Source: Fidelibacterota bacterium
GTDB lineage: Bacteria; Fidelibacterota; UBA8477; JABMPR01
Reading direction: 5' to 3'
DNA: 64,000 nucleotides
NCBI GenBank assembly: GCA_016844945.1
Contig: JAERTJ010000187.1
Span: forward strand, 1-64,000
The notes below the pieces were generated by a model that saw only the letters and a list, made by a program, of their open reading frames with translations, ran no database searches and had not been told where the DNA came from. A program made the translations under genes and the position numbers. Of the stretch, positions 1-64,000 are shown piece after piece. Numbering within the stretch: the first letter of the stretch is position 1; each line of letters starts with the position of its first letter.

Positions 1-85
1 TGCGTAACAGATGATCTTCAGGTACAAGCTGATCCAGAGTGACCAACTCTACCTTGTTGTTGAGGAATCTCTTTTCTTTTAGCAT
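1..85 (-). mobile_element. 5' end of an IS1182-family transposase (partial, runs off window)
   Basis: Reading leftward from an ATG at 85, 28 codons stay open to the window edge. They end in VTLDQLVPEDHLLR, which matches the N-terminal signature of IS1182-type (DUF772) transposases, usually of the form 'LVPxDHLLRKID'. The rest of the gene lies outside the window, so intactness cannot be judged. No clear ribosome binding site precedes the ATG. A strong stem-loop and a second palindrome lie just upstream and probably include the element's terminal repeat. Family assignment is from recalled motif similarity. Confidence 0.65.
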
Positions 86-95
86 TGGACAAACT

Positions 96-128
96 AAAAA
101 GCTCCCGCTTATTCAGCGAGAGCTTTTT
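96..128. repeat. Stem-loop at the probable end of the IS element
   Basis: A 9-bp perfect stem (96-104 with 120-128, AAAAAGCTC/GAGCTTTTT) is extended by four more pairs after one mismatch and closed by a 5-base loop. It ends in T-runs on both strands, so it could terminate transcription either way. Just upstream of a transposase start, it may shield the transposase from read-through. The following TTTTTCAACAGCCTGA resembles ends of such elements from memory; the exact IS boundary is not resolved. Confidence 0.5.
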
Positions 129-139
129 CAACAGCCTGA

Positions 140-163
140 GGCTCCCAGCTGGGAGCCTTTTTT
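140..163 (+). terminator. Intrinsic terminator (plus-strand orientation)
   Basis: An 18-base perfect palindrome (140-157, GGCTCC...GGAGCC) is followed by TTTTTT on the plus strand. No plus-strand gene remains to its left; only the minus-strand transposase is there. It may be the terminator of a gene that the IS element now separates from it. On the minus strand the palindrome has no T-run after it, so it is a poor terminator for the LPP20 gene. Confidence 0.6.
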
Positions 164-181
164 ATTGGTTAAAGAATTAAG

Positions 182-784
182 CTATTTCGTTTCTCCAACG
201 GCTGCTTCAAGTTCTTGAAAAGCCTGTGAAGCTTTGAATTCAGCATACAGTGCTTCTTCGTTCTTGATAACGTTTACCACTGCTGTACTAACAGCATCTT
301 TTTTCAGACCCATTTGTACATAAGCAACCCAGGTTCCGCCAGATTTCTTATAAGGATAACGTTTCAGAACAGCAACGCCATTCAAGGTATTATTCGTCAC
401 TGTTTTTGATGTGGACTGATAAAATTCCACAATCTGAGTATTCTCAGCCATTCCAGCTTCTTGGGTAAAACTTTTTACCTGGCTCTGTACATTAGCAGAG
501 ATACGTTCTGACAATTCAACTTTTCCAGCCTGTTTGGCTTTGTCAATAGCCAGATCCATTTTCCGTGATTCACCCATACCTACAGCATAGATATAAGTAT
601 CATCTTCTTCTGGAGTATTGATATACCACCCAGGAAGATCTGAAGGTCCATCAGGGTTATTGGCATCCGTTGGCATGTCATTCAGGTTTGATGGTTTTAC
701 CGGTGCAGCTTCAGGAGCACCAGAGCAATTGATCATAACCAATGCTGTCAGTACAATTAAAAAACTTAGTTTCACTACTTTCAT
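182..784 (-). CDS. LPP20-family lipoprotein
   Basis: A 200-residue exported lipoprotein. The start has an ideal AGGAGG ribosome binding site. Residues 1-20 are a signal peptide ending in a lipobox-like VMINC, with Asn before the acylated Cys20. After a Pro/Asn-rich linker, the domain from about residue 50 (PGWYINTPEEDDTYIYAVG...) follows the LPP20/DUF4384-neighbour pattern: a Trp-Tyr-x-x-P opening, then an AVG segment and an Ala/Lys-rich helix. Such proteins sit in the periplasm or outer membrane of many Gram-negatives; molecular function is unknown. It diverges from the lamin-tail gene across a 149-bp spacer. Nothing suggests damage. Confidence 0.75.
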   Translation of the reverse strand: MKVVKLSFLIVLTALVMINCSGAPEAAPVKPSNLNDMPTDANNPDGPSDLPGWYINTPEEDDTYIYAVGMGESRKMDLAIDKAKQAGKVELSERISANVQSQVKSFTQEAGMAENTQIVEFYQSTSKTVTNNTLNGVAVLKRYPYKKSGGTWVAYVQMGLKKDAVSTAVVNVIKNEEALYAEFKASQAFQELEAAVGETK

Positions 785-933
785 ATTTCCTCCTAATTAT
801 TCAAATTCACTTGGCGAAGCGAGTTGAATATAAGTTTTTTATCCCTGATTTCATGAAAAACTTAGCATTAGCAGATGTTGGCAATTAGCTTTCATTCATC
901 GAGTAAACCTCAATACAAAAAGATGGGATTATT

Positions 934-3900
934 ATGCGCAAGATTAGTCTTGTGTTGCTGGCTATCTACCTGCAAGCCAGCGACATACAAGTTTCTGAGG
1001 TCATGTCAAATCCTTCGGGATCTGAATATGAAAATGAATATATTGAGTTATATAACAATTCAGAAAGTGTGATGCACATCAATGGTTGGTTGATCAGTGA
1101 TGGGAATGGTGTCGATTCTCTCTCACATCTCTCTGGTCCAAATGAGATTCCTGCATATAGCTATGCTCTTATTATGGATCCAGGATACGATTATGTTTCG
1201 GGGCCGTACCTGAACCTTATTCCTGACAGCGTTTCAGTTTATACAATATCTACAGATGCCAGTCTGGGGAGTGGGGGGTTGTCAAATTCAGGTGAATCAA
1301 TCATCATTACCCGACCTGATTCTACAATCGCCACACAGATGTCATGGTCATCCTCAACATCCAATGGATATTCCTGGGAGCGTGTTTCGCTGGATCAACC
1401 TGACTCCACAGCGATATGGCAGGAATCCCTTGTGGAATATGGAACCCCAGGATTTCGCAATTCGGTAGCCTTACCACAATTTAACTTGAGTCTCAATGAT
1501 GTTTTGATCACCAGAGCTGAAGATGATGAAAATGTTGAAGTCCTGGTTTCTATCATGAATACTGGGGAGAATGAAATATCTGGAATTGAACTTTCAGTTT
1601 ATCTGGATGAAGATCAAAACCGACAGCAGGGGGAATGGGAGTGGTCAGCTTACTATCAATTCTTGGACAATCTTGCATCAGGAGAAGGATTGCAAATACC
1701 ACTTTCTCTGCTGAAGCTCAGTCCGGGTGTAAATATCCTGGAATTCAATCTGGGTATGAATGAAGATGAGAACCCTGATGATGATTTAATTCGTATTCAA
1801 ATTGTGGGAGCTTATCCCCAAAACGTATTGAGTATCACAGAAATCATGTACAGCCCAGAAGAGGAGCAGGGAGGGGAGTGGGTTGAAATTCAAAACATTT
1901 CAACAGTAGATGTGTCGCTCCAAGGATGGACACTATCGGATGCCAATTCATCCAGACATCTGATCTCAGACAGTCTGTTGGTACTTGAACCCAATACATT
2001 TCTCACCCTCAGTGGATCACAGGATGCCGTAGATTATTTTGGCCTTAACTCTGAGGAGGCGATCGTCCTAAACTCATGGTCTGCCCTGAACAGCTCGTCT
2101 GACTCTGTCCGTATTTTTGATGCAACGGGACGTGAGATTGCCTCTGTCTTCTATCGAGGGAGCTGGGGACATTCAGGAGCTTCTCTGGAGCGTAGATCTC
2201 CAGTATGTTTCCCCACCGCTGAGATAAATTGGAAGAGCAGCACTCACGTTGATGGAGGGACACCCAGTGGAATCAATACGAGGCAGCTACTGCCGGTTCA
2301 AATCCAATTAGAGAAAATTGATATTCAAACTCCAGAATCAATTGGACCCGCTCAGGCAGTTATCACTATACACTTTCAGAATATGGGTATGGATCCTTTA
2401 ACAACATTTGAGGTAGCATCTGATGCAGATATCGTGTGGTATGGAAATTTACTCAGCTTTTTTACTGATTCCCTGATGTTCACTAGCCCTATGCTTTTTC
2501 CAGGATATTCCAATATTCCTATAAGAATGTTTTTAGAAGAGATGTTGCTTGCGGATACTTCGGCAAATGTATTGTTGGGCTTTCCTGATAATCAGATTGC
2601 TCTGAATGAAATCCACTATCTGCCAGGAGAAGATCAAGTCGAATTTCTTGAATTTATTAATATAAGTCAGTCATCGCTTAATCTTGAGGGGTGGAGTTTT
2701 CAGGATCGAAGTGGAAGTAGAGGCTTTGTATCAGGAGTTGTCCAGGTACAGTCTGATTCAATGTTTCTCTGGACTATGGATTCAGTTGTATTGGCTGATT
2801 GGATACCCTGGACCAGCTATTGTATGAATCTAACCACCTGGCCATCACTCAACAATACCTCAGACTCTATTATCATTCGGGATCCCACAGGGAAGCGGCA
2901 ACTTGCTCATGAATATATCTCACCCGCTGGAACAAGTGTTGGAAAGAGTCTGGAACGACTCGCGCTCTGGATGCCCCTTCAAAATGAATCGAGCTGGGGG
3001 GTTTGTCAGGATCTTGATGGGTTCACTCCTGGGCGCCCAAATTCTTTGCTAACACCGCCGGTAAACCTGACACTTGAAGGTCTTCATGTCACTGATTCCC
3101 TACTCTGGGTGAATGAAGTGTTTGAGGTTTCAGCTCTGGTCATCAATAGTGGATTTATACAATCCAGTGGAGCCTCAATTCAGGTTCGACTTAAAAAGGA
3201 GCAGCAACAGTTTTCCCACGTGGAGCAGGAGATTTTTGAACTGAATCCGGGAGATAGTCTCCATGTAAAACTTAAGCTTGTCCCAGAATTTGGTGGGTGG
3301 ACAGAAATGCACATAGGACTTCAGTTTCCAGGTGACGAAGTACCAGAAGATGATTCATTAAGCCATTCTATCTATGTCTCACAGTCATTGTCACCTCTGG
3401 TCATCAATGAGGTAATGCCTCTTCCAGGTGCTTTCGAGGGGGAATGGGTCGAGTTGTATAATCGAAGTGGTTGGGATGTGAATCTCCAGAGCTGGGGTCT
3501 TACAGATGAAAATAAAACGATCAAACCCATCTCGGATTCCACACTCATTCTTGCACCAGATGGATATCTATTACTGGCAGGTCATGGTGTATTTGAATAT
3601 TTGACTGGAGATGAGCTTATCCAGGAAATGGAAGATTTTCCAGTCCTTAACAATTCAGCGGATGCGGTGAACCTGTATGATCCACAGGGCATCAAAATGG
3701 ATGGAATGGCGTATAATGGTGTCACTGGTTTGATGGAGGGTCGCTCACTGGAACGAATTCGTCCCAAAGCTTCAGGCTTTGATATCACAAATTGGGGCTT
3801 ATGTGTTGCTTCGAACGCTTCAACACCAGGGATGATCAATAGCTTATACCTGGACGTTCTTCCCTCAGAACTAAAGATAAATTTGCACCCCAATCCATTT

Positions 3901-4179
3901 TCACCGAATGATGATGGTGAGGCAGACTATTTGGCCATCCAGTATGATTTGCCCTTTGAACAGGGTGTTATGTCAGTGATGATATATGATATGGCAGGTC
4001 GGAAAATTGCTGAACCTGTACAGGCACGACATGTGAGTCATCGTGGGCAAGTTGATTGGGATGGTGAAGCCAGCTATGGCGGCAAAGCAGTAACCGGGTT
4101 ATACATACTGAAAATGTTTATCGACGACCAGGCTGGCAAAGTCTGGACTGAATTGAGAAAAGTTTATCTCGTAAGATGA
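934..4179 (+). CDS. Surface protein with four lamin-tail domains and FlgD-like C-terminus
   Basis: A 1081-residue secreted protein. Residues 1-15 form a short signal peptide. Four lamin-tail (LTD) domains begin near residues 17, 300, 555 and 822; each opens with a strand of the type 'xINEVM...P' followed by a 'EWVELYN'-like motif and 'GWxLxD'. Between them lie CARDB/Ig-like spacers, for example around residues 180-290 and 700-815. The last ~100 residues (PNPFSPNDDGEADY..., then YDMAGRKI and TGLYILK) form a FlgD-Ig-like or type IX-like C-terminal domain typical of exported FCB proteins. A role in surface attachment or nucleic-acid/polymer handling is only a guess. Start: ATG at 934; the ribosome site is weak. 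Confidence 0.8.
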   Translation: MRKISLVLLAIYLQASDIQVSEVMSNPSGSEYENEYIELYNNSESVMHINGWLISDGNGVDSLSHLSGPNEIPAYSYALIMDPGYDYVSGPYLNLIPDSVSVYTISTDASLGSGGLSNSGESIIITRPDSTIATQMSWSSSTSNGYSWERVSLDQPDSTAIWQESLVEYGTPGFRNSVALPQFNLSLNDVLITRAEDDENVEVLVSIMNTGENEISGIELSVYLDEDQNRQQGEWEWSAYYQFLDNLASGEGLQIPLSLLKLSPGVNILEFNLGMNEDENPDDDLIRIQIVGAYPQNVLSITEIMYSPEEEQGGEWVEIQNISTVDVSLQGWTLSDANSSRHLISDSLLVLEPNTFLTLSGSQDAVDYFGLNSEEAIVLNSWSALNSSSDSVRIFDATGREIASVFYRGSWGHSGASLERRSPVCFPTAEINWKSSTHVDGGTPSGINTRQLLPVQIQLEKIDIQTPESIGPAQAVITIHFQNMGMDPLTTFEVASDADIVWYGNLLSFFTDSLMFTSPMLFPGYSNIPIRMFLEEMLLADTSANVLLGFPDNQIALNEIHYLPGEDQVEFLEFINISQSSLNLEGWSFQDRSGSRGFVSGVVQVQSDSMFLWTMDSVVLADWIPWTSYCMNLTTWPSLNNTSDSIIIRDPTGKRQLAHEYISPAGTSVGKSLERLALWMPLQNESSWGVCQDLDGFTPGRPNSLLTPPVNLTLEGLHVTDSLLWVNEVFEVSALVINSGFIQSSGASIQVRLKKEQQQFSHVEQEIFELNPGDSLHVKLKLVPEFGGWTEMHIGLQFPGDEVPEDDSLSHSIYVSQSLSPLVINEVMPLPGAFEGEWVELYNRSGWDVNLQSWGLTDENKTIKPISDSTLILAPDGYLLLAGHGVFEYLTGDELIQEMEDFPVLNNSADAVNLYDPQGIKMDGMAYNGVTGLMEGRSLERIRPKASGFDITNWGLCVASNASTPGMINSLYLDVLPSELKINLHPNPFSPNDDGEADYLAIQYDLPFEQGVMSVMIYDMAGRKIAEPVQARHVSHRGQVDWDGEASYGGKAVTGLYILKMFIDDQAGKVWTELRKVYLVR

Positions 4180-4242
4180 CATTTGTATTTGGTGCGACTG
4201 GAACAGTTTATAACTTCGGCTCAATGTATCAAAAATCAATGA

Positions 4243-4800
4243 GTGTGTTATATTAAAAACAATCTTACAACAGGATACTCAATCTGGTTGGTGCCTGCTA
4301 AACCACAATATGATGATCTTCAACATCTGATTTCCCGGTTGTCAGAACTGAGGGAAACGGATCACTTTTCACCACATGTAACCCTGTTGGGTCAGCTCTC
4401 ACAAGAGGTGGACTGGATTGAGGAGCGTTTCACTGGATTTTTTCCAACAATTGAACCCTTCAAGATAATCTTAGATCAGATCGGGATGTTTGATCAATAT
4501 TACCGTAGTATCATTATGCACGCTGAGCCAAGTTCTATTCTTGAGCAACTCTATTCAAAAGCACTGCAAACTTTTCAAGTAGAACCGGATGGACCTTTTG
4601 TGCCCCATTTGAGTTTGCTTTATAGCGACTACGAGTCATAAAGTAAATGGCAGATGTTGGAAGAGGTTGAGATAAAGCTTCCTGTTTCAATATTGATAAA
4701 GGAGGCGGTCCTCATGGAAACCCGGGGGCGAGCGGAACAATGGAGGGAAGTCTTGAGAATTTCACTTGCGACAGGTTCAGAGAGTAAACATTTTATCTAG
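4243..4800 (+). pseudogene. Cyclic phosphodiesterase (2H family), interrupted by an in-frame TAA
   Basis: The frame from a GTG at 4243 reads 132 residues with both 2H-phosphoesterase motifs: HVTLLG (near residue 46) and HLSLLY (near 122). A TAA stands at 4639-4641. The same frame then stays open for 52 more codons to TAG at 4798-4800 and reads like the missing C-terminal third, including METRGRAEQWREVLRISL, typical of the last strand and helix of bacterial/plant-type 2',3'-cyclic nucleotide phosphodiesterases. So one nonsense change truncates the protein after the second catalytic motif. The truncated product keeps both histidines and might fold poorly. No ATG fits the N-terminus, so it could be eroded too. 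A base-call error is possible. Confidence 0.7.
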
Positions 4801-4843
4801 TCTAAGAATATTAAGCTAATAATGCAATAAAAGGGGGGATTTA

Positions 4844-5911
4844 ATGAAAACACTTATGGTTCTAATGCTACCAGTCCTGATTGCTGCTCAGGATATGTAC
4901 TTCCCAGATACAGTATTTACCATATCTGGTCGAGCGTATCCTTGCACAATTGAGCAATTTACAAGTAAATCCGTGCGAGCAGATTTTACAGGAGATAAGG
5001 TTGAGCCTATCTTACTCAATATTGTGGACAGAATAATTCTTAAGAGCAAGGGAGAGGTGTATAACAGTAAATCAGCCTATGTCGCAGAAATTGATGTTTT
5101 AAACCAAATTAATGCATCTAGAACTATAGAAGTCCCTCCACCAGTACTATCGGCTGACGATTCTGAACAGAATATGATAGAGCCTCCCAGGCAAGAAAAG
5201 GTACATCAAGTCAAGATTTTTACGGTCAAACCAGACAAGCTTTTTTCCATTGGGTTTAGTTATAATCCCATCCAAACCCACTGGTATCAAGTGCTAGAGG
5301 GTTATTATGGCAACGATATCGTCACAGTTGCTGAAAATGTAGTGGATTTCATCCCTGAGTTTTCTTTTTACCTGTCCAATAACGTAGCCATATTCTTCAA
5401 TCTGTCGTATTTCGCCAGCACTTCCAGTCAGGACTATTTATATATTAGAGATTATGTTGAATTTACGGATACTGATGACTACAGTTTTTCTAGTAAGCGA
5501 TCTGTTCTTACACCGCAACTAGGTGCAAAATACGTTATCGGACAGGCTGAAGATAAGAAAACCAGGTTTTACATCGCATTGAGTGGTGGTAAAAGTTTTG
5601 GAAAGGTTGTCAGTGAGTATGTAAACAATGAGGAACAGGATGACATATACCCCATTGAAATTGAAAATTATGAGGAGTTTAATTCAGACCTGAATAGTCC
5701 AATCATTCTCAATGCTTTATGTGGCGCAGAATATCAACTAAATCCCGCACTTTCTTTTTTTGTTAGAGGCACGGTCAGACATCAGATCGTGAGTGCCACC
5801 CTCAAGGTCGAGAGGGAGTATGAAGATGGTAGGATCTACACGCAAAAGGATGAACGAGAGTTAACAGATAATCTCTATTTTGGAGGTTTTGGATTCCATT
5901 TTTACTTTTAA
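4844..5911 (+). CDS. Outer-membrane beta-barrel-like protein, function unknown
   Basis: A 355-residue protein with a strong AGGGGGG ribosome site 5 bases before the ATG. Residues 1-16 are a signal peptide ending in AAQ. Residues ~20-80 resemble the small beta-domain that recurs at the N-terminus of FCB secreted proteins ('...GRAYPCTIEQFTSKSV...ILNIVDRIILKSKGEVY'). From about residue 125 the chain alternates polar and aromatic residues and ends in YFGGFGFHFYF with a terminal Phe, the mark of an outer-membrane barrel recognised by the BAM complex. No enzymatic motif is visible. It is followed directly by a terminator, so it ends this plus-strand unit. Confidence 0.6.
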   Translation: MKTLMVLMLPVLIAAQDMYFPDTVFTISGRAYPCTIEQFTSKSVRADFTGDKVEPILLNIVDRIILKSKGEVYNSKSAYVAEIDVLNQINASRTIEVPPPVLSADDSEQNMIEPPRQEKVHQVKIFTVKPDKLFSIGFSYNPIQTHWYQVLEGYYGNDIVTVAENVVDFIPEFSFYLSNNVAIFFNLSYFASTSSQDYLYIRDYVEFTDTDDYSFSSKRSVLTPQLGAKYVIGQAEDKKTRFYIALSGGKSFGKVVSEYVNNEEQDDIYPIEIENYEEFNSDLNSPIILNALCGAEYQLNPALSFFVRGTVRHQIVSATLKVEREYEDGRIYTQKDERELTDNLYFGGFGFHFYF

Positions 5912-5918
5912 TTAAAGC

Positions 5919-5948
5919 AAAAGAGCCCCGGGTAACCGAGGCTCTTTT
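5919..5948. terminator. Bidirectional intrinsic terminator
   Basis: AAAAGAGCC (5919-5927) pairs with GGCTCTTTT (5940-5948); after a mismatch an inner CGG/CCG pair closes a GTAA tetraloop. T-runs follow on both strands. It lies between convergent genes (the barrel protein and pntB) and can serve both. Confidence 0.8.
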
Positions 5949-5967
5949 TATTTGATATAGAACTTAT

Positions 5968-7353
5968 CTATTCTTCTTTAAGTGACTTAACCAGTCCAGT
6001 TACAACGGCCTTAGCATCACCAAAGACCATCATGGTTTTGTCATCAAAAAAGAGTGGATTAGCTTCACCGGCAAATCCAGCACCCATTGAGCGCTTAACG
6101 AACATCACAGTCCGAGCATAATCAACATTGAGAATCGGCATGCCATATAATGGGCTGTCCTTCTTGGTTCTAGCTGATGGGTTGACCACATCATTGGCAC
6201 CAATAATCAGGGCAACATCAGTGTTTTGGAATTCATCATTGATGTCATCCATTTCATAGAGCACATCATAGGGGACATTTGCTTCAGCCAGGAGCACATT
6301 CATGTGTCCGGGCATACGTCCAGCCACAGGGTGAATAGCATATTTGACATCAATCCCACGTGCAGTGAGTAGTTCACCCATCTCGTGAAGTACATGTTGA
6401 GCCTGAGCCACAGCCAGCCCATATCCAGGTACAATGATAACGGACTGAACAGTGTCCATGATCATTGCTGCATCTTCAGCAGTATAGCGAGTCACTGTTT
6501 TCTGTTCTCCGCCGCCAGATCCAGCTTCACCCGTACTGTCATCTGTTCCAACCGCTCCAAAGAGCACATTGAACAGACTTCGGTTCATGGCTTCACACAT
6601 GAGTTGAGTAAGGATGAGTCCTGAGGCACCAACCAGTGCACCAGCTATAATCAGTACATTGTTGGAAAGCACAAAACCAGTGGCAGAAGCCGCTAGACCT
6701 GAATATGAATTCAAGAGCGCGATAACAACGGGCATGTCGGCTCCACCAATGGGGATCACAAATGTGATTCCAAAAATAGCAGCAGCCGCAATAATCAACA
6801 ACGGCCACATCGGTACATCTGGAGCCATGATGTACATGACACCAAAGACAATGACACCCACGATAAGTATCAGGTTCAAGAACTGATGCAGGGGTAGTAC
6901 GATAGGTCTTCCCGGCATGATTCCCTGCAGTTTGGAAAAGGCAATCAGTGAGCCAGTCAATGTGACTGTTCCGATAAATAGACTCAAAATAAGGGTGATA
7001 TTCACATCAAGTGTGACGGGTATTGTCGTTGGTTCAAGATACTCTGAAAAGGCTACCAGTGTGGAAGCCACACCGCCAAAACCATTAAAAAGTGCCACCA
7101 TTTGTGGCATTTCAGTCATCTCAACGCGTTTAGCAGCTATGCCGCCAATAAGACCACCGACAATCATACCGGCGATAATCTGCACAGGTCCGGCAATCCC
7201 TGAAATAACCAGGGTAATCACAATGGCTATAGCCATGGCAATCATGGCAAACTGATTTCCTCTGCGGGCAGTTTTGGCTGAACCAAGATATTTAAGACCT
7301 ATGATGAATAAGGCTGAAGCAAGGAGATATGTGAACTGTTCCAGATAGATCAT
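5968..7353 (-). CDS. pntB: NAD(P) transhydrogenase subunit beta
   Basis: 461 residues, the usual length. The N-terminal ~260 residues are a series of hydrophobic helices (membrane domain II). The C-terminal part from about residue 290 is the NADP(H)-binding domain III: VPGYGLAVAQAQH near residue 306, GANDVVNP, and DDKTMMVFGDAK near the end. With PntAA and PntAB it makes the inner-membrane enzyme that drives NADPH formation from NADH using proton influx. It is the last gene of the pntAA-pntAB-pntB operon, two bases after pntAB. Between the domains is a short Gly/Thr-rich linker (STGEAGSGGGEQKT). Confidence 0.95.
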   Translation of the reverse strand: MIYLEQFTYLLASALFIIGLKYLGSAKTARRGNQFAMIAMAIAIVITLVISGIAGPVQIIAGMIVGGLIGGIAAKRVEMTEMPQMVALFNGFGGVASTLVAFSEYLEPTTIPVTLDVNITLILSLFIGTVTLTGSLIAFSKLQGIMPGRPIVLPLHQFLNLILIVGVIVFGVMYIMAPDVPMWPLLIIAAAAIFGITFVIPIGGADMPVVIALLNSYSGLAASATGFVLSNNVLIIAGALVGASGLILTQLMCEAMNRSLFNVLFGAVGTDDSTGEAGSGGGEQKTVTRYTAEDAAMIMDTVQSVIIVPGYGLAVAQAQHVLHEMGELLTARGIDVKYAIHPVAGRMPGHMNVLLAEANVPYDVLYEMDDINDEFQNTDVALIIGANDVVNPSARTKKDSPLYGMPILNVDYARTVMFVKRSMGAGFAGEANPLFFDDKTMMVFGDAKAVVTGLVKSLKEE

Positions 7354-7355
7354 GC

Positions 7356-7655
7356 TCAGGCTCCTTTCTCAGTCTTTTTATCTTTTTTAAACATACCCAG
7401 CATGCGGTCGGTTACCATGAATCCGCCAATGACGTTAATCATGGCAAAAACAATAGCGAGCACACCCAAAATTGTGCTGAGCTTCCAGTTACTAGCATTT
7501 GCAGCCAACAGGGCACCCACCACAGTGATTCCTGAAATAGCATTGGAACCAGACATAAGCGGTGTGTGGAGCAGAGGTGGAACTTTTGTGATCAACTCGA
7601 AGCCTATAAACACAGCCAGAGTGAAAACGTAGATGGATACAATCAGACTTTCCAT
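7356..7655 (-). CDS. pntAB: NAD(P) transhydrogenase subunit alpha 2 (membrane part)
   Basis: 99 residues with three or four hydrophobic helices (IVSIYVFTLAVFIGFELI, ISGITVVGALLAA, LGVLAIVFAMINVIGGFMV). The motif VPPLLHTPLMSGSNAISG is characteristic of the PntA C-terminal membrane segment. Here alpha is split into two genes, as in Rhodospirillum and many FCB bacteria, whereas in E. coli the two parts are fused. Its ATG overlaps the stop of pntAA by one base (TAATG), which points to translational coupling. Confidence 0.93.
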   Translation of the reverse strand: MESLIVSIYVFTLAVFIGFELITKVPPLLHTPLMSGSNAISGITVVGALLAANASNWKLSTILGVLAIVFAMINVIGGFMVTDRMLGMFKKDKKTEKGA

Positions 7656-8797
7656 TAGGCGTTCCCTCCAGTCATTGATTTTTTAACTAATTCGTTTTGG
7701 ACTGCTCCGTCATGTGTGATACAGGCACCAGCCGTTACTTCCTCTTCAAAATCAAGGGCGTTATCTTCTTTCTGGAAGATGTTCTTGAATAGATTCAGAA
7801 GATTTTTTGAAAACATGGCACTACCATCAATAGGCAGGGTTGCAGGCAGGTTTACTGTACCGACGATTGTGACACCATGTTTCACCACAGTTTTACCCAA
7901 TTCAGCCAGTTCACAGTTACCCCCCCCTTCAATAGCCAGATCAACAATAACTGATCCAGGACGCATCATTTTCACCATCTCTTCTGTGATGAGAATGGGG
8001 GCTGTTTTACCAAAGATGGCAGCTGTTGTGATAATCACATCTACCTTTGGAAGGCGTGCGGCAATGGCTTCCTGCTCAGCAATGAGAAAGGCATCGGACT
8101 GCTGCTTGGCATATCCACCGGAAGTCTCGACATTTTCCTCAGGCACCTCCATCTGGACAAAAGTAGCGCCCAGACTTTTTACCTGTTCTTCCACAGCTGG
8201 ACGTGGATCAAAAGCTTCCACCTTAGAACCGAGTCGTTTGGCGGTGGCAATTGCCTGGAGTCCAGCAACGCCAGCACCCAATACAAAGGTTGTAGCAGGT
8301 GGAATCGAGCCAGCGGCAGTCATCAGCAAAGGAAAAATTTTATTGAGATGATTGGCAGAGATAAGCACAGCTTTATAGCCCGCAAGGGTTGCCATGGAGC
8401 TCAAGGTATCCATGCTCTGAGCGCGTGATATTCTAGGAATGAACTCAGTGGCAAAACTGGTTATCTTTTTTTCATTCATTGCGTTCAGCGTGTCATGATT
8501 GAAAAGTGGAGCGAGATAACCCATGTAGATGGCTCCATCCTTCATCATCTTAACTTCTTCAACACTGGGGGGTTGAACTTTAAAGACAACATCTGCTGCA
8601 TCAAAAAGCGATTTTTCATCACCCACCAGGGTAGCTCCAGCCTTCTCAAATTGCTCATCTGAGATGAATGAGCCGGCTCCAGCGTTTTTCTGGACAATGA
8701 CTTCATGCTCCAAGCGAGTAAATGCTGTGACCATTCCAGGGACCATCGCTACGCGGGTCTCTCCAGGAAGTGTCTCAACGGGTATACCGATCTTCAC
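7655..8797 (-). CDS. pntAA: NAD(P) transhydrogenase subunit alpha 1 (NAD-binding part)
   Basis: 380 residues of the soluble NAD(H)-binding domain I, related to alanine dehydrogenase. The start MKIGIPVETLPGETRVAMVP is typical. The Rossmann fingerprint LGAGVAGLQAIATA is near residue 172, and RPAVEEQVKSLGA follows. The sequence ends without the membrane segments found in fused PntA; these are supplied by the next gene. A run of eight G's on the coding strand near 7920 (in EGGGNCE) is a possible slippage point, but the frame is intact. It is the first gene of the operon, 145 bp downstream of the CBS gene. Confidence 0.95.
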   Translation of the reverse strand: MKIGIPVETLPGETRVAMVPGMVTAFTRLEHEVIVQKNAGAGSFISDEQFEKAGATLVGDEKSLFDAADVVFKVQPPSVEEVKMMKDGAIYMGYLAPLFNHDTLNAMNEKKITSFATEFIPRISRAQSMDTLSSMATLAGYKAVLISANHLNKIFPLLMTAAGSIPPATTFVLGAGVAGLQAIATAKRLGSKVEAFDPRPAVEEQVKSLGATFVQMEVPEENVETSGGYAKQQSDAFLIAEQEAIAARLPKVDVIITTAAIFGKTAPILITEEMVKMMRPGSVIVDLAIEGGGNCELAELGKTVVKHGVTIVGTVNLPATLPIDGSAMFSKNLLNLFKNIFQKEDNALDFEEEVTAGACITHDGAVQNELVKKSMTGGNA

Positions 8798-8942
8798 GGG
8801 GTCTCTCCTGTATTTGTTATTATTACAAAAATGGTATCATTTATCATGGCGCCAAGATATTTGTACTCATGCCCCCCACAATAGGAGTTTTACATAATCT
8901 TGAAAGAGTATAAGAACCGCTTCATTGGCGGGCAGGGTAAAA

Positions 8943-9350
8943 CTAGGCTTTTGCGCTTCCGACCATGTGCTGAATGGCACGCAAAATGTCACGTCGGCTA
9001 ATCTGGCCGATAACTATATCGTTTTCTACTACAGGAATGCGTCGGTAAACGTTGTTCAGAAAGAGATCAGCTACGGTAAAGATATCCATATCTGGTCCAA
9101 TACTCATCACTGCTTCAGTCATATACTGGCTGACCTGTCCAGCTGGAGCATCATGAAATACGCCGTTTGCCAAGGTTCTCAGGCAATCTTTTTGCGAAAT
9201 AATACCAATCAACTTACCATCTTTGTCGACTATGGGAGCCCCAGAAATTTCAGATTTAACCAATTCATCTATAGCAGCATAGATATCCATTTCAGGAGTA
9301 AAAACGACCAGTTCTTTTGCCATAAAATCTCGAACGCTAATCTTTTCCAT
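8943..9350 (-). CDS. CBS-domain pair protein
   Basis: About 135 residues that are almost wholly a Bateman module: CBS1 at ~5-60 (VRDFMAKELVVFTPEMDIYAAIDELVKSEISGAPIVD) and CBS2 at ~73-132 (VSQYMTEAVMSIGPDMDIFTVADLFLNNVYRRIPVV). No catalytic domain is attached, so it probably binds an adenine nucleotide and signals energy state. It precedes pntAA on the same strand, which may hint at coupling with NADPH supply, but the 145-bp gap could hold a separate promoter. Start chosen at the ATG at 9350; an in-frame GTG lies at 9359. Confidence 0.85.
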   Translation of the reverse strand: MEKISVRDFMAKELVVFTPEMDIYAAIDELVKSEISGAPIVDKDGKLIGIISQKDCLRTLANGVFHDAPAGQVSQYMTEAVMSIGPDMDIFTVADLFLNNVYRRIPVVENDIVIGQISRRDILRAIQHMVGSAKA

Positions 9351-9567
9351 CAATGTCACCAGTTTCCTTTTAAATCAAATTTACTAATCTCTTCTTCAGC
9401 GCCATATTTACAAAATATTTGATCAGTATCAAATACTTGTTCTTAGCTAAAAGCCAGATTTGAAGACCTCGTTCGACATAAAAATGTTCCATAAAATGTG
9501 GTATTATTGAAGCTTTTTTATTCCACAATGATTTGAATCAACAAACCATCCGTGTATCTTTTAAGCT

Positions 9568-10620
9568 ATGAAAACAGGAGAATCTACTCACCCTAAGGTA
9601 TCAGTTATAATTCCCCACTGGAATGGAATAGAAATTCTTGATCCCTGTCTGCGATCACTGGCTGCCTGTGACTACCCCAACCTGGATATTGTTGTCGTTG
9701 ATAACGCTTCCACCGATGAGAGCGTAGCATTTATTCATCGTGAACATCCCAATGTTTTTGTAATAAAGAATTCAGAGAATCTAGGGTTTGCTGGTGGCTG
9801 TAATGTAGGCCTGACTCAGGTTGACTCAGAACTATACTTGATATTAAACAATGACACGACTCATGACCCTGGTTGGGTCGGCTTTATGGTTGAAGAAATG
9901 CAATCCGACCCAGCAATAGCTGCGGTTCAACCCAAAATCATGTCTGCCCAGGATCCAGAGCTGTTTGACTATGCTGGTGGTGTGGGTGGTTTGCTAGATG
10001 TATTGGGATTTCCCTACGCCTTGGGCCGAATATTTACCACACGAGAAGCCGATGATGGTTTTTATGATACGCCGCGTGACATCTTCTGGGCGAGCGGGAC
10101 CGCACTGCTTTTACGTGGGAAAGCTCTTGAAGAAGTGGGTCGATTTGATGAAGACTTTTTTGCCCATATGGAAGAGATTGATTTGTGCTGGAGATTGCAC
10201 AACGCAGGTTGGCGAGTCGTCAATGCACCTGAATCGAAAATATTGCATCATTCCGGGTGGACCCTGCCACCGGATCGATATCAGAAAAAGTATCTGAATC
10301 ATCGGAATAACCTGATGATGATCATAAAAAATTATCCCTTCGCATATTTAGCTGCGGTTTTGCCTGCTCGGATTGCTCTCGAAGGCGTGGCGTTTGTTTT
10401 TTCAGCTCTGATTCGGGATTGGAAACGCATGGCTGCCATTGTGATGGCTTTTATGTGGAACATGACTCACCCTATTCTTTTGTTTAAAAAGCATAGAGAA
10501 GTACGTAAGACACGTAAACCTCATGCTGTTGAGGCTACCTTGAAGCGCATGTACGGGGGCTCCATATTTTTTCAATATTTTCTAAACGGACGTAAACGGG
10601 TTCGGGACATCGAGGAATAA
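9568..10620 (+). CDS. Family 2 glycosyltransferase (rhamnosyltransferase-like)
   Basis: 350 residues. A GT-A fold starts with VSVIIPHWNGIEILDPCLRS (residues ~10-30), then VVVDNASTDES, the LNNDT metal/nucleotide motif near residue 95, and the acceptor-side block GRFDEDFFAHMEEIDLCWRL near 195. The C-terminal third holds two hydrophobic stretches (FAYLAAVLPARIALEGVAFVFSALI; MAAIVMAFMWN) that likely tie it to the inner membrane. It resembles WbbL-like rhamnosyltransferases; the sugar is not predictable. First gene of a compact plus-strand run; its TAA overlaps the next ATG (TAATG). Confidence 0.9.
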   Translation: MKTGESTHPKVSVIIPHWNGIEILDPCLRSLAACDYPNLDIVVVDNASTDESVAFIHREHPNVFVIKNSENLGFAGGCNVGLTQVDSELYLILNNDTTHDPGWVGFMVEEMQSDPAIAAVQPKIMSAQDPELFDYAGGVGGLLDVLGFPYALGRIFTTREADDGFYDTPRDIFWASGTALLLRGKALEEVGRFDEDFFAHMEEIDLCWRLHNAGWRVVNAPESKILHHSGWTLPPDRYQKKYLNHRNNLMMIIKNYPFAYLAAVLPARIALEGVAFVFSALIRDWKRMAAIVMAFMWNMTHPILLFKKHREVRKTRKPHAVEATLKRMYGGSIFFQYFLNGRKRVRDIEE

Positions 10621-11003
10621 TGCCGGCAACATTTTTTGCCCTTTGCGGTGCCATTCTTGGAGTTCTTACCGTAGCTCTAGGAGCCTTTGGTGCCCATGCA
10701 CTGAAAACAATCCTGGATGAGTATAGCAGAGCAATATGGGAAAAGGCTGTGTTCTATCAAGCTATCCATGCATTGCTTCTATTGATAGTGCCGTTCTTTG
10801 AGAAGTTGATCCCTGTCAAAAGCATAAATGGGACGGGATACTTTATTCTGTCAGGTGTACTCCTTTTCTCAGGAAGTCTTTATCTGCTGGCAATAAGTGG
10901 CAAAAAATACTTTGGCGCTATCACCCCAATCGGTGGCGTAGCACTATTGATTGGCTGGTCCTTGTTGGCCGTTTCACTTTTTAAGGTAACGTTTAGATCA
11001 TGA
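10620..11003 (+). CDS. DUF423 (YgdD/TMEM256-type) small membrane protein
   Basis: 127 residues with four predicted membrane helices. The N-terminus (FFALCGAILGVLTVALGAFGAHAL) and the following 'AVFYQAIHALLLL' are the DUF423 signature; GAITPIGGVALLIGWSLLA closes the domain. Members are found widely, but their role is unknown. It is translationally coupled to the glycosyltransferase before it and overlaps the GNAT gene after it by four bases (ATGA). Confidence 0.9.
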   Translation: MPATFFALCGAILGVLTVALGAFGAHALKTILDEYSRAIWEKAVFYQAIHALLLLIVPFFEKLIPVKSINGTGYFILSGVLLFSGSLYLLAISGKKYFGAITPIGGVALLIGWSLLAVSLFKVTFRS

Positions 11004-11494
11004 GTTATGTAAGAGCCTGGCGTAGATCCGATTTACCCGCCATTCAGCAGGTTGCCTGGGACACCTGGGCAGATGCATATGGTGCCTTTGTTCCTGAGGA
11101 AGACAGGCAGGATTTCCACGATTCATATTATGCGCTTAAAAAACTCAATAATCTCTTTGATTCAAAGATTGTTGAGGGATGTGTTGCTCTTTCAAAGGAC
11201 AAGATTGTCGGCTATAGCAAGACCTATTGGAATGAACAGGACAATCAGTTTTTTATCACCTCCCTGTATGTCCTTCCAGCTTATCAGAAACTACAACTCG
11301 GTAAAAAAATGATGGAATTTGGGATTGAGGTCGCCAGGGGGATGAAACTTGATCGTGTCTGGTTGGGAGTAATGGTAGAAAACAAACCAGCCATCGAGTG
11401 GTACTTAAGACAGGGCTTTATTTTTGACGAAAGCAAACCATTTGTCATTGGTAAAACAACAATAGAACATTTATACGGATACAAATTGATTTAA
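11000..11494 (+). CDS. GNAT-family N-acetyltransferase
   Basis: 164 residues. It starts VRAWRRSDLPAIQQVAWDTW, and the acetyl-CoA-binding motif A is ITSLYVLPAYQKLQLGKKMM near residues 89-108. VENKPAIEWYLRQGFIFDE near 130 matches motif B. Substrate unknown. Its start overlaps the DUF423 stop, so the two are made together. Confidence 0.85.
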   Translation: MSYVRAWRRSDLPAIQQVAWDTWADAYGAFVPEEDRQDFHDSYYALKKLNNLFDSKIVEGCVALSKDKIVGYSKTYWNEQDNQFFITSLYVLPAYQKLQLGKKMMEFGIEVARGMKLDRVWLGVMVENKPAIEWYLRQGFIFDESKPFVIGKTTIEHLYGYKLI

Positions 11495-11520
11495 TCGATG
11501 TATCCAATTTTGGAGGAAAC

Positions 11521-12888
11521 ATGTCAATTTTAATATCAGGAATCTCAGGTGTTCGTGGGATCATTGATGATGGCTTTGATGCGCAGGTCGTTGAAACCTA
11601 TACCCGTGCCTTTGCTCAACTCATGGATAATGGACGAATTGTGATTGCTCAGGATAGCCGACCCTCAGGAGAGATGTTTAAGGGTGTGGTTGAAAAAACT
11701 TTGAGTCAAATGGGATGTGAAATAATCGACTGTGGGATATGCCCAACACCAACCGCTCAACTCATGGTCAAAGATTTAAACGCCCGCGGTGGTATTATTG
11801 TCACTGCAAGCCACAACCCTATTGAATGGAATGCCTTGAAATTTGTAGGTCATGAAGGGCTGTTCCTGGACTCCGAGGAGCACAAGCGACTTCAGGGTGA
11901 ACTGAGCAAGGTAAAGCATGCAGGACCGCTTACTGCTGATGAAACAGGAACAGTGACTCAATTAGACGATAGACTTGAGCGCCATATTCAGAATGTGCTG
12001 GATCTAGATCTGGTAAATGTTGAAGCCATTAAAAACCTGAGACCCAAAGTTGTAATTGATGCAATCAATGGTGCTGGATCTGAAGCGCTGCCTGCTTTTC
12101 TGGAGCGATTAGGGTGTGAAGTATATAAGCTAAATTGCGACAACGATGGAAATTTTGTCCACACACCGGAGCCACTTCCCGAAAATTTAATGGAATTGAG
12201 GACTGAGGTAAGCCGCAGGGGTGCAGATATTGGAATTGCCACAGACCCTGACGCCGATCGTCTGGCTGTCATCGATGAAAATGGAAAGCCATTGGTTGAG
12301 GAGTACACCCTCGTTCTGGCTGCCTACCATGCCTTACGTCATGCAGATGAAAATGATAAACGTCCAATCATCACAAACCTAAGTTCAACCAAGGCTCTTG
12401 ATGATCTGGCTGAGCGATATGGCCGGAGTGTTTTGAGAACACCCGTGGGTGAGATACATGTTGCCCGGAAAATGCAAGAGGAAGAAAGTTTGATTGGCGG
12501 GGAGGGAAATGGCGGCGTTATTCTGGCAGAATCCCATCTGGGTAGAGATTCACTGGTCGCTTCAGGAATCATTTTATCCTTGATGGCTGAGACCAAACAG
12601 TCCATCCGTGAAATTGCTGATGATCTTCCTCGATATGAAATGGTGAAAGATAAAATCAATGTTCAGGGATATCAGCCCGCAGAAATTCTAGAATCTCTGG
12701 CAGAAAAATATACCAGTCTCGTACCCAATCTTGAGGATGGTGTCAAAATCAGCTGGAAGGATCGCTGGGTCCATTTCCGGGCTTCAAATACTGAGCCTAT
12801 TGTACGGATATTTGCCGAAGGCGCAACCCAAACGATTGCGGCTTCTCTGGTGAAGGAGTTCAAAACAGAGATTCAGAATCTGATGTAA
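11521..12888 (+). CDS. Phosphohexomutase (phosphoglucosamine/phosphomannomutase type)
   Basis: 455 residues with all four alpha-D-phosphohexomutase landmarks: the start SGVRGIIDDGF, catalytic-Ser loop TASHNP (Ser97 phosphorylated in the cycle), metal loop DPDADRL near 240, sugar-binding GEGNGGVI near 325, and phosphate-binding RASNTEPIVRIFAE near 420. The sugar loop GEGNGG is like archaeal/bacterial GlmM-type enzymes that work on glucosamine-6-phosphate or mannose-6-phosphate; which one cannot be decided by eye. A strong GGAGG site lies about 6 bases before the ATG. It likely supplies sugar-1-phosphates for envelope polysaccharides encoded elsewhere in the window. Confidence 0.88.
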   Translation: MSILISGISGVRGIIDDGFDAQVVETYTRAFAQLMDNGRIVIAQDSRPSGEMFKGVVEKTLSQMGCEIIDCGICPTPTAQLMVKDLNARGGIIVTASHNPIEWNALKFVGHEGLFLDSEEHKRLQGELSKVKHAGPLTADETGTVTQLDDRLERHIQNVLDLDLVNVEAIKNLRPKVVIDAINGAGSEALPAFLERLGCEVYKLNCDNDGNFVHTPEPLPENLMELRTEVSRRGADIGIATDPDADRLAVIDENGKPLVEEYTLVLAAYHALRHADENDKRPIITNLSSTKALDDLAERYGRSVLRTPVGEIHVARKMQEEESLIGGEGNGGVILAESHLGRDSLVASGIILSLMAETKQSIREIADDLPRYEMVKDKINVQGYQPAEILESLAEKYTSLVPNLEDGVKISWKDRWVHFRASNTEPIVRIFAEGATQTIAASLVKEFKTEIQNLM

Positions 12889-12930
12889 TTGAATATGTCG
12901 CTTTGTGAAACCTGGTAGGGCAATTTTAGC

Positions 12931-13488
12931 ATGAAAAAATACCCAGAACTTGTCACGGACCGTCTAATTCTTAAAGCCTTCCAGGAGCGTGATGCGCCAG
13001 CGATTCAAGACCTGGCTGGAGCACGGGAAGTAGCTGAGATGACATTGAATATTCCTTACCCATATACAGATGGAATGGCAGAAATCTGGATGAGTACCCA
13101 CCAGGAAGAATTTGAATCTGGGATGGGAATCATTTTCGCCATTACTGAGGCGAGCTCAAACTACTTGATAGGAGCCGTTGGTCTTACTTCAACAAAACGC
13201 TTTAATCGGGCAGAACTTGGGTATTGGATCGGCAAACCGTTCTGGGGAAAAGGCTATGCAACTGAAGCCGCTCTGGAGCTGGTAAGATATGGCTTTGAGG
13301 AAATGAAATTGAATAAGATATCAGCCTCCCACATGACTAGAAATCCTGCCTCCGGGCGTGTCATGGAAAAACTTGGGATGGAAAAAGAAGGTGTCTTGAA
13401 GCAACATGCTCTCAAGTGGGACCAATTTGTTGATCTGGCAGTGTATGGACTCCTCGCTGAAAGCTGGCGTGAGGATCGAGACCTTTAA
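12931..13488 (+). CDS. RimJ/RimL-type GNAT acetyltransferase
   Basis: 185 residues. The opening ELVTDRLILKAFQERDAPAIQDLAG and the later AELGYWIGKPFWGKGYATEAALELVRYGFEE are the classic RimJ/RimL acetyl-CoA motif; ASGRVMEKLGMEKEGVLKQH follows. Family members acetylate N-termini of ribosomal proteins or small molecules; the substrate here is unknown. It sits 6 bp ahead of the flavoprotein gene. Confidence 0.88.
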   Translation: MKKYPELVTDRLILKAFQERDAPAIQDLAGAREVAEMTLNIPYPYTDGMAEIWMSTHQEEFESGMGIIFAITEASSNYLIGAVGLTSTKRFNRAELGYWIGKPFWGKGYATEAALELVRYGFEEMKLNKISASHMTRNPASGRVMEKLGMEKEGVLKQHALKWDQFVDLAVYGLLAESWREDRDL

Positions 13489-13494
13489 ACATTC

Positions 13495-14778
13495 ATGCTT
13501 GAGACACATTATAATACAGTAATTATTGGGGCAGGTCCTGCAGGTCTTATGGCGGCTGTTGAGGCACATAACCCTGATCATAGCATTGTTCTCCTCGAGA
13601 AGATGCACAAAACAGGCCTGAAGTTACGCATCTCAGGTAAAGGGCGCTGTAACATCACCAACGAAGAAGGTATGCAGAGTTTTCTGAATCGATTTGGCAA
13701 AAAAGGACGATTCTTGAAGTACGCGTTTTCACAGTTTTTCAACCATGATCTTTTGAAATACATCAATGATATGGGTGTTCCAACCAAGCTGGAACGAGGG
13801 GGTCGATATTTTCCTCAAAGTGATCGGGCTACTGATATCGTTGTGGCATTCGAAGAGAAGCTTGCCTCACTCAAAATTCCCATTGTCATGCAAGCTCATG
13901 TCACAGATCTGAGAAAAAATGAAGAAGACCAGTTCGTTCTACAAATTACCCACGCTGGTCGACCGGTTCAGGTTCTTGCAGATCAAGTGTGTATCACTTC
14001 AGGTGGATTATCCTACCCTGCAACGGGATGTACAGGTGATGGATATTCCATGGCGGAAAACTTTGGTCATACCATAACCGATACGGCTCCCTCTCTGGTT
14101 CCCGTTCTAACAGCTGGAGATATGGCGAAACGCGTCCAGGGTGTCAGTTTGCGTAACGTTACACTTTCGGTCTGGACTGAGAATAAGAAGGTTACTGAGA
14201 TGTTCGGGGAGATGATGTTTACGCGTAAAGGAATTACGGGTCCCATCATCCTGACATTGAGTGAAACCATGGTGAGTATGTTGGATGCCAAACAGGATGT
14301 TCGCATCAAAATCGATTTGAAACCGGCTCTGGATCACAAGAAGATGGATCAACGACTTTTGAGAGAGATTTCTGAACACAGTAAAATGACATTTAAAAAC
14401 ATGCTTAAAACCTTGTTGCCCAGAAAGATGATAGATCTGTTTGTGGATTTGTTAAACATGGATCCACATAAACAGCTACATCAGGTGACAGGTGAGGAAC
14501 GCAAGCGGTTAAGAATGTTACTCAAGGAGTTCCCCATGCAAGTAATCGGTCATGACTCTTATGATCATGCCATCGTCACATCGGGTGGAATTTCCTTAAA
14601 GGAAATCAATCCTACCACTATGGAATCCAAGCTATCGAAAAACCTGTTTCTAGCTGGAGAAGTGATTGATGTGAATGGAGAGACAGGTGGCTATAACTTA
14701 ACTTCAAGCTGGTCTACTGGATTCCTGGCTGGACGATCCATGCGCATCAACAAACTGGGGATATATAAACATGCCTAA
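13495..14778 (+). CDS. BaiN/HI0933-family FAD-dependent oxidoreductase
   Basis: 427 residues. FAD-binding GAGPAGLMAAVEA lies at ~11-23, then the family block KTGLKLRISGKGRCNITNE near 38-56, VCITSGGLSYPATGCTGDGY near 165, the MFTRKGITGPIIL block near 243, and the C-terminal signature SGGISLKEINPTTMESKL...AGEVIDVNGETGGYNL. Members of this YhiN/HI0933/BaiN family are flavoproteins of poorly known function; one reduces bile-acid intermediates in gut bacteria, which should not be assumed here. It overlaps the acyltransferase gene by 8 bp. Confidence 0.9.
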   Translation: MLETHYNTVIIGAGPAGLMAAVEAHNPDHSIVLLEKMHKTGLKLRISGKGRCNITNEEGMQSFLNRFGKKGRFLKYAFSQFFNHDLLKYINDMGVPTKLERGGRYFPQSDRATDIVVAFEEKLASLKIPIVMQAHVTDLRKNEEDQFVLQITHAGRPVQVLADQVCITSGGLSYPATGCTGDGYSMAENFGHTITDTAPSLVPVLTAGDMAKRVQGVSLRNVTLSVWTENKKVTEMFGEMMFTRKGITGPIILTLSETMVSMLDAKQDVRIKIDLKPALDHKKMDQRLLREISEHSKMTFKNMLKTLLPRKMIDLFVDLLNMDPHKQLHQVTGEERKRLRMLLKEFPMQVIGHDSYDHAIVTSGGISLKEINPTTMESKLSKNLFLAGEVIDVNGETGGYNLTSSWSTGFLAGRSMRINKLGIYKHA

Positions 14779-15370
14779 AACTAAGCGCTCCGGAATTTTT
14801 AAGCAGGTATTAGGTAAATTATGGCTGAAAATAATGGGCTGGGAGCTTAAAGCTGATCAACCGCCTCCAGGTAATTTTATGCTGATTTGTGCGCCGCACA
14901 CCAGTAACTGGGATTTTGGATATTTGTTGGCATTCATGTTTATCCGTCGGATCAAAGTCTCCTGGATGGGGAAGCATACCCTGTTTAAAAAGCCCTATGG
15001 TACATTTATGAAATGGCTGGGTGGTATTCCGGTTGATCGTCGGAGTACCCACGGTGTAGTTGATCAAATCGCAGACTATTTTAAAGCAGGGGAGAACCTG
15101 ATTATAGCCATTGCGCCTGAAGGAACCCGGCATAAAACCGATCATTGGAAATCAGGATTTTATCATATTGCTGTAAAAGCCCAGGTCCCTTTGTTACTTG
15201 GTTATCTGGACTATCCAAATAAGACGGTTGGTACAGGTCTTTCCTTTATTCCAACAGGAAATATCAAGGAAGACATGGATATTATCCGGGACTTTTATAA
15301 AGACTATCGTGGAGATCATCCTGAAGACGAATCAGATATTGTCCTCAGAGAAGAACTTAGAAAAAGGTGA
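14771..15370 (+). CDS. 1-acylglycerol-3-phosphate acyltransferase-like protein
   Basis: 199 residues, PlsC fold. The catalytic motif is HTSNWD (His43, Asp48), followed by the substrate motif GGIPVDRRS near residue 79 and PEGTRHK near 115. It is shorter than full PlsC and lacks obvious N-terminal membrane helices; it resembles the compact acyltransferases of FCB genomes that may acylate lysophosphatidic acid or other lipids. Last gene of the plus-strand run and convergent with the cytochrome gene, only 18 bp away, with no clear terminator between. Confidence 0.85.
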   Translation: MPKTKRSGIFKQVLGKLWLKIMGWELKADQPPPGNFMLICAPHTSNWDFGYLLAFMFIRRIKVSWMGKHTLFKKPYGTFMKWLGGIPVDRRSTHGVVDQIADYFKAGENLIIAIAPEGTRHKTDHWKSGFYHIAVKAQVPLLLGYLDYPNKTVGTGLSFIPTGNIKEDMDIIRDFYKDYRGDHPEDESDIVLREELRKR

Positions 15371-15388
15371 CTTCTCACCACTCTCAGC

Positions 15389-16336
15389 CTACATCTCAGG
15401 GTATATAATCACCTTGTTGTCGACAGCGGGAACGCTCATTAGATAATCATAAATGGCACCAAGATCACTGGAATCCATCTTTGCATAATAAGTCCACGGC
15501 ATGATGGTATTTATTTGACCTTTTACAAGTGGGACACGGCTGGCTGCTTCATTATCAAGAGCTTTGAAGCGTTGGATGAATCCCCGACGAGTCCAATTCT
15601 TAATGCCTGTCTCATGGGGCGTGATATTGGCTGAACTAACCTGTCCTCCTGAGGGCATCCCCATGGTGAACCCACCTGCAAATTCCATCCCTTTAACCGG
15701 TCGACCTTTTTCCATGGGTGTATGGCAATCAGCACAACCTGCAGCTATGGTCATATATTTCCCGTAGGCAATACGATCAGAGGGATATGGCAGAACACCA
15801 AACTCAGCCTGTTTAGGCATGGTTCGCACAATCAGGTTTAGGGGGAAGTTGAGTTTGCGCTTTGGTATATTATTTTCAATAGGTTCCAGGGTACGAAGAT
15901 ATGCCACCATACTATAAATATCCTCTTTACTCATATGGGCATAGTTTGGATACGGCATGATGGGAAAGAGGGGGGTACCATCCCTGGAAACTCCACATAC
16001 GATGGCTCGTACAATTTCACCATCACTCCAGGAACCCAATGCAGCTGGTGTGATATTGGGTGTATAAATATTACCAGGTGCTCCAGCATCTTCATTAAAT
16101 AATTCACCACCAGCTCCGTGAGTCCCAGATTTTACAGGGGCTGTAAACAGGGACCAGTCGCGTTGGCTATGACAATCAGTACAACCTGACACCTGCTCTA
16201 CCAGATATTCACCCCTTGCCAAACGCTCAGGAGTGCCTTCAATCTGAATATCTTCTGCAGGATCGACTTTAATGGGTAGTACTAAGCTGCAGGAAACCAG
16301 ACTGATGATAAGTCCAATTGAAACGATGATTCTCAT
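15389..16336 (-). CDS. Di-heme cytochrome c lipoprotein
   Basis: 315 residues. A strong GGAGG precedes the ATG. Residues 1-16 are a lipoprotein signal with lipobox LVSC (Cys16). Two heme c sites are present: CTDCH at 52-56 and CADCH at 201-205, each within a class I cytochrome c domain; axial Met candidates include MPYPNYAHMSKEDIYSMVAYL and the matching IMPWTYYAKMDSSDLGAIYDYL in the second half. This layout matches periplasmic electron carriers feeding dehydrogenases or oxidases. No redox-enzyme gene is adjacent, so the partner is unknown. Confidence 0.88.
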   Translation of the reverse strand: MRIIVSIGLIISLVSCSLVLPIKVDPAEDIQIEGTPERLARGEYLVEQVSGCTDCHSQRDWSLFTAPVKSGTHGAGGELFNEDAGAPGNIYTPNITPAALGSWSDGEIVRAIVCGVSRDGTPLFPIMPYPNYAHMSKEDIYSMVAYLRTLEPIENNIPKRKLNFPLNLIVRTMPKQAEFGVLPYPSDRIAYGKYMTIAAGCADCHTPMEKGRPVKGMEFAGGFTMGMPSGGQVSSANITPHETGIKNWTRRGFIQRFKALDNEAASRVPLVKGQINTIMPWTYYAKMDSSDLGAIYDYLMSVPAVDNKVIIYPEM

Positions 16337-16406
16337 TTATCCTCCAAACAGAATGATTTATTGAAATGTGAAAGCTTTAGATCGAAATGGGTAAGGATCA
16401 ATTTTT

Positions 16407-16964
16407 TTATAGGAGTCGATTGTCTGCAAATGAATAGCAAGAATTTCTACTGATAATTAAATGATCAAGAAGTGATACATTGATCGACGTCAGGGCGGCT
16501 TGCAGATCCTTTAATATTTCACGATCACGTTTGTATAATGCAGATGAACGAGTCGGTTGGTTTTGAACAAAAATCACGGATGATGCTTCGCTAGCCACCA
16601 CTTTTTCTAATATCTCAGGCGTATAAATATCTGGTGCTGTAAGCGTGATATCACAGATCTCTTCCCAATTGATTACATCATTATTTTCATCCAGAAGTAT
16701 GATCAGAAACAGATCTCGATTCTTATCTGGAATGTTTTCTGAAAGAAATTGAGAGACAGCCTTGCTTGAGTTAAGACACTGCTTATAACCGCGCGCTGCA
16801 AAGAGGTGGCGACTTCCCACTTCTTGCTCCTCATTCAAGATATATTTGCCATGATCAGCCCGCCGTGCAGATTTTTTCTGATTATCTGATCCAGCCGATA
16901 ATGGTATAAAAAGGCTACAATTGGTGATGCAAAATGCCACAATGACTAAAGCAATGACTCTCAA
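16407..16964 (-). CDS. RadC/JAB-like lipoprotein lacking the metal ligands
   Basis: A clear paralogue of the radC product encoded 0.6 kb upstream, with an N-terminal export signal in place of the helix-hairpin-helix. I place the start at a TTG (16962-16964) preceded by GGAG 5 bases upstream; this gives MRVIALVIVAFCITNC, a compact lipoprotein signal. An upstream in-frame ATG at 17012 would add 16 residues. The JAB part lines up without gaps with RadC at the active site, but the HNHPSG motif is QNQPTR and the later S-x-x-D is K-R-D: two zinc His are lost, Asp is kept. The C-termini remain alike (LLDHLIISRNSCYSFADNRLL). Expected to be inert as a metalloprotease and periplasmic. Role unknown. Confidence 0.75.
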   Translation of the reverse strand: MRVIALVIVAFCITNCSLFIPLSAGSDNQKKSARRADHGKYILNEEQEVGSRHLFAARGYKQCLNSSKAVSQFLSENIPDKNRDLFLIILLDENNDVINWEEICDITLTAPDIYTPEILEKVVASEASSVIFVQNQPTRSSALYKRDREILKDLQAALTSINVSLLDHLIISRNSCYSFADNRLL

Positions 16965-17131
16965 GTTTTCTCCGGTTTTTCCTGTAAAGCTATAGGTGAT
17001 AATATAAGTCATTATTAAGTATTGTCAAGAGAAGGCAGAAGAATCAGGTCTGTAAAACCAGTATAATTAATAATATGCGGCGAAGACATGAGGTTGTCCT
17101 GAATATCAGAAGGGACCCTGACCAGCCTGGG

Positions 17132-17422
17132 TTAGTCAGGCATAATTTCTACTATCAAGTTCTTCCATTCAGGATTGCTGGTTTCAACAAGTTGTATCTT
17201 CTTAGCTCGTACCCAACCCGTAATTTGTTTCTCACGCTTGATTGCCTGGTCGGGATCATCAAATTCTTCAAAATATGCCAGTACATTAATGCTGTATCGT
17301 TTTGTAAAACCTGATTTTTGTCGACTAATGTGTTCCTGGACCCGTCGGGACAAGTTATTTGTGATACCCGTATTTAGTGTTTTCGATCGATTCGTCATGA
17401 TATGGACATAATATTTTTCCAT
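17132..17422 (-). CDS. GIY-YIG domain endonuclease-like protein
   Basis: 96 residues, a single GIY-YIG domain of the YhbQ/UPF0213-like type. The first strand is YYVHIMTN in place of GIY, then LNTGITNNLSRRVQEH carries the second motif (TGIT for YIG) and the conserved Arg; KREKQITGWVRAKKIQLVE supplies the Glu-containing helix. Stand-alone proteins of this group are widespread and mostly uncharacterised. The short palindromic element just upstream may hold or disturb its promoter. Confidence 0.85.
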   Translation of the reverse strand: MEKYYVHIMTNRSKTLNTGITNNLSRRVQEHISRQKSGFTKRYSINVLAYFEEFDDPDQAIKREKQITGWVRAKKIQLVETSNPEWKNLIVEIMPD

Positions 17423-17439
17423 GTATCATTCCCTTCATC

Positions 17440-17540
17440 GTCATTCTGAGTGTCACGAAGGATCTTGACCCTCTCCAGGGATTACGTGAAAATCAAGATT
17501 GCGTCCATGGATCGAGATTCATCGTTGTACTCAGAATGAC
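17440..17540. repeat. Palindromic intergenic element with 12-bp perfect inverted ends
   Basis: GTCATTCTGAGT (17440-17451) returns as its exact reverse complement at 17529-17540. The ~101-bp interval includes CACGAAGGATCTTGACCC and other self-complementary bits. The opening is like the 'GTCATTCTGAG...GAAGGATCT' repeats scattered between genes of many bacteria. Probably a REP/MITE-like element between the GIY-YIG gene and radC. Only one copy is visible in this window. Confidence 0.55.
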
Positions 17541-17544
17541 CTTA

Positions 17545-18222
17545 CTATAACAGGCGGTGATCGGCGAATGAGAAAAAGTCATTTCCTCCAACGATGAGGT
17601 GATCGAGAACATCCACATCAATGGCGGTAAGTGCAGCTTGTAGCTTTTTTGTCACTGCTCGGTCACTTCCTGATGGTGTAAGAGATCCTGAGGGGTGGTT
17701 GTGAACCAGAATCACACTGGCAGCATTGTAATCCAGAACCTTTTGTACAACCTCTCTGGGATAAATAGCAGAGGTCGTCAATGAGCCTGAAAACAGCTCC
17801 TCCATTTTGATGATTTGATTCTGACCGTCTAGAAAAATGACCATGAATATTTCGCGACTCCGCTCTCGTAAATTATGAGTCAGGTAATCCTTTACGGTTT
17901 TGCTTGATCGGAGATAGTCCTTTCCCTGAGTCTGTTCAAATAGAAAGCGTCGACCTACAGAATGGGGAAGTTTGAGAGCAAACACACTTGATTGACCCAT
18001 GCCGGGGATATCCAGCAGAATTGAAGTTGGTGCTTCCAGTACAGCTGATAGTGAACCAAAGCGTCGCATGAGTTCCTTGGCTTGTGGTTTCATATCCTTG
18101 CGGGGAGTAGCCAGTGTGAGGATCAATTCAAGGACTTCATAATCCTGAAATGATTCAATCCCGTTTTGAAAAAAGCGTTGTCGTAATCTTTGACGATGAC
18201 CTGCATGAATTGCTGATGTCAT
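17545..18222 (-). CDS. radC: RadC-family JAB/MPN protein
   Basis: 225 residues from the ATG at 18222, preceded by AGGGAGG; an ATG at 18258 is less likely. Residues 5-95 carry the helix-hairpin-helix region (DYEVLELILTLATPRKDMKPQAKELMRRFGSLS, then DIPGMGQSS). The JAB metalloprotease-like domain follows, with ligands HNHPSG (His174, His176) and Asp187 in SGSD, plus the Glu of EELF. Long assigned to DNA repair, RadC's activity is unsettled. A secreted paralogue without ligands is encoded downstream on the same strand. Confidence 0.9.
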   Translation of the reverse strand: MTSAIHAGHRQRLRQRFFQNGIESFQDYEVLELILTLATPRKDMKPQAKELMRRFGSLSAVLEAPTSILLDIPGMGQSSVFALKLPHSVGRRFLFEQTQGKDYLRSSKTVKDYLTHNLRERSREIFMVIFLDGQNQIIKMEELFSGSLTTSAIYPREVVQKVLDYNAASVILVHNHPSGSLTPSGSDRAVTKKLQAALTAIDVDVLDHLIVGGNDFFSFADHRLL

Positions 18223-18376
18223 AACATCCTCCCTTGATATACATAGTGATTGTGGCATGCGAAGATGCCTGGAGATAAATCAATCTGAAAATGGGGTTAG
18301 CGAATCAGGTCAATAAAATGATAAAAGTATTTTGGAATGGAAATAATAATTTGAAGAAAAGATTTGATCCAGCTAA

Positions 18377-18703
18377 TTAATGAGACAATGACTTAAAGAT
18401 TTGAATGAAAATGATCAAAGCAAACAATACACTGAATATTTGTTTATTGTACCGAGCAATAAATGAGGGAAGATAGATATCAAAATTATCGCTTCGGTCA
18501 GTGGTATATCTACCAGCTATGGGAGTTAGGGGGCAAGTCCAGCGATTGATCAATAAAACCAAACTCTCCAAAACGATTAATCCGAGGGCAACATAGAATA
18601 GTATATCAAAGCGTTGAATCCAGACGGACCTGAATAAGACGACAGTAGATGCTGTCATGATCCACCATACAAAAGAATGAAGGATCTTGATGAACGTCAG
18701 CAT
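18377..18703 (-). CDS. Small four-helix membrane protein (DUF2784-like)
   Basis: 108 residues with four hydrophobic segments. NRWTCPLTPIAGRYTTDRSDNFDIYLP in the middle resembles the 'CPLTP' motif of DUF2784 proteins, so I place it near that family with moderate certainty. No function known. It lies 15 bp downstream of pyrG on the same strand and may be co-transcribed with it. Confidence 0.6.
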   Translation of the reverse strand: MLTFIKILHSFVWWIMTASTVVLFRSVWIQRFDILFYVALGLIVLESLVLLINRWTCPLTPIAGRYTTDRSDNFDIYLPSFIARYNKQIFSVLFALIIFIQIFKSLSH

Positions 18704-18718
18704 GTTCTGTTCTTAGAA

Positions 18719-20341
18719 TTAGCGGTTTTTAAACGCTAGAGCTGCAGCGACAAAATCACGAAACAGAGGGTGTGTCTTGGCGACCCTGGATTTGAATTCC
18801 GGGTGAGCCTGTGTAGCTACAAACCAGGGGTGATCAACAATCTCCACCATTTCAACCAGTTCATTATCTGGTGAAGTTCCTGACATAATCAAGCCAGCGC
18901 CTTCCAATTGATCTCGATAGGCATTGTTTACCTCAAAGCGATGTCTATGTCTTTCAGAGATATTGCCTTCGCCATAAGCTTCAAACGATTTTGTCTCAGG
19001 TTTTAGCACACAATCATAAGCCCCAAGACGCATGCTGGCACCTTTGTGTGTAACATGATGTTGTGAGAGCATAAGGTGAATCACAGGATGAGGTGTGTCC
19101 TCAAAGAATTCTTCAGAATCGGCTTGCTCTAGCCCCAGTACATTACGGGCATATTCAATTACAGCAACCTGCAACCCAAGACATAGTCCCAGGTAAGGCA
19201 CCTTATTTTCCCGGGCATACTGTGCTGCTTTGATTTTGCCCTCAATGCCCCGGGAGCCAAATCCACCAGGGAGTAACACACCATGTACATGATCAAGAAT
19301 TTCAGTCAGTTTGGACGTGGACTCCAAATCTTCGGCGTCAATAAATTCAATATTAACTTTACATCGATTATCAACACCAGCGTGGACAAATGATTCGATG
19401 ATACTCTTATAGGCATCAACCATGGCTGTGTATTTCCCGGCAACAGCCACTGTGATTTCATCCTCGGGATTCAATACATGGTGGACAAACTCTTCCCACT
19501 TGGAAGTGTCTGAGACTACATTTTCCAGGTGGAGTTTCTCCATGACAATACCTGCCAGGTGTTCCTTCTGGAGCAGCAATGGAACTTCATAAATCGACTT
19601 AGCATCCATACCTTGAATGACAGCTTTTGGACTAACATTGGTAAAAAGTGCCAGCTTTTGACGTACATCATCAGACAACTCATACTGGGTTCGACAGAAG
19701 AGGATATCAGGTTGTAAACCAATCTCGCGTAAGCGCATCACAGAATGCTGACTGGGTTTTGTTTTTAGTTCTTCGCTTGCCTCTACGTACGGAATAAGCG
19801 TGACATGGAGGATGATGACGTTTTCACGTCCTCGGGCTTGTTGAAATTGGCGAACCGCTTCTAGAAATGAGAGACTCTCAATATCACCAACCGTTCCACC
19901 AATTTCAGTGATAACTATATCCAGGTCAGGATCAATCCGTTCCGGCTTTTCAATCCGGTTGATGATTTCGTCAGTCACATGCGGAATGATTTGAACGGTA
20001 CCCCCCAGGTAATCCCCTCGACGTTCGCGCTCCAGAACCTCATAATAAATGCTACCAGCTGTGCTGCTGTTGGCTTTGGTCATATTTACATTGATAAACC
20101 GTTCATAGTGGCCGAGGTCAAGATCAGTTTCTGTTCCATCATCCAGAACAAAAACTTCACCATGTTGGAATGGATTCATGGTCCCGGGATCTACATTTAA
20201 GTAAGGATCTAATTTTTGAATAGTGACCTTCTTGTCTTTCAGCTCGAGAAGCATTCCTAATGAAGCTGCGGCTATACCTTTGCCAAGGCCGGAAATGACG
20301 CCCCCGGTTACAATAATGTGTTTGGCTTGATTCGTTTGCAT
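18719..20341 (-). CDS. pyrG: CTP synthase
   Basis: 540 residues, full length. The N-terminal synthetase domain opens with IIVTGGVISGLGKGIAAASLG and has KLDPYLNVDPGTMNPFQHGE. The C-terminal glutamine amidotransferase domain holds LLPGGFGSRG, the nucleophile Cys in LCLGLQ, and the His-Glu pair in THPEFKSR form (QAHPEFKSR). It converts UTP to CTP with glutamine as nitrogen donor. CTP feeds the CMP/CDP-sugar genes further along. A GAGG site precedes the ATG; it diverges from the HTH-ferredoxin gene. Confidence 0.97.
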   Translation of the reverse strand: MQTNQAKHIIVTGGVISGLGKGIAAASLGMLLELKDKKVTIQKLDPYLNVDPGTMNPFQHGEVFVLDDGTETDLDLGHYERFINVNMTKANSSTAGSIYYEVLERERRGDYLGGTVQIIPHVTDEIINRIEKPERIDPDLDIVITEIGGTVGDIESLSFLEAVRQFQQARGRENVIILHVTLIPYVEASEELKTKPSQHSVMRLREIGLQPDILFCRTQYELSDDVRQKLALFTNVSPKAVIQGMDAKSIYEVPLLLQKEHLAGIVMEKLHLENVVSDTSKWEEFVHHVLNPEDEITVAVAGKYTAMVDAYKSIIESFVHAGVDNRCKVNIEFIDAEDLESTSKLTEILDHVHGVLLPGGFGSRGIEGKIKAAQYARENKVPYLGLCLGLQVAVIEYARNVLGLEQADSEEFFEDTPHPVIHLMLSQHHVTHKGASMRLGAYDCVLKPETKSFEAYGEGNISERHRHRFEVNNAYRDQLEGAGLIMSGTSPDNELVEMVEIVDHPWFVATQAHPEFKSRVAKTHPLFRDFVAAALAFKNR

Positions 20342-20686
20342 AATGTCCTCGAAATAGTGTTGTTAGCCCTTAGGGGCGAATATTAGTGAAGTTGCTGGAG
20401 GAGCTGGTGCCAGGGTGGGAATGAAGGTTTTGATATATTCCACCTGGAAGGTCATAGCCTAGTGTTTGTGAACGCTCCAGCTATTAGATGATGAAATGGC
20501 AAATCCCAGAGTGAGTGTTTCGATTAGGTCGTGAATGAGGGGGGATTTTTGGGTGCCATGAATACCTGCTCTCATGCGAAGCAATATAGTTATTGGTCTA
20601 CCAAGACAAAGCGCTTTCATAGAAAAGAAGGGCATTAAAACCTGCGTTTCGCATCTATATTATCCCTCATTCAAATTGAGGAATCT
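20342..20686. other. Divergent intergenic region (345 bp)
   Basis: Lies between pyrG (minus) and the HTH-ferredoxin gene (plus), so it must carry promoters for both. I see no coding frame that looks real, no strong hairpin and no repeat. No promoter boxes could be called with confidence. Confidence 0.4.
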
Positions 20687-21964
20687 ATGGGTCATATTGT
20701 CAATCACCACAGGGATTATCGTCTACTCCAGGAACGCTTTGATCGTCACATTACTGGAGCTCCTGCTTCACCCACATTCACAAAAATATTAGAACTGCTC
20801 TTTACACCAGATGAGGCGCGTCTGGTTCGTCGGTTTCCAACCATTCCCACACGCACTGCTAAGTTGGCTGCAAAACTCGGGATGGATGAAGATAAGCTGA
20901 ACGATATCATCCAGGACCTTGCTCATCGTGGGCTGGTGGTTGATATCGAGCGCAAGGGTAGGCGTTATGTGGCCTTACCACCCGTGGTCATTGGTTTTTT
21001 TGAATACACCTTTATGCGATCGCGACCGGATGCTCCCATGGCTGAAATTGCTCAACTCTTTGAGACCTATATGTTGGAGAATGATCGCTTTAGCAGAGCA
21101 GTATTTCAGGAGCAGACTCAAGTCGGGCGATCACTTCCCAGGGAAGAAACGCTTCCTCAGGGGGACCACATCGAAATTCTGGATTATGATCGTGCTTCCC
21201 ATGTGGTTGAAAATGCAAGTTCACATACCGTATCCCTATGTGCCTGCCGACATAAAGCTGAGCATCTTGGTAAAGCGTGTGATCATGATCAGAGCAACTG
21301 TCTCTCATTTGGAGGGGCTGCAGATGTGCTGGTTCACAATGGTCTTGCAAAACCAATCTCCGTCACTGAGTCCATGCGGCTTCTTGATCAAAGTAAGGAA
21401 GCAGGTCTCGCTCAGACCGGAGATAATGTTCAGAATGATCTGAGCTATATCTGCAATTGTTGTGGGTGCTGTTGTGGTATGATGGAAGCCATTAAGACCT
21501 TTGATATGAACAATGCAATTGTTTCATCCAGCTGGATTGTAGATATAGATGAAGAAACCTGCTCAGGATGTGCAAAGTGTGAATCAGCCTGTCCCGTGGA
21601 TGCTATTGAGATGGTGAAATATGAGCGGGATGGTCGAAAAAAACAGAAAGCCATTCGAGATGAAGAAGTTTGTCTTGGCTGTGGGGTTTGTCCAACCTAT
21701 TGTTCCACAGGTTCAGCTACCATGAAAGCTCGTCCTCAACGTATCTACACACCGGAAAAAAGTTTTGATAAATATGCCGCCATGGCTATTGAACGCGGAA
21801 AGTTGTCTGATCTAATTTTTTATGATTATGATGGGTTTAGCCACAGAACCCTGGGGCGTGTGTTGAGCGTTCTGGAAAAAACAACACCTGTGAAAGCCCT
21901 GATGGCAATTGAACCCCTCAAATCAACTTTTCTAAATCGGTTGGTTCATCGTGGAGGACGTTAA
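20687..21964 (+). CDS. HTH and 4Fe-4S ferredoxin-domain protein, cysteine-rich
   Basis: 425 residues. Residues ~30-100 look like a winged-helix domain (LVRRFPTIPTRTAKLAAKLGMDEDKLNDII, then HRGLVVDIERKGRRYVALP). A mid region has CACRHKAEHLGKAC...SNCLSFG (Cys185, 187, 198, 205), a pattern seen in Fe-S proteins of anaerobes. Then CNCCGCCCG (256-264) packs six cysteines into eight residues. Two 4Fe-4S ferredoxin motifs follow: CSGCAKCESACP (~290) and CLGCGVCPTYC (~330). The whole can hold several clusters. Such proteins are annotated as ferredoxins, but the winged helix allows a redox-sensing role; neither is shown. It stands alone in its own unit. Confidence 0.75.
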   Translation: MGHIVNHHRDYRLLQERFDRHITGAPASPTFTKILELLFTPDEARLVRRFPTIPTRTAKLAAKLGMDEDKLNDIIQDLAHRGLVVDIERKGRRYVALPPVVIGFFEYTFMRSRPDAPMAEIAQLFETYMLENDRFSRAVFQEQTQVGRSLPREETLPQGDHIEILDYDRASHVVENASSHTVSLCACRHKAEHLGKACDHDQSNCLSFGGAADVLVHNGLAKPISVTESMRLLDQSKEAGLAQTGDNVQNDLSYICNCCGCCCGMMEAIKTFDMNNAIVSSSWIVDIDEETCSGCAKCESACPVDAIEMVKYERDGRKKQKAIRDEEVCLGCGVCPTYCSTGSATMKARPQRIYTPEKSFDKYAAMAIERGKLSDLIFYDYDGFSHRTLGRVLSVLEKTTPVKALMAIEPLKSTFLNRLVHRGGR

Positions 21965-22108
21965 AACAGTCTGGCATTTCGAGACGTCTTAGCGATTCAT
22001 TCGATGGGGTAGTCGGGACTTGGTGAATTTGCCTTTGTTCCATAATTCTGAAGGTTATTTCGGTGTACCAGCAAAGACGGTTGTAAAAAAACAAATCAGG
22101 ACAGTTAA

Positions 22109-22702
22109 ATGCACAGAGCCAAATCAGTAGAAGATTACATCAAGAACAAACCTCATTGGTCTAATGCCCTGATTAAACTGCGAAAAGTGTTTCTTGATCT
22201 TGGATTAGAGGAGACTGTCAAGTGGGGTGGACCTGTGTATATGCACAATAAAAAGAACCTTGTTGGCCTGAGCGGGTTTAAGTCATTTGTGAGTCTCTGG
22301 TACTTTCAAGGCGCACTGCTCAAAGACAAAAAAGGGTTGTTGGTGAACGCCCAGGAAGGCGTGACTAAAGCCCAACGTCAAATGCGCTTCTCCCATATTG
22401 ATGAGATAGATGAATCAATTGTGATAGCCTACACTCAGGAAGCCATGGCGAATCAGAATGCAGGACGTGAGATCAAAGCAAACACCAAAAAACCACTGAT
22501 CATCCCCCCTGAACTTGAACAAGCCTTCTCCCGGAATTCAGACCTCAAAACATCCTTCGATTCTCTGACTCTGTCCAAGCGACGGGAATATGCAGAATAT
22601 ATTTCAATGGCAAAACGAGAGGAGACCCGACATTCTCGTTTCGAAAAGTGCATCCCCATGATAATGGATAGTGTCGGTCTCTCAGATAAGTATCGAAAGT
22701 AA
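22109..22702 (+). CDS. YdeI-family protein (DUF1801 plus OmdA-type C-terminus)
   Basis: 197 residues. The N-terminal half is a DUF1801 domain (LIKLRKVFLDLGLEETVKWGGPVYMHNKKNLVGL), and the C-terminal half is a bacteriocin-protection/OmdA-like segment (IPPELEQAFSRNSDLKTSFDSLTLSKRREYAEYISMAKREETRHSRFEKCI quoted in part: SLTLSKRREYAEYI, AKREETRHSRFEKCI). Homologues such as YdeI affect resistance to antimicrobial peptides in enterics, but the biochemical role is unknown. The gene is free-standing. Confidence 0.85.
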   Translation: MHRAKSVEDYIKNKPHWSNALIKLRKVFLDLGLEETVKWGGPVYMHNKKNLVGLSGFKSFVSLWYFQGALLKDKKGLLVNAQEGVTKAQRQMRFSHIDEIDESIVIAYTQEAMANQNAGREIKANTKKPLIIPPELEQAFSRNSDLKTSFDSLTLSKRREYAEYISMAKREETRHSRFEKCIPMIMDSVGLSDKYRK

Positions 22703-22802
22703 CTTTAAGCTATTTAAACCCTCTTGATTTATCAAACTTCTGGTTGAATATTGAAAGGTGACTGTTCAGGTCACTATTAAGATTCAGTTTAGGGAGATCC
22801 AT

Positions 22803-23180
22803 GTGAGCAAAACAAATGTAGTTGGGTGGTTTGAGATATACGTCAGTGATATGCAACGCGCCATCAAATTTTACGAATCAGTTTTCCACTTGGGAGCCTT
22901 TATAGACCTCAGTTTCGGGGGAGAGCAAATCTTGGGTTTTCCCTGGGTTGAAGATGGTGCCTACGCAGCAGGAGCCCTGGTGAAAAGTGATGGTTGGAAT
23001 CCCGGTAAAGGGGGTACGACGGTGTATTTCAATTCTGCAGATTGTGGAGTCGAAGAAGGTCGCGCTGTTGAAAATGGTGGTAAGGTCGTGAGCCCAAAAC
23101 ATGCTATTGGTGAACATGGTTTTGTGTGTCTGATTGAGGATTCAGAGGGCAACGTCATCGGAATTCATTCAAAAAAATAG
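22803..23180 (+). CDS. VOC (glyoxalase/bleomycin-resistance fold) protein
   Basis: About 125 residues, one vicinal-oxygen-chelate domain: VGWFEIYVSDMQRAIKFYESVF at the start and GKVVSPKHAIGEHGFVCLIEDSEGNVIGIHS at the end, with the terminal Glu/His typical of metal positions. Start taken as GTG at 22803, with AGGGAG six bases upstream; another in-frame GTG at 22758 lacks one. Likely a small-molecule-modifying or binding protein; substrate unknown. The DUF4199 gene follows within 10 bp. Confidence 0.82.
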   Translation: MSKTNVVGWFEIYVSDMQRAIKFYESVFHLGAFIDLSFGGEQILGFPWVEDGAYAAGALVKSDGWNPGKGGTTVYFNSADCGVEEGRAVENGGKVVSPKHAIGEHGFVCLIEDSEGNVIGIHSKK

Positions 23181-23189
23181 GAGATCGGC

Positions 23190-23687
23190 GTGCAGAATTA
23201 TAAAACTGAGATTAAATGGGGGGTAATCTTTATGGGGGTAACCCTGGCCTGGATGCTTCTGGAGCGTGTGGTCGGCCTTCATAGCACCCACATTGATAAA
23301 CATCCGACCTATACCAATTTTTTCTCTATTGTTGCCATTGCGACTTTCGTATTTGCCTTGCGAGACAAGCGACAAAGCGATCTAGGTGGGAATATGACCT
23401 GGAAGGAAGGCTTTCTCAGCGGTGTAATTATATCTGCGATCATTGGTGTATTAAGTCCTCTTGGACAATTGATTACAGCTTATATGATTAGCCCTGACTA
23501 TTTCACCAACGCTATCAGTTATGGTGTTCAACATGGATTGACGACACAGGTGGAAGCAGAAGCATATTTTAATGTTAAGCATTACATCGTTTTAAGCACC
23601 ATAAGCGCTCCCTTAATGGGTATTGTCACCAGTGCGGGAGTCGCTTTTTTTGTTAAATCAAAAGCTGAGACAACTGTTCCCGGGTAA
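23190..23687 (+). CDS. DUF4199 membrane protein
   Basis: 165 residues, four membrane helices (WGVIFMGVTLAWMLLERVVG; FFSIVAIATFVFALRDKR; GFLSGVIISAIIGVLSPLGQLITAYMI in part; LMGIVTSAGVAFFVKSK). The 'WKEGFLSGVIISAI' segment after 'ALRDKR' is the DUF4199 pattern common in Bacteroidota relatives. Starts with GTG after AGGAG. Function unknown. The last gene before a terminator, co-transcribed with the VOC gene. Confidence 0.82.
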   Translation: MQNYKTEIKWGVIFMGVTLAWMLLERVVGLHSTHIDKHPTYTNFFSIVAIATFVFALRDKRQSDLGGNMTWKEGFLSGVIISAIIGVLSPLGQLITAYMISPDYFTNAISYGVQHGLTTQVEAEAYFNVKHYIVLSTISAPLMGIVTSAGVAFFVKSKAETTVPG

Positions 23688-23715
23688 CTCCTTCAAATTA
23701 TACGGTGCTTTATTA

Positions 23716-23738
23716 GGCTCCTTCTTGTGGAGCCTTTT
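23716..23738 (+). terminator. Intrinsic terminator
   Basis: GGCTCC (23716-23721) and GGAGCC (23729-23734) form a 6-bp GC-rich stem with a 7-base loop, followed by TTTT. It ends the VOC-DUF4199 unit. Confidence 0.75.
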
Positions 23739-23885
23739 CTAATTCCTCGTGACTTGATAATTGGGTTAATGCTTTTTCTTTTATGAGAGGAGGTTAATTT
23801 CATTGTTCATGCATGAACTTGAAGCGCTGTCAATGATGGTCTCCGAATCTTGGGATTTTAATACCGAAGGGTAGATCACAATCAA

Positions 23886-24874
23886 ATGAAACATGTCACT
23901 ATAAAAGATATCGCCAATCATCTGAACATATCTCACTCAACTGTGTCTAGAGCATTGAGAGATCATCCGGATATCAATGAAGCTTCAAAAGCGCGTGTGT
24001 TAAAAGCTGCAGATGAAATGAAATCTCACCCTGATCTCATTGCACAACATCTAAAAGGTTGAGCTTCAACTACCATTGGGGTAATTGTTCCTCAGGTGAA
24101 ACACGTGTTCTTTGCTGCCATCATGGCTGGTATTTCTGATGTGATGAGTAGGTAGGGATACACCGTCATGGTGTGTCAATCCAATGAGGATTTCGAACAG
24201 GAAATTTTAAATACCAAGATGCTTATTTCGCAGCGTGTCGCTGGGGTTCTTATTTCCGTTTCAAAATCCACAACAGGGAAGGATCATTTTAAACGCTTAC
24301 AAAAACGATGAATACCCATTGTCTTTTTTGATCGTGTGTGGTCTTTGATGATTATACAGGCGCATTCGATGCAGTAGAGCATTTGATCGATCAAGGATAC
24401 CGAAAAATTGCTCACCTTGGTGGTCCTGATAATTTGAAGATATCTCAGAACAGATACAAAGGGTATCGGGATGCCATGACAAAATATAACCTACCAGTTG
24501 ATAAAAAACTTCTGGTGTGTTGTGGGTTGAATGAGGAGTACGGAATTGAAGGGTTCGAAAGGCTCATGAAGCAAAGTGGAGGTGATGTGGAAGCAATCTT
24601 TTGCGTGACTGATCCTGTTGCCATGGGAGCCTTCAGGCAAAGAGGATTGAAAGTGGGGCAAGATATTGCCCTGGTTGGCTTTAGTGATAGTCCGGAAACT
24701 TCTCTAGTGGATCCGCCACTTACAACCGTGAGACAGTCTGCTGAACTCATGGGTGAAACTGCTTCCACACTACTCCTGAAGCATATTGAAGCACAGAGCA
24801 AAAACGCAAGTTTTTCAGAAACTATGACCATGGCTACAAAACTGGTTGTTCGACAATCCTCATTGAACACATGA
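23886..24874 (+). pseudogene. LacI-family transcriptional regulator, decayed
   Basis: An ATG at 23886 begins a standard LacI DNA-binding head (MKHVTIKDIANHLNISHSTV, then SRALRDHPDINEASKARVLK). The frame then meets TGA at 24060, TAG at 24153 and TGA at 24309, while the protein sense continues across all three (TIGVIVPQVKHVFFAAIMAGI; VMVCQSNEDFEQE; IPIVFFDRV). Just after 24335 several codons are missing and the frame shifts; the rest reads on from 24338 (VFDDYTGAFDAVEHLIDQGY) to the end at 24874 with the periplasmic-binding-like core. At 24309 the residue expected is Gly (GGA to TGA). The DNA-binding head alone could be made as a 58-residue peptide. Any target operon is not evident here. Confidence 0.88.
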
Positions 24875-25014
24875 TTCAAACAACTCGCTGCACCCCATAA
24901 TTAAACCCTCTCTCCAGCTCGCTGCCTTAATCGAATCTGATGCAAGATTACTAATGCCTTTATCTTTATCATTAAGGGGTTATTTTCAGTCAAGTTCAAA
25001 TGAGGGGAGGCAAA

Positions 25015-25650
25015 ATGCCCAGTGATTTTTCGCAACAAGCATTAACACATTTACGTGATGGTTCAAACTTCCAATGGTACGTCATTCCACTGCTGGCTTT
25101 TGTGTTTTACATCTACGCCGTTGAGATGGAAAAGAAGAATTACAAGCTGGTCCTGGCAGGTCTGGCATTCTGGGGAATGGACTGGTTCAATGAGATTATG
25201 AACTCGGTGATCTTTGAACTGGCTGGTTGGGCTCCCCTCTGGTGTGCACCTGGAGACACCGCGTTCTTAATATTGATCGGATTAAACATCGAGATCATGT
25301 TCATGTTTGCTGTGGCAGGTATTGTATGGTCAAAGTTGCTTCTTCCCAACAAAGAGGATAAAATTTTAGGTGTCCCCAATCGCTGGTTCATCGCAATCGC
25401 AGGATCAATCTTTTGCGTGGCAATAGAAATGCTTCTCAATGTTGTAGATGCTTTAACCTGGGACTGGGCATTCTGGGATATTAATACTCCCTGGTTGATT
25501 TTCCTGTTTGGGTACCTCACTTTCTTTGTGGTGGCTTTCTGGGTCTATGACATGACGGATATGAAAAAGAGAGTAATGACAGTAGGTGTAATCTGGGGTA
25601 TTGATCTCTTATTAGTCTTGATTTTTGGTCTAGGTCTGGGATGGTTATAG
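25015..25650 (+). CDS. Polytopic membrane protein, unknown
   Basis: About 211 residues with some six membrane helices. Start chosen at the ATG at 25015, preceded by AGGGGAGG; an in-frame ATG at 25000 lies within that site. Features: Trp-rich segments (GLAFWGMDWFNEIMNSVIFELAGWAPLW in part), acidic residues inside helices (DWFNEIMN, LNIEIMFMF, VAIEMLLNVVDALTWDWAFWD in part) that could bind a cation or form a polar path. I do not recognise a family. No co-transcribed partner is obvious; ppc follows 75 bp later. Confidence 0.6.
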   Translation: MPSDFSQQALTHLRDGSNFQWYVIPLLAFVFYIYAVEMEKKNYKLVLAGLAFWGMDWFNEIMNSVIFELAGWAPLWCAPGDTAFLILIGLNIEIMFMFAVAGIVWSKLLLPNKEDKILGVPNRWFIAIAGSIFCVAIEMLLNVVDALTWDWAFWDINTPWLIFLFGYLTFFVVAFWVYDMTDMKKRVMTVGVIWGIDLLLVLIFGLGLGWL

Positions 25651-25724
25651 GGGTGTCAAGCGTCCAGAGACAGGATGAAAAGAGGGCAAGCGATTCTGAG
25701 GGGAAGTAGGAGATATATACGCTA

Positions 25725-28268
25725 ATGATCCACCAACATGATAGAATACAAACCTTTGAAAACTGGGTGAGAAACAAGTTTAGCATTTATAACAGTCTGT
25801 TTCTCAACCTGCCTGCAGGCAAGATGCGCAATGTGGGAATACTCATACCTCTACTCCATGAGGTGAGTAAGCAAGGGCTTCAAGATGGGTTGGATCCCAG
25901 AGAAATATTGGATGCCTTCTATATGAATCATGCCGGCATTAAAACTGAAACTGACCGAATTGATTTCATGTTCCGCGTCATTCAATATGTAGAGAGGCAA
26001 GTCGTTGTTTTTGACAGTGTAGAAGATGCAGCATTTTCTGAGCTCCGACGCCACAGCAGCGATCTCTCGCTCCAGGATTTTATGAATCTACTTGAGACCA
26101 CCAACAGCTGGGAAAGCATCTCAGAAAAATTGAACACCTTTAGCGCCAGGATAGTTTTCACTGCTCACCCTACCCAGTTTTATCCACCCGCTGTCCTGGA
26201 CATCATCAGCAAACTCAGAACCCTCATATCCACGAATGATGTGAATAATATTGATTTAACCTTGCAACAACTTGGTATGACTTCTCTGCTCAATGCCAAG
26301 AAGCCTACGCCACTGGAAGAGGCACATAACATCATTTACTATTTGCGAAACGTATACTATGATGCCATCGGTGACATGTATACGGGTCTGAAAAAGAACA
26401 TCCAACAACGAGAATTTAGTAATGCAAACCTAATCAAGCTGGGCTTTTGGCCAGGTGGTGATCGAGATGGGAATCCAAATGTGACCTGCGATACAACCAT
26501 CGCTGTGGCTGATGAACTGCGCATGGCGCTGATGAAATGTTATTATCAGGATGTAAAAAGTCTAGAAGGAAAGCTCACATTCAAGGTGATTAGCGAACAG
26601 GTTACTAGACTACGAGAATCAATATATCCAACCCTGTTTGATGCAGAAAAATTGTTGACCTACGAACAACTTGTGGAGCCGCTACTTGAAATTCAGAGCC
26701 TACTGATAAATGAACATAACAGTCTATATCTTGACGACTTGAACCGACTCATTGATAAAATTGATATCTTCAAAACCCACTTTGCTACCCTGGATATTCG
26801 TCAGAATCATGATATCCATGAGCAAACTGTAACTGCCATCCTCAAACAGGCTGGTGTCATCTCTGAAAGTCTGGGTGAACTCGAACCTGATGATCTGACT
26901 TCAATTCTCATCTCAAAAGATCTACTCCTGGATGTGACTCAGTATGCGGATCCTCTGGTGAAAGACACCATCAAAACCATCTCAAAGATTCAGTACATCC
27001 AATCCCGTAATGGGGAAGAAGGGTGTAATCGTTACATCATCAGTAACTCTGAAGATGTATTCTCAGTATTGTATGTGTATGCACTCTTCAGATGGTGCGG
27101 TTGCAATACACTCCCCATTGATATCATCCCCCTCTTTGAATCCATGACCGGTATGGAAAACTCCGGTAAGATTATGGAGGCGCTACTGAGTATTCCACAA
27201 TACAGAGAGCATCTCAAGCAACGCGAGGACAAACAAACTGTCATGCTGGGCTTCTCTGATGGAACCAAGGATGGAGGTTATCTTAAGGCAAATTGGTCTA
27301 TTTTCAAAACCAAGGAACTCATCACATCAGTTTCTGATAAGTTTGATATAAAGATCATCTTTTTTGATGGTCGTGGGGGGCCACCTGCTCGTGGGGGTGG
27401 AAAAACACATCGATTTTATGCATCCCAGAGCGAGCAAATTGCAAAACATGAGATACAACTCACCATTCAAGGACAAACCATTACCAGTCGATATGGAACC
27501 CGAGAGCATTTCACCCATAATGCTGAACAATTACTCACGGCAGGCTTGTCAAATAGCATTTTCGAGCAAGACACAACCATTTCAGCTTCAGCGCGGGAAT
27601 TACTGGAAACCCTGGGTCATCTGAGCCATGAGAAATATGAAGCACTCAAGAAGCATGAGATGTTCTTGCCCTATCTGGAAAATAAAAGTACACTTAAATA
27701 TTATTCTGAAGCGAATATCGGGTCAAGACCTGCCCGGCGGGGTGTTAGCAAACAACTGGATTTGAAAGATTTGCGTGCCATTCCTTTTGTGGGATCATGG
27801 AGCCAGATGAAACAAAATGTCCCAGGCTATTTTGGTATTGGGACAGCTTTAAAAGCCTTGGTTGATGATGGAAGGCTGGAGGACCTCAAGACACTATTTA
27901 AAGAAGTCCCCTTTTTTAAGGCTTTGATTTTGAACAGCATGATGTCTCTTTTTAAATGCTATTTCAAACTTACCAAATATATCACACAAGATGAAGAATA
28001 TCGTGACTTCTGGAACATTCTGCACCAGGAATATAAACTCGCCAAGAAAATGACCCTGGCAGTTTCTGGCTATAAAACGTTGATGGAAGAGGAACCAATT
28101 TCCAGAAGATCCATTCGAATCCGCAAGCGTATTGTTTTACCCTTGTTGATTATCCAGCAATATGCCCTTCAAAAGCTTGAACAGGGGGTGGAGGATAAAT
28201 CGAGTTATGAGAAAATTGTAAGGCGTTCTCTCTATGGTAATATCAATGCCAGTAGAAACTCCGCTTAA
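25725..28268 (+). CDS. ppc: Phosphoenolpyruvate carboxylase
   Basis: 847 residues. It carries the family landmarks: catalytic-His motif FTAHPTQ near residue 145, GGDRDGNPNV near 243, LGFSDGTKDGGY near 507 and GRGGPPARGGG near 549. Compared with the E. coli type, some are altered: the loop reads DGRGGPPARGGG rather than HGRGGTVGRGGGP, and the C-terminus ends NINASRNSA rather than the usual AGMRNTG. The shorter length fits the group seen in Bacteroidota-like bacteria. It forms oxaloacetate from PEP and bicarbonate to refill the TCA cycle. TAGGAG lies 12 bases ahead of the ATG. Confidence 0.93.
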   Translation: MIHQHDRIQTFENWVRNKFSIYNSLFLNLPAGKMRNVGILIPLLHEVSKQGLQDGLDPREILDAFYMNHAGIKTETDRIDFMFRVIQYVERQVVVFDSVEDAAFSELRRHSSDLSLQDFMNLLETTNSWESISEKLNTFSARIVFTAHPTQFYPPAVLDIISKLRTLISTNDVNNIDLTLQQLGMTSLLNAKKPTPLEEAHNIIYYLRNVYYDAIGDMYTGLKKNIQQREFSNANLIKLGFWPGGDRDGNPNVTCDTTIAVADELRMALMKCYYQDVKSLEGKLTFKVISEQVTRLRESIYPTLFDAEKLLTYEQLVEPLLEIQSLLINEHNSLYLDDLNRLIDKIDIFKTHFATLDIRQNHDIHEQTVTAILKQAGVISESLGELEPDDLTSILISKDLLLDVTQYADPLVKDTIKTISKIQYIQSRNGEEGCNRYIISNSEDVFSVLYVYALFRWCGCNTLPIDIIPLFESMTGMENSGKIMEALLSIPQYREHLKQREDKQTVMLGFSDGTKDGGYLKANWSIFKTKELITSVSDKFDIKIIFFDGRGGPPARGGGKTHRFYASQSEQIAKHEIQLTIQGQTITSRYGTREHFTHNAEQLLTAGLSNSIFEQDTTISASARELLETLGHLSHEKYEALKKHEMFLPYLENKSTLKYYSEANIGSRPARRGVSKQLDLKDLRAIPFVGSWSQMKQNVPGYFGIGTALKALVDDGRLEDLKTLFKEVPFFKALILNSMMSLFKCYFKLTKYITQDEEYRDFWNILHQEYKLAKKMTLAVSGYKTLMEEEPISRRSIRIRKRIVLPLLIIQQYALQKLEQGVEDKSSYEKIVRRSLYGNINASRNSA

Positions 28269-28419
28269 GATGGAAACATTAGGGAACATTAGATGACCAG
28301 ACACAACCTGGACCTGCTCCTAATCCCTGTGGAGATAAACCGTGGAGCAAAATGAATTTCCTGCACAGGCTTTTAGAAATGCTATTGAGAAATGGAAACT
28401 AAATGGATAGGGTTAATCT

Positions 28420-28791
28420 ATGAGCATTGATTATGTAAAACATCCGGACCACCCTGAGTCAATTTTAATCAGAGAATTCCATGGTGTCGTGGGTGTTGAT
28501 GATATTATTAATTCCTGGAAGTATTTGATTGAAAACAAACTGGTTACATCATCACTTCAGGGCGTTATCAATAATATCACTACCTGTGAGTTAAAAATGG
28601 ATATGGATAGTTTTAAGGTATTAATGGGATATTTGAAAAAGACCAAGATTTTAAAAAAGATCAAGCTTGCTGTGATCTGCACTGATCCTAAAGTGATTGT
28701 GTTTCCAACCGTGGGGCAGGTCGCTGAGCAAGATCTTAAAATCAAACCATTCTCCACCATGGAACCTGCTGTGGAGTGGATACTGAAATAA
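28420..28791 (+). CDS. STAS/SpoIIAA-like protein
   Basis: 123 residues. The alternating pattern ESILIREFHGVVGVDDIINSW, LQGVINNITTCELKMDMDSF and KIKLAVICTDPKVIVFP, ending MEPAVEWILK, fits the SpoIIAA-like (STAS-like) fold seen in many short bacterial proteins. No phosphorylatable Ser motif stands out. Function unknown; neighbours do not clarify it. Confidence 0.55.
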   Translation: MSIDYVKHPDHPESILIREFHGVVGVDDIINSWKYLIENKLVTSSLQGVINNITTCELKMDMDSFKVLMGYLKKTKILKKIKLAVICTDPKVIVFPTVGQVAEQDLKIKPFSTMEPAVEWILK

Positions 28792-28826
28792 ATCCTGTCC
28801 TGGATAATTGATGGAAACGGATAAAT

Positions 28827-29303
28827 ATGCTGAAACTATCACAACCAAACAGCAACATCTACACAAGTGATTCGCAGAATAAGGTAGATAACCCGAAGGC
28901 TACCCTGGAAGTACTGGAGTGGCTAGAAGGACACTGGCGGGGTCCTGCATTTGATGGTATAGGGGAAGAAATATGGGGACCGGCCTTTGGGTCTTCAATG
29001 ATGGGAGTATTTAAACAGATAGTAGATGATTCAGTCAAGTTTTATGAAATACTCACCATTTCAGAAGAAAATGACAGTCTCATTCTGAGGATTAAACACT
29101 TTGGTCAAGACTTGAAGGGGTGGGAGGAAAAAGATGATTCAATGGAATTCAATCTATTAAAAGTATCCGATTCAAGTGTCTATTTTGACGGTCTTACCTT
29201 TGAAAAAATAAATAAGAACAAGATAAATATATATGTGCTCCTTGGGGATGAGGGCAATAGAAAAGAAGTGGTCTTTAATTACTCCCGTGTTTCAACTGGT
29301 TAG
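28827..29303 (+). CDS. DUF6265-family protein
   Basis: 158 residues. From about residue 29 the sequence LEWLEGHWRGPAFDGIGEEI..., SSMMGVFKQ, FYEILTISEENDSLILRIKHF and FEKI is the DUF6265 pattern (a lipocalin-like barrel; compare 'WLAGxW...EE.W..P.GG.MxGxxR'). No signal peptide is seen although many relatives have one; the first 28 residues are of low complexity. Function unknown. The next gene starts 8 bp on. Confidence 0.75.
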   Translation: MLKLSQPNSNIYTSDSQNKVDNPKATLEVLEWLEGHWRGPAFDGIGEEIWGPAFGSSMMGVFKQIVDDSVKFYEILTISEENDSLILRIKHFGQDLKGWEEKDDSMEFNLLKVSDSSVYFDGLTFEKINKNKINIYVLLGDEGNRKEVVFNYSRVSTG

Positions 29304-29310
29304 GTCAGGT

Positions 29311-30339
29311 ATGGTAATGAAAAAAGTGTTTCGTACTATTCTCGTCAGTGTTGGTGTGGTTCTACTCATTCTCTTGTTCTTCTCTGGTTGGATGTATATA
29401 GCTACCTCTGGTGAATATTCTGTACCCCTCACCGTGGCTGATGATCCCAGCATCCCTCACATAAATGTTGGTGATGCGATTTTCCATGCTGAAACATTTG
29501 GTAGCGATACAAACGAAGTTGTAATCATTATCCATGGAGGACCTGGTAATGATTATCGTTATCTGCTCCCGTTGGAACCACTCTCTGAAAAATATTTCCT
29601 GGTATTTTATGATCAGCGCGGTACCGGTCTTTCACCACGCGTCGATAAATCAGAACATTCACTTGAGATTTCAATCAAGGATTTATATAACATTACCCAA
29701 TACTATGCACCAAATCGCAAAGTAAACCTCATTGGCCATTCATGGGGTGCAATGATGGCATCTGGATTTATTGCTCAATATCCGGAAAAAGTAAATAAGG
29801 CAGTGTTAGCAGAGCCAGGTATGCTTAGCAGTGAGCAGGGAAACAAATTTATAGAGAATTTTCAAATCAAACCCGACTGGCCAGCATTAAAAGCAATGAT
29901 TCGGATTGCCTTCGAGAGTCTGCATTTGACCAATACTGATATTCAAGCCAGAGGTGATTATATCTTTGGGCAAATACCCCTTCTGGATTTTGAAGGGAAT
30001 CCAATGACCAGGTATTTTTGCAATGAAGACCCCTCCACTGCCCACATGGATTTGTGGCGCTTGAGTTATCTATCATCAATGACCATCCAGGGTGGGGCGA
30101 TTGACGAGAATGGAGAAGTGCATATTGATCTGGTGAGTGGTGTAGAAAAATTTAAGGATAAGGTTCTCTTTGTCGTTAGTGAATGCAATCAGATTATCGG
30201 TGAAGAATTTCAATTGGATCATATCAAACATTTTCCAAATGCTGAGATGGTAGTGATCGAGGACGCTGGTCATACCATGTTTGGAGAAAAAACGGAAGTA
30301 TGTTTGAGACTCATAGAGAAATACTTTGAGGAGGAGTAG
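29311..30339 (+). CDS. Membrane-anchored alpha/beta hydrolase (prolyl aminopeptidase-like)
   Basis: About 342 residues from the ATG at 29311; the frame is open further up into the DUF6265 gene but the natural N-terminus is MVMKKVFRTILVSVGVVLLI, a membrane anchor or uncleaved signal. The catalytic domain has the oxyanion motif HGGPGNDY near residue 73, YDQRGTGLS near 103 and the nucleophile elbow GHSWGA near 145; the late DAGHTMFGE supplies His. The HGGPG box marks the proline iminopeptidase subfamily S33. It probably faces the periplasm. Substrate not predictable. Confidence 0.85.
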   Translation: MVMKKVFRTILVSVGVVLLILLFFSGWMYIATSGEYSVPLTVADDPSIPHINVGDAIFHAETFGSDTNEVVIIIHGGPGNDYRYLLPLEPLSEKYFLVFYDQRGTGLSPRVDKSEHSLEISIKDLYNITQYYAPNRKVNLIGHSWGAMMASGFIAQYPEKVNKAVLAEPGMLSSEQGNKFIENFQIKPDWPALKAMIRIAFESLHLTNTDIQARGDYIFGQIPLLDFEGNPMTRYFCNEDPSTAHMDLWRLSYLSSMTIQGGAIDENGEVHIDLVSGVEKFKDKVLFVVSECNQIIGEEFQLDHIKHFPNAEMVVIEDAGHTMFGEKTEVCLRLIEKYFEEE

Positions 30340-30348
30340 AGCGTCTAC

Positions 30349-30954
30349 ATGAAGAGTGGAATTGAATTTGAGGATGAAATCAATCTAGAAAATGAGAGAG
30401 TCCGTCTGGAACCACTCAGGTTAGATCATTTAGAGGCTTTGTTACCCATTGCACTTGAACATCCCGGACTCTTACAATTTTCACCCTCTCCATTTGGTAG
30501 CCAGGAAAACCTCGAAAAAAATATCCAGGGTGCGTTAAGCGACCGTTCGCGTCAGTTCAGATACCCATTTGTCATCTTTGATAAATCGTTGAACACCTAT
30601 GTTGGCTCCACCAGCTATGGGGCTGTCTCAAACAAGGATAAGAGACTGGAAATTGGATGGACATGGTTGGCTCCTGATTCACAAGGGACGGATCTCAACC
30701 TGAACTGTAAATATTTATTGCTCAGGTATGCTTTTGAGGAAAAGGGGTTTTTAAGAATCGAGTTTAAAACAGATAGCCGAAATAGTCGTTCAAGAAAAGC
30801 ACTTGAAAAGATTGGTGGATTTTTTGAAGGCGAATTGAGGAGTCACACAGTATTGCCAGATGGATATCGCCGAAATACAGTCTATTACAGCATTCTAAAA
30901 CAGGAATGGGATGAGAATAAGGAATCAATTTTCACCACTATACTAAAGGTTTAG
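30349..30954 (+). CDS. GNAT-family acetyltransferase (RimJ/RimL-like)
   Basis: 201 residues: LENERVRLEPLRLDHLEALLPIA at the start, VGSTSYGAVSNKDKRLEIGWTWLAPDSQGT (in part: LEIGWTWLAP) as the central strand, and the C-terminal FKTDSRNSRSRKALEKIGG, FEGELRSHTVLPDG typical of RimJ-type proteins. The canonical Q/RxxGxG/A pyrophosphate motif is replaced by DSQGTDLN, so acetyl-CoA binding may be modified. It sits five bases before the acyltransferase gene. Confidence 0.8.
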   Translation: MKSGIEFEDEINLENERVRLEPLRLDHLEALLPIALEHPGLLQFSPSPFGSQENLEKNIQGALSDRSRQFRYPFVIFDKSLNTYVGSTSYGAVSNKDKRLEIGWTWLAPDSQGTDLNLNCKYLLLRYAFEEKGFLRIEFKTDSRNSRSRKALEKIGGFFEGELRSHTVLPDGYRRNTVYYSILKQEWDENKESIFTTILKV

Positions 30955-30958
30955 ATTC

Positions 30959-31738
30959 ATGAGTCAAAACAAGGGCTACGCTTCATCACCACTTTCTTTT
31001 AATCGTATGGCTGTTAGAGCCTCTGCCAGTGTCACAAGCGCAAAGAATACCATTCACAGTCTCATGGAAGTTGATGTCACCAAACCTCGATCATTGATCA
31101 AATCAGCTTATGAGAAAACAGGGGAGAAACTTTCGCTTACAGCGTATCTAGTCACCTGCTTTGCTCGCACAATCAAAGATCACTCTCATTTGAACTCATT
31201 TATCAAAGGTCGGAAAATTATCAGGCTTGATGATGTCACCGTAAGTGTGTTAATTGAAAAAGAGATCGATGGAGATCGAGTTCCTGAACCTGTTGGAATA
31301 GAAACAGCTCAAAACAAAAGTCACCGGCAAATTCACGAGGAGATTCGAGAAGCACAGTCTCAGAGCAATGAGAAGTTGGAAAGCTTCTCTGGAATCACCT
31401 GGTTTCGCTTCATTCCTGGATTTTTGTTAAGAACCTTCATTCGTATTGCGGATAAAAACATCACCATGGCAAAACGCTATGGAAAAGTAGCAGTGACTGC
31501 CACGGGAATGTTCAGTGAACAAGCCTCCTGGTTTATTCCTCATGGAAGCCCCACCGTACTTCTGACTGTTGGGAGCATAAGCAATAAAGTCGTGAAAGTG
31601 GATGGTGAATTTGTCACCCGTGAACATTTGCATCTCACGGTTTCCTTTGATCATGATATTGTGGATGGAGCACCGGCTGCAAGATTTATGAATGCGTTTA
31701 CTGAGCAGATCATAAATGGGGAACTGGTTGGGTCTTAA
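30959..31738 (+). CDS. Stand-alone 2-oxoacid dehydrogenase E2 / CAT-fold acyltransferase
   Basis: 259 residues equal to the catalytic domain of E2 acyltransferases with no lipoyl or subunit-binding domain. The active-site motif is HDIVDGAPAARF (HxxxDG) near residue 231. The preceding GMFSEQASWFIPHGSPTVLLTVGSI is typical of the E2 core; the first strand begins FNRMAVRASASVTSAKNTIHSLMEVD. Stand-alone versions occur in FCB and Actinobacteria and probably act on a CoA thioester, like chloramphenicol acetyltransferase. It follows a GNAT gene by 4 bp, so the two may work on one molecule; this is a guess. Confidence 0.82.
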   Translation: MSQNKGYASSPLSFNRMAVRASASVTSAKNTIHSLMEVDVTKPRSLIKSAYEKTGEKLSLTAYLVTCFARTIKDHSHLNSFIKGRKIIRLDDVTVSVLIEKEIDGDRVPEPVGIETAQNKSHRQIHEEIREAQSQSNEKLESFSGITWFRFIPGFLLRTFIRIADKNITMAKRYGKVAVTATGMFSEQASWFIPHGSPTVLLTVGSISNKVVKVDGEFVTREHLHLTVSFDHDIVDGAPAARFMNAFTEQIINGELVGS

Positions 31739-31855
31739 CTTGAGTCACCCCCCCCCAGGATTAAAATGATTCGCTGATATCGGATCGAACAAAACAAAGT
31801 GATGTGGTGAGATAGTAATTGCTTCAAATCGTGAGATAATTATGGGAGGTTTAAG

Positions 31856-33454
31856 ATGTTTCTGCGAATGAAAAAATGGTCCAGAGGAACGCTAATAACT
31901 GGCGCCCTATTAAGCAGCTGTTTGATCCAGAGTTGCCAACCTAAAACACCGGAGAGTCCAGAAATGGAAACCTTTCGATTTGATGAAATTGATATTGATC
32001 AACTGCATGCAGGTTATGCCAGTGGCGCCTACACGATTAAAGATGTGGTCCAGGCATATTTGGATCGGATTGCAGCCATTGATGATGCCGGTCCCGAGCT
32101 GAATGCCATCATCCAGATCAATCCGGATGCCCTTGAAATTGCTGAGACGCTTGATGCGGAATGGTATGCAAATCGCTCACGAGGTCCCCTCCATGGTATC
32201 CCCATTGTCCTCAAGGACAATATCGATACCCACGATAAAATGCCTACAACGGCAGGCTCACGAGCACTGGCAAAATCATTTCCCTTACAAGATAGCAAGG
32301 TGGCAGAAAAGCTGAGGGAGGCAGGAGCGGTGATACTTGGAAAGGCTAATTTAAGTGAGTGGGCAAACTTTCGTGGAGAGTTGTCTTCCAGTGGTTGGAG
32401 CGGTCTTGGTGGTCAGACTCACAATCCCTATATCATCAGTCGTAATCCTTGCGGATCCAGTTCAGGTTCAGGTGTAGCAGTTTCTGCAAATCTTACCGTT
32501 CTGGCGATTGGCACGGAAACCAATGGATCCATCGTTTGCCCCTCGACCAGTAATGGGATCGTTGGGATAAAACCAACGGTTGGGCTGGTCAGTCGGAGCG
32601 GGATCATTCCAATCTCATACACCCAGGACACAGCAGGTCCTATGGCGCGGACTGTAAGGGATGCAGCCTTGTGTTTGGGCGCTCTGGTTGGACTTGATGA
32701 ATCCGATGCCAAGACGTTGGAGAGCGATGGTAAATATCATACGGATTATGCACAATTTTTGAACAGGGATGGATTAAAAGGAAAACGGATTGGTCATTTT
32801 ACAGGTCCCCGTGGCGCCAATTATAAGGTTGATGCCCTCATGGATCAGACCATTGAATATCTTGAAAGCCAAGGTGTTGAAGTGGTTGAAATTGACCAGA
32901 TCACCGGTTCTGAAGTTGGCAGTGCATCCTTTAATATCATGCTATTCGAATATAAGGATGGCTTGAACAAATATTTTGAATCCCTGGGGAAGGACGCTGC
33001 TATCAAGAGTTTGGAAGAATTGATCGCTTTTAATAAAACAGATTCCGTCGAGATGGCATTTTACAATCAGAAATATCTGGAAATGGCTCAGGAGAAGGAT
33101 GGTCTTGACTCAGAAGAATATAAGGAATCCCTCGAAACCATGCTAAAGGGGAGCCGGACCAATGGAATCGACAGAGTTATGGATAAGCATAACCTGGATG
33201 CCATTATGGCTCCTACGGGAAGTCCAGCCTGGGAAACGGATCATATCAATGGTGATAGTTTTCAATTGGGAAGTTCATCTCCCGCAGCTCGGTCTGGTTA
33301 TCCAAATATTACTGTTCCCATGGGATTTGTAGATGAACTGCCTGTGGGTGTTTCAATATTTGGTCGAGCATGGAGTGAACCAATTCTGTTGGAAATTGCC
33401 TATGCTTATGAGCAGGGAACGAAACATCGCCGAGTACCAAAGTTTTTGAATTAA
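31856..33454 (+). CDS. Amidase-signature lipoprotein
   Basis: 532 residues. The ATG has a GGGAGG site. Lipoprotein signal: SSCLIQSC, with Cys at about 27 as the acylated one. The amidase-signature core shows the catalytic Lys in PIVLKDNIDT (~118), the cis-Ser in GSSSGSGVAVSA (~200) and the nucleophile Ser in TETNGSIVCPSTSNGIVG (~225). This Ser-cisSer-Lys triad is complete. Close relatives hydrolyse amides such as peptide amides or indoleacetamide; being outer- or inner-membrane anchored, it likely acts on peptides or exogenous amides in the periplasm. Two more exported hydrolases follow. Confidence 0.88.
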   Translation: MFLRMKKWSRGTLITGALLSSCLIQSCQPKTPESPEMETFRFDEIDIDQLHAGYASGAYTIKDVVQAYLDRIAAIDDAGPELNAIIQINPDALEIAETLDAEWYANRSRGPLHGIPIVLKDNIDTHDKMPTTAGSRALAKSFPLQDSKVAEKLREAGAVILGKANLSEWANFRGELSSSGWSGLGGQTHNPYIISRNPCGSSSGSGVAVSANLTVLAIGTETNGSIVCPSTSNGIVGIKPTVGLVSRSGIIPISYTQDTAGPMARTVRDAALCLGALVGLDESDAKTLESDGKYHTDYAQFLNRDGLKGKRIGHFTGPRGANYKVDALMDQTIEYLESQGVEVVEIDQITGSEVGSASFNIMLFEYKDGLNKYFESLGKDAAIKSLEELIAFNKTDSVEMAFYNQKYLEMAQEKDGLDSEEYKESLETMLKGSRTNGIDRVMDKHNLDAIMAPTGSPAWETDHINGDSFQLGSSSPAARSGYPNITVPMGFVDELPVGVSIFGRAWSEPILLEIAYAYEQGTKHRRVPKFLN

Positions 33455-33477
33455 TTAAAACCAGGTGAGGAGTAGTC

Positions 33478-34239
33478 ATGGATATAATTAAAACATATGT
33501 AGTAGCAGTATTCATGGGAGTTGCTTTGTTTTCTTGTAATGAGCAGGACGCTGAGTTTAAAACTGAATTACTTAAAACTCCTGATGGATTAACCATTACA
33601 GCAGAGATATATGAAGCACAATCAGATGCTCCGGTCATTTTGCTGTTTCATCAGGCAGGGTTTAGCCGGGGAGAATATCGTTCCATAGCTCCCCGCCTGA
33701 AGGCTCTGGGCTTTACCTGTATCTCCATTGATCAGCGCTCTGGTGGTGAGGTGAATGGTGTGATAAATAAAGCCTTTGCGGAAGCTAGCGAGCAAGGCAA
33801 GGGAACTCAATATGTGGATGCTTACCCCGATATGGAGTTTCTATTCAAACATGCAAAAGAACGCTACCCTGATCAACATATCCTGATCTGGGGAAGCTCT
33901 TATTCTGCTTCGTTGGCTCTGGTTCTGGCGGCTGAATTCCCTGAGGATATAAGCGCAGCACTTACCTTTTCACCTGGGGCGTATTTTGAGTTTAAAGGGA
34001 TGGCAATAGCTGAACACGCAGAAAAAGTAGCCTGTCCGATATTCATGACTTCCTCAAAAGAGGAAGCCCCAGCCAGGATGGAAATATTTAACGCCATTCC
34101 ACATGATCTTAAAACCTATTTTACACCTGAATTAGAAGGCTATCATGGGTCGAAAGCACTCTGGCCGGAGCATGAGGGGAATGCATTATACTGGGAGGCG
34201 GTCGAAGCGTTCCTCATGGAGGTAAGACATTCTATATGA
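33478..34239 (+). CDS. Dienelactone-hydrolase-like lipoprotein
   Basis: 253 residues with a GAGGAG site. Lipobox ALFSC near residue 20. The alpha/beta-hydrolase core: VILLFHQAGFSRGEYRSIAP (oxyanion region), ISIDQRSGG, nucleophile elbow WGSSYSASLAL near 142, an acidic candidate in SSKEEAPARME, and His in EGYHGSKALWP. It may cleave esters or lactones in the periplasm. Its stop overlaps the SGNH gene by 4 bp, and it follows the amidase by 23 bp, so the three form an exported hydrolase operon. Confidence 0.82.
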   Translation: MDIIKTYVVAVFMGVALFSCNEQDAEFKTELLKTPDGLTITAEIYEAQSDAPVILLFHQAGFSRGEYRSIAPRLKALGFTCISIDQRSGGEVNGVINKAFAEASEQGKGTQYVDAYPDMEFLFKHAKERYPDQHILIWGSSYSASLALVLAAEFPEDISAALTFSPGAYFEFKGMAIAEHAEKVACPIFMTSSKEEAPARMEIFNAIPHDLKTYFTPELEGYHGSKALWPEHEGNALYWEAVEAFLMEVRHSI

Positions 34240-34946
34240 AGAGAGAAAACATAGCTAGACGACTTTATATGGTCTCAAGATCTCTTTTGATCCTGGTGAT
34301 ATTCAGCGGTTCTATCAATGCCCAGGACTGGGCAAATCTGAAACGTTTTGCTGAGGCTAATGCTGGATTGATTTCTGGTAAAGAGGTACCGGGTAGAGTT
34401 GTCTTTATGGGAAATTCAATCACAGAGAGTTGGCCAAAGTTTCATCCTGAATTTTTCTCCAGAAATGCATATGTTCCCAGGGGGATCAGCGGTCAAACCA
34501 CACCTCAAATGCTCATCCGCTTTAGACCTGATGTGATTGAACTTGAGCCCGAAATTGTGGTGCTGTTGGCTGGGACAAATGATATAGCAGGAAACACAGG
34601 ACCCATATCCCTTGAAGAAATTTTGGGCAATATGATTTCCATGTGTGAACTCGCCAGGTCAAATGGGATTAAAGTGGTTTTAGCTTCGGTCCTGCCAGCC
34701 AATAAATATCCCTGGAAACCAGAGCTTAAGCCTGCTGGAGAAATCATTGAACTCAATAAAATGCTGGAGCTTTACGCTATAAATAATGGGATCATTTATC
34801 TCGACTATTACAGCGAAATGGTGGATGACCACAAGGGTCTTTTGGAGAGGTATACTTACGATGGTGTTCACCCCAATAAGGCAGGTTATGATATCATGGA
34901 AAGTCTGGTAGAAAAGGCAATCACCAAAGCTCGTCAGCAACCCTGA
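34236..34946 (+). CDS. Exported SGNH/GDSL hydrolase
   Basis: 236 residues. Signal peptide up to about residue 30 (LLILVIFSGSINAQ). All four SGNH blocks are present: GNSITESWP (Ser, ~62), ISGQTT (Gly), AGTNDIAGN (Asn, ~115) and DGVHPNKAGY (Asp/His, ~212). This is the platelet-activating-factor-acetylhydrolase-like subgroup, often acting on acetylated sugars. Overlap with the preceding gene suggests coupled translation. Confidence 0.87.
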   Translation: MKRENIARRLYMVSRSLLILVIFSGSINAQDWANLKRFAEANAGLISGKEVPGRVVFMGNSITESWPKFHPEFFSRNAYVPRGISGQTTPQMLIRFRPDVIELEPEIVVLLAGTNDIAGNTGPISLEEILGNMISMCELARSNGIKVVLASVLPANKYPWKPELKPAGEIIELNKMLELYAINNGIIYLDYYSEMVDDHKGLLERYTYDGVHPNKAGYDIMESLVEKAITKARQQP

Positions 34947-35234
34947 TATGCTTCCAGTTGAGCCATAATTTTTTAACCTTGATAATCAGCCTTCGCCTCG
35001 AAGTCTGAGCTTTTATCAGATCAATAGATGTGTGTATTCACTGGAAATTGGAAAAACTTCTTTTGAGGATAATAGAAATCAGCCCGACCTAACCCTTACC
35101 TGCACCCATTTAGTTAGATATTTCAGGTCAACCTACTTTTTGAGATATATATAAGTGAGTGGGGTGATCTCGTTTATACTAAATGGAATGAAAATAATAA
35201 CATACTTAAGAAATAATTGGATCAAAAATTTAAA
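34947..35234. other. Intergenic region before the DEAD-box gene (288 bp)
   Basis: AT-rich, with no credible coding frame. Long leader regions before DEAD-box helicase genes are often cold-regulated, but I see no recognisable cold-box or hairpin. The helicase start is taken at 35235. Confidence 0.35.
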
Positions 35235-37028
35235 ATGAACACCTTTGCTGAACTTGGCCTGTACGATGAGATTCTTCAAGCCATTCAAGAACTCGGTTTT
35301 GAGACTCCAACTCCCATTCAAGCCAAGACCATCCCTCACCTTTTATCGTCAACTCAGGATCTGGTGGCTTTCGCCCAGACGGGCACTGGAAAGACAGGGG
35401 CTTTTGGCCTTCCTGCCATCCATTTAACCAAAGCTGAAGATAAGAGAACCCAAACACTGATTCTCTGTCCTACACGAGAACTCTGTATTCAAATCACAAA
35501 AGATTTAAAGAATTTCTCCAAACATCTCACAGGGATCGGTGTCGTTGCAGTATATGGTGGAGCCAGCAGTGACACACAGATTAGAGAGCTCAGGAAAGCA
35601 TCTCAAATTGTTGTGGCTACACCGGGACGAGCCAAAGATTTGATCCGGCGTAAAAGACTTTTATTGAATAATGTTGAACGTGTCGTATTGGATGAAGCAG
35701 ATGAAATGCTGAATATGGGATTCAAGGAAGATCTGGATGCCATTCTTGCTGAGACTTTACCCACCAAACAAACCCTGTTGTTTTCAGCCACCATGTCCAA
35801 AGAAATCCTGCGCATGACCAAAACCTATATGCGAGATCCTCTGGAAATTGCTGCAGCAAGAATGAATACAGGTGCAGAAAATGTCAAGCATATCTACTAT
35901 ATGGTTCAGGCTAAAAACAGATATGAAGTACTCAAACGGATAGCGGATTCAAATCCCAATATTTATGGTCTTGTATTCTGCCGTACCCGTCAGGAAACAA
36001 AAGATACCGCCCACAAGTTCATGCATGACGGTTACAATGCTGATGCTTTGCATGGAGAATTATCTCAAGCCCAGCGTGATGAAGTCATGGGCCGATTCAG
36101 ATCAAGAAAATTGCAGATTCTTGTGGCAACAGATGTAGCTGCCAGGGGACTTGACATCAATGATTTGACCCATGTAGTGAACTACAATCTACCCGATGAT
36201 TCAGAAGTTTATATCCACCGCAGCGGACGTACAGGACGGGCTGGCAAGAGCGGAACCTCCATTGCTATTATCCACACCCGTGAGCATGGAAAAATCAGAT
36301 CAATTGAGAATAAATTTAAGATCAAGTTTACCAAGGAACTGGTTCCTACAGGTAAGGATATCTGTACCAAACAGCTTTATTCACTCATTGATAAAATTGA
36401 AAAGATTAAAGTTGACAACAAACAGATCGAACCATTCATGCCAGCCATCTATGAAAAACTTGAATGGCTGAGTCGCGAAGAACTCATCAAACATTTTGTG
36501 TCGGCAGAGTTCAATCGCTTTCTCGCATACTATAAGCATGCTCAGGACATAAATGTGAATGCCGGTGATAAACCTGAAAGAGGTGAACGTCCTGGGCGCA
36601 GGGATCGTTCAAAACGAGGGGATCGGCAAAACACTCGTAGTAACCAAGGTCGCCGTAGACCCATCCATACCAGATTGTTTATCAATTTGGGGATGAAGAA
36701 CGATTTGACTCCGACACGTCTTATAGGGCTCATAAATAAAACATTAAACTCCAATGAAGCAGATGTCGGCGCTATTGAGATTATGAAGAAGTTTTCTTTC
36801 TTCGATATAGAGCAAGGAGTTGTGGATCAACTGGTTGATAAGTTACATGGATCTGAGCATGAAGGTGTTCAGGTTCAACTTGAAGTTTCTACCGATAAAC
36901 CAACGCCATTGCCCAGAAAGAAAGATAAGTTTTCCAAGAAAAAAGAATATGGTATGAGCCAGGGCGGTAGGAGAAACAGCCGGGGCAAGAAAAAGGCCGT
37001 GAGTGCCCGTCGTAGCCGTAAGAAGTGA
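35235..37028 (+). CDS. deaD: DEAD-box RNA helicase with DbpA-like RNA-binding domain
   Basis: About 597 residues from the ATG at 35235 (a TTG at 35217 is less likely). The Q motif TPTPIQAKTIPH, motif I AQTGTGKT, Ia PTRELCIQ, motif II DEAD (VLDEADEML), III SAT, and VI HRSGRTGRAG are all intact. Residues ~450-475 are a basic, Arg/Gly/Asp linker. A DbpA-type RRM follows (RLFINLGMKNDLTPTRLIGLI, ending VQLEVSTD), then a very basic tail (KKAVSARRSRKK). The layout is that of CsdA/DeaD, which unwinds rRNA and mRNA during ribosome assembly. The next DEAD-box gene starts 10 bp on. Confidence 0.92.
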   Translation: MNTFAELGLYDEILQAIQELGFETPTPIQAKTIPHLLSSTQDLVAFAQTGTGKTGAFGLPAIHLTKAEDKRTQTLILCPTRELCIQITKDLKNFSKHLTGIGVVAVYGGASSDTQIRELRKASQIVVATPGRAKDLIRRKRLLLNNVERVVLDEADEMLNMGFKEDLDAILAETLPTKQTLLFSATMSKEILRMTKTYMRDPLEIAAARMNTGAENVKHIYYMVQAKNRYEVLKRIADSNPNIYGLVFCRTRQETKDTAHKFMHDGYNADALHGELSQAQRDEVMGRFRSRKLQILVATDVAARGLDINDLTHVVNYNLPDDSEVYIHRSGRTGRAGKSGTSIAIIHTREHGKIRSIENKFKIKFTKELVPTGKDICTKQLYSLIDKIEKIKVDNKQIEPFMPAIYEKLEWLSREELIKHFVSAEFNRFLAYYKHAQDINVNAGDKPERGERPGRRDRSKRGDRQNTRSNQGRRRPIHTRLFINLGMKNDLTPTRLIGLINKTLNSNEADVGAIEIMKKFSFFDIEQGVVDQLVDKLHGSEHEGVQVQLEVSTDKPTPLPRKKDKFSKKKEYGMSQGGRRNSRGKKKAVSARRSRKK

Positions 37029-37037
37029 TCCAGTAAT

Positions 37038-38303
37038 ATGACTTTTCAACAGTTAGGGGTTATTGACCCAATCCTCAAGGCATTGGACTCAGAGGGCTAT
37101 ACTCGTCCCACTCCCATTCAAGAAAAATCAATTCCCATATTACTAAAGGGGAAAGACCTGTTAGGGTGTGCCCAGACAGGCACAGGAAAAACAGCGGCGT
37201 TCGCAATCCCAATTCTTCAGCTATTACATAAGCATAGAACTCAGGAAAAAGGGAAGCGGAAAATCAGAGCACTTATCGTGACACCTACTCGTGAACTGGC
37301 TATTCAAATCGGGGAGAGTTTTACGGTATACGGGAAATTTACCGGGATTAGGAATACAGTCATTTTTGGTGGTGTTAAGCAGGGTGCCCAAACAAAAATA
37401 TTAGATAGAGGTGTTGATGTCCTGGTAGCCACTCCTGGACGACTACTTGATCTTATGCAACAGGGTTATATATCTCTCAGGGATGTTGAATATTCTGTTC
37501 TGGATGAATCTGATCGAATGTTAGATATGGGTTTTATCCATGATATAAAAAAGATCATAGCCAAACTTCCCCCAAAGCGTCAATCACTATTTTTCTCTGC
37601 GACCATGCCTCCAGACATTGTTGCTCTTTCCAGGAAAATATTAGGTAATCCTGAGAAGGTCTCAGTGACTCCGGACCAGACCACCGCTGAGAAAGTAAAG
37701 CAGGTTGTGTATTTTGTAAGTAAACCTGCCAAGACTAAACTGTTGATTCATCTGATTAAAGCTGAAAATATGAATTCTGTACTGGTCTTCTCCAGGACCA
37801 AACACGGCGCCAACAAAATTGTAAAACTCCTCGATAAAGCAAAGATTGGTGCAGAAGCCATTCACAGTAATAAATCTCAAGGTGCTCGTCAAAGAGCGCT
37901 TGGAAACTTTAAAAGTGGTGAAACCAAAGTATTGGTAGCGACTGATATTGCCGCTCGAGGAATCGATGTGGATGATCTCTCCCATGTGGTGAACTATGAT
38001 CTTCCCAACATTTCTGAGACCTATGTGCATCGAATTGGCAGAACGGGTCGAGCAGGTGCCAGTGGGATAGCGATTTCATTCTGCAATGAAGAAGAGAAGG
38101 CTTATCTCCGTGATATCGAGAAATTGATCAACCAGAAAATTGAAGTGGTCAAAGAACATCCTTATGTCAATTTTAAACCAGAAATTGCTGCAAAGGATGC
38201 TGCTGTACCCTATGGGCTAAGGAAAAAATCAAAACCAGCAAATAGTGGGGGTGGCGGTAGTCGTCCGCGACGCCGGAGTAAAAGACACCGTAAAACTGAT
38301 TAG
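37038..38303 (+). CDS. rhlE: RhlE-type DEAD-box RNA helicase
   Basis: 421 residues. Motifs: [10 protein letters not shown] (Q), [19 protein letters not shown] (I), [13 protein letters not shown] (Ia), SAT (III) and [10 protein letters not shown] (VI). Motif II reads DESD ([13 protein letters not shown]) in place of DEAD, an Ala to Ser change. The C-terminus is short and basic ([13 protein letters not shown]) without an extra domain, typical of RhlE. It follows deaD by 10 bp, so the two helicases form one unit. Confidence 0.92.
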
Positions 38304-38463
38304 CACGTTCGATTAAAGAAACCTCAATACTTTAGTGATAAATAATGGTTTAATATCAAATACTTATCTCTCACATAGGGTTATATTTGGGTGTTGAATA
38401 AGTACTTTAAGGCATTCGATCTGAAGTATATCCCGACGTGTTGATCTAAGGAATGTTGATGTA

Positions 38464-38898
38464 ATGAGAATCTGGTCTCTCCACCCCAAATATCTGGATA
38501 GCAAAGGCTTAGTCGCATTGTGGCGGGAAACCTTGTTGGCAAAACATGTACTTGAAGGACGTACAAGGGGATATCAGAATCACCCTCAACTTGTAAGGTT
38601 TAAAGCTGCCCAGGACCCTCTGAACAGTATCAATCAATACTTAGCCCATGTTTTAGAGGAAGCGATGGCGAGAGGATATAATTTTGACGCCAGAAAAATC
38701 GAGGCGTTTTCACCACTCCCTGGATTGACAGTAACTAAGAGGCAAATAGCCTATGAACGAACACACCTACTCAAAAAACTTAAAATTAGAGATACCCTTA
38801 AATACGAGCTTTTAAAAACCCAGAAAGTAATTGAAGCACACCCACTCCTCAGGATTGTGGATGGGGAAGTCGAATCATGGGAAGTTGTGTCGGACTAA
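38464..38898 (+). CDS. Pyrimidine-dimer DNA glycosylase (T4 endonuclease V-like)
   Basis: 144 residues. MRIWSLHPKYLDSKGLVALW, RETLLAKHVLEGRTRGYQNH and PQLVRFKAAQDPLNSINQYL are the Pyr_excise family signature. T4 endonuclease V uses the N-terminal Thr2 amine and Glu23; here residue 2 is Arg and residue 22 Glu lies in WRETLLAK, so the catalytic amine would have to be another N-terminal group. The family acts in excision of cyclobutane dimers. It follows the helicases by 160 bp. Confidence 0.82.
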   Translation: MRIWSLHPKYLDSKGLVALWRETLLAKHVLEGRTRGYQNHPQLVRFKAAQDPLNSINQYLAHVLEEAMARGYNFDARKIEAFSPLPGLTVTKRQIAYERTHLLKKLKIRDTLKYELLKTQKVIEAHPLLRIVDGEVESWEVVSD

Positions 38899-38920
38899 TG
38901 CGAAAGGTTTTAACCTCAGG

Positions 38921-40621
38921 ATGTGGGAGTCAACGTTGAATAATGCGTTACATAAAACATGTTTAAGCATATTATATATTGGTCTATTCTGGTTAAGTGC
39001 TTTACCTGTAAGAGGGGAAATAATACGAGGTGATACACTAAGTATAAACCCTATAACATTTATGGACCAAAGTCCTGTCGGCTGGAATGCCCAATATAAA
39101 ACTATTGTAGATTTCCCAGATGATCATACAGAATGGTCAAAGATTTTAATGATTCAAACACTAAAGTGTGATTCTGCAACTGCTGGTGATCAATATCCCT
39201 GCGGTGAATGGGACTATATATGGAATACAATTATTAAAGTACCAGTGGCGGACTCTATTGAAACATTTACACTGGGAAGTTTTGTCACACCCTATGGTAA
39301 AAGACTAAATCTTGGGGGTAAAAGGGGATGGGTCTGGACATATGATATCACCGAGTATGCACCATTGCTTAGAGGTGAGCGTGAGTTGATCACAGGTAAC
39401 AATCAGGAACTCTTAGATTTAAAATTCCTGTTTATCAAAGGCAAGCCAGCAAGGACGGTGCTATCAGTTGAAAACATCTATCCCTATGCTGACTACCGTT
39501 ATGAGCATTTAGCCACAGATAGTTTATTGAAAGAAAAGGAAGTGGTGTTGTCAAGAGAAGCTCAGGCCTTTAGCCTGAAGGCCATCATCTCTGGTCATGG
39601 ACATGCAGGGCCCAGAAATTGTTGTGAATGGGATAGTAAAACACATTCTTACGTGATCAACCGCTGGCATAGCTACAGATGGAAAGTATGGAAAGACTGT
39701 GGCAATAATCCAATTTATCCCCAGGGGGGAACCTGGCCCTTTGACAGAGCCGGTTGGTGTCCCGGTACAAAAGTAGATGAATATGAATTTGAGATTACCT
39801 CGAAAGTGAACCCTGGCGACACCGTTTTAATAGATTATGAAATCGAAAATTTTAAAGATAACGGTGAGGAGGCTGGGACATTCCGTATGAGTCATCAACT
39901 TTTCAGCTATGGTCCACCGAACTCTAAACATGATGCAGCCATGGTGGAAATAATCTCACCCAATCGTGCTGATAGGTATAGTCGACAAAATCCTGATTGT
40001 GGTTCACCCATCATTCGGGTTCAAAACCAGGGTCGGTATCCCCTGAAGAATCTAACAATCAAATATGGTGTTTCAGGATCTCGCAAGCGTAATGCAAAGT
40101 GGCAGGGAAATCTGGAATTTCTGGAGTCAGAGATAATCACTCTACCATCTCTACCCATAAAGAAATTGAAAAAATCACAAACATTTGAAGTTGAGATTAT
40201 GATGAATAAGAATATCGCTGATGAGAATAAGGACAACAACTGGTTGAGTTCACATTATGGTATGCCTAAAGTGTTACCAGAACATTTCGAGCTGGTGATT
40301 CACACGAATAACTTGGGTCGCTCAACAGAGAATCGTTTTATCATCAATGATGCATCGGGTATGACCTGGTACTATGAGGATTCTTTTGAAGATAGTACTG
40401 CGTATCGATTCCCTATAGAGTTAGCGCGTGGATGTTATCAGTTTAAATTTATGGATGATCAGGAAGATGGCATATCAAAGCATTGGTGGAATCGAAGTGC
40501 AGCACCTGATCAGGTTGGTATGAATGGGCTTGTCCAGCTTGAATCATTATCTGGAGATACACTGGTCACCTTTCCAGCGGATTTTGGCCAGGAGATATTG
40601 CTGAACTTTATCGTGGAATAG
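38921..40621 (+). CDS. Secreted PNGase F-like peptide-N-glycosidase
   Basis: 566 residues from the ATG at 38921, chosen because the signal peptide ALHKTCLSILYIGLFWLSAL lies right after it; the frame is open upstream into the glycosylase gene. The N-domain contains DFPDDHTEWSKILMIQTLKC, DQYPCGEWDYIWNT and TPYGKRLNLG, and the second domain GHGHAGPRNCCEWDSKTHSY and YPQGGTWPFDRAGWCPGTK, matching PNGase F N- and C-terminal beta-sandwiches. These enzymes release N-glycans from glycoproteins. A further C-terminal ~150 residues form an extra beta domain that may be for binding or export. Points to use of eukaryotic glycoproteins. Confidence 0.8.
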   Translation: MWESTLNNALHKTCLSILYIGLFWLSALPVRGEIIRGDTLSINPITFMDQSPVGWNAQYKTIVDFPDDHTEWSKILMIQTLKCDSATAGDQYPCGEWDYIWNTIIKVPVADSIETFTLGSFVTPYGKRLNLGGKRGWVWTYDITEYAPLLRGERELITGNNQELLDLKFLFIKGKPARTVLSVENIYPYADYRYEHLATDSLLKEKEVVLSREAQAFSLKAIISGHGHAGPRNCCEWDSKTHSYVINRWHSYRWKVWKDCGNNPIYPQGGTWPFDRAGWCPGTKVDEYEFEITSKVNPGDTVLIDYEIENFKDNGEEAGTFRMSHQLFSYGPPNSKHDAAMVEIISPNRADRYSRQNPDCGSPIIRVQNQGRYPLKNLTIKYGVSGSRKRNAKWQGNLEFLESEIITLPSLPIKKLKKSQTFEVEIMMNKNIADENKDNNWLSSHYGMPKVLPEHFELVIHTNNLGRSTENRFIINDASGMTWYYEDSFEDSTAYRFPIELARGCYQFKFMDDQEDGISKHWWNRSAAPDQVGMNGLVQLESLSGDTLVTFPADFGQEILLNFIVE

Positions 40622-40659
40622 ATTCAGCAGTGATTATAGCTGATTGTGAATTGTAAGTT

Positions 40660-41259
40660 TTAAGAAACTAGTTTTAGTAAACGTTCACCTACAACATCAA
40701 TACTTTTCCCCAGGACGATAAGTCCATCCTGATGACCACCCATGACAATGATTTGTGGTGAATGTGGAGAAAGTGTCAGGATCAACCTTTTGACTTCCTT
40801 TGCCATTTCAGGCGTTCCATAAGGGATATGCTCAGCAGTTGTTGGGAGTACATGCTTATAAGTTTTCCAGAGCATAGTATTGTGCACGTGCATAACACAT
40901 CTAACGTCAGGCATTGTACGATATATGATGCCGTGTGTCATAGACTCAGACGAAGGCGGAATTTGGCCTGAACTCTTAAGAATGTTATGGCTAATATTGA
41001 AATCTGTGACCAGTACATATTCATCTGAGGTGAGAACAGGGGCACTCCCTGTGGAAGAGCCTGACACAATAAAGGTGTTCTCCTTAAAGCGACGACTAAT
41101 GTTACCGTAGCCAGTGCCATCAGGATAAACACCAATCAGTTTTGCTGTATGAAGGATGGTACGCCATTTATTAAGGTTCTCTGTGTAGATGGACTCAGGG
41201 GGAGTAGCTAAAGATAATTCTGGTTTAAACTTTATGTAGCCATCATCAATCATTGACAC
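40660..41259 (-). CDS. Class II aldolase/adducin-family protein (MtnB- or Ald2-like)
   Basis: 199 residues. Zinc ligands are visible as HVHNT (two His, ~120) and the third His in MGGHQDGLIVLG near the end; the catalytic Glu is in PPSSESMTHG. Class II members act as methylthioribulose-1-phosphate dehydratase (MtnB) or as aldolases. Its start overlaps the end of mtnA by 14 bp, so the isomerase product, a ribulose-1-phosphate derivative, is the likely substrate. Dehydration (methionine salvage) or aldol cleavage to DHAP plus an aldehyde (DHAP shunt) are both possible. Start GTG at 41259; ATG at 41253 is equally good. Confidence 0.82.
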   Translation of the reverse strand: MSMIDDGYIKFKPELSLATPPESIYTENLNKWRTILHTAKLIGVYPDGTGYGNISRRFKENTFIVSGSSTGSAPVLTSDEYVLVTDFNISHNILKSSGQIPPSSESMTHGIIYRTMPDVRCVMHVHNTMLWKTYKHVLPTTAEHIPYGTPEMAKEVKRLILTLSPHSPQIIVMGGHQDGLIVLGKSIDVVGERLLKLVS

Positions 41260-42361
41260 GCTTTTCCGGGTAGAGTTGTAGGATTGATGCCTTGTTTGGT
41301 TTGCAGATACCCCGCTCAGTAATAAGACCGGTGACTAACCGGGCTGGAGTAACATCGAAAGCATAGTTTGCAGTATTAGACTCACGGGTGGTTAACAGGA
41401 CAGATTTGAGGGTGTTGCCGTCCAAGCCCTGGATATGCTTAACTTCATCACCATCGCGTTGTTCAATGGGAATATCCTTGCAGCCATCCTGAATAACCCA
41501 ATCAAAAGTGGAAGAAGGTAGGGCTACATAAAAGGGGATGTCATTGTCCTGAGCAGCAAGTGCCTTTAAATAGGTGCCAATCTTATTGGCCACATCGCCT
41601 GTATGGGTTGTTCGGTCACTACCAACAATAACAATATCAACCAGACCGTTTTGCATAAGATGTCCACCAGTGTTATCTGTAATGACTGTAAATGGAACAC
41701 CGTGCTGTTCAAGTTCCCATGCAGTTAATCTTGAGCCCTGGTTACGTGGACGAGTTTCATCAACCCAAACATGTACATCAATTCCTGCATCGTGAGACGC
41801 GTAGATGGGAGCGGTGGCAGAACCATGATCGACAAAAGCTAACCAGCCAGCATTACAATGAGTCAGAATGTTAACAGGTTGACCCTTCTTTTGCTCCGAA
41901 AGATATCGAATAAGTGGGAAACCATGCTGGCCGATACTAAAACACGCCTGAGCATCCTCATCGGCAATAGTTTGTGCTAGTGTTTTAGTTTTAGCAGGAA
42001 TATCACTCATCGAAAGTACATTATTTATGCAGTCCAATTGTTTATCAATAGCATAGCTAAGATTGACTGCAGTTGGGCGAGAAGATTTAAGTTTATCAGC
42101 TGCTCGCTTGATAATTGCAAGCGGGTTATCGTGACTGACGGCATCAACGGCAGCTAGGTACATCCCGTAAGCCCCAGCAGCACCAATTAGTCCTGCACCA
42201 CGAACATGCATATCCCGAATGGCGACGAAGACATCATCTACGGTATGAAGTGCTTCTATGATGAATTGATGAGGGAGTGGGCGTTGGTCGATGATACAAA
42301 CAACAGTATCATCATCAGAATCTAACCATATTGTTCTATAATGTTGACCATCAATCTTCAA
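41246..42361 (-). CDS. mtnA: S-methyl-5-thioribose-1-phosphate isomerase (MtnA/DrdI type)
   Basis: 371 residues, eIF2B-related fold. The signature RGAGLIGAAGAYG lies near residue 56; the catalytic Cys is in THCNAGWLA near 168 and Asp in SDRTTHTGDVANKIGTY near 250. It isomerises 5-methylthioribose-1-phosphate, or 5-deoxyribose-1-phosphate in DrdI, to the ribulose form. Paired with a class II aldolase only, without mtnC, mtnD or mtnK nearby. Confidence 0.88.
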   Translation of the reverse strand: MKIDGQHYRTIWLDSDDDTVVCIIDQRPLPHQFIIEALHTVDDVFVAIRDMHVRGAGLIGAAGAYGMYLAAVDAVSHDNPLAIIKRAADKLKSSRPTAVNLSYAIDKQLDCINNVLSMSDIPAKTKTLAQTIADEDAQACFSIGQHGFPLIRYLSEQKKGQPVNILTHCNAGWLAFVDHGSATAPIYASHDAGIDVHVWVDETRPRNQGSRLTAWELEQHGVPFTVITDNTGGHLMQNGLVDIVIVGSDRTTHTGDVANKIGTYLKALAAQDNDIPFYVALPSSTFDWVIQDGCKDIPIEQRDGDEVKHIQGLDGNTLKSVLLTTRESNTANYAFDVTPARLVTGLITERGICKPNKASILQLYPEKRVND

Positions 42362-42372
42362 TGATTTAACCT

Positions 42373-43629
42373 TTAACTTAAAGGAAATTCACTATTAATA
42401 ATTCTATCTGTAGCACCAATGCGTTGATTAACAAATTCTTTAATCAAATGACGGCGTTCATCGATGGTTTCAGGTGCCAGAGAAAGGAAAGATTGAAGTT
42501 CATCTGGGGTGTGGATAACATTGGAGAGACCCGATTCAACAAGATCAATAGCTTCAGCAAGGATATCATATTTGGGACCATGTGCTACAGGGACATGGTA
42601 AACAGCTGCTTCAGTGACTGAGTGGACGCCAGCACCAAAGCCAGCACCAATAAATGCGAGTTTTGCATACTTATAGAGGTCAGCCAGGTGTCCGACATGG
42701 TTCCAGATGAGAACAGATTCATCCTTATACTCACTTAACTCAGTTTTGCGGATAGATTTGATTTTATGTCGGTATAGTGCTACCTCCCAGGGTACTAAAT
42801 CTCTCTCGTGAACCTCATGTGGCACAATGACATGCAGGTAAGTGTTGTTTTGTGGGAGTTTAGCGATAGCGTCTGCCACAATGACCAAATCAGTGTCTAT
42901 CACGGAGCCATATACAATGACCATTCGGTCAGCTATTACATTCTCTGCAAGAAGGTCTGAATCATTGGTTTTAGCTCGCTCATTCACTTGGTCGAACCGT
43001 GAGTCACCCACCACACTTATTTTACCTGAATAGAGGCGAGAAAGTAGTGATTCTAAGGCAACAGATCCTGTATATATCTTATCAATGTACTGAAATACTT
43101 GCTGATTGACCTGCCGTATCCCAGGTAACAAGCGGGTTGAATTCGTGTAAAGGTTCGCATTGATCAGAATATTTCTGACCTGGTTGCGACGGAGGGCCAG
43201 AAGAAGGTTGGGCCAGATGTCATGACGCGTATTAATATGTATATCTGGCTTGAGAAGTTTAATGAAACGATTTACCCGGGAGTATGTATCCCAGGGTAGA
43301 AAACATACACCATCAAAAGTTTTATCATGAGATACTTTAAAGAAAATTGTTGATGAAGTCAGGGTCTGGAATATATATACATCCATTTCCCTCAATCTTG
43401 AGAGAATGGGACGCATTTGTTCAAACTCGCCAGCGGAGGCAGCATGAGTCCAGATCACTGGTTTTGGATTCGATTTTACAATCTCAGTGAAAGTAGATAG
43501 CTTAGACCAGATATCTTTTTGACCAGCTAGACTACTCCCCAGTTTATCATTGAAATATGCGACTATCCATGCAACCGGAACTGCAACAATAATTAAAAGA
43601 TTATATATTAAATAAAAAATAATTCTCAT
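42373..43629 (-). CDS. WaaA-like 3-deoxy-ulosonic acid transferase
   Basis: 418 residues. N-terminal membrane anchor (FYLIYNLLIIVAVPVAWIVAY), then the general-base motif HAASAGEFEQ (Glu68) of GT30/KdtA enzymes and, in the C-terminal lobe, GAGFGAGVHSVTEAAVYHVPV and HGPKYDILAEA, the nucleotide-binding block. The canonical ETE(I/L)WPN is RHDIWPN at 135-141. GT30 enzymes move Kdo from CMP-Kdo to lipid A precursor. Here it is coupled by a 4-base overlap to a KdsC-type phosphatase and to neuB/neuA, so its donor may be a CMP-nonulosonate instead of, or in addition to, CMP-Kdo. Confidence 0.85.
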   Translation of the reverse strand: MRIIFYLIYNLLIIVAVPVAWIVAYFNDKLGSSLAGQKDIWSKLSTFTEIVKSNPKPVIWTHAASAGEFEQMRPILSRLREMDVYIFQTLTSSTIFFKVSHDKTFDGVCFLPWDTYSRVNRFIKLLKPDIHINTRHDIWPNLLLALRRNQVRNILINANLYTNSTRLLPGIRQVNQQVFQYIDKIYTGSVALESLLSRLYSGKISVVGDSRFDQVNERAKTNDSDLLAENVIADRMVIVYGSVIDTDLVIVADAIAKLPQNNTYLHVIVPHEVHERDLVPWEVALYRHKIKSIRKTELSEYKDESVLIWNHVGHLADLYKYAKLAFIGAGFGAGVHSVTEAAVYHVPVAHGPKYDILAEAIDLVESGLSNVIHTPDELQSFLSLAPETIDERRHLIKEFVNQRIGATDRIINSEFPLS

Positions 43630-44123
43630 TGTTGACTGGCAATAATTAAATCAGCAAACTCACGAAAAGCACCATCACCACCAGCACGTTGAAGTAAAAT
43701 ATCTGGTTTTAATATATGAAAGGCGGGAGTATTCGCTGGTGAAGCTGTTAACCCCGCGATTTGCATAACAGCATAATCATTCAAGTCATCTCCAATATAT
43801 GCAACCTCACTGGGATCAAGCTTATACTTATCAAGGAGTGACTCGAATACATTTATCTTATCATCTACTCCAAGGAATACATCTTCAATCTTTAGCTTCT
43901 TAGCTCGTAGTGCAACTGGTTTGGAATTCTCACCTGTAATGATTGCTGTTTTGATTCCTACCTTTGATAAAAGTGCAGTTGCCATACCATCATAATAGCT
44001 GAAGGCCTTCATGACTTCACCTTGATCTGAGTAATAAATTCTGGCATCTGTCCAGACTCCATCAATATCCGTAACTACAAGTTTAATTTTTCGGGCTTTT
44101 GTTTTAAGCGCATCAGATATCAT
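43626..44123 (-). CDS. KdsC/YrbI-type HAD phosphatase
   Basis: 165 residues, cap-less HAD of subfamily IIIA: DIDGVWTDARIYY (Asp19, Asp21) near the N-terminus, ITGENSKPV (motif II), Lys in the DKINVFESLLDKY helix, and YIGDDLNDYAVM (motif IV). KdsC removes phosphate from Kdo-8-P; close relatives remove it from Neu5Ac-9-P or Kdn-9-P. Lying between a 9-phosphate-type neuB and the WaaA-like gene, the nonulosonate role is as likely as the Kdo role. Overlaps the next gene by 4 bp. Confidence 0.88.
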   Translation of the reverse strand: MISDALKTKARKIKLVVTDIDGVWTDARIYYSDQGEVMKAFSYYDGMATALLSKVGIKTAIITGENSKPVALRAKKLKIEDVFLGVDDKINVFESLLDKYKLDPSEVAYIGDDLNDYAVMQIAGLTASPANTPAFHILKPDILLQRAGGDGAFREFADLIIASQQ

Positions 44124-44176
44124 AGTTGTCTCCAGTGAAAAGGAATAATGGAACCGTTAATAGTGTCTATACTATC

Positions 44177-45226
44177 TTACCAGTTAATGTCTTCATCTTT
44201 CATAACAGTGTCAGCGGGAATATCATGTAAAACTGTTTTACCCAGAAGTTCATGAATTCGTGCCGGGGAAATACCAGTTCCAGGACCTTTAGTTGTGAGC
44301 ATGTCGCGAGTAATAATGGTACCTGACGCTATATCTATTTGTGATACAACAGATTTAGCAAGTTTCTTAAATATTGGGTGTTCAGATTCCTGAACTCGTT
44401 TGACACCCACACCCATGGCAGATTCTATGTGTCTTATATCCCGTGTCATTTTTCCAAAACCACCTGGTTCCAGGGAAGCTGCGTGATCTCCACCTTTCAT
44501 GGTTCTGTCCAGGGTGAAATGACGCTCCACTATTTTGGCACCAAGCGCTACGGCAGCTTCAGTAATGGCAATACCCAGTTCGTGACCTGAATATCCAATG
44601 ACATAATCTGGGAAAGTCTGACGAAAGGTATTTAACACCTCCAGATTTATCTCTTCAAATACTGTAGGGTATGTGGACGTACACTGGAGAAGGGCTATTT
44701 GATTGTTTATGGGAGCGACAGCAGCGACAGCAATATTTACCATTTCCATATTTGCCATCCCCGTTGAAAGAATCATGGGTTTGTTCTTTTTTGCTGTGTG
44801 AACGAGCAAGGGTAAATTTGTCAAATCGGCAGATGCCATTTTAAAAAAGGGTACGCCAAGTGTATCAAGAAAATCAATGCTTTGTTCATCCCAACCTGAA
44901 GCGATAAAATCCACTCCGGCTTCATTTGAGAATCTCATTAATTCCTGATAATTCAGTTCGGAAAGTTCAAGTGCTGCTTTGTGCTCACCGTAGGTCTTGC
45001 CAAAAGAATTACGATTGTCATAAGGCATCTCAAGGCCTTCGTGGGTGAGGATTCTGTTGATACTCCGCTTTTGAAACTTTACCGCGTTGGCACCAGCACC
45101 CGCAGCTTCGGTAATGAGCTTCTTAGCAATTTCTACATCCCCCTGGTGATTTATCCCGATTTCAGCGATGATGTATGCTGGCTCACGATCACCTACGTGA
45201 AATGAGCCGAGTTGTAAAGTTGGCAA
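44177..45226 (-). CDS. neuB: Sialic-acid (nonulosonate) synthase, NANS-like
   Basis: About 349 residues. Start set at a TTG (45224-45226), with GGAGG 5 bases before it; a TTG at 45238 would put that site inside the coding region. The NeuB barrel runs from IIAEIGINHQGD to ERHFTLDRTMKGGDHAASLEPG, followed by a C-terminal SAF (antifreeze-like) domain from ~290. NSFGKTYGEHKAALELS and LQCTSTYPT resemble the animal NANS type, which uses 6-phospho-mannosamine or mannose-6-P with PEP and makes a 9-phosphate. This fits the adjacent phosphatase. Product could be Neu5Ac-9-P or Kdn-9-P. Confidence 0.85.
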   Translation of the reverse strand: MPTLQLGSFHVGDREPAYIIAEIGINHQGDVEIAKKLITEAAGAGANAVKFQKRSINRILTHEGLEMPYDNRNSFGKTYGEHKAALELSELNYQELMRFSNEAGVDFIASGWDEQSIDFLDTLGVPFFKMASADLTNLPLLVHTAKKNKPMILSTGMANMEMVNIAVAAVAPINNQIALLQCTSTYPTVFEEINLEVLNTFRQTFPDYVIGYSGHELGIAITEAAVALGAKIVERHFTLDRTMKGGDHAASLEPGGFGKMTRDIRHIESAMGVGVKRVQESEHPIFKKLAKSVVSQIDIASGTIITRDMLTTKGPGTGISPARIHELLGKTVLHDIPADTVMKDEDINW

Positions 45227-45255
45227 TGCAACCTCCAATATTCGAATAAAACAGT

Positions 45256-45939
45256 TTAACTTTTTAAGTTTTTAGCAATTTCTTCTAATAAAATAAAATC
45301 ACTAGAAATGTCAATCTCAGGACTATACTCCTCAGGAAATATGGTATAACCAATCCTCCCACCCAATCGATTCCCTGTGCTTTTAAAGCTTTCCAATGTG
45401 AAAATATATACTGATCCATTTTCAACATAACGTATATCGTTTTCAGTCATGTCTTGTCGTCGTGGACGGTTCAGATAATCATATTCCGCTCGTGCGACTT
45501 GTCCATCTACTCTCCAGAAAAAGCGATGGGTAGGAGAAATGCTCAACATGGAGTCAAAGTTTTCGTTTTTAAACTTTTTGAGTGCCTGGTCAAGCGAACC
45601 TGCTGGTCGTAACGGGCTTGTAGCCTGTAACAAAATAATGATTTCAGGTGTCTCACCCATCTTACCCCAGGTATCAACAGCATGTTGGATAGCGGACTCA
45701 GTTGTAGCAGAATCACCAGCTAGTTCGGCTGGTCGCGTAATAATTTCCGCACCTGCAGTTCTGGAGATTTCTGCAATCTGTTTATCGTCAGTGGAAACAA
45801 ATACCCGGTCTACCAGATCTGCCTCTAGGGCATATTGAATGGAATGGCACATAAGGGGCTCACCCATAAAGGGTAGGATGTTCTTATGAGGAACACCTTT
45901 GGATCCCCCTCTGGCAGGTATAATACAAAAAATCGACAT
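45256..45939 (-). CDS. neuA: CMP-nonulosonate (acylneuraminate) cytidylyltransferase
   Basis: 227 residues. The nucleotide-binding start IPARGGSKGVPHKNILPFMG is complete, followed by VFVSTDDKQIAEISR, QATSPLRPAGSLDQAL, and DISSDFILLEEI near the end (metal Asp residues). This is the NeuA/PseF/LegF group, not KdsB, which opens with IPARxxSxRLPGK. It activates the 2-keto-3-deoxy sugar with CTP. First gene of the minus-strand cluster; 17 bp plus the neuB leader separate it from neuB. Confidence 0.88.
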   Translation of the reverse strand: MSIFCIIPARGGSKGVPHKNILPFMGEPLMCHSIQYALEADLVDRVFVSTDDKQIAEISRTAGAEIITRPAELAGDSATTESAIQHAVDTWGKMGETPEIIILLQATSPLRPAGSLDQALKKFKNENFDSMLSISPTHRFFWRVDGQVARAEYDYLNRPRRQDMTENDIRYVENGSVYIFTLESFKSTGNRLGGRIGYTIFPEEYSPEIDISSDFILLEEIAKNLKS

Positions 45940-46009
45940 CTCTCAATATAGTCAGATCATACCATAACACAGACCACATTATGTGGCGTTTCGAAATGTT
46001 AAGAACCAA

Positions 46010-46441
46010 TGATTAATCTTGACCCTAAGCGCAAAGTCCTGCTAATCATCAAAGCCTGGCTTGCCAAAGAATGGGATTTTCTCAGGATATTGAAGAAGGT
46101 ACAGAACCGTTTGTAGAACATCCATGCCTCACCGTTTTTGATATGGATTGTAGCACAGATCAATCCCGAAAGCATAAACATGAAAAGGGATTTGGCTATT
46201 CATGACATGACCCTGCATATCCTTATGAACATAATTCCATCTGGTCAGCAGTCATTTCAAAAATGGTTTTGTCAAACTATTCCTTCTCTTGAGCTTTGTT
46301 TATGAACTCAAAAATGACATAATCGACATAGGCTAGTGTGTGTTGAACTGATTTGTTGCTATACAAAGAGTCTGGAAAAGCCTCAATTACGTTTCCTGGA
46401 AAATTAAAATACTAAAGCGGGCTATTTGGGTGATAATCCAT
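46010..46441 (-). pseudogene. Probable decayed gene, unrecognised
   Basis: The ~567-bp gap between neuA and the EamA gene holds, on the minus strand, a reading from an ATG at 46441 with coding-like sense (VIEAFPDSLYSNKSVQHTLA, then YVDYVIFEFINKAQEKE). It is broken by TAG at 46412, TAG at 46277 and TAA at 46223. A second frame continues from ~46239 (WNYVHKDMQGHVMNSQIPFH, VYAFGIDLCYNP), with stops at 46129 and 46042. Together this suggests one gene of about 140 codons with several stops and a frameshift. No family recognised; chance open frames cannot be excluded. Confidence 0.3.
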
Positions 46442-46506
46442 CATAATTATATGCTTAGATGTAAAGTATTTGGAGTGTCTGATATAAAACGGATTATGTT
46501 CTGGGG

Positions 46507-47358
46507 ATGAATAATAGAGTCTATCTAATTTTACTTGTAGGTTTGCTGGGGGTCAGTTTTGGCGCTCCCCTGGCAAGATATGTCCCTGAACTTGCCGCAT
46601 TAACCATCGCTTTTTGGCGTATGGCAGGTGCATCTGGAGTTTTATGGAGCCATGGAACAATTTCCAGGCAAGGACCTCTGGATAAAAAGAAAATTCCAGC
46701 CATCATGATAGCCGGAATCTTTCTGGCATTGCATTTTGCCTGTTTCTACTCCGCTGTTAAACTTACAAGTATTGCCAATGCAACTCTGTTCGCCACCCTT
46801 GCACCGATTTTCACTTTGGTTTATGAACGTCTTGTGCTCAAACATTCCATGAGCTCTGGCGTTCTTGTTGGATTGACACTGGCAATCATGGGTGGTGTGA
46901 TTATTCAGGGTGCGGGATTTGAACTGGGCACTGATGCAACCTGGGGTGACATGATGGCATTGGCTAGCTCCGCTTTTATGGCGGTGGTACTGCTCATTGG
47001 TCAAAGGGTTCGCCCTGAGATTTCAGCCATCATGTACACAAGATGGTTGTACCTCTTTGCGGCATTAACGCTCCTGGTCATAGGCTTGTTAAGTGGGATG
47101 GATCTCAGCTTTGAATTGATAGACCTCAAATGGTTGGTGCTTCTGGTGATTCTGCCGACCCTTATTGGTCATAACAGCATGAATTATGCTGTGAAATATT
47201 TAAGACCAACAATCGTTGGAGCTATGCCCTTTGGCGAGCCCATTCTGGCATCAGTCTTTGCCTGGGTGTTATTTGGTGAGCAGGTAACAGTTGCTTTAGT
47301 TATAGGTGGATGTATTACGATTTCAGGACTTGTGTTGCTGACCTATAGCAGAAAGTGA
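46507..47358 (+). CDS. EamA/DMT-superfamily transporter
   Basis: 283 residues, ten predicted membrane helices in two EamA repeats. The first repeat shows LTIAFWRMAGASGVLW and LHFACFYSAVKLTSIANATL; the second shows NYAVKYLRPTIVGAMPFGEPILASVFAWVLFGEQ (in part), the usual end block. Members export metabolites or sugars; substrate unknown. It is the only plus-strand gene in this 15-kb minus-strand stretch. Confidence 0.88.
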   Translation: MNNRVYLILLVGLLGVSFGAPLARYVPELAALTIAFWRMAGASGVLWSHGTISRQGPLDKKKIPAIMIAGIFLALHFACFYSAVKLTSIANATLFATLAPIFTLVYERLVLKHSMSSGVLVGLTLAIMGGVIIQGAGFELGTDATWGDMMALASSAFMAVVLLIGQRVRPEISAIMYTRWLYLFAALTLLVIGLLSGMDLSFELIDLKWLVLLVILPTLIGHNSMNYAVKYLRPTIVGAMPFGEPILASVFAWVLFGEQVTVALVIGGCITISGLVLLTYSRK

Positions 47359-47388
47359 AGCTTTTCCTCCTTTCAAATGACTCCGAGC

Positions 47389-48498
47389 TTAAGGGGTTCT
47401 CACCAACAGGTTGTTGTATATATCAATCAACTTGGAAATCTGGTTTTCCATGGAATACTCTTCGGCAAGTGTATGAAGATCAGGACGAATTTTCGTGGGA
47501 TCTATAACATCAGACCAACGCGTGTCCTGAGTCTTAACAAATCCACAAGCATGGTTCTGAATAAACTCTGACATGGCGTCAGCATTGATGGCTACCACTG
47601 GTATCCCGGCAAAGATATAGTCAAACAATTTGTTCCCCATGGCTGCATTGAGGTAGTCTCTCGTCAAATCAGACACATCATAATCAAAATTAAACCCAAC
47701 TATTCCATAGTCAAATTCATGCATTTTGGGGAGGAGCTCTTTATAAGGCAAAGGCTTATTAAGGCGAAAATTAGCATTCTCTTCAGCAAGTCTGGCTAGC
47801 GTCGGTAACCGATGGGTGTCAGAAGCTGAAAACACATCGATTGAATGCCCTTCATCGAGTATTGATTTGAAGATTTTAAAATAATCTCGGTAGTAAGTAT
47901 GAGTTCTCTTTTCAAACTCACTATCAATGACGCCCCCCTGATAAACAAACTTATAAGGCGATTTGGATCGCAATACTTTACTGCGTTTGAGGATGTTTGT
48001 TCTACTGGGAAGGCTCAGGAGACTATGAGAATTCTGACTCCCATATTTTTCATCACCATATGTTATAAACTTGTCACTCACGTGAATAATGGCATCGGCG
48101 TTTTTGTAGGCATATTCTTCATCAGGTTCAGGCCTGTTGGTTCTCATGCTTGTCATATCATGGATGTCATAAACAATGGGTTTAACATTCTTGAATTTTG
48201 AGAGAATGACCCTGAGTGGAAAGTTGGGCTCGTTGTGGAAGTGAATGATGTCTATAGAGGGAGTAAGCCGCTTGATTAATCTTTGCAGCTGATAACTTCT
48301 TAAAGCATTGTCCCTAAACTTCATGTTGTGAATTTTAACATTACTTTTAATTAGGTCCGATACTCTACTTTCATAATACTTCATCTCAATAACAAGAGAT
48401 ACTTTAACTAATCCTGTAGAGAGGAGCGCTTCTATTTGCTTGGATGCTCTAATACAGAATCTTGGATGAATAACCAGTATATGTAATTTATCCGCCAC
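47389..48498 (-). CDS. Glycosyltransferase (GT4-like), copy B
   Basis: 369 residues; GTG start after the neighbour's stop. GT-B outline: N-terminal LHILVIHPRFCIRASKQIEAL, IIHFHNEPNFPLRVIL, VYDIHDMTSMRTNRPEPDEEYAYKNADAIIHVSDKFI (in part), and the donor lobe MGNKLFDYIFAGIPVVAINADAMSEFI. Closely alike over its whole length to the gene just upstream, so a tandem duplication. Acceptor and donor sugars unknown. Last gene of the polysaccharide block on this strand. Confidence 0.82.
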   Translation of the reverse strand: MADKLHILVIHPRFCIRASKQIEALLSTGLVKVSLVIEMKYYESRVSDLIKSNVKIHNMKFRDNALRSYQLQRLIKRLTPSIDIIHFHNEPNFPLRVILSKFKNVKPIVYDIHDMTSMRTNRPEPDEEYAYKNADAIIHVSDKFITYGDEKYGSQNSHSLLSLPSRTNILKRSKVLRSKSPYKFVYQGGVIDSEFEKRTHTYYRDYFKIFKSILDEGHSIDVFSASDTHRLPTLARLAEENANFRLNKPLPYKELLPKMHEFDYGIVGFNFDYDVSDLTRDYLNAAMGNKLFDYIFAGIPVVAINADAMSEFIQNHACGFVKTQDTRWSDVIDPTKIRPDLHTLAEEYSMENQISKLIDIYNNLLVRTP

Positions 48499-48500
48499 TT

Positions 48501-49604
48501 TTATTGCACTTTATCCTTTATCAATGATTTATATATCTCGAATAGCTCTCGGGATTGCGCCTCTGCAGAAAACTTATGGGCTACTTGTGTGTAATCTCCA
48601 GGAGTAATATTTTGTGCTGTGTCCTTCCATGTTGAATCATTGTCTTTTACTGCCCCACAGTTATTGTCTGTGACAAATTTGCCCATAGCGTTGGCACTTG
48701 TTACTATAACAGGTAAGCCTGAGCACAGATAGTCAAAAAGTTTATTCCCAACAGCTCCATTTAAGTACTCAATGGAGGTAGGGATGAGTTGATCGAAATT
48801 GAAACCAGCCAGGCCGATATCATAGGTGTTCATTTTGTGAACTAATTCTACATAATCTAAATGGCCATGGAAATGAAATCTGGGGTATTTATTCATCAAC
48901 GCTTTGTATGAGGGTAGGTCGGCTTCAGAAACGCTTGTGAACAAATGTATATGATGACCTTCTTTGAGGATACTTTCAAATATGGGATGATAGTTTCTAT
49001 ATCGAAATCTATCTTTCCCATTCCAGGTTGGGTCAAAGATCCCACCCTGGTAAACAAAATGAATTTCATCATAGTTTATGGGTGCTTTTGAGTCACTGAT
49101 GATGTTGTCTTGTGAGGAAGAGCTATACAATGCATGGCAATTCTGTTGACCGTAGTACTTTTCACCAATCCCAATGAACTCCTCACTTACATGTATGATA
49201 GCGTCACTATGTAGATATGCAAATTTTTCATTTGAGTTGATTGTACCAGTACGGCAACTGGTCATATCATGAATATCATAAATGACTGGGATTTTATGCT
49301 TCACAACATCGATGGCATCAACGACATGGTAGTTGGGTTCATTGTGACAATGAATGAGATCAACACCTGTAAGCAAGGGTCTCAGGAATTTTCTAAACAG
49401 AAATCGAGATATATAGTTATGACGAAACTTATGTGTGATTATGTGCACATGGGGATGCGCTTCGAAATTGGCTAGCAGGTGTCTAAACCTGGGCTTCGTA
49501 ATGATTGTAATCTTCATCGAGCCAGTCCCAAGCAGACCTTGCATCTGTTTGATGGTCCGTGCGGTAAGGTGAGGGCTGATTTTAAGTATGTGAGGCATGG
49601 TCAT
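48501..49604 (-). CDS. Glycosyltransferase (GT4-like), copy A
   Basis: 367 residues. The same plan as copy B: PHILKISPHLTARTIKQMQ, DLIHCHNEPNYHVVDAI, VIYDIHDMTSCRTG, DAIIHVSEEFIGIGEKYYG and VGNKLFDYLCSGLPVIVTSANAMGKFV. The paralogues have diverged most in the regions lining the acceptor cleft (residues ~60-90 and 215-245), suggesting they add different residues. Start overlaps the stop of the preceding CgeB-like gene (TGATG). Confidence 0.82.
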   Translation of the reverse strand: MTMPHILKISPHLTARTIKQMQGLLGTGSMKITIITKPRFRHLLANFEAHPHVHIITHKFRHNYISRFLFRKFLRPLLTGVDLIHCHNEPNYHVVDAIDVVKHKIPVIYDIHDMTSCRTGTINSNEKFAYLHSDAIIHVSEEFIGIGEKYYGQQNCHALYSSSSQDNIISDSKAPINYDEIHFVYQGGIFDPTWNGKDRFRYRNYHPIFESILKEGHHIHLFTSVSEADLPSYKALMNKYPRFHFHGHLDYVELVHKMNTYDIGLAGFNFDQLIPTSIEYLNGAVGNKLFDYLCSGLPVIVTSANAMGKFVTDNNCGAVKDNDSTWKDTAQNITPGDYTQVAHKFSAEAQSRELFEIYKSLIKDKVQ

Positions 49605-50557
49605 CAGGCAGAGGGGAGGTTGTCACAAAATTGGATAACTCTATTGTTATAACTGTTTAACTGATGAGCCTTTGCATAACCAGTTTTCCGGATAGATTCG
49701 CGTTCCTTGTCTTTATCTGGTGACAACGACTTGTCAATTTTTGTAATTAAATCCTGCTCCCCGTCAAAGAGGATCACATCCTCATTGTCAGTGTAAATGG
49801 TCTCGATTCCTTCGATTTTTTCTGCGATACAAAAAGCACCACTACCTATCATCAAGTGAATTCTATCACTCCAATAATAAGGAAGAAGATTAGAAAAATT
49901 TAAGACAAGAACAATTTTGATTTCTGAAACTACGGTTCCAATACCCTTTTGATCCACGGCTGGTCGGACATTCTTAAAACCTGCGGTTTTAAATTTGTCA
50001 ACATCTGAAGTATAAATGATCAATGAATATTTATCATCCAATAATTTGAGCAAACTAGTTCTGTTCTGGTGAACCACATGGAATGATCCGAAAAACCCTA
50101 AATCGTATTGATGTTCTTTGGCTACTACCATTTCGCAAAGGTGCGGAACCCCTTGATCTAACCAGACAGGTGAAATGCCTTCATCTATATACCGACTGAA
50201 CATACTTTTGTCTTTATTAAAGAATGTTGTGACCATCTTGGCAACTTCAATAACCCGTTGTTGTCGTTTAGCATTGACGGTTGCTGTATCAAAATACCAC
50301 CAATAAACAGGGATTTTTTTGTTTCTGGACCAGTCAAGAATCGTTTTGCGCCTAAATATCAATTTTAAAGAGTTGAAGATTATTCCATCAATTGAACAAA
50401 GCTTTTGGAGCTGCTTAATACGGAAGGCATAAAACCCTGAAACAATATGAACCACATGCCCCAGTTTTTTTAATTCTTCAATAATAAAATATTCATTCCT
50501 GGTTTTGTAATAGGATGAATGTTTTGAGGGGACTAAATATATAAAGGTCTTACTCAA
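49604..50557 (-). CDS. CgeB-like glycosyltransferase
   Basis: 317 residues, starting with a TTG that overlaps the end of the preceding gene by 8 bp. The C-terminal half carries the Glyco_trans_1_2/CgeB block: WSDRIHLMIGSGAFCIAEKI, TDNEDVILFDGEQDLITKI, then a helix ending TGYAKAHQLNSYNNRV. The N-terminal lobe is divergent. Works with the neighbouring transferases on one glycan. Confidence 0.75.
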   Translation of the reverse strand: MSKTFIYLVPSKHSSYYKTRNEYFIIEELKKLGHVVHIVSGFYAFRIKQLQKLCSIDGIIFNSLKLIFRRKTILDWSRNKKIPVYWWYFDTATVNAKRQQRVIEVAKMVTTFFNKDKSMFSRYIDEGISPVWLDQGVPHLCEMVVAKEHQYDLGFFGSFHVVHQNRTSLLKLLDDKYSLIIYTSDVDKFKTAGFKNVRPAVDQKGIGTVVSEIKIVLVLNFSNLLPYYWSDRIHLMIGSGAFCIAEKIEGIETIYTDNEDVILFDGEQDLITKIDKSLSPDKDKERESIRKTGYAKAHQLNSYNNRVIQFCDNLPSA

Positions 50558-51584
50558 AGAGTTTTATACCCATATTCTGTTTAAAACTTTCAATGGATTG
50601 AATAACAGTGTTACCAATGTCTTCCTTATACTTGTTTAACTGGGTCCTATCTGCAATGAGCTGCCTGAAGCCCATGAGTAGGTCTGTACGATCTGCTTCA
50701 AAAATCGGTTGATTACGTAATGCATCGATTTGTCTGGAGGAAACACAAATACCAGTTTCACCATGCCTGATGATTTCATTGAGCGGAGAAATGTCCAGAG
50801 TCAGCGTGGGGAGGTTGGCATGGAGACCCTCTAGAAGCGTTAACCCAAAGCCTTCAAATTTTGAAGGTGCCAGGTTAACATCAAATTGATTAAGAAAGCT
50901 GATATATTCATCGCGATCAAAATTCTCCTGAATCAAGGTGACCCTTTGATCATTTCTGAGATCACGAGAGTGCTTTCTGAGGATGGCTTTTGACCAACGT
51001 TGGATTTTTTTTGTTAGCTTGATAGTAAACTGAACATCATGACCTGGGTAATCTTGTATTAGGTTGACAATGGCTTCCAGGTTCCGCCGTTCTTTGTAAC
51101 CCCCTGTTCCCCCATTAAACAACACTTTTATAACCTCATGTGAGGCAGGGCGAAAGTCGCTTATAGGGAATTCGTGTAGAATCCAGGGCTGGTATACAAT
51201 ATTGATCAACCCATCGCCTTTCAAGCCATCCAGTGCTATTTTAGATTTGCAAAACACTTTTTGATACTGATTGAGATATGCGTTTAAATCCGGTTCATAA
51301 AATTCATAGTTTACCATGTGGAATAAATGATCGGTGACAGCTTTAATGTTTTCGATATGCTTGACCGGAAAAACTTCGAATGAGAAAAACACATCTTCAG
51401 GGTTAATGTTATTATGAACAGAATTAATGGGCATAAATTCACAATCCCATTTGACCTTTTTCCGAGTTCGGTACGTGATGATTGGTTGGTAGCCGTGATC
51501 TAAAAATATCTGCTCAATGACTTTGGCATCATAACTCAGTCCCTGTTCCTGCCAGGGAGTATATAGAAAGACTCGTTTACTCAT
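50550..51584 (-). CDS. Family 1/4 glycosyltransferase
   Basis: About 344 residues from the ATG at 51584 (MSKRVFLYTPWQEQGLSYDA); the frame extends upstream into the LTA-synthase-like gene. The donor lobe has FNGGTGGYKERRNLEAIVNL, then FDVNLAPSKFEGFGLTLLEG (the E-x7-E motif of GT4) and LTLDISPLNEIIRHGETGICV. The acceptor lobe is unlike typical GT4 members, with MVNYEFYEPDLNAYLNQYQK resembling mannosyltransferases of the 'man-in-the-middle' type. Sugar unknown. Confidence 0.83.
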   Translation of the reverse strand: MSKRVFLYTPWQEQGLSYDAKVIEQIFLDHGYQPIITYRTRKKVKWDCEFMPINSVHNNINPEDVFFSFEVFPVKHIENIKAVTDHLFHMVNYEFYEPDLNAYLNQYQKVFCKSKIALDGLKGDGLINIVYQPWILHEFPISDFRPASHEVIKVLFNGGTGGYKERRNLEAIVNLIQDYPGHDVQFTIKLTKKIQRWSKAILRKHSRDLRNDQRVTLIQENFDRDEYISFLNQFDVNLAPSKFEGFGLTLLEGLHANLPTLTLDISPLNEIIRHGETGICVSSRQIDALRNQPIFEADRTDLLMGFRQLIADRTQLNKYKEDIGNTVIQSIESFKQNMGIKLFE

Positions 51585-53556
51585 TGTGATACCGTAGATA
51601 TTTAGATAGCTCATAATAAGCATCAGAAAGACTATCCATAAAACTCATCTCACTGTTTCGTTCGCTCAACAATTCAGCATTACTGATATCATAGACCTTC
51701 GATGAATCACCATCTCGTTTAGTAAGCACATAATCCTCACTGATCAACCCGTATGATCCAGTGCCTGCAGTGAATGTAAAGGCGTAGTGAGGGATGCTGT
51801 CGGGCAGATTAATAAGATCTTTCCCCAGGGCGGTATTGGTGAAGGACTTCCCAAGCAGACCCATTAGGGTGGGCATCAGGTCTATTTCTGAAGCCGGTCT
51901 ATAAACATCCCGGGGTTCAACACCAAGACCCGGAGCGTAAATCACCAGAGGTACTTGATAATAATGGAGGGATAGTCTACCATAGTGAGCTGGCATTGAA
52001 GGATGACCAAATCCATGATCACCGAGGATTACAAAAACAGTATTATCAAAATAATCACTTTGTTTTGCCTTTTTGAAGAACTCCCCGATGGAGTAGTCCA
52101 TAAATCTGAAGGAATCATACTCCTTCTGATCTGAAAAGCCTGTGTCGTAAAAGTCACCTTCATATATATCCCTTTTGAATGGTGTTTCATCGGGAATAGA
52201 GAAGGGGGGATGATGACCAGCTGTTAAAGCAACCGTGATAAAGGGCTCCTGCTCTTCATTAATGGTCCTGTGGATATCCTGAAACAATTCATAGTCAGAG
52301 ATACCCCATGCATTGATTTCTGGCGCTTCATAGCCCCCCTCTTCATGGATGACAATACCCTCGACATTTCGTTTAAAAAAGCCACCAATGTCTCCCCAAT
52401 TTGCACTACCACCGATGAAAAAGTGCTTCTTATAGCCCTCCAGGTCATTCATGATAAAGTGTTGCTGTATAGCATAGGGGTCACGGGTTGAACTTTTATT
52501 GACAGTACTTACATCTGGTAAACCAGCCATGGCACAAAAGATAGAAGCTGCCGTACTGAATTTGGGGACATAGAAATTTCGAAAATGGATGGATTCCGAA
52601 GCTATGCTGTCTAAAACTGGTGAGGCGTTCATTGGATTGCCATAGGCACCACTTTTATAGGTCGGAAAGGTTTCAAGAATGAAAATGACAATGTTTGGAT
52701 CGTTGTAAGTCGTATCCGGGAGGTAGGTGTGGCGGGAAAATTTTAAACTGTCTCCCCTGGGGAAATCAAAATAGTCAGCAAATTCAGAGTGATACAATTT
52801 TACCTTCTCATTATTCCAACCAACATTTCTACGCGAATAAGTATTAAAGAAAAATAAAACAGGATTTATGGCTAACTGATTGGCGTTTTCATTCTGTGAA
52901 AAGAAGGCATCGCTCCAACGCAGGGGATAACGTGACCATTTACCATATCCCATTCCAAACGTTATAATAAAAGTTAAAACATATAGAATACTGCGTTGCC
53001 ATATCGGCCATCTTTTGCCAGGGGGTGCAAGTGGGTTTAACACTTTAGATGTGAGCAGATAGTACATCAACCACATACATCCAACCAATAGGATGGCTAT
53101 AATGATAACCGGATATGTTTCCCAGAGCATGTTAATAGAAATCCAGAAATCACTGGCTAGTCCCAGTATGGAAGCGTCGAGGCGATTGCCCAGATACCCA
53201 AAATTACCAAGATCGGCGATGTAAAACGCCAGGAGGGCCAGAGCCATAATCAACCAATAGATTTGCCAGCCAACTAAACCGCTTTTCGGCTTCTCCAGCT
53301 TGAGAAATGGAATCCAGGAAAGTAGGATAAAAGGTAGCCAGATGAGTACAATCAGGCGTATGTCAAAACGGAACCCCAACCAGAAAGATTTCAGGGTGAG
53401 ACCAAAAGGGATATTTGAAAAAGTATCAAAAAAGACAAAGTAAAGGATTACGCGAAAAACGGTAAGGAGTGCCAGGAAAAACAGAAATGTTTTAGCCAGA
53501 ATAAGAAAGCGAGTGGGTAGAGCAGACAAGTATTTCAAGTGAGGTCGGTCATCCAA
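51577..53556 (-). CDS. LTA-synthase-family membrane phosphotransferase (sulfatase fold)
   Basis: 659 residues. Five N-terminal membrane helices to about residue 205, then an exposed sulfatase/alkaline-phosphatase-type domain from ~280 (NIVIFILETFPTYKSGAYGN). The nucleophile Thr lies in KFSTAASIFCAMAG near 340; metal His/Asp are in TAGHHPPFS and LGDHGFGHPSMPAHYGRLS. In Gram-negatives this family adds phosphoglycerol or phosphoethanolamine to glycans, as OpgB does. The ispD-type gene and glycosyltransferases beside it support a phosphate-containing surface polymer. Confidence 0.88.
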   Translation of the reverse strand: MDDRPHLKYLSALPTRFLILAKTFLFFLALLTVFRVILYFVFFDTFSNIPFGLTLKSFWLGFRFDIRLIVLIWLPFILLSWIPFLKLEKPKSGLVGWQIYWLIMALALLAFYIADLGNFGYLGNRLDASILGLASDFWISINMLWETYPVIIIAILLVGCMWLMYYLLTSKVLNPLAPPGKRWPIWQRSILYVLTFIITFGMGYGKWSRYPLRWSDAFFSQNENANQLAINPVLFFFNTYSRRNVGWNNEKVKLYHSEFADYFDFPRGDSLKFSRHTYLPDTTYNDPNIVIFILETFPTYKSGAYGNPMNASPVLDSIASESIHFRNFYVPKFSTAASIFCAMAGLPDVSTVNKSSTRDPYAIQQHFIMNDLEGYKKHFFIGGSANWGDIGGFFKRNVEGIVIHEEGGYEAPEINAWGISDYELFQDIHRTINEEQEPFITVALTAGHHPPFSIPDETPFKRDIYEGDFYDTGFSDQKEYDSFRFMDYSIGEFFKKAKQSDYFDNTVFVILGDHGFGHPSMPAHYGRLSLHYYQVPLVIYAPGLGVEPRDVYRPASEIDLMPTLMGLLGKSFTNTALGKDLINLPDSIPHYAFTFTAGTGSYGLISEDYVLTKRDGDSSKVYDISNAELLSERNSEMSFMDSLSDAYYELSKYLRYHNE

Positions 53557-54392
53557 TGCGTTTTATCTCTTGAAGGGTTATGCGTTGCAGAACGATAATT
53601 TTTGCAGCCATTTTCCTTGAAAAATTGTTTTCGGACAGCTCGGTGTCTGAAAAATGAGCCTACAAATGGTTTCCAGCGCTTGCTACAGCTATCTACTGTT
53701 CTAAAAGCTGATGTGTAAGCAACTCTGAGAGATTCTTTAGTTGTATGATACTGGTAAAGTTTCCACCAGAAATCAGAATCAATTCCGCTGGAGACACTTT
53801 CAGTCCACTCACCAAAACCTCCAACTTTTTGTATCAAATCCTTTTGGATGGCAAAGCTGGTACCCTGGACACGATGACTTTTAAAAGATCTTGAACGACC
53901 CTTGCTATCTTCAACCTGGCCAAACACAACATCATAGGTTTTCATCAGTTCTTTAAGTGTGGTCAATGTGTTTTCACTCAGGAAATAATTATCATCATCC
54001 AGAAAGAGCAGGTACTCACTCCTGGCCAATTCTGCACCATGATTCCACAGTCTGGCTTTGCACATGACTTTATGGGCTTGTTGGAGATAGAGCCAGTGAT
54101 TGGGGTGATTGCCTTTAAAACTCTCCTGTGTGAGCCAGCTTTGAAGCGGTTTACCTGAGAGTAAGTGAACCCTTTTTTCACCCTCGTGCAATACAGTTGT
54201 TTCGAGGGTGGGGATGCTGGAGTTGGAGGGTGATCCATCATCAGCAATGATAACTTCAACTTTGAGATTCCCCTGTTGAGCCTGAATCGTGTCCAGAACT
54301 TTGTAGAATGATTCTACGCAATCCGGTCTGTCCCCGGGGTCGAAGTGGGCAATAATTATAGAAAGATCCATAGTAGCCCTAGGTGCCCGCAT
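53535..54392 (-). CDS. Family 2 glycosyltransferase
   Basis: 285 residues. Nucleotide-binding start LSIIIAHFDPGDRPDCVESF, then VEVIIADDGSPSNSS, the DXD motif in LLFLDDDNYFL near 150, and a conserved GGFGEWTESVSSGIDSDFWW near 200 with the acceptor-side acidic residues. It overlaps both neighbours (22 bp and 14 bp), so translation with the LTA-synthase-like gene and the cytidylyltransferase is tightly coupled. Confidence 0.85.
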   Translation of the reverse strand: MRAPRATMDLSIIIAHFDPGDRPDCVESFYKVLDTIQAQQGNLKVEVIIADDGSPSNSSIPTLETTVLHEGEKRVHLLSGKPLQSWLTQESFKGNHPNHWLYLQQAHKVMCKARLWNHGAELARSEYLLFLDDDNYFLSENTLTTLKELMKTYDVVFGQVEDSKGRSRSFKSHRVQGTSFAIQKDLIQKVGGFGEWTESVSSGIDSDFWWKLYQYHTTKESLRVAYTSAFRTVDSCSKRWKPFVGSFFRHRAVRKQFFKENGCKNYRSATHNPSRDKTHWMTDLT

Positions 54393-55056
54393 TCAGAACG
54401 AGTTGAAGTATCTCGAGATCAAGGGCTCTGGTGACTTTCATGTTCGCCGGTGAACCTTCAGCAAAACCAAGACGTGCGGATGGAACAGCTCGACGGACCA
54501 GACCCATCTCATCTGTATCAACAACTCCGGAATTATGTGCCTTATTTAGGGTATCAGCATGAAAACATTGGGGTGTCTGAACGATCCTTAAACTACTTCT
54601 CTCGAGTGGGTCAAAATCCTCTCCATTTATCATAATCATGGAATCAGTTGGTTTGATAGCTGGGGCAACACCATCAAAATGCATCAGCTTCTCAAGACAT
54701 TCACTGATGATATCATGTGAAACCAGCGGACGCGCGGCATCATGGACCAGGACAAGTTCTGTCCCATCAGTGATTGCTTGCATTCCGTTGGTCACAGATT
54801 CCTGGCGGGTTGATCCACCGATGACAACATGACAATCAGGATAGCTTGCAGAAACATGCTCAAAATATTCAGCAGATGTCACAATGACCAACGCATCCAC
54901 GTCGGGGTGGTTCTGAAAGGACTTCACGGAATAAGAGAGAATTTCCCGCCCATTTAGTTTTAAAAATTGTTTGGGAATATCACTCCCCAATCTATTTCCT
55001 GAGCCTGCTGCAACAATGATGGCTGTATTTCTGCATTTTTCCATATCCTCTAACAT
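54379..55056 (-). CDS. IspD-type cytidylyltransferase (MEP pathway or CDP-alditol)
   Basis: 225 residues. AAGSGNRLGSDIPKQFLKLN (CTP site), GGSTRQESVTNGMQAI, VLVHDAARPLVS, VQTPQCFHA, and EGSPANMKVTRALDLEIL are the IspD/TarI signature. IspD makes CDP-methylerythritol; TarI/BcsI make CDP-ribitol or CDP-glycerol. The fit to IspD is good, but it heads a polysaccharide operon with an LTA-synthase-like enzyme, where an alditol role is plausible. No other MEP gene is in the window. First gene of the minus-strand unit; diverges from the NagB fusion. Confidence 0.82.
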   Translation of the reverse strand: MLEDMEKCRNTAIIVAAGSGNRLGSDIPKQFLKLNGREILSYSVKSFQNHPDVDALVIVTSAEYFEHVSASYPDCHVVIGGSTRQESVTNGMQAITDGTELVLVHDAARPLVSHDIISECLEKLMHFDGVAPAIKPTDSMIMINGEDFDPLERSSLRIVQTPQCFHADTLNKAHNSGVVDTDEMGLVRRAVPSARLGFAEGSPANMKVTRALDLEILQLVLNAGT

Positions 55057-55239
55057 AGTCGAGAAGGGGACTGTTTACAATTTTCCGATTGGCTATACTG
55101 TTTCGAGTTTAATTCTATTCAAGTTAGTAAATAGTCTTAACTAACTAAATTTATCAATTGTTGATTATATTTAATTTACCACTTTTCGAAGGATGAAATA
55201 TTGATTGGAAATTGATGATTTGCCTCACATAATTGCGCT

Positions 55240-57600
55240 ATGATGAAAAAAAATATATTTAATCCACCCACACCCGTTGAAAGTTATTTTCTTAACCGTT
55301 CAAAGCTTGATTTTCAGTATGATCCAGATGAAAAAATACCTGTGCTTCAGGTAAATAATTTTCCCCTGTTAGGTCAACTTACTGCGCTAAGATTTTTAGA
55401 GTGGGTTCAGAGTAACCCGGAAGGGGTTGTCTCACTGCCAACCGGTAAAACGCCGGAATATTTTATTCGCTATGCTGAGCATTATTTGTCAACCTGGGAA
55501 GACAAAAAGACCAGTGCATTTCTGGAAGAAGTAGGTCTGAATCAGAGTGTAAAACCCAATCTCAAAGACTTGCAATTTGTCCAGATTGACGAATTCTTTC
55601 CAATCTCACCTACCCAGCACAATAGCTTTTTTGACTATGTCATGAAATATTACATCAATGGATTTGGGATAAGTGCCGAACGCGCCCAGCTCATTGATGC
55701 CAGTAAAATCGTATTCCCTGAAAACAAAAGTTTTGAAGAGATTTTCCCCGGTCTGGATGTTGATCTCAGTTTGCGTTTTAGACAACCGCAAACGGGTCGA
55801 GGCAGACTCCAAAAGCAGGCGATTGAATGTGTGGATGAATTCTGCACCGATTATGAACGGAAAATCAGAGACAAGGGCGGTATCGGATTCTTCCTTGGAG
55901 GTATCGGTCCAGATGGACACATTGCATTCAATGTCCGCGGTTCAGATTTCTATTCAACAACTCGACTCACGCCCACCAATTTCGAGACACAGGCAGCTGC
56001 AGCTGGTGACCTGGGTGGTATTGAGGTATCCCAAAAGCGATTGGTGATTACCATTGGATTGAATACCATTACGTACAACCCCGATGCAACCTGTCTTATT
56101 TTCGCCGCAGGAGAAGCCAAAGCAAAAATTGTTGCCGCCTCCGTTCAGGAAAAAGCAAATAATCTGTATCCAGCCAGTGCATTGCATGAAATGGTAAATG
56201 CCAGATTTTATATCACCTCAGGTGCAGCTGCATTTCTTGACCGTAGACAGGCACATGAAATGGAAGAAGTCTCAGAAGTCTCTGAGAATCTGGTAGATCA
56301 ACATCTGATCACTCTCTCCATGCGTTCACGAACTCCCGTCCAAGAAATTGATGAAAATCAAATCGCTGAAAAATTGGTTCCAGCTACTGCTCTCAAGAAG
56401 AGTAAAGCTGATTTACCTCAAATCAAGCAACGCATCATTGATGATCTGAAGCTCAAGCTTAACAAAGGTCTAGCGCCACTTGAAAATGAGGTCTTTTTTC
56501 ATACAGCGCCTCACCATGATGACATCATGCTGGGTTACCTGGCTCATATCGTGCATTTGGTTAGAACACCTCTGAATGATCATCATTTTGCATACATGAC
56601 CAGCGGTTTCAATGCAGTCACCAACGAATTCGTCCGCGACCAGATTGTGAATGCCATGACCTACATGGAGACTGAACAATATGCACGTCTGGCTGATGAA
56701 GGCTATTTCGAGGCGGATAATGAGGCAGCTGCTCAGCGAGATATCTATACCTATCTGGATGGTGTTGCGCACCATAGTCCTACATTGAGGGCCAATGGGT
56801 CATCGAGAAGGTTGATCCGTAACCTGCTCATCCTATATCCAGAAGTTAAACTGGATATGATTTCCATTAAGATGCTGGAGTTGATCGAATACCTCCAGAC
56901 CAGATACCCTGGTCAAAAAGACGAGCCTCTCATGCAAAACCTGAAAGGTCGCATCAGAGAATGGGAAGCTGACCTGGTCTGGGGTCACTATGGAACCCCC
57001 ATCAAGAATGTTCATCATCTAAGATTGGGTTTCTATAAGGGGGATATCTTTACTGAAGATCCAACCATGGATCGTGATGTTCAACCTATCCTTGAATACA
57101 TGGAGAAGATTCGCCCAACCGTGGTTACTCTAGCTTTGGATCCAGAAGCCAGTGGACCTGATACTCATTACAAAGTCATGCAGGCAATTGCTGAAGCTAT
57201 TAGACTCTATAAGCAGAGACATCCGGAAGCACCCCTACGAGTTTGGGGTTATAGAAATGTCTGGTTCAAATTTCAGCCAACAGATGCCAACATTTTTATT
57301 CCGGTCTCATTGAATTCTATGGCGATAATGAATGAAACGTTTAAATATTGCTTTCAGTCTCAGGTAGATGCTCCCTTTCCAAGTCACGAGTATAATGGAC
57401 CGTTCTCAGGTCTTGCTCAGAAAATTCAGGTCCAGCAACATCAGGACATGAAACGGGTCATGGGACGAGATTTCTGGTATGAGAACAGTCACCCCCGTGT
57501 GCGGGCAGCTCATGGTCTTGTTTATATCAAGGAAATGGAGCTGGATGAATTCTACACCAGAGCACGCGAATTACAGAAAGTTACCGAATCTCAAGCTTAA
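55240..57600 (+). CDS. NagB-like deaminase fused to a PIG-L deacetylase-like domain
   Basis: 786 residues. Residues ~40-340 are a glucosamine-6-phosphate deaminase/6-phosphogluconolactonase-type domain, with QIDEFFPISPTQHNSF near 116 and GGIGPDGHIAFNVRGS near 221. From ~415 a LmbE/PIG-L-like domain begins: HTAPHHDDIMLGYLAH near 424, then HYGTPIKNVHHLRLGFY and LDPEASGPDTHYKVMQAI. PHHDD replaces the usual PHPDD but keeps the acidic metal residues. Bacteroidota have similar but shorter fusions (about 660 residues). It would link N-deacetylation with deamination of amino sugars. Single-gene unit. Confidence 0.85.
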   Translation: MMKKNIFNPPTPVESYFLNRSKLDFQYDPDEKIPVLQVNNFPLLGQLTALRFLEWVQSNPEGVVSLPTGKTPEYFIRYAEHYLSTWEDKKTSAFLEEVGLNQSVKPNLKDLQFVQIDEFFPISPTQHNSFFDYVMKYYINGFGISAERAQLIDASKIVFPENKSFEEIFPGLDVDLSLRFRQPQTGRGRLQKQAIECVDEFCTDYERKIRDKGGIGFFLGGIGPDGHIAFNVRGSDFYSTTRLTPTNFETQAAAAGDLGGIEVSQKRLVITIGLNTITYNPDATCLIFAAGEAKAKIVAASVQEKANNLYPASALHEMVNARFYITSGAAAFLDRRQAHEMEEVSEVSENLVDQHLITLSMRSRTPVQEIDENQIAEKLVPATALKKSKADLPQIKQRIIDDLKLKLNKGLAPLENEVFFHTAPHHDDIMLGYLAHIVHLVRTPLNDHHFAYMTSGFNAVTNEFVRDQIVNAMTYMETEQYARLADEGYFEADNEAAAQRDIYTYLDGVAHHSPTLRANGSSRRLIRNLLILYPEVKLDMISIKMLELIEYLQTRYPGQKDEPLMQNLKGRIREWEADLVWGHYGTPIKNVHHLRLGFYKGDIFTEDPTMDRDVQPILEYMEKIRPTVVTLALDPEASGPDTHYKVMQAIAEAIRLYKQRHPEAPLRVWGYRNVWFKFQPTDANIFIPVSLNSMAIMNETFKYCFQSQVDAPFPSHEYNGPFSGLAQKIQVQQHQDMKRVMGRDFWYENSHPRVRAAHGLVYIKEMELDEFYTRARELQKVTESQA

Positions 57601-57612
57601 TCGATCTGTCGA

Positions 57613-58137
57613 TCATGATCGTTTAAGTTTGGTCTTATAATCATTCCGAATTCTGCCGAAAACTTCATGGTATTCAGTTGATTTGAAGTCTGGAAATGTG
57701 TTGGGGACTGTGAGAAACTCACCACCTTCATAAAGCAATGTAATGTCGGCGTAGATACCCAGATCCAGATAGATTTTCTGTCCATTGTATTTTGCTGATG
57801 CTAAAACAAGTTTGTGGAAGTCTAGATAACCCACATCCAGATTAACTTTCCGCGCACCCTCACCTGCCAATTGCGATTCAATATTATTGCAGGCGACCTT
57901 CATTTGTGCCAGGTCACCAGGAGACATCAGCTGGTTGAAGCTGATAAAAGTTCTATAGATGGGGGTTCCCATTTCTCCGTCATAGTAGTGTGTTGAGTCA
58001 AACAAAAAATCCTGACTACGATAGTCGATAGCGCTAAATGTGTTGGCACACAACTGAATAGCGTCATCCAAAAGTTGTGCATCGGAAAAAAGAGCACCGA
58101 TAAAAAATTGAACAGGTCGGGGTTCTTCGATTTTCAT
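57613..58137 (-). CDS. DUF4416 protein
   Basis: 174 residues. RPVQFFIGALFSDAQLLDDA at the start, then FLFDSTHYYDGEMGTPIYRTF, NLDVGYLDFHKLVLASAKYN, and YADITLLYEGGEFLTVPNTF are the DUF4416 hallmarks (a family found in thermophiles and FCB bacteria). No function known. Overlaps the upstream NAT-like gene by 4 bp and so is likely co-translated with it. Confidence 0.9.
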   Translation of the reverse strand: MKIEEPRPVQFFIGALFSDAQLLDDAIQLCANTFSAIDYRSQDFLFDSTHYYDGEMGTPIYRTFISFNQLMSPGDLAQMKVACNNIESQLAGEGARKVNLDVGYLDFHKLVLASAKYNGQKIYLDLGIYADITLLYEGGEFLTVPNTFPDFKSTEYHEVFGRIRNDYKTKLKRS

Positions 58138-58964
58138 TTCTGCCTCGATTTGAGTATAAATCTAGCTTCTTCCAGCTTCTCCAGAGGAATTTTAAAGCGG
58201 TCTTGAACCATCTTCTCAGCAAGGTCCCATTTTCTCACTTTTTTGATTCGTTCGGGAGAAGTTATCTTTACAAAATCGCCTTGAATGAACAGCATTTCAT
58301 TTCCCTCAATTCGTGTCAGAGTGAGATCATCCATACCTGGTAAATCAAAAGAAGCTTCCCAGAATTGTGCAAAATCCTCCCAGTCAACATTCTGATCAAC
58401 AAACCGATAGCGTCGAATAAATTGTTGCTTTCGGTAGGTGTAGAGAGCGTATTCGTCCAGTTCAGCATCAAAGCGTAAGGATAGACCGGTTTCAGAGGAG
58501 ATATACGATTCCATATTCTCTTTCTTGAGTGGAATAGGTTTAAATATCATATAGCCAGGATCCACGAGGTAACGTGTCCTGGCAAATTGGATTACAATGG
58601 CTGAATGCGTATTATCCCCCCAATTCAAATGACAAATCAGAGGTTGAGCGTTGTAGCCAAGAAGGGTGTATATCCCACATAAGAAGTAGGTCAATGAAAA
58701 GCAGGTTCCACCAAGATGCCATGCATAGTGGTCGTGGGTCAATTCGTCTGGAAAACGTAGTCTCTGATCAGTGGTCGTATGTTCCTTTTTAAGGATTTTG
58801 CTAATGTTTTCATAAGGTAGACGGCTGAAATACCTGGAGATACTGGCGATGTGTTCCATGGAGGGTTTGGCACCATCATACCTGAAATCCTTTAAAAATT
58901 TTAAGGAAGCTTGCTCAAATCCTGCAGGATCTGGCAGGTGGATGGGAGGGGTCAATTCTAACAT
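58134..58964 (-). CDS. Arylamine N-acetyltransferase-like protein
   Basis: 276 residues. The NAT catalytic triad is visible: Cys88 in GGTCFSLTYFL, His120 in NTHSAIVIQ, and Asp135 in LVDPGYM. N-terminal region LPYENISKILKK resembles the family's 'PFENL' motif. NATs move acyl groups from acyl-CoA to aromatic amines or hydrazines, and relatives act in antibiotic biosynthesis; the substrate here is open. It pairs with DUF4416. Confidence 0.82.
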   Translation of the reverse strand: MLELTPPIHLPDPAGFEQASLKFLKDFRYDGAKPSMEHIASISRYFSRLPYENISKILKKEHTTTDQRLRFPDELTHDHYAWHLGGTCFSLTYFLCGIYTLLGYNAQPLICHLNWGDNTHSAIVIQFARTRYLVDPGYMIFKPIPLKKENMESYISSETGLSLRFDAELDEYALYTYRKQQFIRRYRFVDQNVDWEDFAQFWEASFDLPGMDDLTLTRIEGNEMLFIQGDFVKITSPERIKKVRKWDLAEKMVQDRFKIPLEKLEEARFILKSRQK

Positions 58965-59081
58965 GCCGAAAATTGATGTTTTTATGAATCAGAAACAAGA
59001 ACAGAAGCTGTAAACATTTTGGAGATCTATGAACTAGACTATATTGCCAACCTATTGTTAGAATCCAATAAGGAATAAAAA

Positions 59082-59441
59082 ATGGAAGCGACCCTGAAAA
59101 CCGGGCCTGGAAACAGCTACATTGATCTCACTACGGGCAAATCAACGATTAAGCGGGATGATGACCTCAATGACCTGTTGAGTTTAACATATTATCACAA
59201 CTCGACCTTTGTTCTGCTTAATGAAGAGAATTTGTCAGACGAGTTCTTTGATCTGCGATCTGGTCTGGCAGGTGCTGCCATGCAAAAGTTTGCGAATTAT
59301 CGGGTGAAGGTCGCTGTATTATTACCAGCTAACGCTGAACAGACACCACGATTTAAAGAACTCATGTTTGAAATGAGTGGGAGCAATCATTTTAGATTTT
59401 ATAACAACCGAGAGGATGCAATACTCTGGCTAACCAGCTGA
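59082..59441 (+). CDS. DUF4180 protein
   Basis: 119 residues: a small domain with FVLLNEENLSDEFFDLRSGL, AGAAMQKFANYRVKVAVLLP and SGSNHFRFYNNREDAILWL, matching DUF4180, whose members are often near stress-response genes. No function known. The next gene (DUF819) starts 17 bp downstream. Confidence 0.88.
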   Translation: MEATLKTGPGNSYIDLTTGKSTIKRDDDLNDLLSLTYYHNSTFVLLNEENLSDEFFDLRSGLAGAAMQKFANYRVKVAVLLPANAEQTPRFKELMFEMSGSNHFRFYNNREDAILWLTS

Positions 59442-59458
59442 GTCTAGCATAACTCAAC

Positions 59459-60613
59459 ATGATCCCAACACCACTCCTGATTACTATATACTTTTTTCTA
59501 CCTGTTCTCATCCTCTGGCTGTGCCAAAAATCAAGCCTCATTAATAAGATAGGTTCTGTCATCCTGGCTTATTTGTTTGGGATCATATTGGGGAATAGTG
59601 GTTTCCTGCCCAGCGGAGCCGCTGAGCTACAGGACACTCTCAGTGGTGTGACCGTGGCACTGGCATTACCTCTGCTGTTGTTCTCTCTAGATGTACGGGC
59701 GTGGCTTAATTCAGCAGGGAAGGCGATACTCTCCATGCTGGGTGCAACGATTCTTGTTGTCTTTATGGCAGGCATTGGATCCATGCTGGTTCAGAATACC
59801 ATTGACAATGCCTGGCAGTTCGGTGGGATGGCTATTGGTTTGTATACGGGTGGAACACCAAACCTGGCTGCTATCAAAACAGCCTTGGATGTAGACTCAA
59901 CCCAATACATAATGATGCATACCTACGACGCCGTAAATGGAATTATTTATCTGGTTTTTGTGATGAGTTTTGGTCAGCGGGTATTCAATAAATTTCTGCC
60001 AAAATTCAAAACACTTAAAACCAGTACTCCAGGGATAGATACCTCAGAGGAAATCAACAGTTATGTTGGAATTCTCAAACCAAAGATTGTGATGGGATTG
60101 CTTGGAGGATTGGGTATTTCCGTTCTCATCCTGGCAATGAGTTTTGGAATATCATCCCTCATACCAGATGAATATTCAACCGCTGCTATCATGCTCCTTA
60201 TTACAAGTTTTGGAATCGCAGCATCATTTGTGAATCCTATTCGCCAGAATCCCAGAACCTTTCAATTTGGTATGTATATCATTTTGGTTTTCAGTCTCGT
60301 TGTAGGCTCCATGGCGAATCTGGCAGAATTGATTGATATCAATTGGCCCATGATGTTTTTCGTTAATTTTATCGTGTTTGGAACCATGTTGCTCCATGCA
60401 CTTTTTTGCCGAATATTGAAGATTGATACAGATACATTTTTGATTACCTCTGTCTCGGCAGTCTGTTCTCCTCCTTTCGTTCCCGTAGTGGCAAAGGCTT
60501 TGAATAATAAGGAAATCATTTTGTCAGGTCTAACCACCGGAATAATTGGATATGCTATTGGAAATTATCTGGGTGTGGGATTCGCCTATCTGTTTAAGGC
60601 ACTGCTTTTTTGA
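59459..60613 (+). CDS. DUF819-family membrane protein
   Basis: 384 residues with about ten membrane helices. Features of the DUF819/YjcL group: IGSVILAYLFGIILGNSGFLP near the N-terminus, GMAIGLYTGGTPNLAAIKTAL near 120, and FLITSVSAVCSPPFVPVVA near 320, which resemble transporter re-entrant loops. Transport substrate unknown. Ends directly at the uridine kinase gene. Confidence 0.87.
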   Translation: MIPTPLLITIYFFLPVLILWLCQKSSLINKIGSVILAYLFGIILGNSGFLPSGAAELQDTLSGVTVALALPLLLFSLDVRAWLNSAGKAILSMLGATILVVFMAGIGSMLVQNTIDNAWQFGGMAIGLYTGGTPNLAAIKTALDVDSTQYIMMHTYDAVNGIIYLVFVMSFGQRVFNKFLPKFKTLKTSTPGIDTSEEINSYVGILKPKIVMGLLGGLGISVLILAMSFGISSLIPDEYSTAAIMLLITSFGIAASFVNPIRQNPRTFQFGMYIILVFSLVVGSMANLAELIDINWPMMFFVNFIVFGTMLLHALFCRILKIDTDTFLITSVSAVCSPPFVPVVAKALNNKEIILSGLTTGIIGYAIGNYLGVGFAYLFKALLF

Positions 60614-60655
60614 GTGTACAAGGAAGCTTTCGAATGCAGAATTGTGGGTAAGTAT

Positions 60656-61288
60656 ATGAAATCAATTATTATTGGGATTGCTGGTGGAACCGGTTCAGGG
60701 AAAACCACCATAGCGAAAAACATTGTTCAGGAATACGGCCACGGGGAAGTCTTAAGGCTAGATCTGGATTCGTATTATCGTGATCTTTCTGATTTGACAC
60801 GTGAGGAACGCGCTCAAATCAATTTTGATCATCCCTCATCCCTTGAAATCGACCTGTTAGTAAATCATTTAGAGAGCCTTTGTCAGGGAAAGCACGCAGA
60901 GATTCCCATTTATAATTTTGCCACTCATAATCGTTCTGAAGAAACCAGGCAGGTAGAACCACATAAAGTTATCATCATTGAAGGTATCCTGGCACTTTAC
61001 TATCCTGAATTGGTAGAGAGAATGGATGTAAAACTCTTTGTAGACACACCCTCTGATATTCGGTTTATTCGAAGACTTAAAAGAGATATCATCCAGCGTG
61101 GACGATCAGTGGATTCTGTTATCGATCAGTACCGAGAAACGGTTCGCCCCATGCACCATCAATTTGTTGAGCCCAATAAGTATCACGCTGATATTATCAT
61201 TCCAGAAGGGGGCATGAATAAAGTGGCCGTCGATCTTATTCAAACCAAGATCAATGCTGTGCTAAAGGAGAAACGTGATGATGATTGA
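60656..61288 (+). CDS. udk: Uridine kinase
   Basis: About 210 residues from the ATG at 60656 (a GTG at 60614 would add 14). P-loop GGTGSGKT at 10-17, then LDLDSYYRDLSDL, NFDHPSSLEID, and IIEGILALYYPEL with RRLKRDIIQRGRSVDSVIDQ (LID region). It phosphorylates uridine and cytidine for pyrimidine salvage, complementing pyrG. The stop overlaps the GNAT gene downstream. Confidence 0.92.
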   Translation: MKSIIIGIAGGTGSGKTTIAKNIVQEYGHGEVLRLDLDSYYRDLSDLTREERAQINFDHPSSLEIDLLVNHLESLCQGKHAEIPIYNFATHNRSEETRQVEPHKVIIIEGILALYYPELVERMDVKLFVDTPSDIRFIRRLKRDIIQRGRSVDSVIDQYRETVRPMHHQFVEPNKYHADIIIPEGGMNKVAVDLIQTKINAVLKEKRDDD

Positions 61289-61724
61289 GAATATCCATCT
61301 CAAAGAACTGGACAAATCCAATTATCGAGAGATATTGAAACTGAAAGTTGCAGACAATCAGATTCATTTTGTTGCATCCAATGCCATTTCCATTGCTCAG
61401 GCTCATTTTGAGGATGATGCCTGGTATCGGGGCATCTATTGTGACGAAACCGCCGTCGGGTTTGTCATGCTTGAGTTAAATATGGAAAAACCAGAGTACT
61501 ATCTCTGGAGGTATATGATTGATGAAAAATACCAGGGGAAGGGATATGGATTAAGAGCTCTTGAGCTGGTTATTGAGTTTGTTAAATCCTTACCCGGGAG
61601 CACTGAATTTTCACTCAGTTTCGTACCCGAAGAGGGGAACCCGGGACGCTTCTATGAAAAGCTGGGGTTTGAAGAGACAGGTGAGATGGAAGACGGTGAA
61701 GCCATCATGATTTTAAAATTCTAA
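61278..61724 (+). CDS. GNAT acetyltransferase (BltD/spermine-type)
   Basis: About 148 residues. AAGGAG lies 7 bases upstream of the ATG at 61278. The fold shows IYCDETAVGFVMLELNMEKP, YLWRYMIDEKYQGKGYGLRA (motif A, QGKGYG) and FYEKLGFEETGEMEDGEAI at the end. Similar to spermine/spermidine acetyltransferases. Overlaps udk, so made with it. Confidence 0.87.
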   Translation: MMIENIHLKELDKSNYREILKLKVADNQIHFVASNAISIAQAHFEDDAWYRGIYCDETAVGFVMLELNMEKPEYYLWRYMIDEKYQGKGYGLRALELVIEFVKSLPGSTEFSLSFVPEEGNPGRFYEKLGFEETGEMEDGEAIMILKF

Positions 61725-61820
61725 TCCTGTTGAAAAGGGTGTGTACAAAATTCGAATTATCTTTGAAACAATCCGTTTTTGGGTGGACACAGCCCGGTAG
61801 AAAACTATAATAGTAAATTC

Positions 61821-62993
61821 ATGAGATATTTTTATTACAAAGACAGTCAAGCCCCGGTAAAATCCAGTGGAAATTTCCTCAAGATTTTTCTCATGGCTCT
61901 CATTCTGATTGTCATTGTTGTCTGGGTTGTTATGTGGAACGCCGCCAATACCTATGAACCAGAGGTAATCTCTGAGCAAGGGTTTTATGAAGGCTATTTC
62001 ACATTGAATACACGCATGGATCAAACCCTTACCCGTCGTTTCCCCAGTCTTGAGTTTGTGGAAGGTCGTCTCAGTGATGATGGGCTCGGAACTCGGACTT
62101 TTAAAGTTTCTGACCAAAAAAAGATACGCGCTTCAGATATTGAAAAACTTCTTGAAAGCACACTGGGAGGATTTGGGTTCCAGATTAAACAAACCTCTGA
62201 AGGTGACGATTTCTGGGAGTTTCAGGTGGGTAGCGATTCAACGGTTTGGTCAGTCTACCGGTTTGAGTACCCCGAAGAGAAGGCTGCCCCCACATCTATT
62301 TTGCCTGCAGATATCGCCAAAGTTACAAAAAGACCACAGATAGCAGTGATTATTGATGATTTTGGGTATTCCATGAACGAAACTATCAATGGATTTATCG
62401 CATTAAAGGAACCCTTTACTGCCGCAGTCATTCCCGGTAGACCCTATTCAACCCAGGTTGATGAACGATTGAATAATAGACGCATTCAAACCCTGATTCA
62501 CATGCCTATGGTTACAGTTACCAACACTACCAGTGAGCCTAATTACGCACTCTCTGACGACCTCAGTGACGGAGAAATACTCAGACGCCTGAAGAAGGCT
62601 CGAAAAGATGTACCCAAAGCAGCAGGAATGAATAATCATCAGGGTAGCGGGGGTACACAAAGCCGGAAAGTAATGACCAGCGTGGCTGATTTTCTCACGG
62701 AACAAAAAATGTTTTTCGTCGATAGCAGAACCATCGCCGCATCTGTGGGTGAAACCATAGCCAAAGAGCGTTATTTACCCACAAATAGCCGAGATGTATT
62801 CTTAGATGAAGTTGATGATCAGGAAGCAATAGCAGGAGAACTATTTCGCCTGGCACGGATTGCCAAAGAACATGGTGAGGCGATTGGAATTGGACATTGC
62901 AGACCCAATACACTAAAAACACTTAAAAAATATTTACCTGCACTCGCAGAGGCAGGGTTCGATCTTGTTCCAGTTTCAAAGCTGGTACGTTGA
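61821..62993 (+). CDS. Divergent polysaccharide deacetylase (YibQ-type)
   Basis: About 390 residues from the ATG at 61821. One membrane anchor (FLKIFLMALILIVIVVWVVM) near residue 20, a ~140-residue linker/PASTA-like region, then the catalytic barrel: IAVIIDDFGYSMNETINGF (Asp pair), HMPMVTVTN, MNNHQGSGGTQSRKVM (His pair) and FFVDSRTIAAS, ending in GEAIGIGHCRPNTL. YibQ-type members are predicted to act on cell-wall or surface glycans. Confidence 0.87.
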   Translation: MRYFYYKDSQAPVKSSGNFLKIFLMALILIVIVVWVVMWNAANTYEPEVISEQGFYEGYFTLNTRMDQTLTRRFPSLEFVEGRLSDDGLGTRTFKVSDQKKIRASDIEKLLESTLGGFGFQIKQTSEGDDFWEFQVGSDSTVWSVYRFEYPEEKAAPTSILPADIAKVTKRPQIAVIIDDFGYSMNETINGFIALKEPFTAAVIPGRPYSTQVDERLNNRRIQTLIHMPMVTVTNTTSEPNYALSDDLSDGEILRRLKKARKDVPKAAGMNNHQGSGGTQSRKVMTSVADFLTEQKMFFVDSRTIAASVGETIAKERYLPTNSRDVFLDEVDDQEAIAGELFRLARIAKEHGEAIGIGHCRPNTLKTLKKYLPALAEAGFDLVPVSKLVR

Positions 62994-63023
62994 TTTAAAA
63001 CATTAGGATAAATAGAGGTTACT

Positions 63024-63710
63024 ATGGCTCAGATGGAACTCAACCTGGATGGCTTTCTAAATGCTCAGCAACAACTCAATGTTGACGGGTTGACATTACC
63101 TGGTGTGGTCACAATTGCCAGTCTATCAGGTGTAGATGGGTTTAGTGTGACATACGATGGACGCTCACCCAGTTTTAACGAAAAAGATCTGGAATTAACT
63201 ATTGCCTCAGCAATGAGCACTCGTTTTGCTCTAAGAATAACACCCAGGGCAGAATTGCTTCAGCTGGCACTCAATCTTCCAGTTTCCCAGGTCATTTTTA
63301 CGGGAGAAAATATCTTTGAAGATTATGGTGCTGATCTGGAGACTTTTATTCCCCAACTCAAGGATGCTGGAAAACTCATTTCATTTTGTCTGGAACCAGA
63401 GCTGGCACTTCTGAAAAAGGCCTATCGCCTACAGGCCGATATGGTGGAACTCAATGCAAGCCACTACTCTGAAAATATAAGCCCCACAGGTCAGGTGGAA
63501 GCCCAGGAACAACTTGCGCTCATGGCTCGCACCGCTGAGAAAAATGGCATCGGTGTCGCTGTAAATGGTGGTATCTCTTTTCAAAATGCGTTAGCCCTGG
63601 TGAGTATTGAAGCAGTAGAAAATATTGTGGTTGGACGATCCATCATTGGACGCTCGATTTTTGTAGGTCTTGAAACAGCCGTTAGAGATTTCAAAGCTCA
63701 GGTTCAATGA
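63024..63710 (+). CDS. pdxJ: Pyridoxine 5'-phosphate synthase
   Basis: 228 residues. It matches PdxJ in the barrel strands: DGLTLPGVVTIASLSGVDGF, GADLETFIPQL, ADMVELNASHYSE, and VAVNGGISFQNALALVSIEAVENIVVGRSIIGRS (in part). PdxJ condenses 1-deoxyxylulose-5-P with aminoacetone-3-P. The strand-1 His of canonical PdxJ ('NIDHVATLR') is not visible here (QLNVDGLTLPG), so the family call is good but a divergent or altered enzyme cannot be excluded. Stop overlaps the asparaginase ATG. Confidence 0.7.
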   Translation: MAQMELNLDGFLNAQQQLNVDGLTLPGVVTIASLSGVDGFSVTYDGRSPSFNEKDLELTIASAMSTRFALRITPRAELLQLALNLPVSQVIFTGENIFEDYGADLETFIPQLKDAGKLISFCLEPELALLKKAYRLQADMVELNASHYSENISPTGQVEAQEQLALMARTAEKNGIGVAVNGGISFQNALALVSIEAVENIVVGRSIIGRSIFVGLETAVRDFKAQVQ

Positions 63711-64000
63711 GCTCACTGATCACCCAGGTCACACGCTCCGGCCAGGTTGAAAGTTTTCATGTTGGGTATGGAGTGATAACTGATGCCGAAGGTCAAATCA
63801 TAAAAACCTATGGCGACCCCCACTATTCTACCTATGTTCGCTCCTCTGCAAAACCTCTCCAAGCTTTAGCCGTAATTCGCTCAGGTGCATATCAAGATTT
63901 TCATTTTACTCCGGAAGAGTTAGCGGTCATTTGTTCTTCTCACAGTGGAGAGCCCGTTCACACCGAGTGGGTTGAGAGTATTTTTTCAAAAGCTGGCATC
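63707..64000 (+). CDS. L-asparaginase II family protein, partial
   Basis: The frame from the ATG at 63707 runs to the window end. It begins SSLITQVTRSGQVESFHVGY, then YVRSSAKPLQALAVIRSGAY and VICSSHSGEPVHTEWVESIF, the signature of the Rhizobium-type asparaginase II (PF06089) with its S-x-K (SSAKP) active-site motif. ATGA overlap with the preceding gene shows coupling. The C-terminal two thirds lie beyond the window. Confidence 0.88.
   Translation, partial: MSSLITQVTRSGQVESFHVGYGVITDAEGQIIKTYGDPHYSTYVRSSAKPLQALAVIRSGAYQDFHFTPEELAVICSSHSGEPVHTEWVESIFSKAGI

What the first reader, a model, noticed from the sequence alone, without database searches (positions are those of the whole stretch)
16407..16964. 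A secreted RadC paralogue that has lost its zinc ligands
The JAB-like domain aligns without gaps to RadC encoded 0.6 kb away, but HNHPSG is QNQPTR (both zinc His changed to Gln) while Asp and the Glu remain. The helix-hairpin-helix is replaced by a lipoprotein signal, with a TTG start and a good ribosome site. A periplasmic, inert JAB protein is very unlike the cytoplasmic role assumed for RadC and may act as a scaffold or sensor.
Basis: partly seen in the sequence, partly recalled or inferred. Interest (0 to 1): 0.75.

Follow-up and report, generated by a model that had tools for sequence, protein, structure and literature searches.

The report
Exported dead RadC beside a cytochrome
Some marine bacteria carry a second copy of the protein RadC that has lost its metal-binding active site, gained what looks like a signal for export and membrane anchoring, and sits next to a gene for an exported haem protein, so an old enzyme fold seems to have been reused outside the cytoplasm.

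Summary
The gene at 16407-16964 (-) encodes a RadC-type JAB domain (Pfam RadC, E 1.5e-23) behind a lipoprotein-like signal. It is not a pseudogene: 6 of the 18 other genomes of its genus (Ca. Neomarinimicrobiota) hold orthologues, all with a TTG start, a Cys at position 16 and a broken JAMM site. Four of five JAMM residues differ in 7 of 7 orthologues and in 0 of 38 other RadCs aligned; only Asp147 stays. dN/dS is 0.07-0.19 in the 10 of 21 pairs that can be measured. A dihaeme cytochrome c lipoprotein gene follows in 7 of 7; in 9 of 9 genomes with the locus closed up, both genes are missing, and one keeps a scar. Best reading: a radC duplicate exported as an inert JAB lipoprotein that serves the cytochrome as docking or assembly partner. 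Homology, motif loss, selection and linkage rest on sequence; export and inertness are inferred; the scaffold role is a weaker inference.

The parts
16407..16964 (-). RadC-like lipoprotein gene (TTG start, 185 aa): signal with Cys16, linker, JAB domain from about residue 62
16524..16565 (-). Former JAMM site: Gln134, Asn135, Gln136, Pro137, Thr138, Arg139, Tyr144, Asp147 (HNHPSG...S..D in RadC); range computed from the residue numbers, residues 134-147
16713..16715 (-). Asp84, at the place of the JAMM Glu; codon range computed from the residue number
16917..16919 (-). Cys16, presumed lipid attachment site; codon range computed from the residue number
17001..17028 (-). Sigma70-like promoter TTGACA-16-TATATT; -10 TATATT in 7 of 7, -35 exact in 5 of 7 and one base off in 2
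15389..16336 (-). Dihaeme cytochrome c with lipoprotein signal (LVSC), two CxxCH motifs; 70 bp downstream
17545..18258 (-). Canonical RadC with intact HNHPSG...S..D, likely parent gene
17132..17540 (.). GIY-YIG gene (17132-17422, -) and a 32-nt inverted repeat (17440-17540) between radC and the promoter; not seen at that place in the other six

Best explanation
It is a duplicate of the neighbouring radC in which the N-terminal HhH part was replaced by a lipoprotein signal and the JAMM zinc site was lost. The product is exported, lipid-anchored on the periplasmic side of a membrane, and cannot bind catalytic zinc in the JAMM way. It is made from its own promoter together with the next gene, a dihaeme cytochrome c lipoprotein. 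Most likely it is a non-catalytic partner of that cytochrome: a JAB domain used as docking or assembly surface. Shown by sequence: homology, loss of the motif, conservation, selection, linkage, joint absence. Inferred: export, lipidation, lack of activity, co-transcription. Weakly inferred: contact with the cytochrome and the scaffold role.
For: Fold: Pfam RadC; model matches 2qlc_A, TM 0.88 by target length, rmsd 1.9. Dead site: four of five JAMM residues changed in 7 of 7 and in 0 of 38 other RadCs; HNHPSG intact in 42 of 42 others in the larger set. Export: Cys16 after a hydrophobic stretch in 7 of 7, strict lipobox in 4 of 7; signal peptidase II gene present. Function kept: NG86 dN/dS 0.071-0.188 in the 10 of 21 pairs with dS under 2; TTG start in 7 of 7, promoter in 7 of 7. 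Partner: cytochrome gene next to it in 7 of 7, gap 13 bp in G009, G013 and G018 and 70 bp in the window; both genes missing in 9 of 9 genomes whose held DNA runs from radC to the acyltransferase; scar of the cytochrome C-terminus in G010. Origin: the seven form one clade, 100/100.
Against: No location, interaction or activity was measured. Neighbouring genes can be lost in one deletion without working together. The cytochrome's relatives stand without a RadC-like neighbour elsewhere. Selection is looser than on RadC (0.010-0.039) or the cytochrome (0.035-0.069). The window's box ITNC is not a standard lipobox. The placement inside the genus's radC has support 81/84 only, and an origin with the mobile short RadCs is not rejected (p-AU 0.404). 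Promoter-like sites in the stretch are no more frequent than in shuffles (10 against 11.1). G008, G015 and G017 say nothing on co-occurrence.
Confidence: 0.5

Rival explanations
1. An exported, inert JAB lipoprotein that does something unrelated to the cytochrome, for example binding DNA or peptides at the cell surface; the two genes are neighbours by history.
For: The cytochrome family occurs alone elsewhere; JAB domains of the RadC clade have been proposed to act on DNA (PMC3482391, passage).
Against: 7 of 7 linkage and 9 of 9 joint absence inside the genus.
Confidence: 0.25
2. The site is not dead but re-made: Asp147 with Gln134 and the new cysteines (Cys63, Cys176, and Cys135 in six of seven) binds another metal, haem iron or a redox partner.
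For: Cys63 in 7 of 7 orthologues and 0 of 38 RadCs; Cys176 in 7 of 7 and 2 of 38; Cys135 in 6 of 7.
Against: The window copy has Asn135, so one of the cysteines is dispensable. Cys63 and Cys176 could not be shown to be close: the strand bridge at residue 62 of the model stays when the last 13 residues are cut off. DsbB and VKOR were not found in the genome.
Confidence: 0.12
3. A decaying pseudogene of radC.
For: Long stem and fast evolution (stem 1.04); five or so presence/absence changes on the genus tree.
Against: Open in 7 of 7, dN/dS well under 1, the same motif changes, start and promoter kept.
Confidence: 0.03
4. Not exported: translation begins at the ATG at 17012, or the hydrophobic start is only a membrane anchor facing the cytoplasm.
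For: An ATG at 17012 is in frame; ITNC is a poor lipobox.
Against: The upstream part is not conserved among the seven and the promoter -10 at 17001-17006 lies inside it; the TTG with its ribosome site is conserved in 7 of 7; four of seven have a strict lipobox.
Confidence: 0.1

Closest known systems
RadC family (Pfam PF04002; solved structure 2qlc)
   Same: JAB domain by sequence and fold, ungapped alignment
   Different: No HhH/UPF0758_N part found, four of five JAMM residues changed, lipoprotein-like signal, below the NCBIfam RadC cut-offs
MPN-minus subunits of eukaryotic complexes (CSN6, RPN8, eIF3f/h, Abraxas)
   Same: JAB/MPN fold without the JAMM motif, kept as complex subunits (PMC3431379, passages). 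Weak Foldseek hits to EMC and CfBRCC36-CfKIAA0157 entries, E 0.006-0.009, no better than to cytidine deaminases
   Different: Eukaryotic, not exported lipoproteins, another branch of the fold; the same paper says no common role of MPN-minus proteins is established. That EMC8/9 are MPN-minus is recalled
Tox-JAB domains of polymorphic toxins
   Same: JAB domains that leave the cytoplasm (PMC3482391, passage)
   Different: Those are toxin modules accompanied by immunity genes; this is a small stand-alone protein with a broken site and a cytochrome neighbour
Dihaeme cytochromes c of the same phylum without a RadC-like neighbour
   Same: 48-56% identical to the partner gene product in the five genomes G020, G022, G219, G028, G111 and in G008
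   Different: Five of the six loci read start with a membrane helix, one (G111) and G008 with a lipoprotein-like signal; no RadC-like neighbour seen

Membership tests
RadC family | Pfam RadC JAB domain above the curated cut-off | tested here: met
   83.4 bits against 22.1
RadC family | N-terminal HhH / UPF0758_N part | tested here: not met
   Only PF04002 found up to E 1 in the window protein
RadC family | JAMM residues Glu, His, His, Ser, Asp | tested here: not met
   Glu to Asp, His to Gln, His to Leu (6) or Gln (1), Ser to Tyr in 7 of 7; intact in 38 of 38 RadCs of A2; Asp kept in all
RadC family | NCBIfam TIGR00608 / NF000642 above cut-off | tested here: not met
   78.9 against 133.85 and 89.4 against 180 bits
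JAMM (MPN-plus) metalloenzymes | His, His, Asp zinc ligands and catalytic Glu | tested here: not met
   By sequence; metal content not measured
MPN-minus pseudoenzymes | JAB/MPN fold without the JAMM motif | tested here: met
MPN-minus pseudoenzymes | Subunit of a protein complex | not testable with these tools
   Only gene linkage is at hand
Bacterial lipoproteins | Hydrophobic signal with a lipobox | tested here: inconclusive
   Strict box in 4 of 7, relaxed in 7 of 7, window copy relaxed only; in the window 4 of 60 ORFs pass the relaxed rule, this one included
Bacterial lipoproteins | Signal peptidase II in the genome | tested here: met
   PF01252, 114.5 bits
Bacterial lipoproteins | Lipid-modified Cys16 and membrane location | not testable with these tools
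   Needs labelling or mass spectrometry

The most novel reading that the evidence does not exclude
A RadC-type JAB domain has been recruited outside the cytoplasm as a metal-free lipoprotein subunit of a dihaeme cytochrome c complex: a bacterial, exported counterpart of the eukaryotic MPN-minus scaffolds and a RadC relative with a part in exported electron transfer.
Probability: 0.35. Interest if true: 0.8.

Novelty: new variant of a known kind. Interest (0 to 1): 0.6.

Why it matters
RadC is widespread and its function is still open. A natural, selected RadC domain without catalysis and outside the cytoplasm separates the fold from the enzyme and suggests that the domain has a binding function of its own. 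The tight two-gene unit with a cytochrome gives a concrete partner to test in a simple expression system. It would also be an exported bacterial case of the MPN-plus to MPN-minus change known from the proteasome lid and the COP9 signalosome. In the papers I could search I saw no description of an exported RadC (listings, and passages of three papers); most subscription journals are not in that library.

Tried and rejected
Pseudogene: rejected by open frames, dN/dS and shared changes. Sequencing or assembly error: rejected, since six independent genomes share the changes.

Disulphide between the two new invariant cysteines (Cys63, Cys176): not supported. The full model shows a one-residue bridge at residue 62 (model numbering, one less than TTG = 1). 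I cut off the last 13 residues and predicted again; the bridge stayed, so its partner is not the last strand. DsbB and VKOR were not found in the genome, which is 90.69% complete.

Origin from the short mobile RadCs of the same genome: not favoured (2.2 log units worse) but not rejected. Relatives in viral contigs: none by two peptide patterns. Relatives in named genomes: 112 stretches matched a pattern, 7 encoded a relative, 5 Neomarinimicrobiota and 2 Bacteroidota; the two Bacteroidota ones have an intact HNHPSG. Other phyla were not searched with the full profile.

Shared signal peptide between the two lipoproteins: looked similar by eye in the window, not tested.

Full report
The gene. On the minus strand, 16964-16407 reads 185 aa from a TTG, with a GGAG upstream. 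Pfam finds a RadC JAB domain at residues 65-183, E 1.5e-23. It aligns without gaps to the RadC encoded 580 bp upstream, 62 of 145 residues identical. AlphaFold2 gives a JAB domain with block means of 83-98 pLDDT from residue 61 on, apart from one block at 70; the linker after the signal is below 50. Foldseek returns RadC 2qlc first, E 2e-12, TM 0.88 by target length, rmsd 1.9.

Orthologues. A profile of the seven proteins was run over the 245 genomes held for the phylum. Seven hits score 292-352 bits and the next best, canonical RadCs, score at most 156.6. The seven lie in one genus of 19 genomes: the window's own and six of the other 18. Five of the six were also found under names, all MAGs of Candidatus Neomarinimicrobiota. 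Identity to the window protein is 45-49%. All seven are open and all begin with TTG at the aligned place.

The active site. Counted on alignment A2, seven orthologues against 38 other RadC proteins (numbering TTG = 1). JAMM Glu: Glu in 38 of 38, Asp84 in 7 of 7. First His: 38 of 38, Gln134 in 7 of 7. Second His: 38 of 38, Leu in six and Gln136 in the window. Ser: 38 of 38, Tyr144 in 7 of 7. Asp147: kept in 45 of 45. The assignment of the Glu rests on AfJAMM, where the catalytic Glu22 lies on the strand after helix 1 (PMC300881, passages), and on its constancy in RadC; it is not shown by a structure of this protein. In a larger set 42 of 42 other RadC proteins keep HNHPSG. The residue between the two former histidines is Cys in six orthologues and Asn in the window. 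Two cysteines are new and invariant: Cys63 (0 of 38 RadCs) and Cys176 (2 of 38).

Export. Cys16 follows a hydrophobic, uncharged stretch with a positive start in 7 of 7. A strict lipobox is present in 4 of 7; the window's ITNC passes only a relaxed rule that 4 of 60 window ORFs pass. Signal peptidase II is present. The HhH part is gone.

Selection. NG86 dN/dS is 0.071-0.188 in the 10 of 21 orthologue pairs with dS under 2; four more pairs have dS above 2 and seven are saturated. The same measure gives 0.010-0.039 for RadC (10 pairs) and 0.035-0.069 for the cytochrome (5 pairs). So the protein is constrained, but less than its neighbours.

Neighbourhood. In 7 of 7 the next gene on the same strand is a dihaeme cytochrome c with a lipoprotein-like signal, 73-75% identical to the window's, with both CxxCH motifs in 7 of 7. 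The gap is 13 bp in G009, G013 and G018 and 70 bp in the window. Upstream of the RadC-like gene a promoter-like TATATT is shared by 7 of 7 and TTGACA by 5 of 7, with one base off in the other two; by itself the promoter scan of the stretch finds no excess over shuffles (10 against 11.1). In nine genomes of the genus (G001, G002, G003, G005, G010, G011, G012, G014, G016) held DNA runs from radC to the acyltransferase gene and both genes are missing. No close cytochrome orthologue lies elsewhere in them; the best matches are at 38-42% identity or none. In G010 the 105 bp between keep, in the right place and strand, FIQRFKALD and PAIDNTVIKYPE of the cytochrome's end, E 1.1e-5 in a search of 9 stretches with 11 queries. 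So loss is shown there. Three genomes are undecided: G015 and G017 are cut by contig ends, and G008 (63% complete) gave no RadC hit but has a 56% identical cytochrome without such a neighbour.

History. A tree of 49 JAB domains puts the seven in one clade, 100/100, with a long stem, within the genus's radC at 81/84, which is not strong. Grouping with the mobile short RadCs is not rejected, p-AU 0.404. On a tree of the genus from three neighbouring genes, presence needs five changes (4-5 in bootstrap trees), though well supported branches alone force only one. With the scar this fits an old gene pair lost several times; repeated gain is not excluded.

Mechanism. The best reading is a non-catalytic, exported JAB lipoprotein that serves its cytochrome neighbour as docking or assembly partner. 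The precedent is the MPN-minus subunits, which keep the fold without the motif (PMC3431379, passages); that paper also says that no common role for them is established. The cytochrome family does not need the partner elsewhere, while the RadC-like gene was never seen without the cytochrome (7 of 7). That asymmetry suits an accessory subunit, but it is seven loci in one genus.

Known or new. The fold is known and so are inert members of it. A RadC relative with an export signal, a consistently rebuilt motif and a cytochrome partner is, in the papers I could search, undescribed. PMC3482391 (passage) says that prokaryotic JAB domains known before it were intracellular and adds toxin JABs that are not. 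I file it as a new variant of a known kind.

Noticed in passing
window 17132-17540: A GIY-YIG gene with a 32-nt inverted repeat (78% complementary, GTCATTCTGAG ends) sits between radC and the RadC-like gene here. A GIY-YIG reading with similar repeats lies after radC in G014, and a relic of one in G012, so this small element may move into the same spot repeatedly; the genome has 11 GIY-YIG matches.
   Followed up: partly
L002, L003, L004, L005, L006 (contigs C111, C199, C134, C180, C163 of the window's genome): The genome holds at least five further short RadC proteins (open frames of 149-180 aa, no room for the HhH part) with intact HNHPSG; two lie near contig ends.
   Followed up: partly
L020 1396-1500 (G010): A 105-bp scar between acyltransferase and radC keeps two pieces of the cytochrome's C-terminus, showing that the gene pair was once there.
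   Followed up: yes
L068, L069 (Bacteroidota): Two canonical RadCs with intact HNHPSG share a Cys at the place of Cys176 (NECYSFADN), so that cysteine alone does not mark the exported form.
   Followed up: no
L099 (G008): A lipoprotein-like dihaeme cytochrome c, 56% identical, has a gene for another c-type cytochrome-like protein (CTLCH) overlapping its end instead of a RadC-like neighbour.
   Followed up: no
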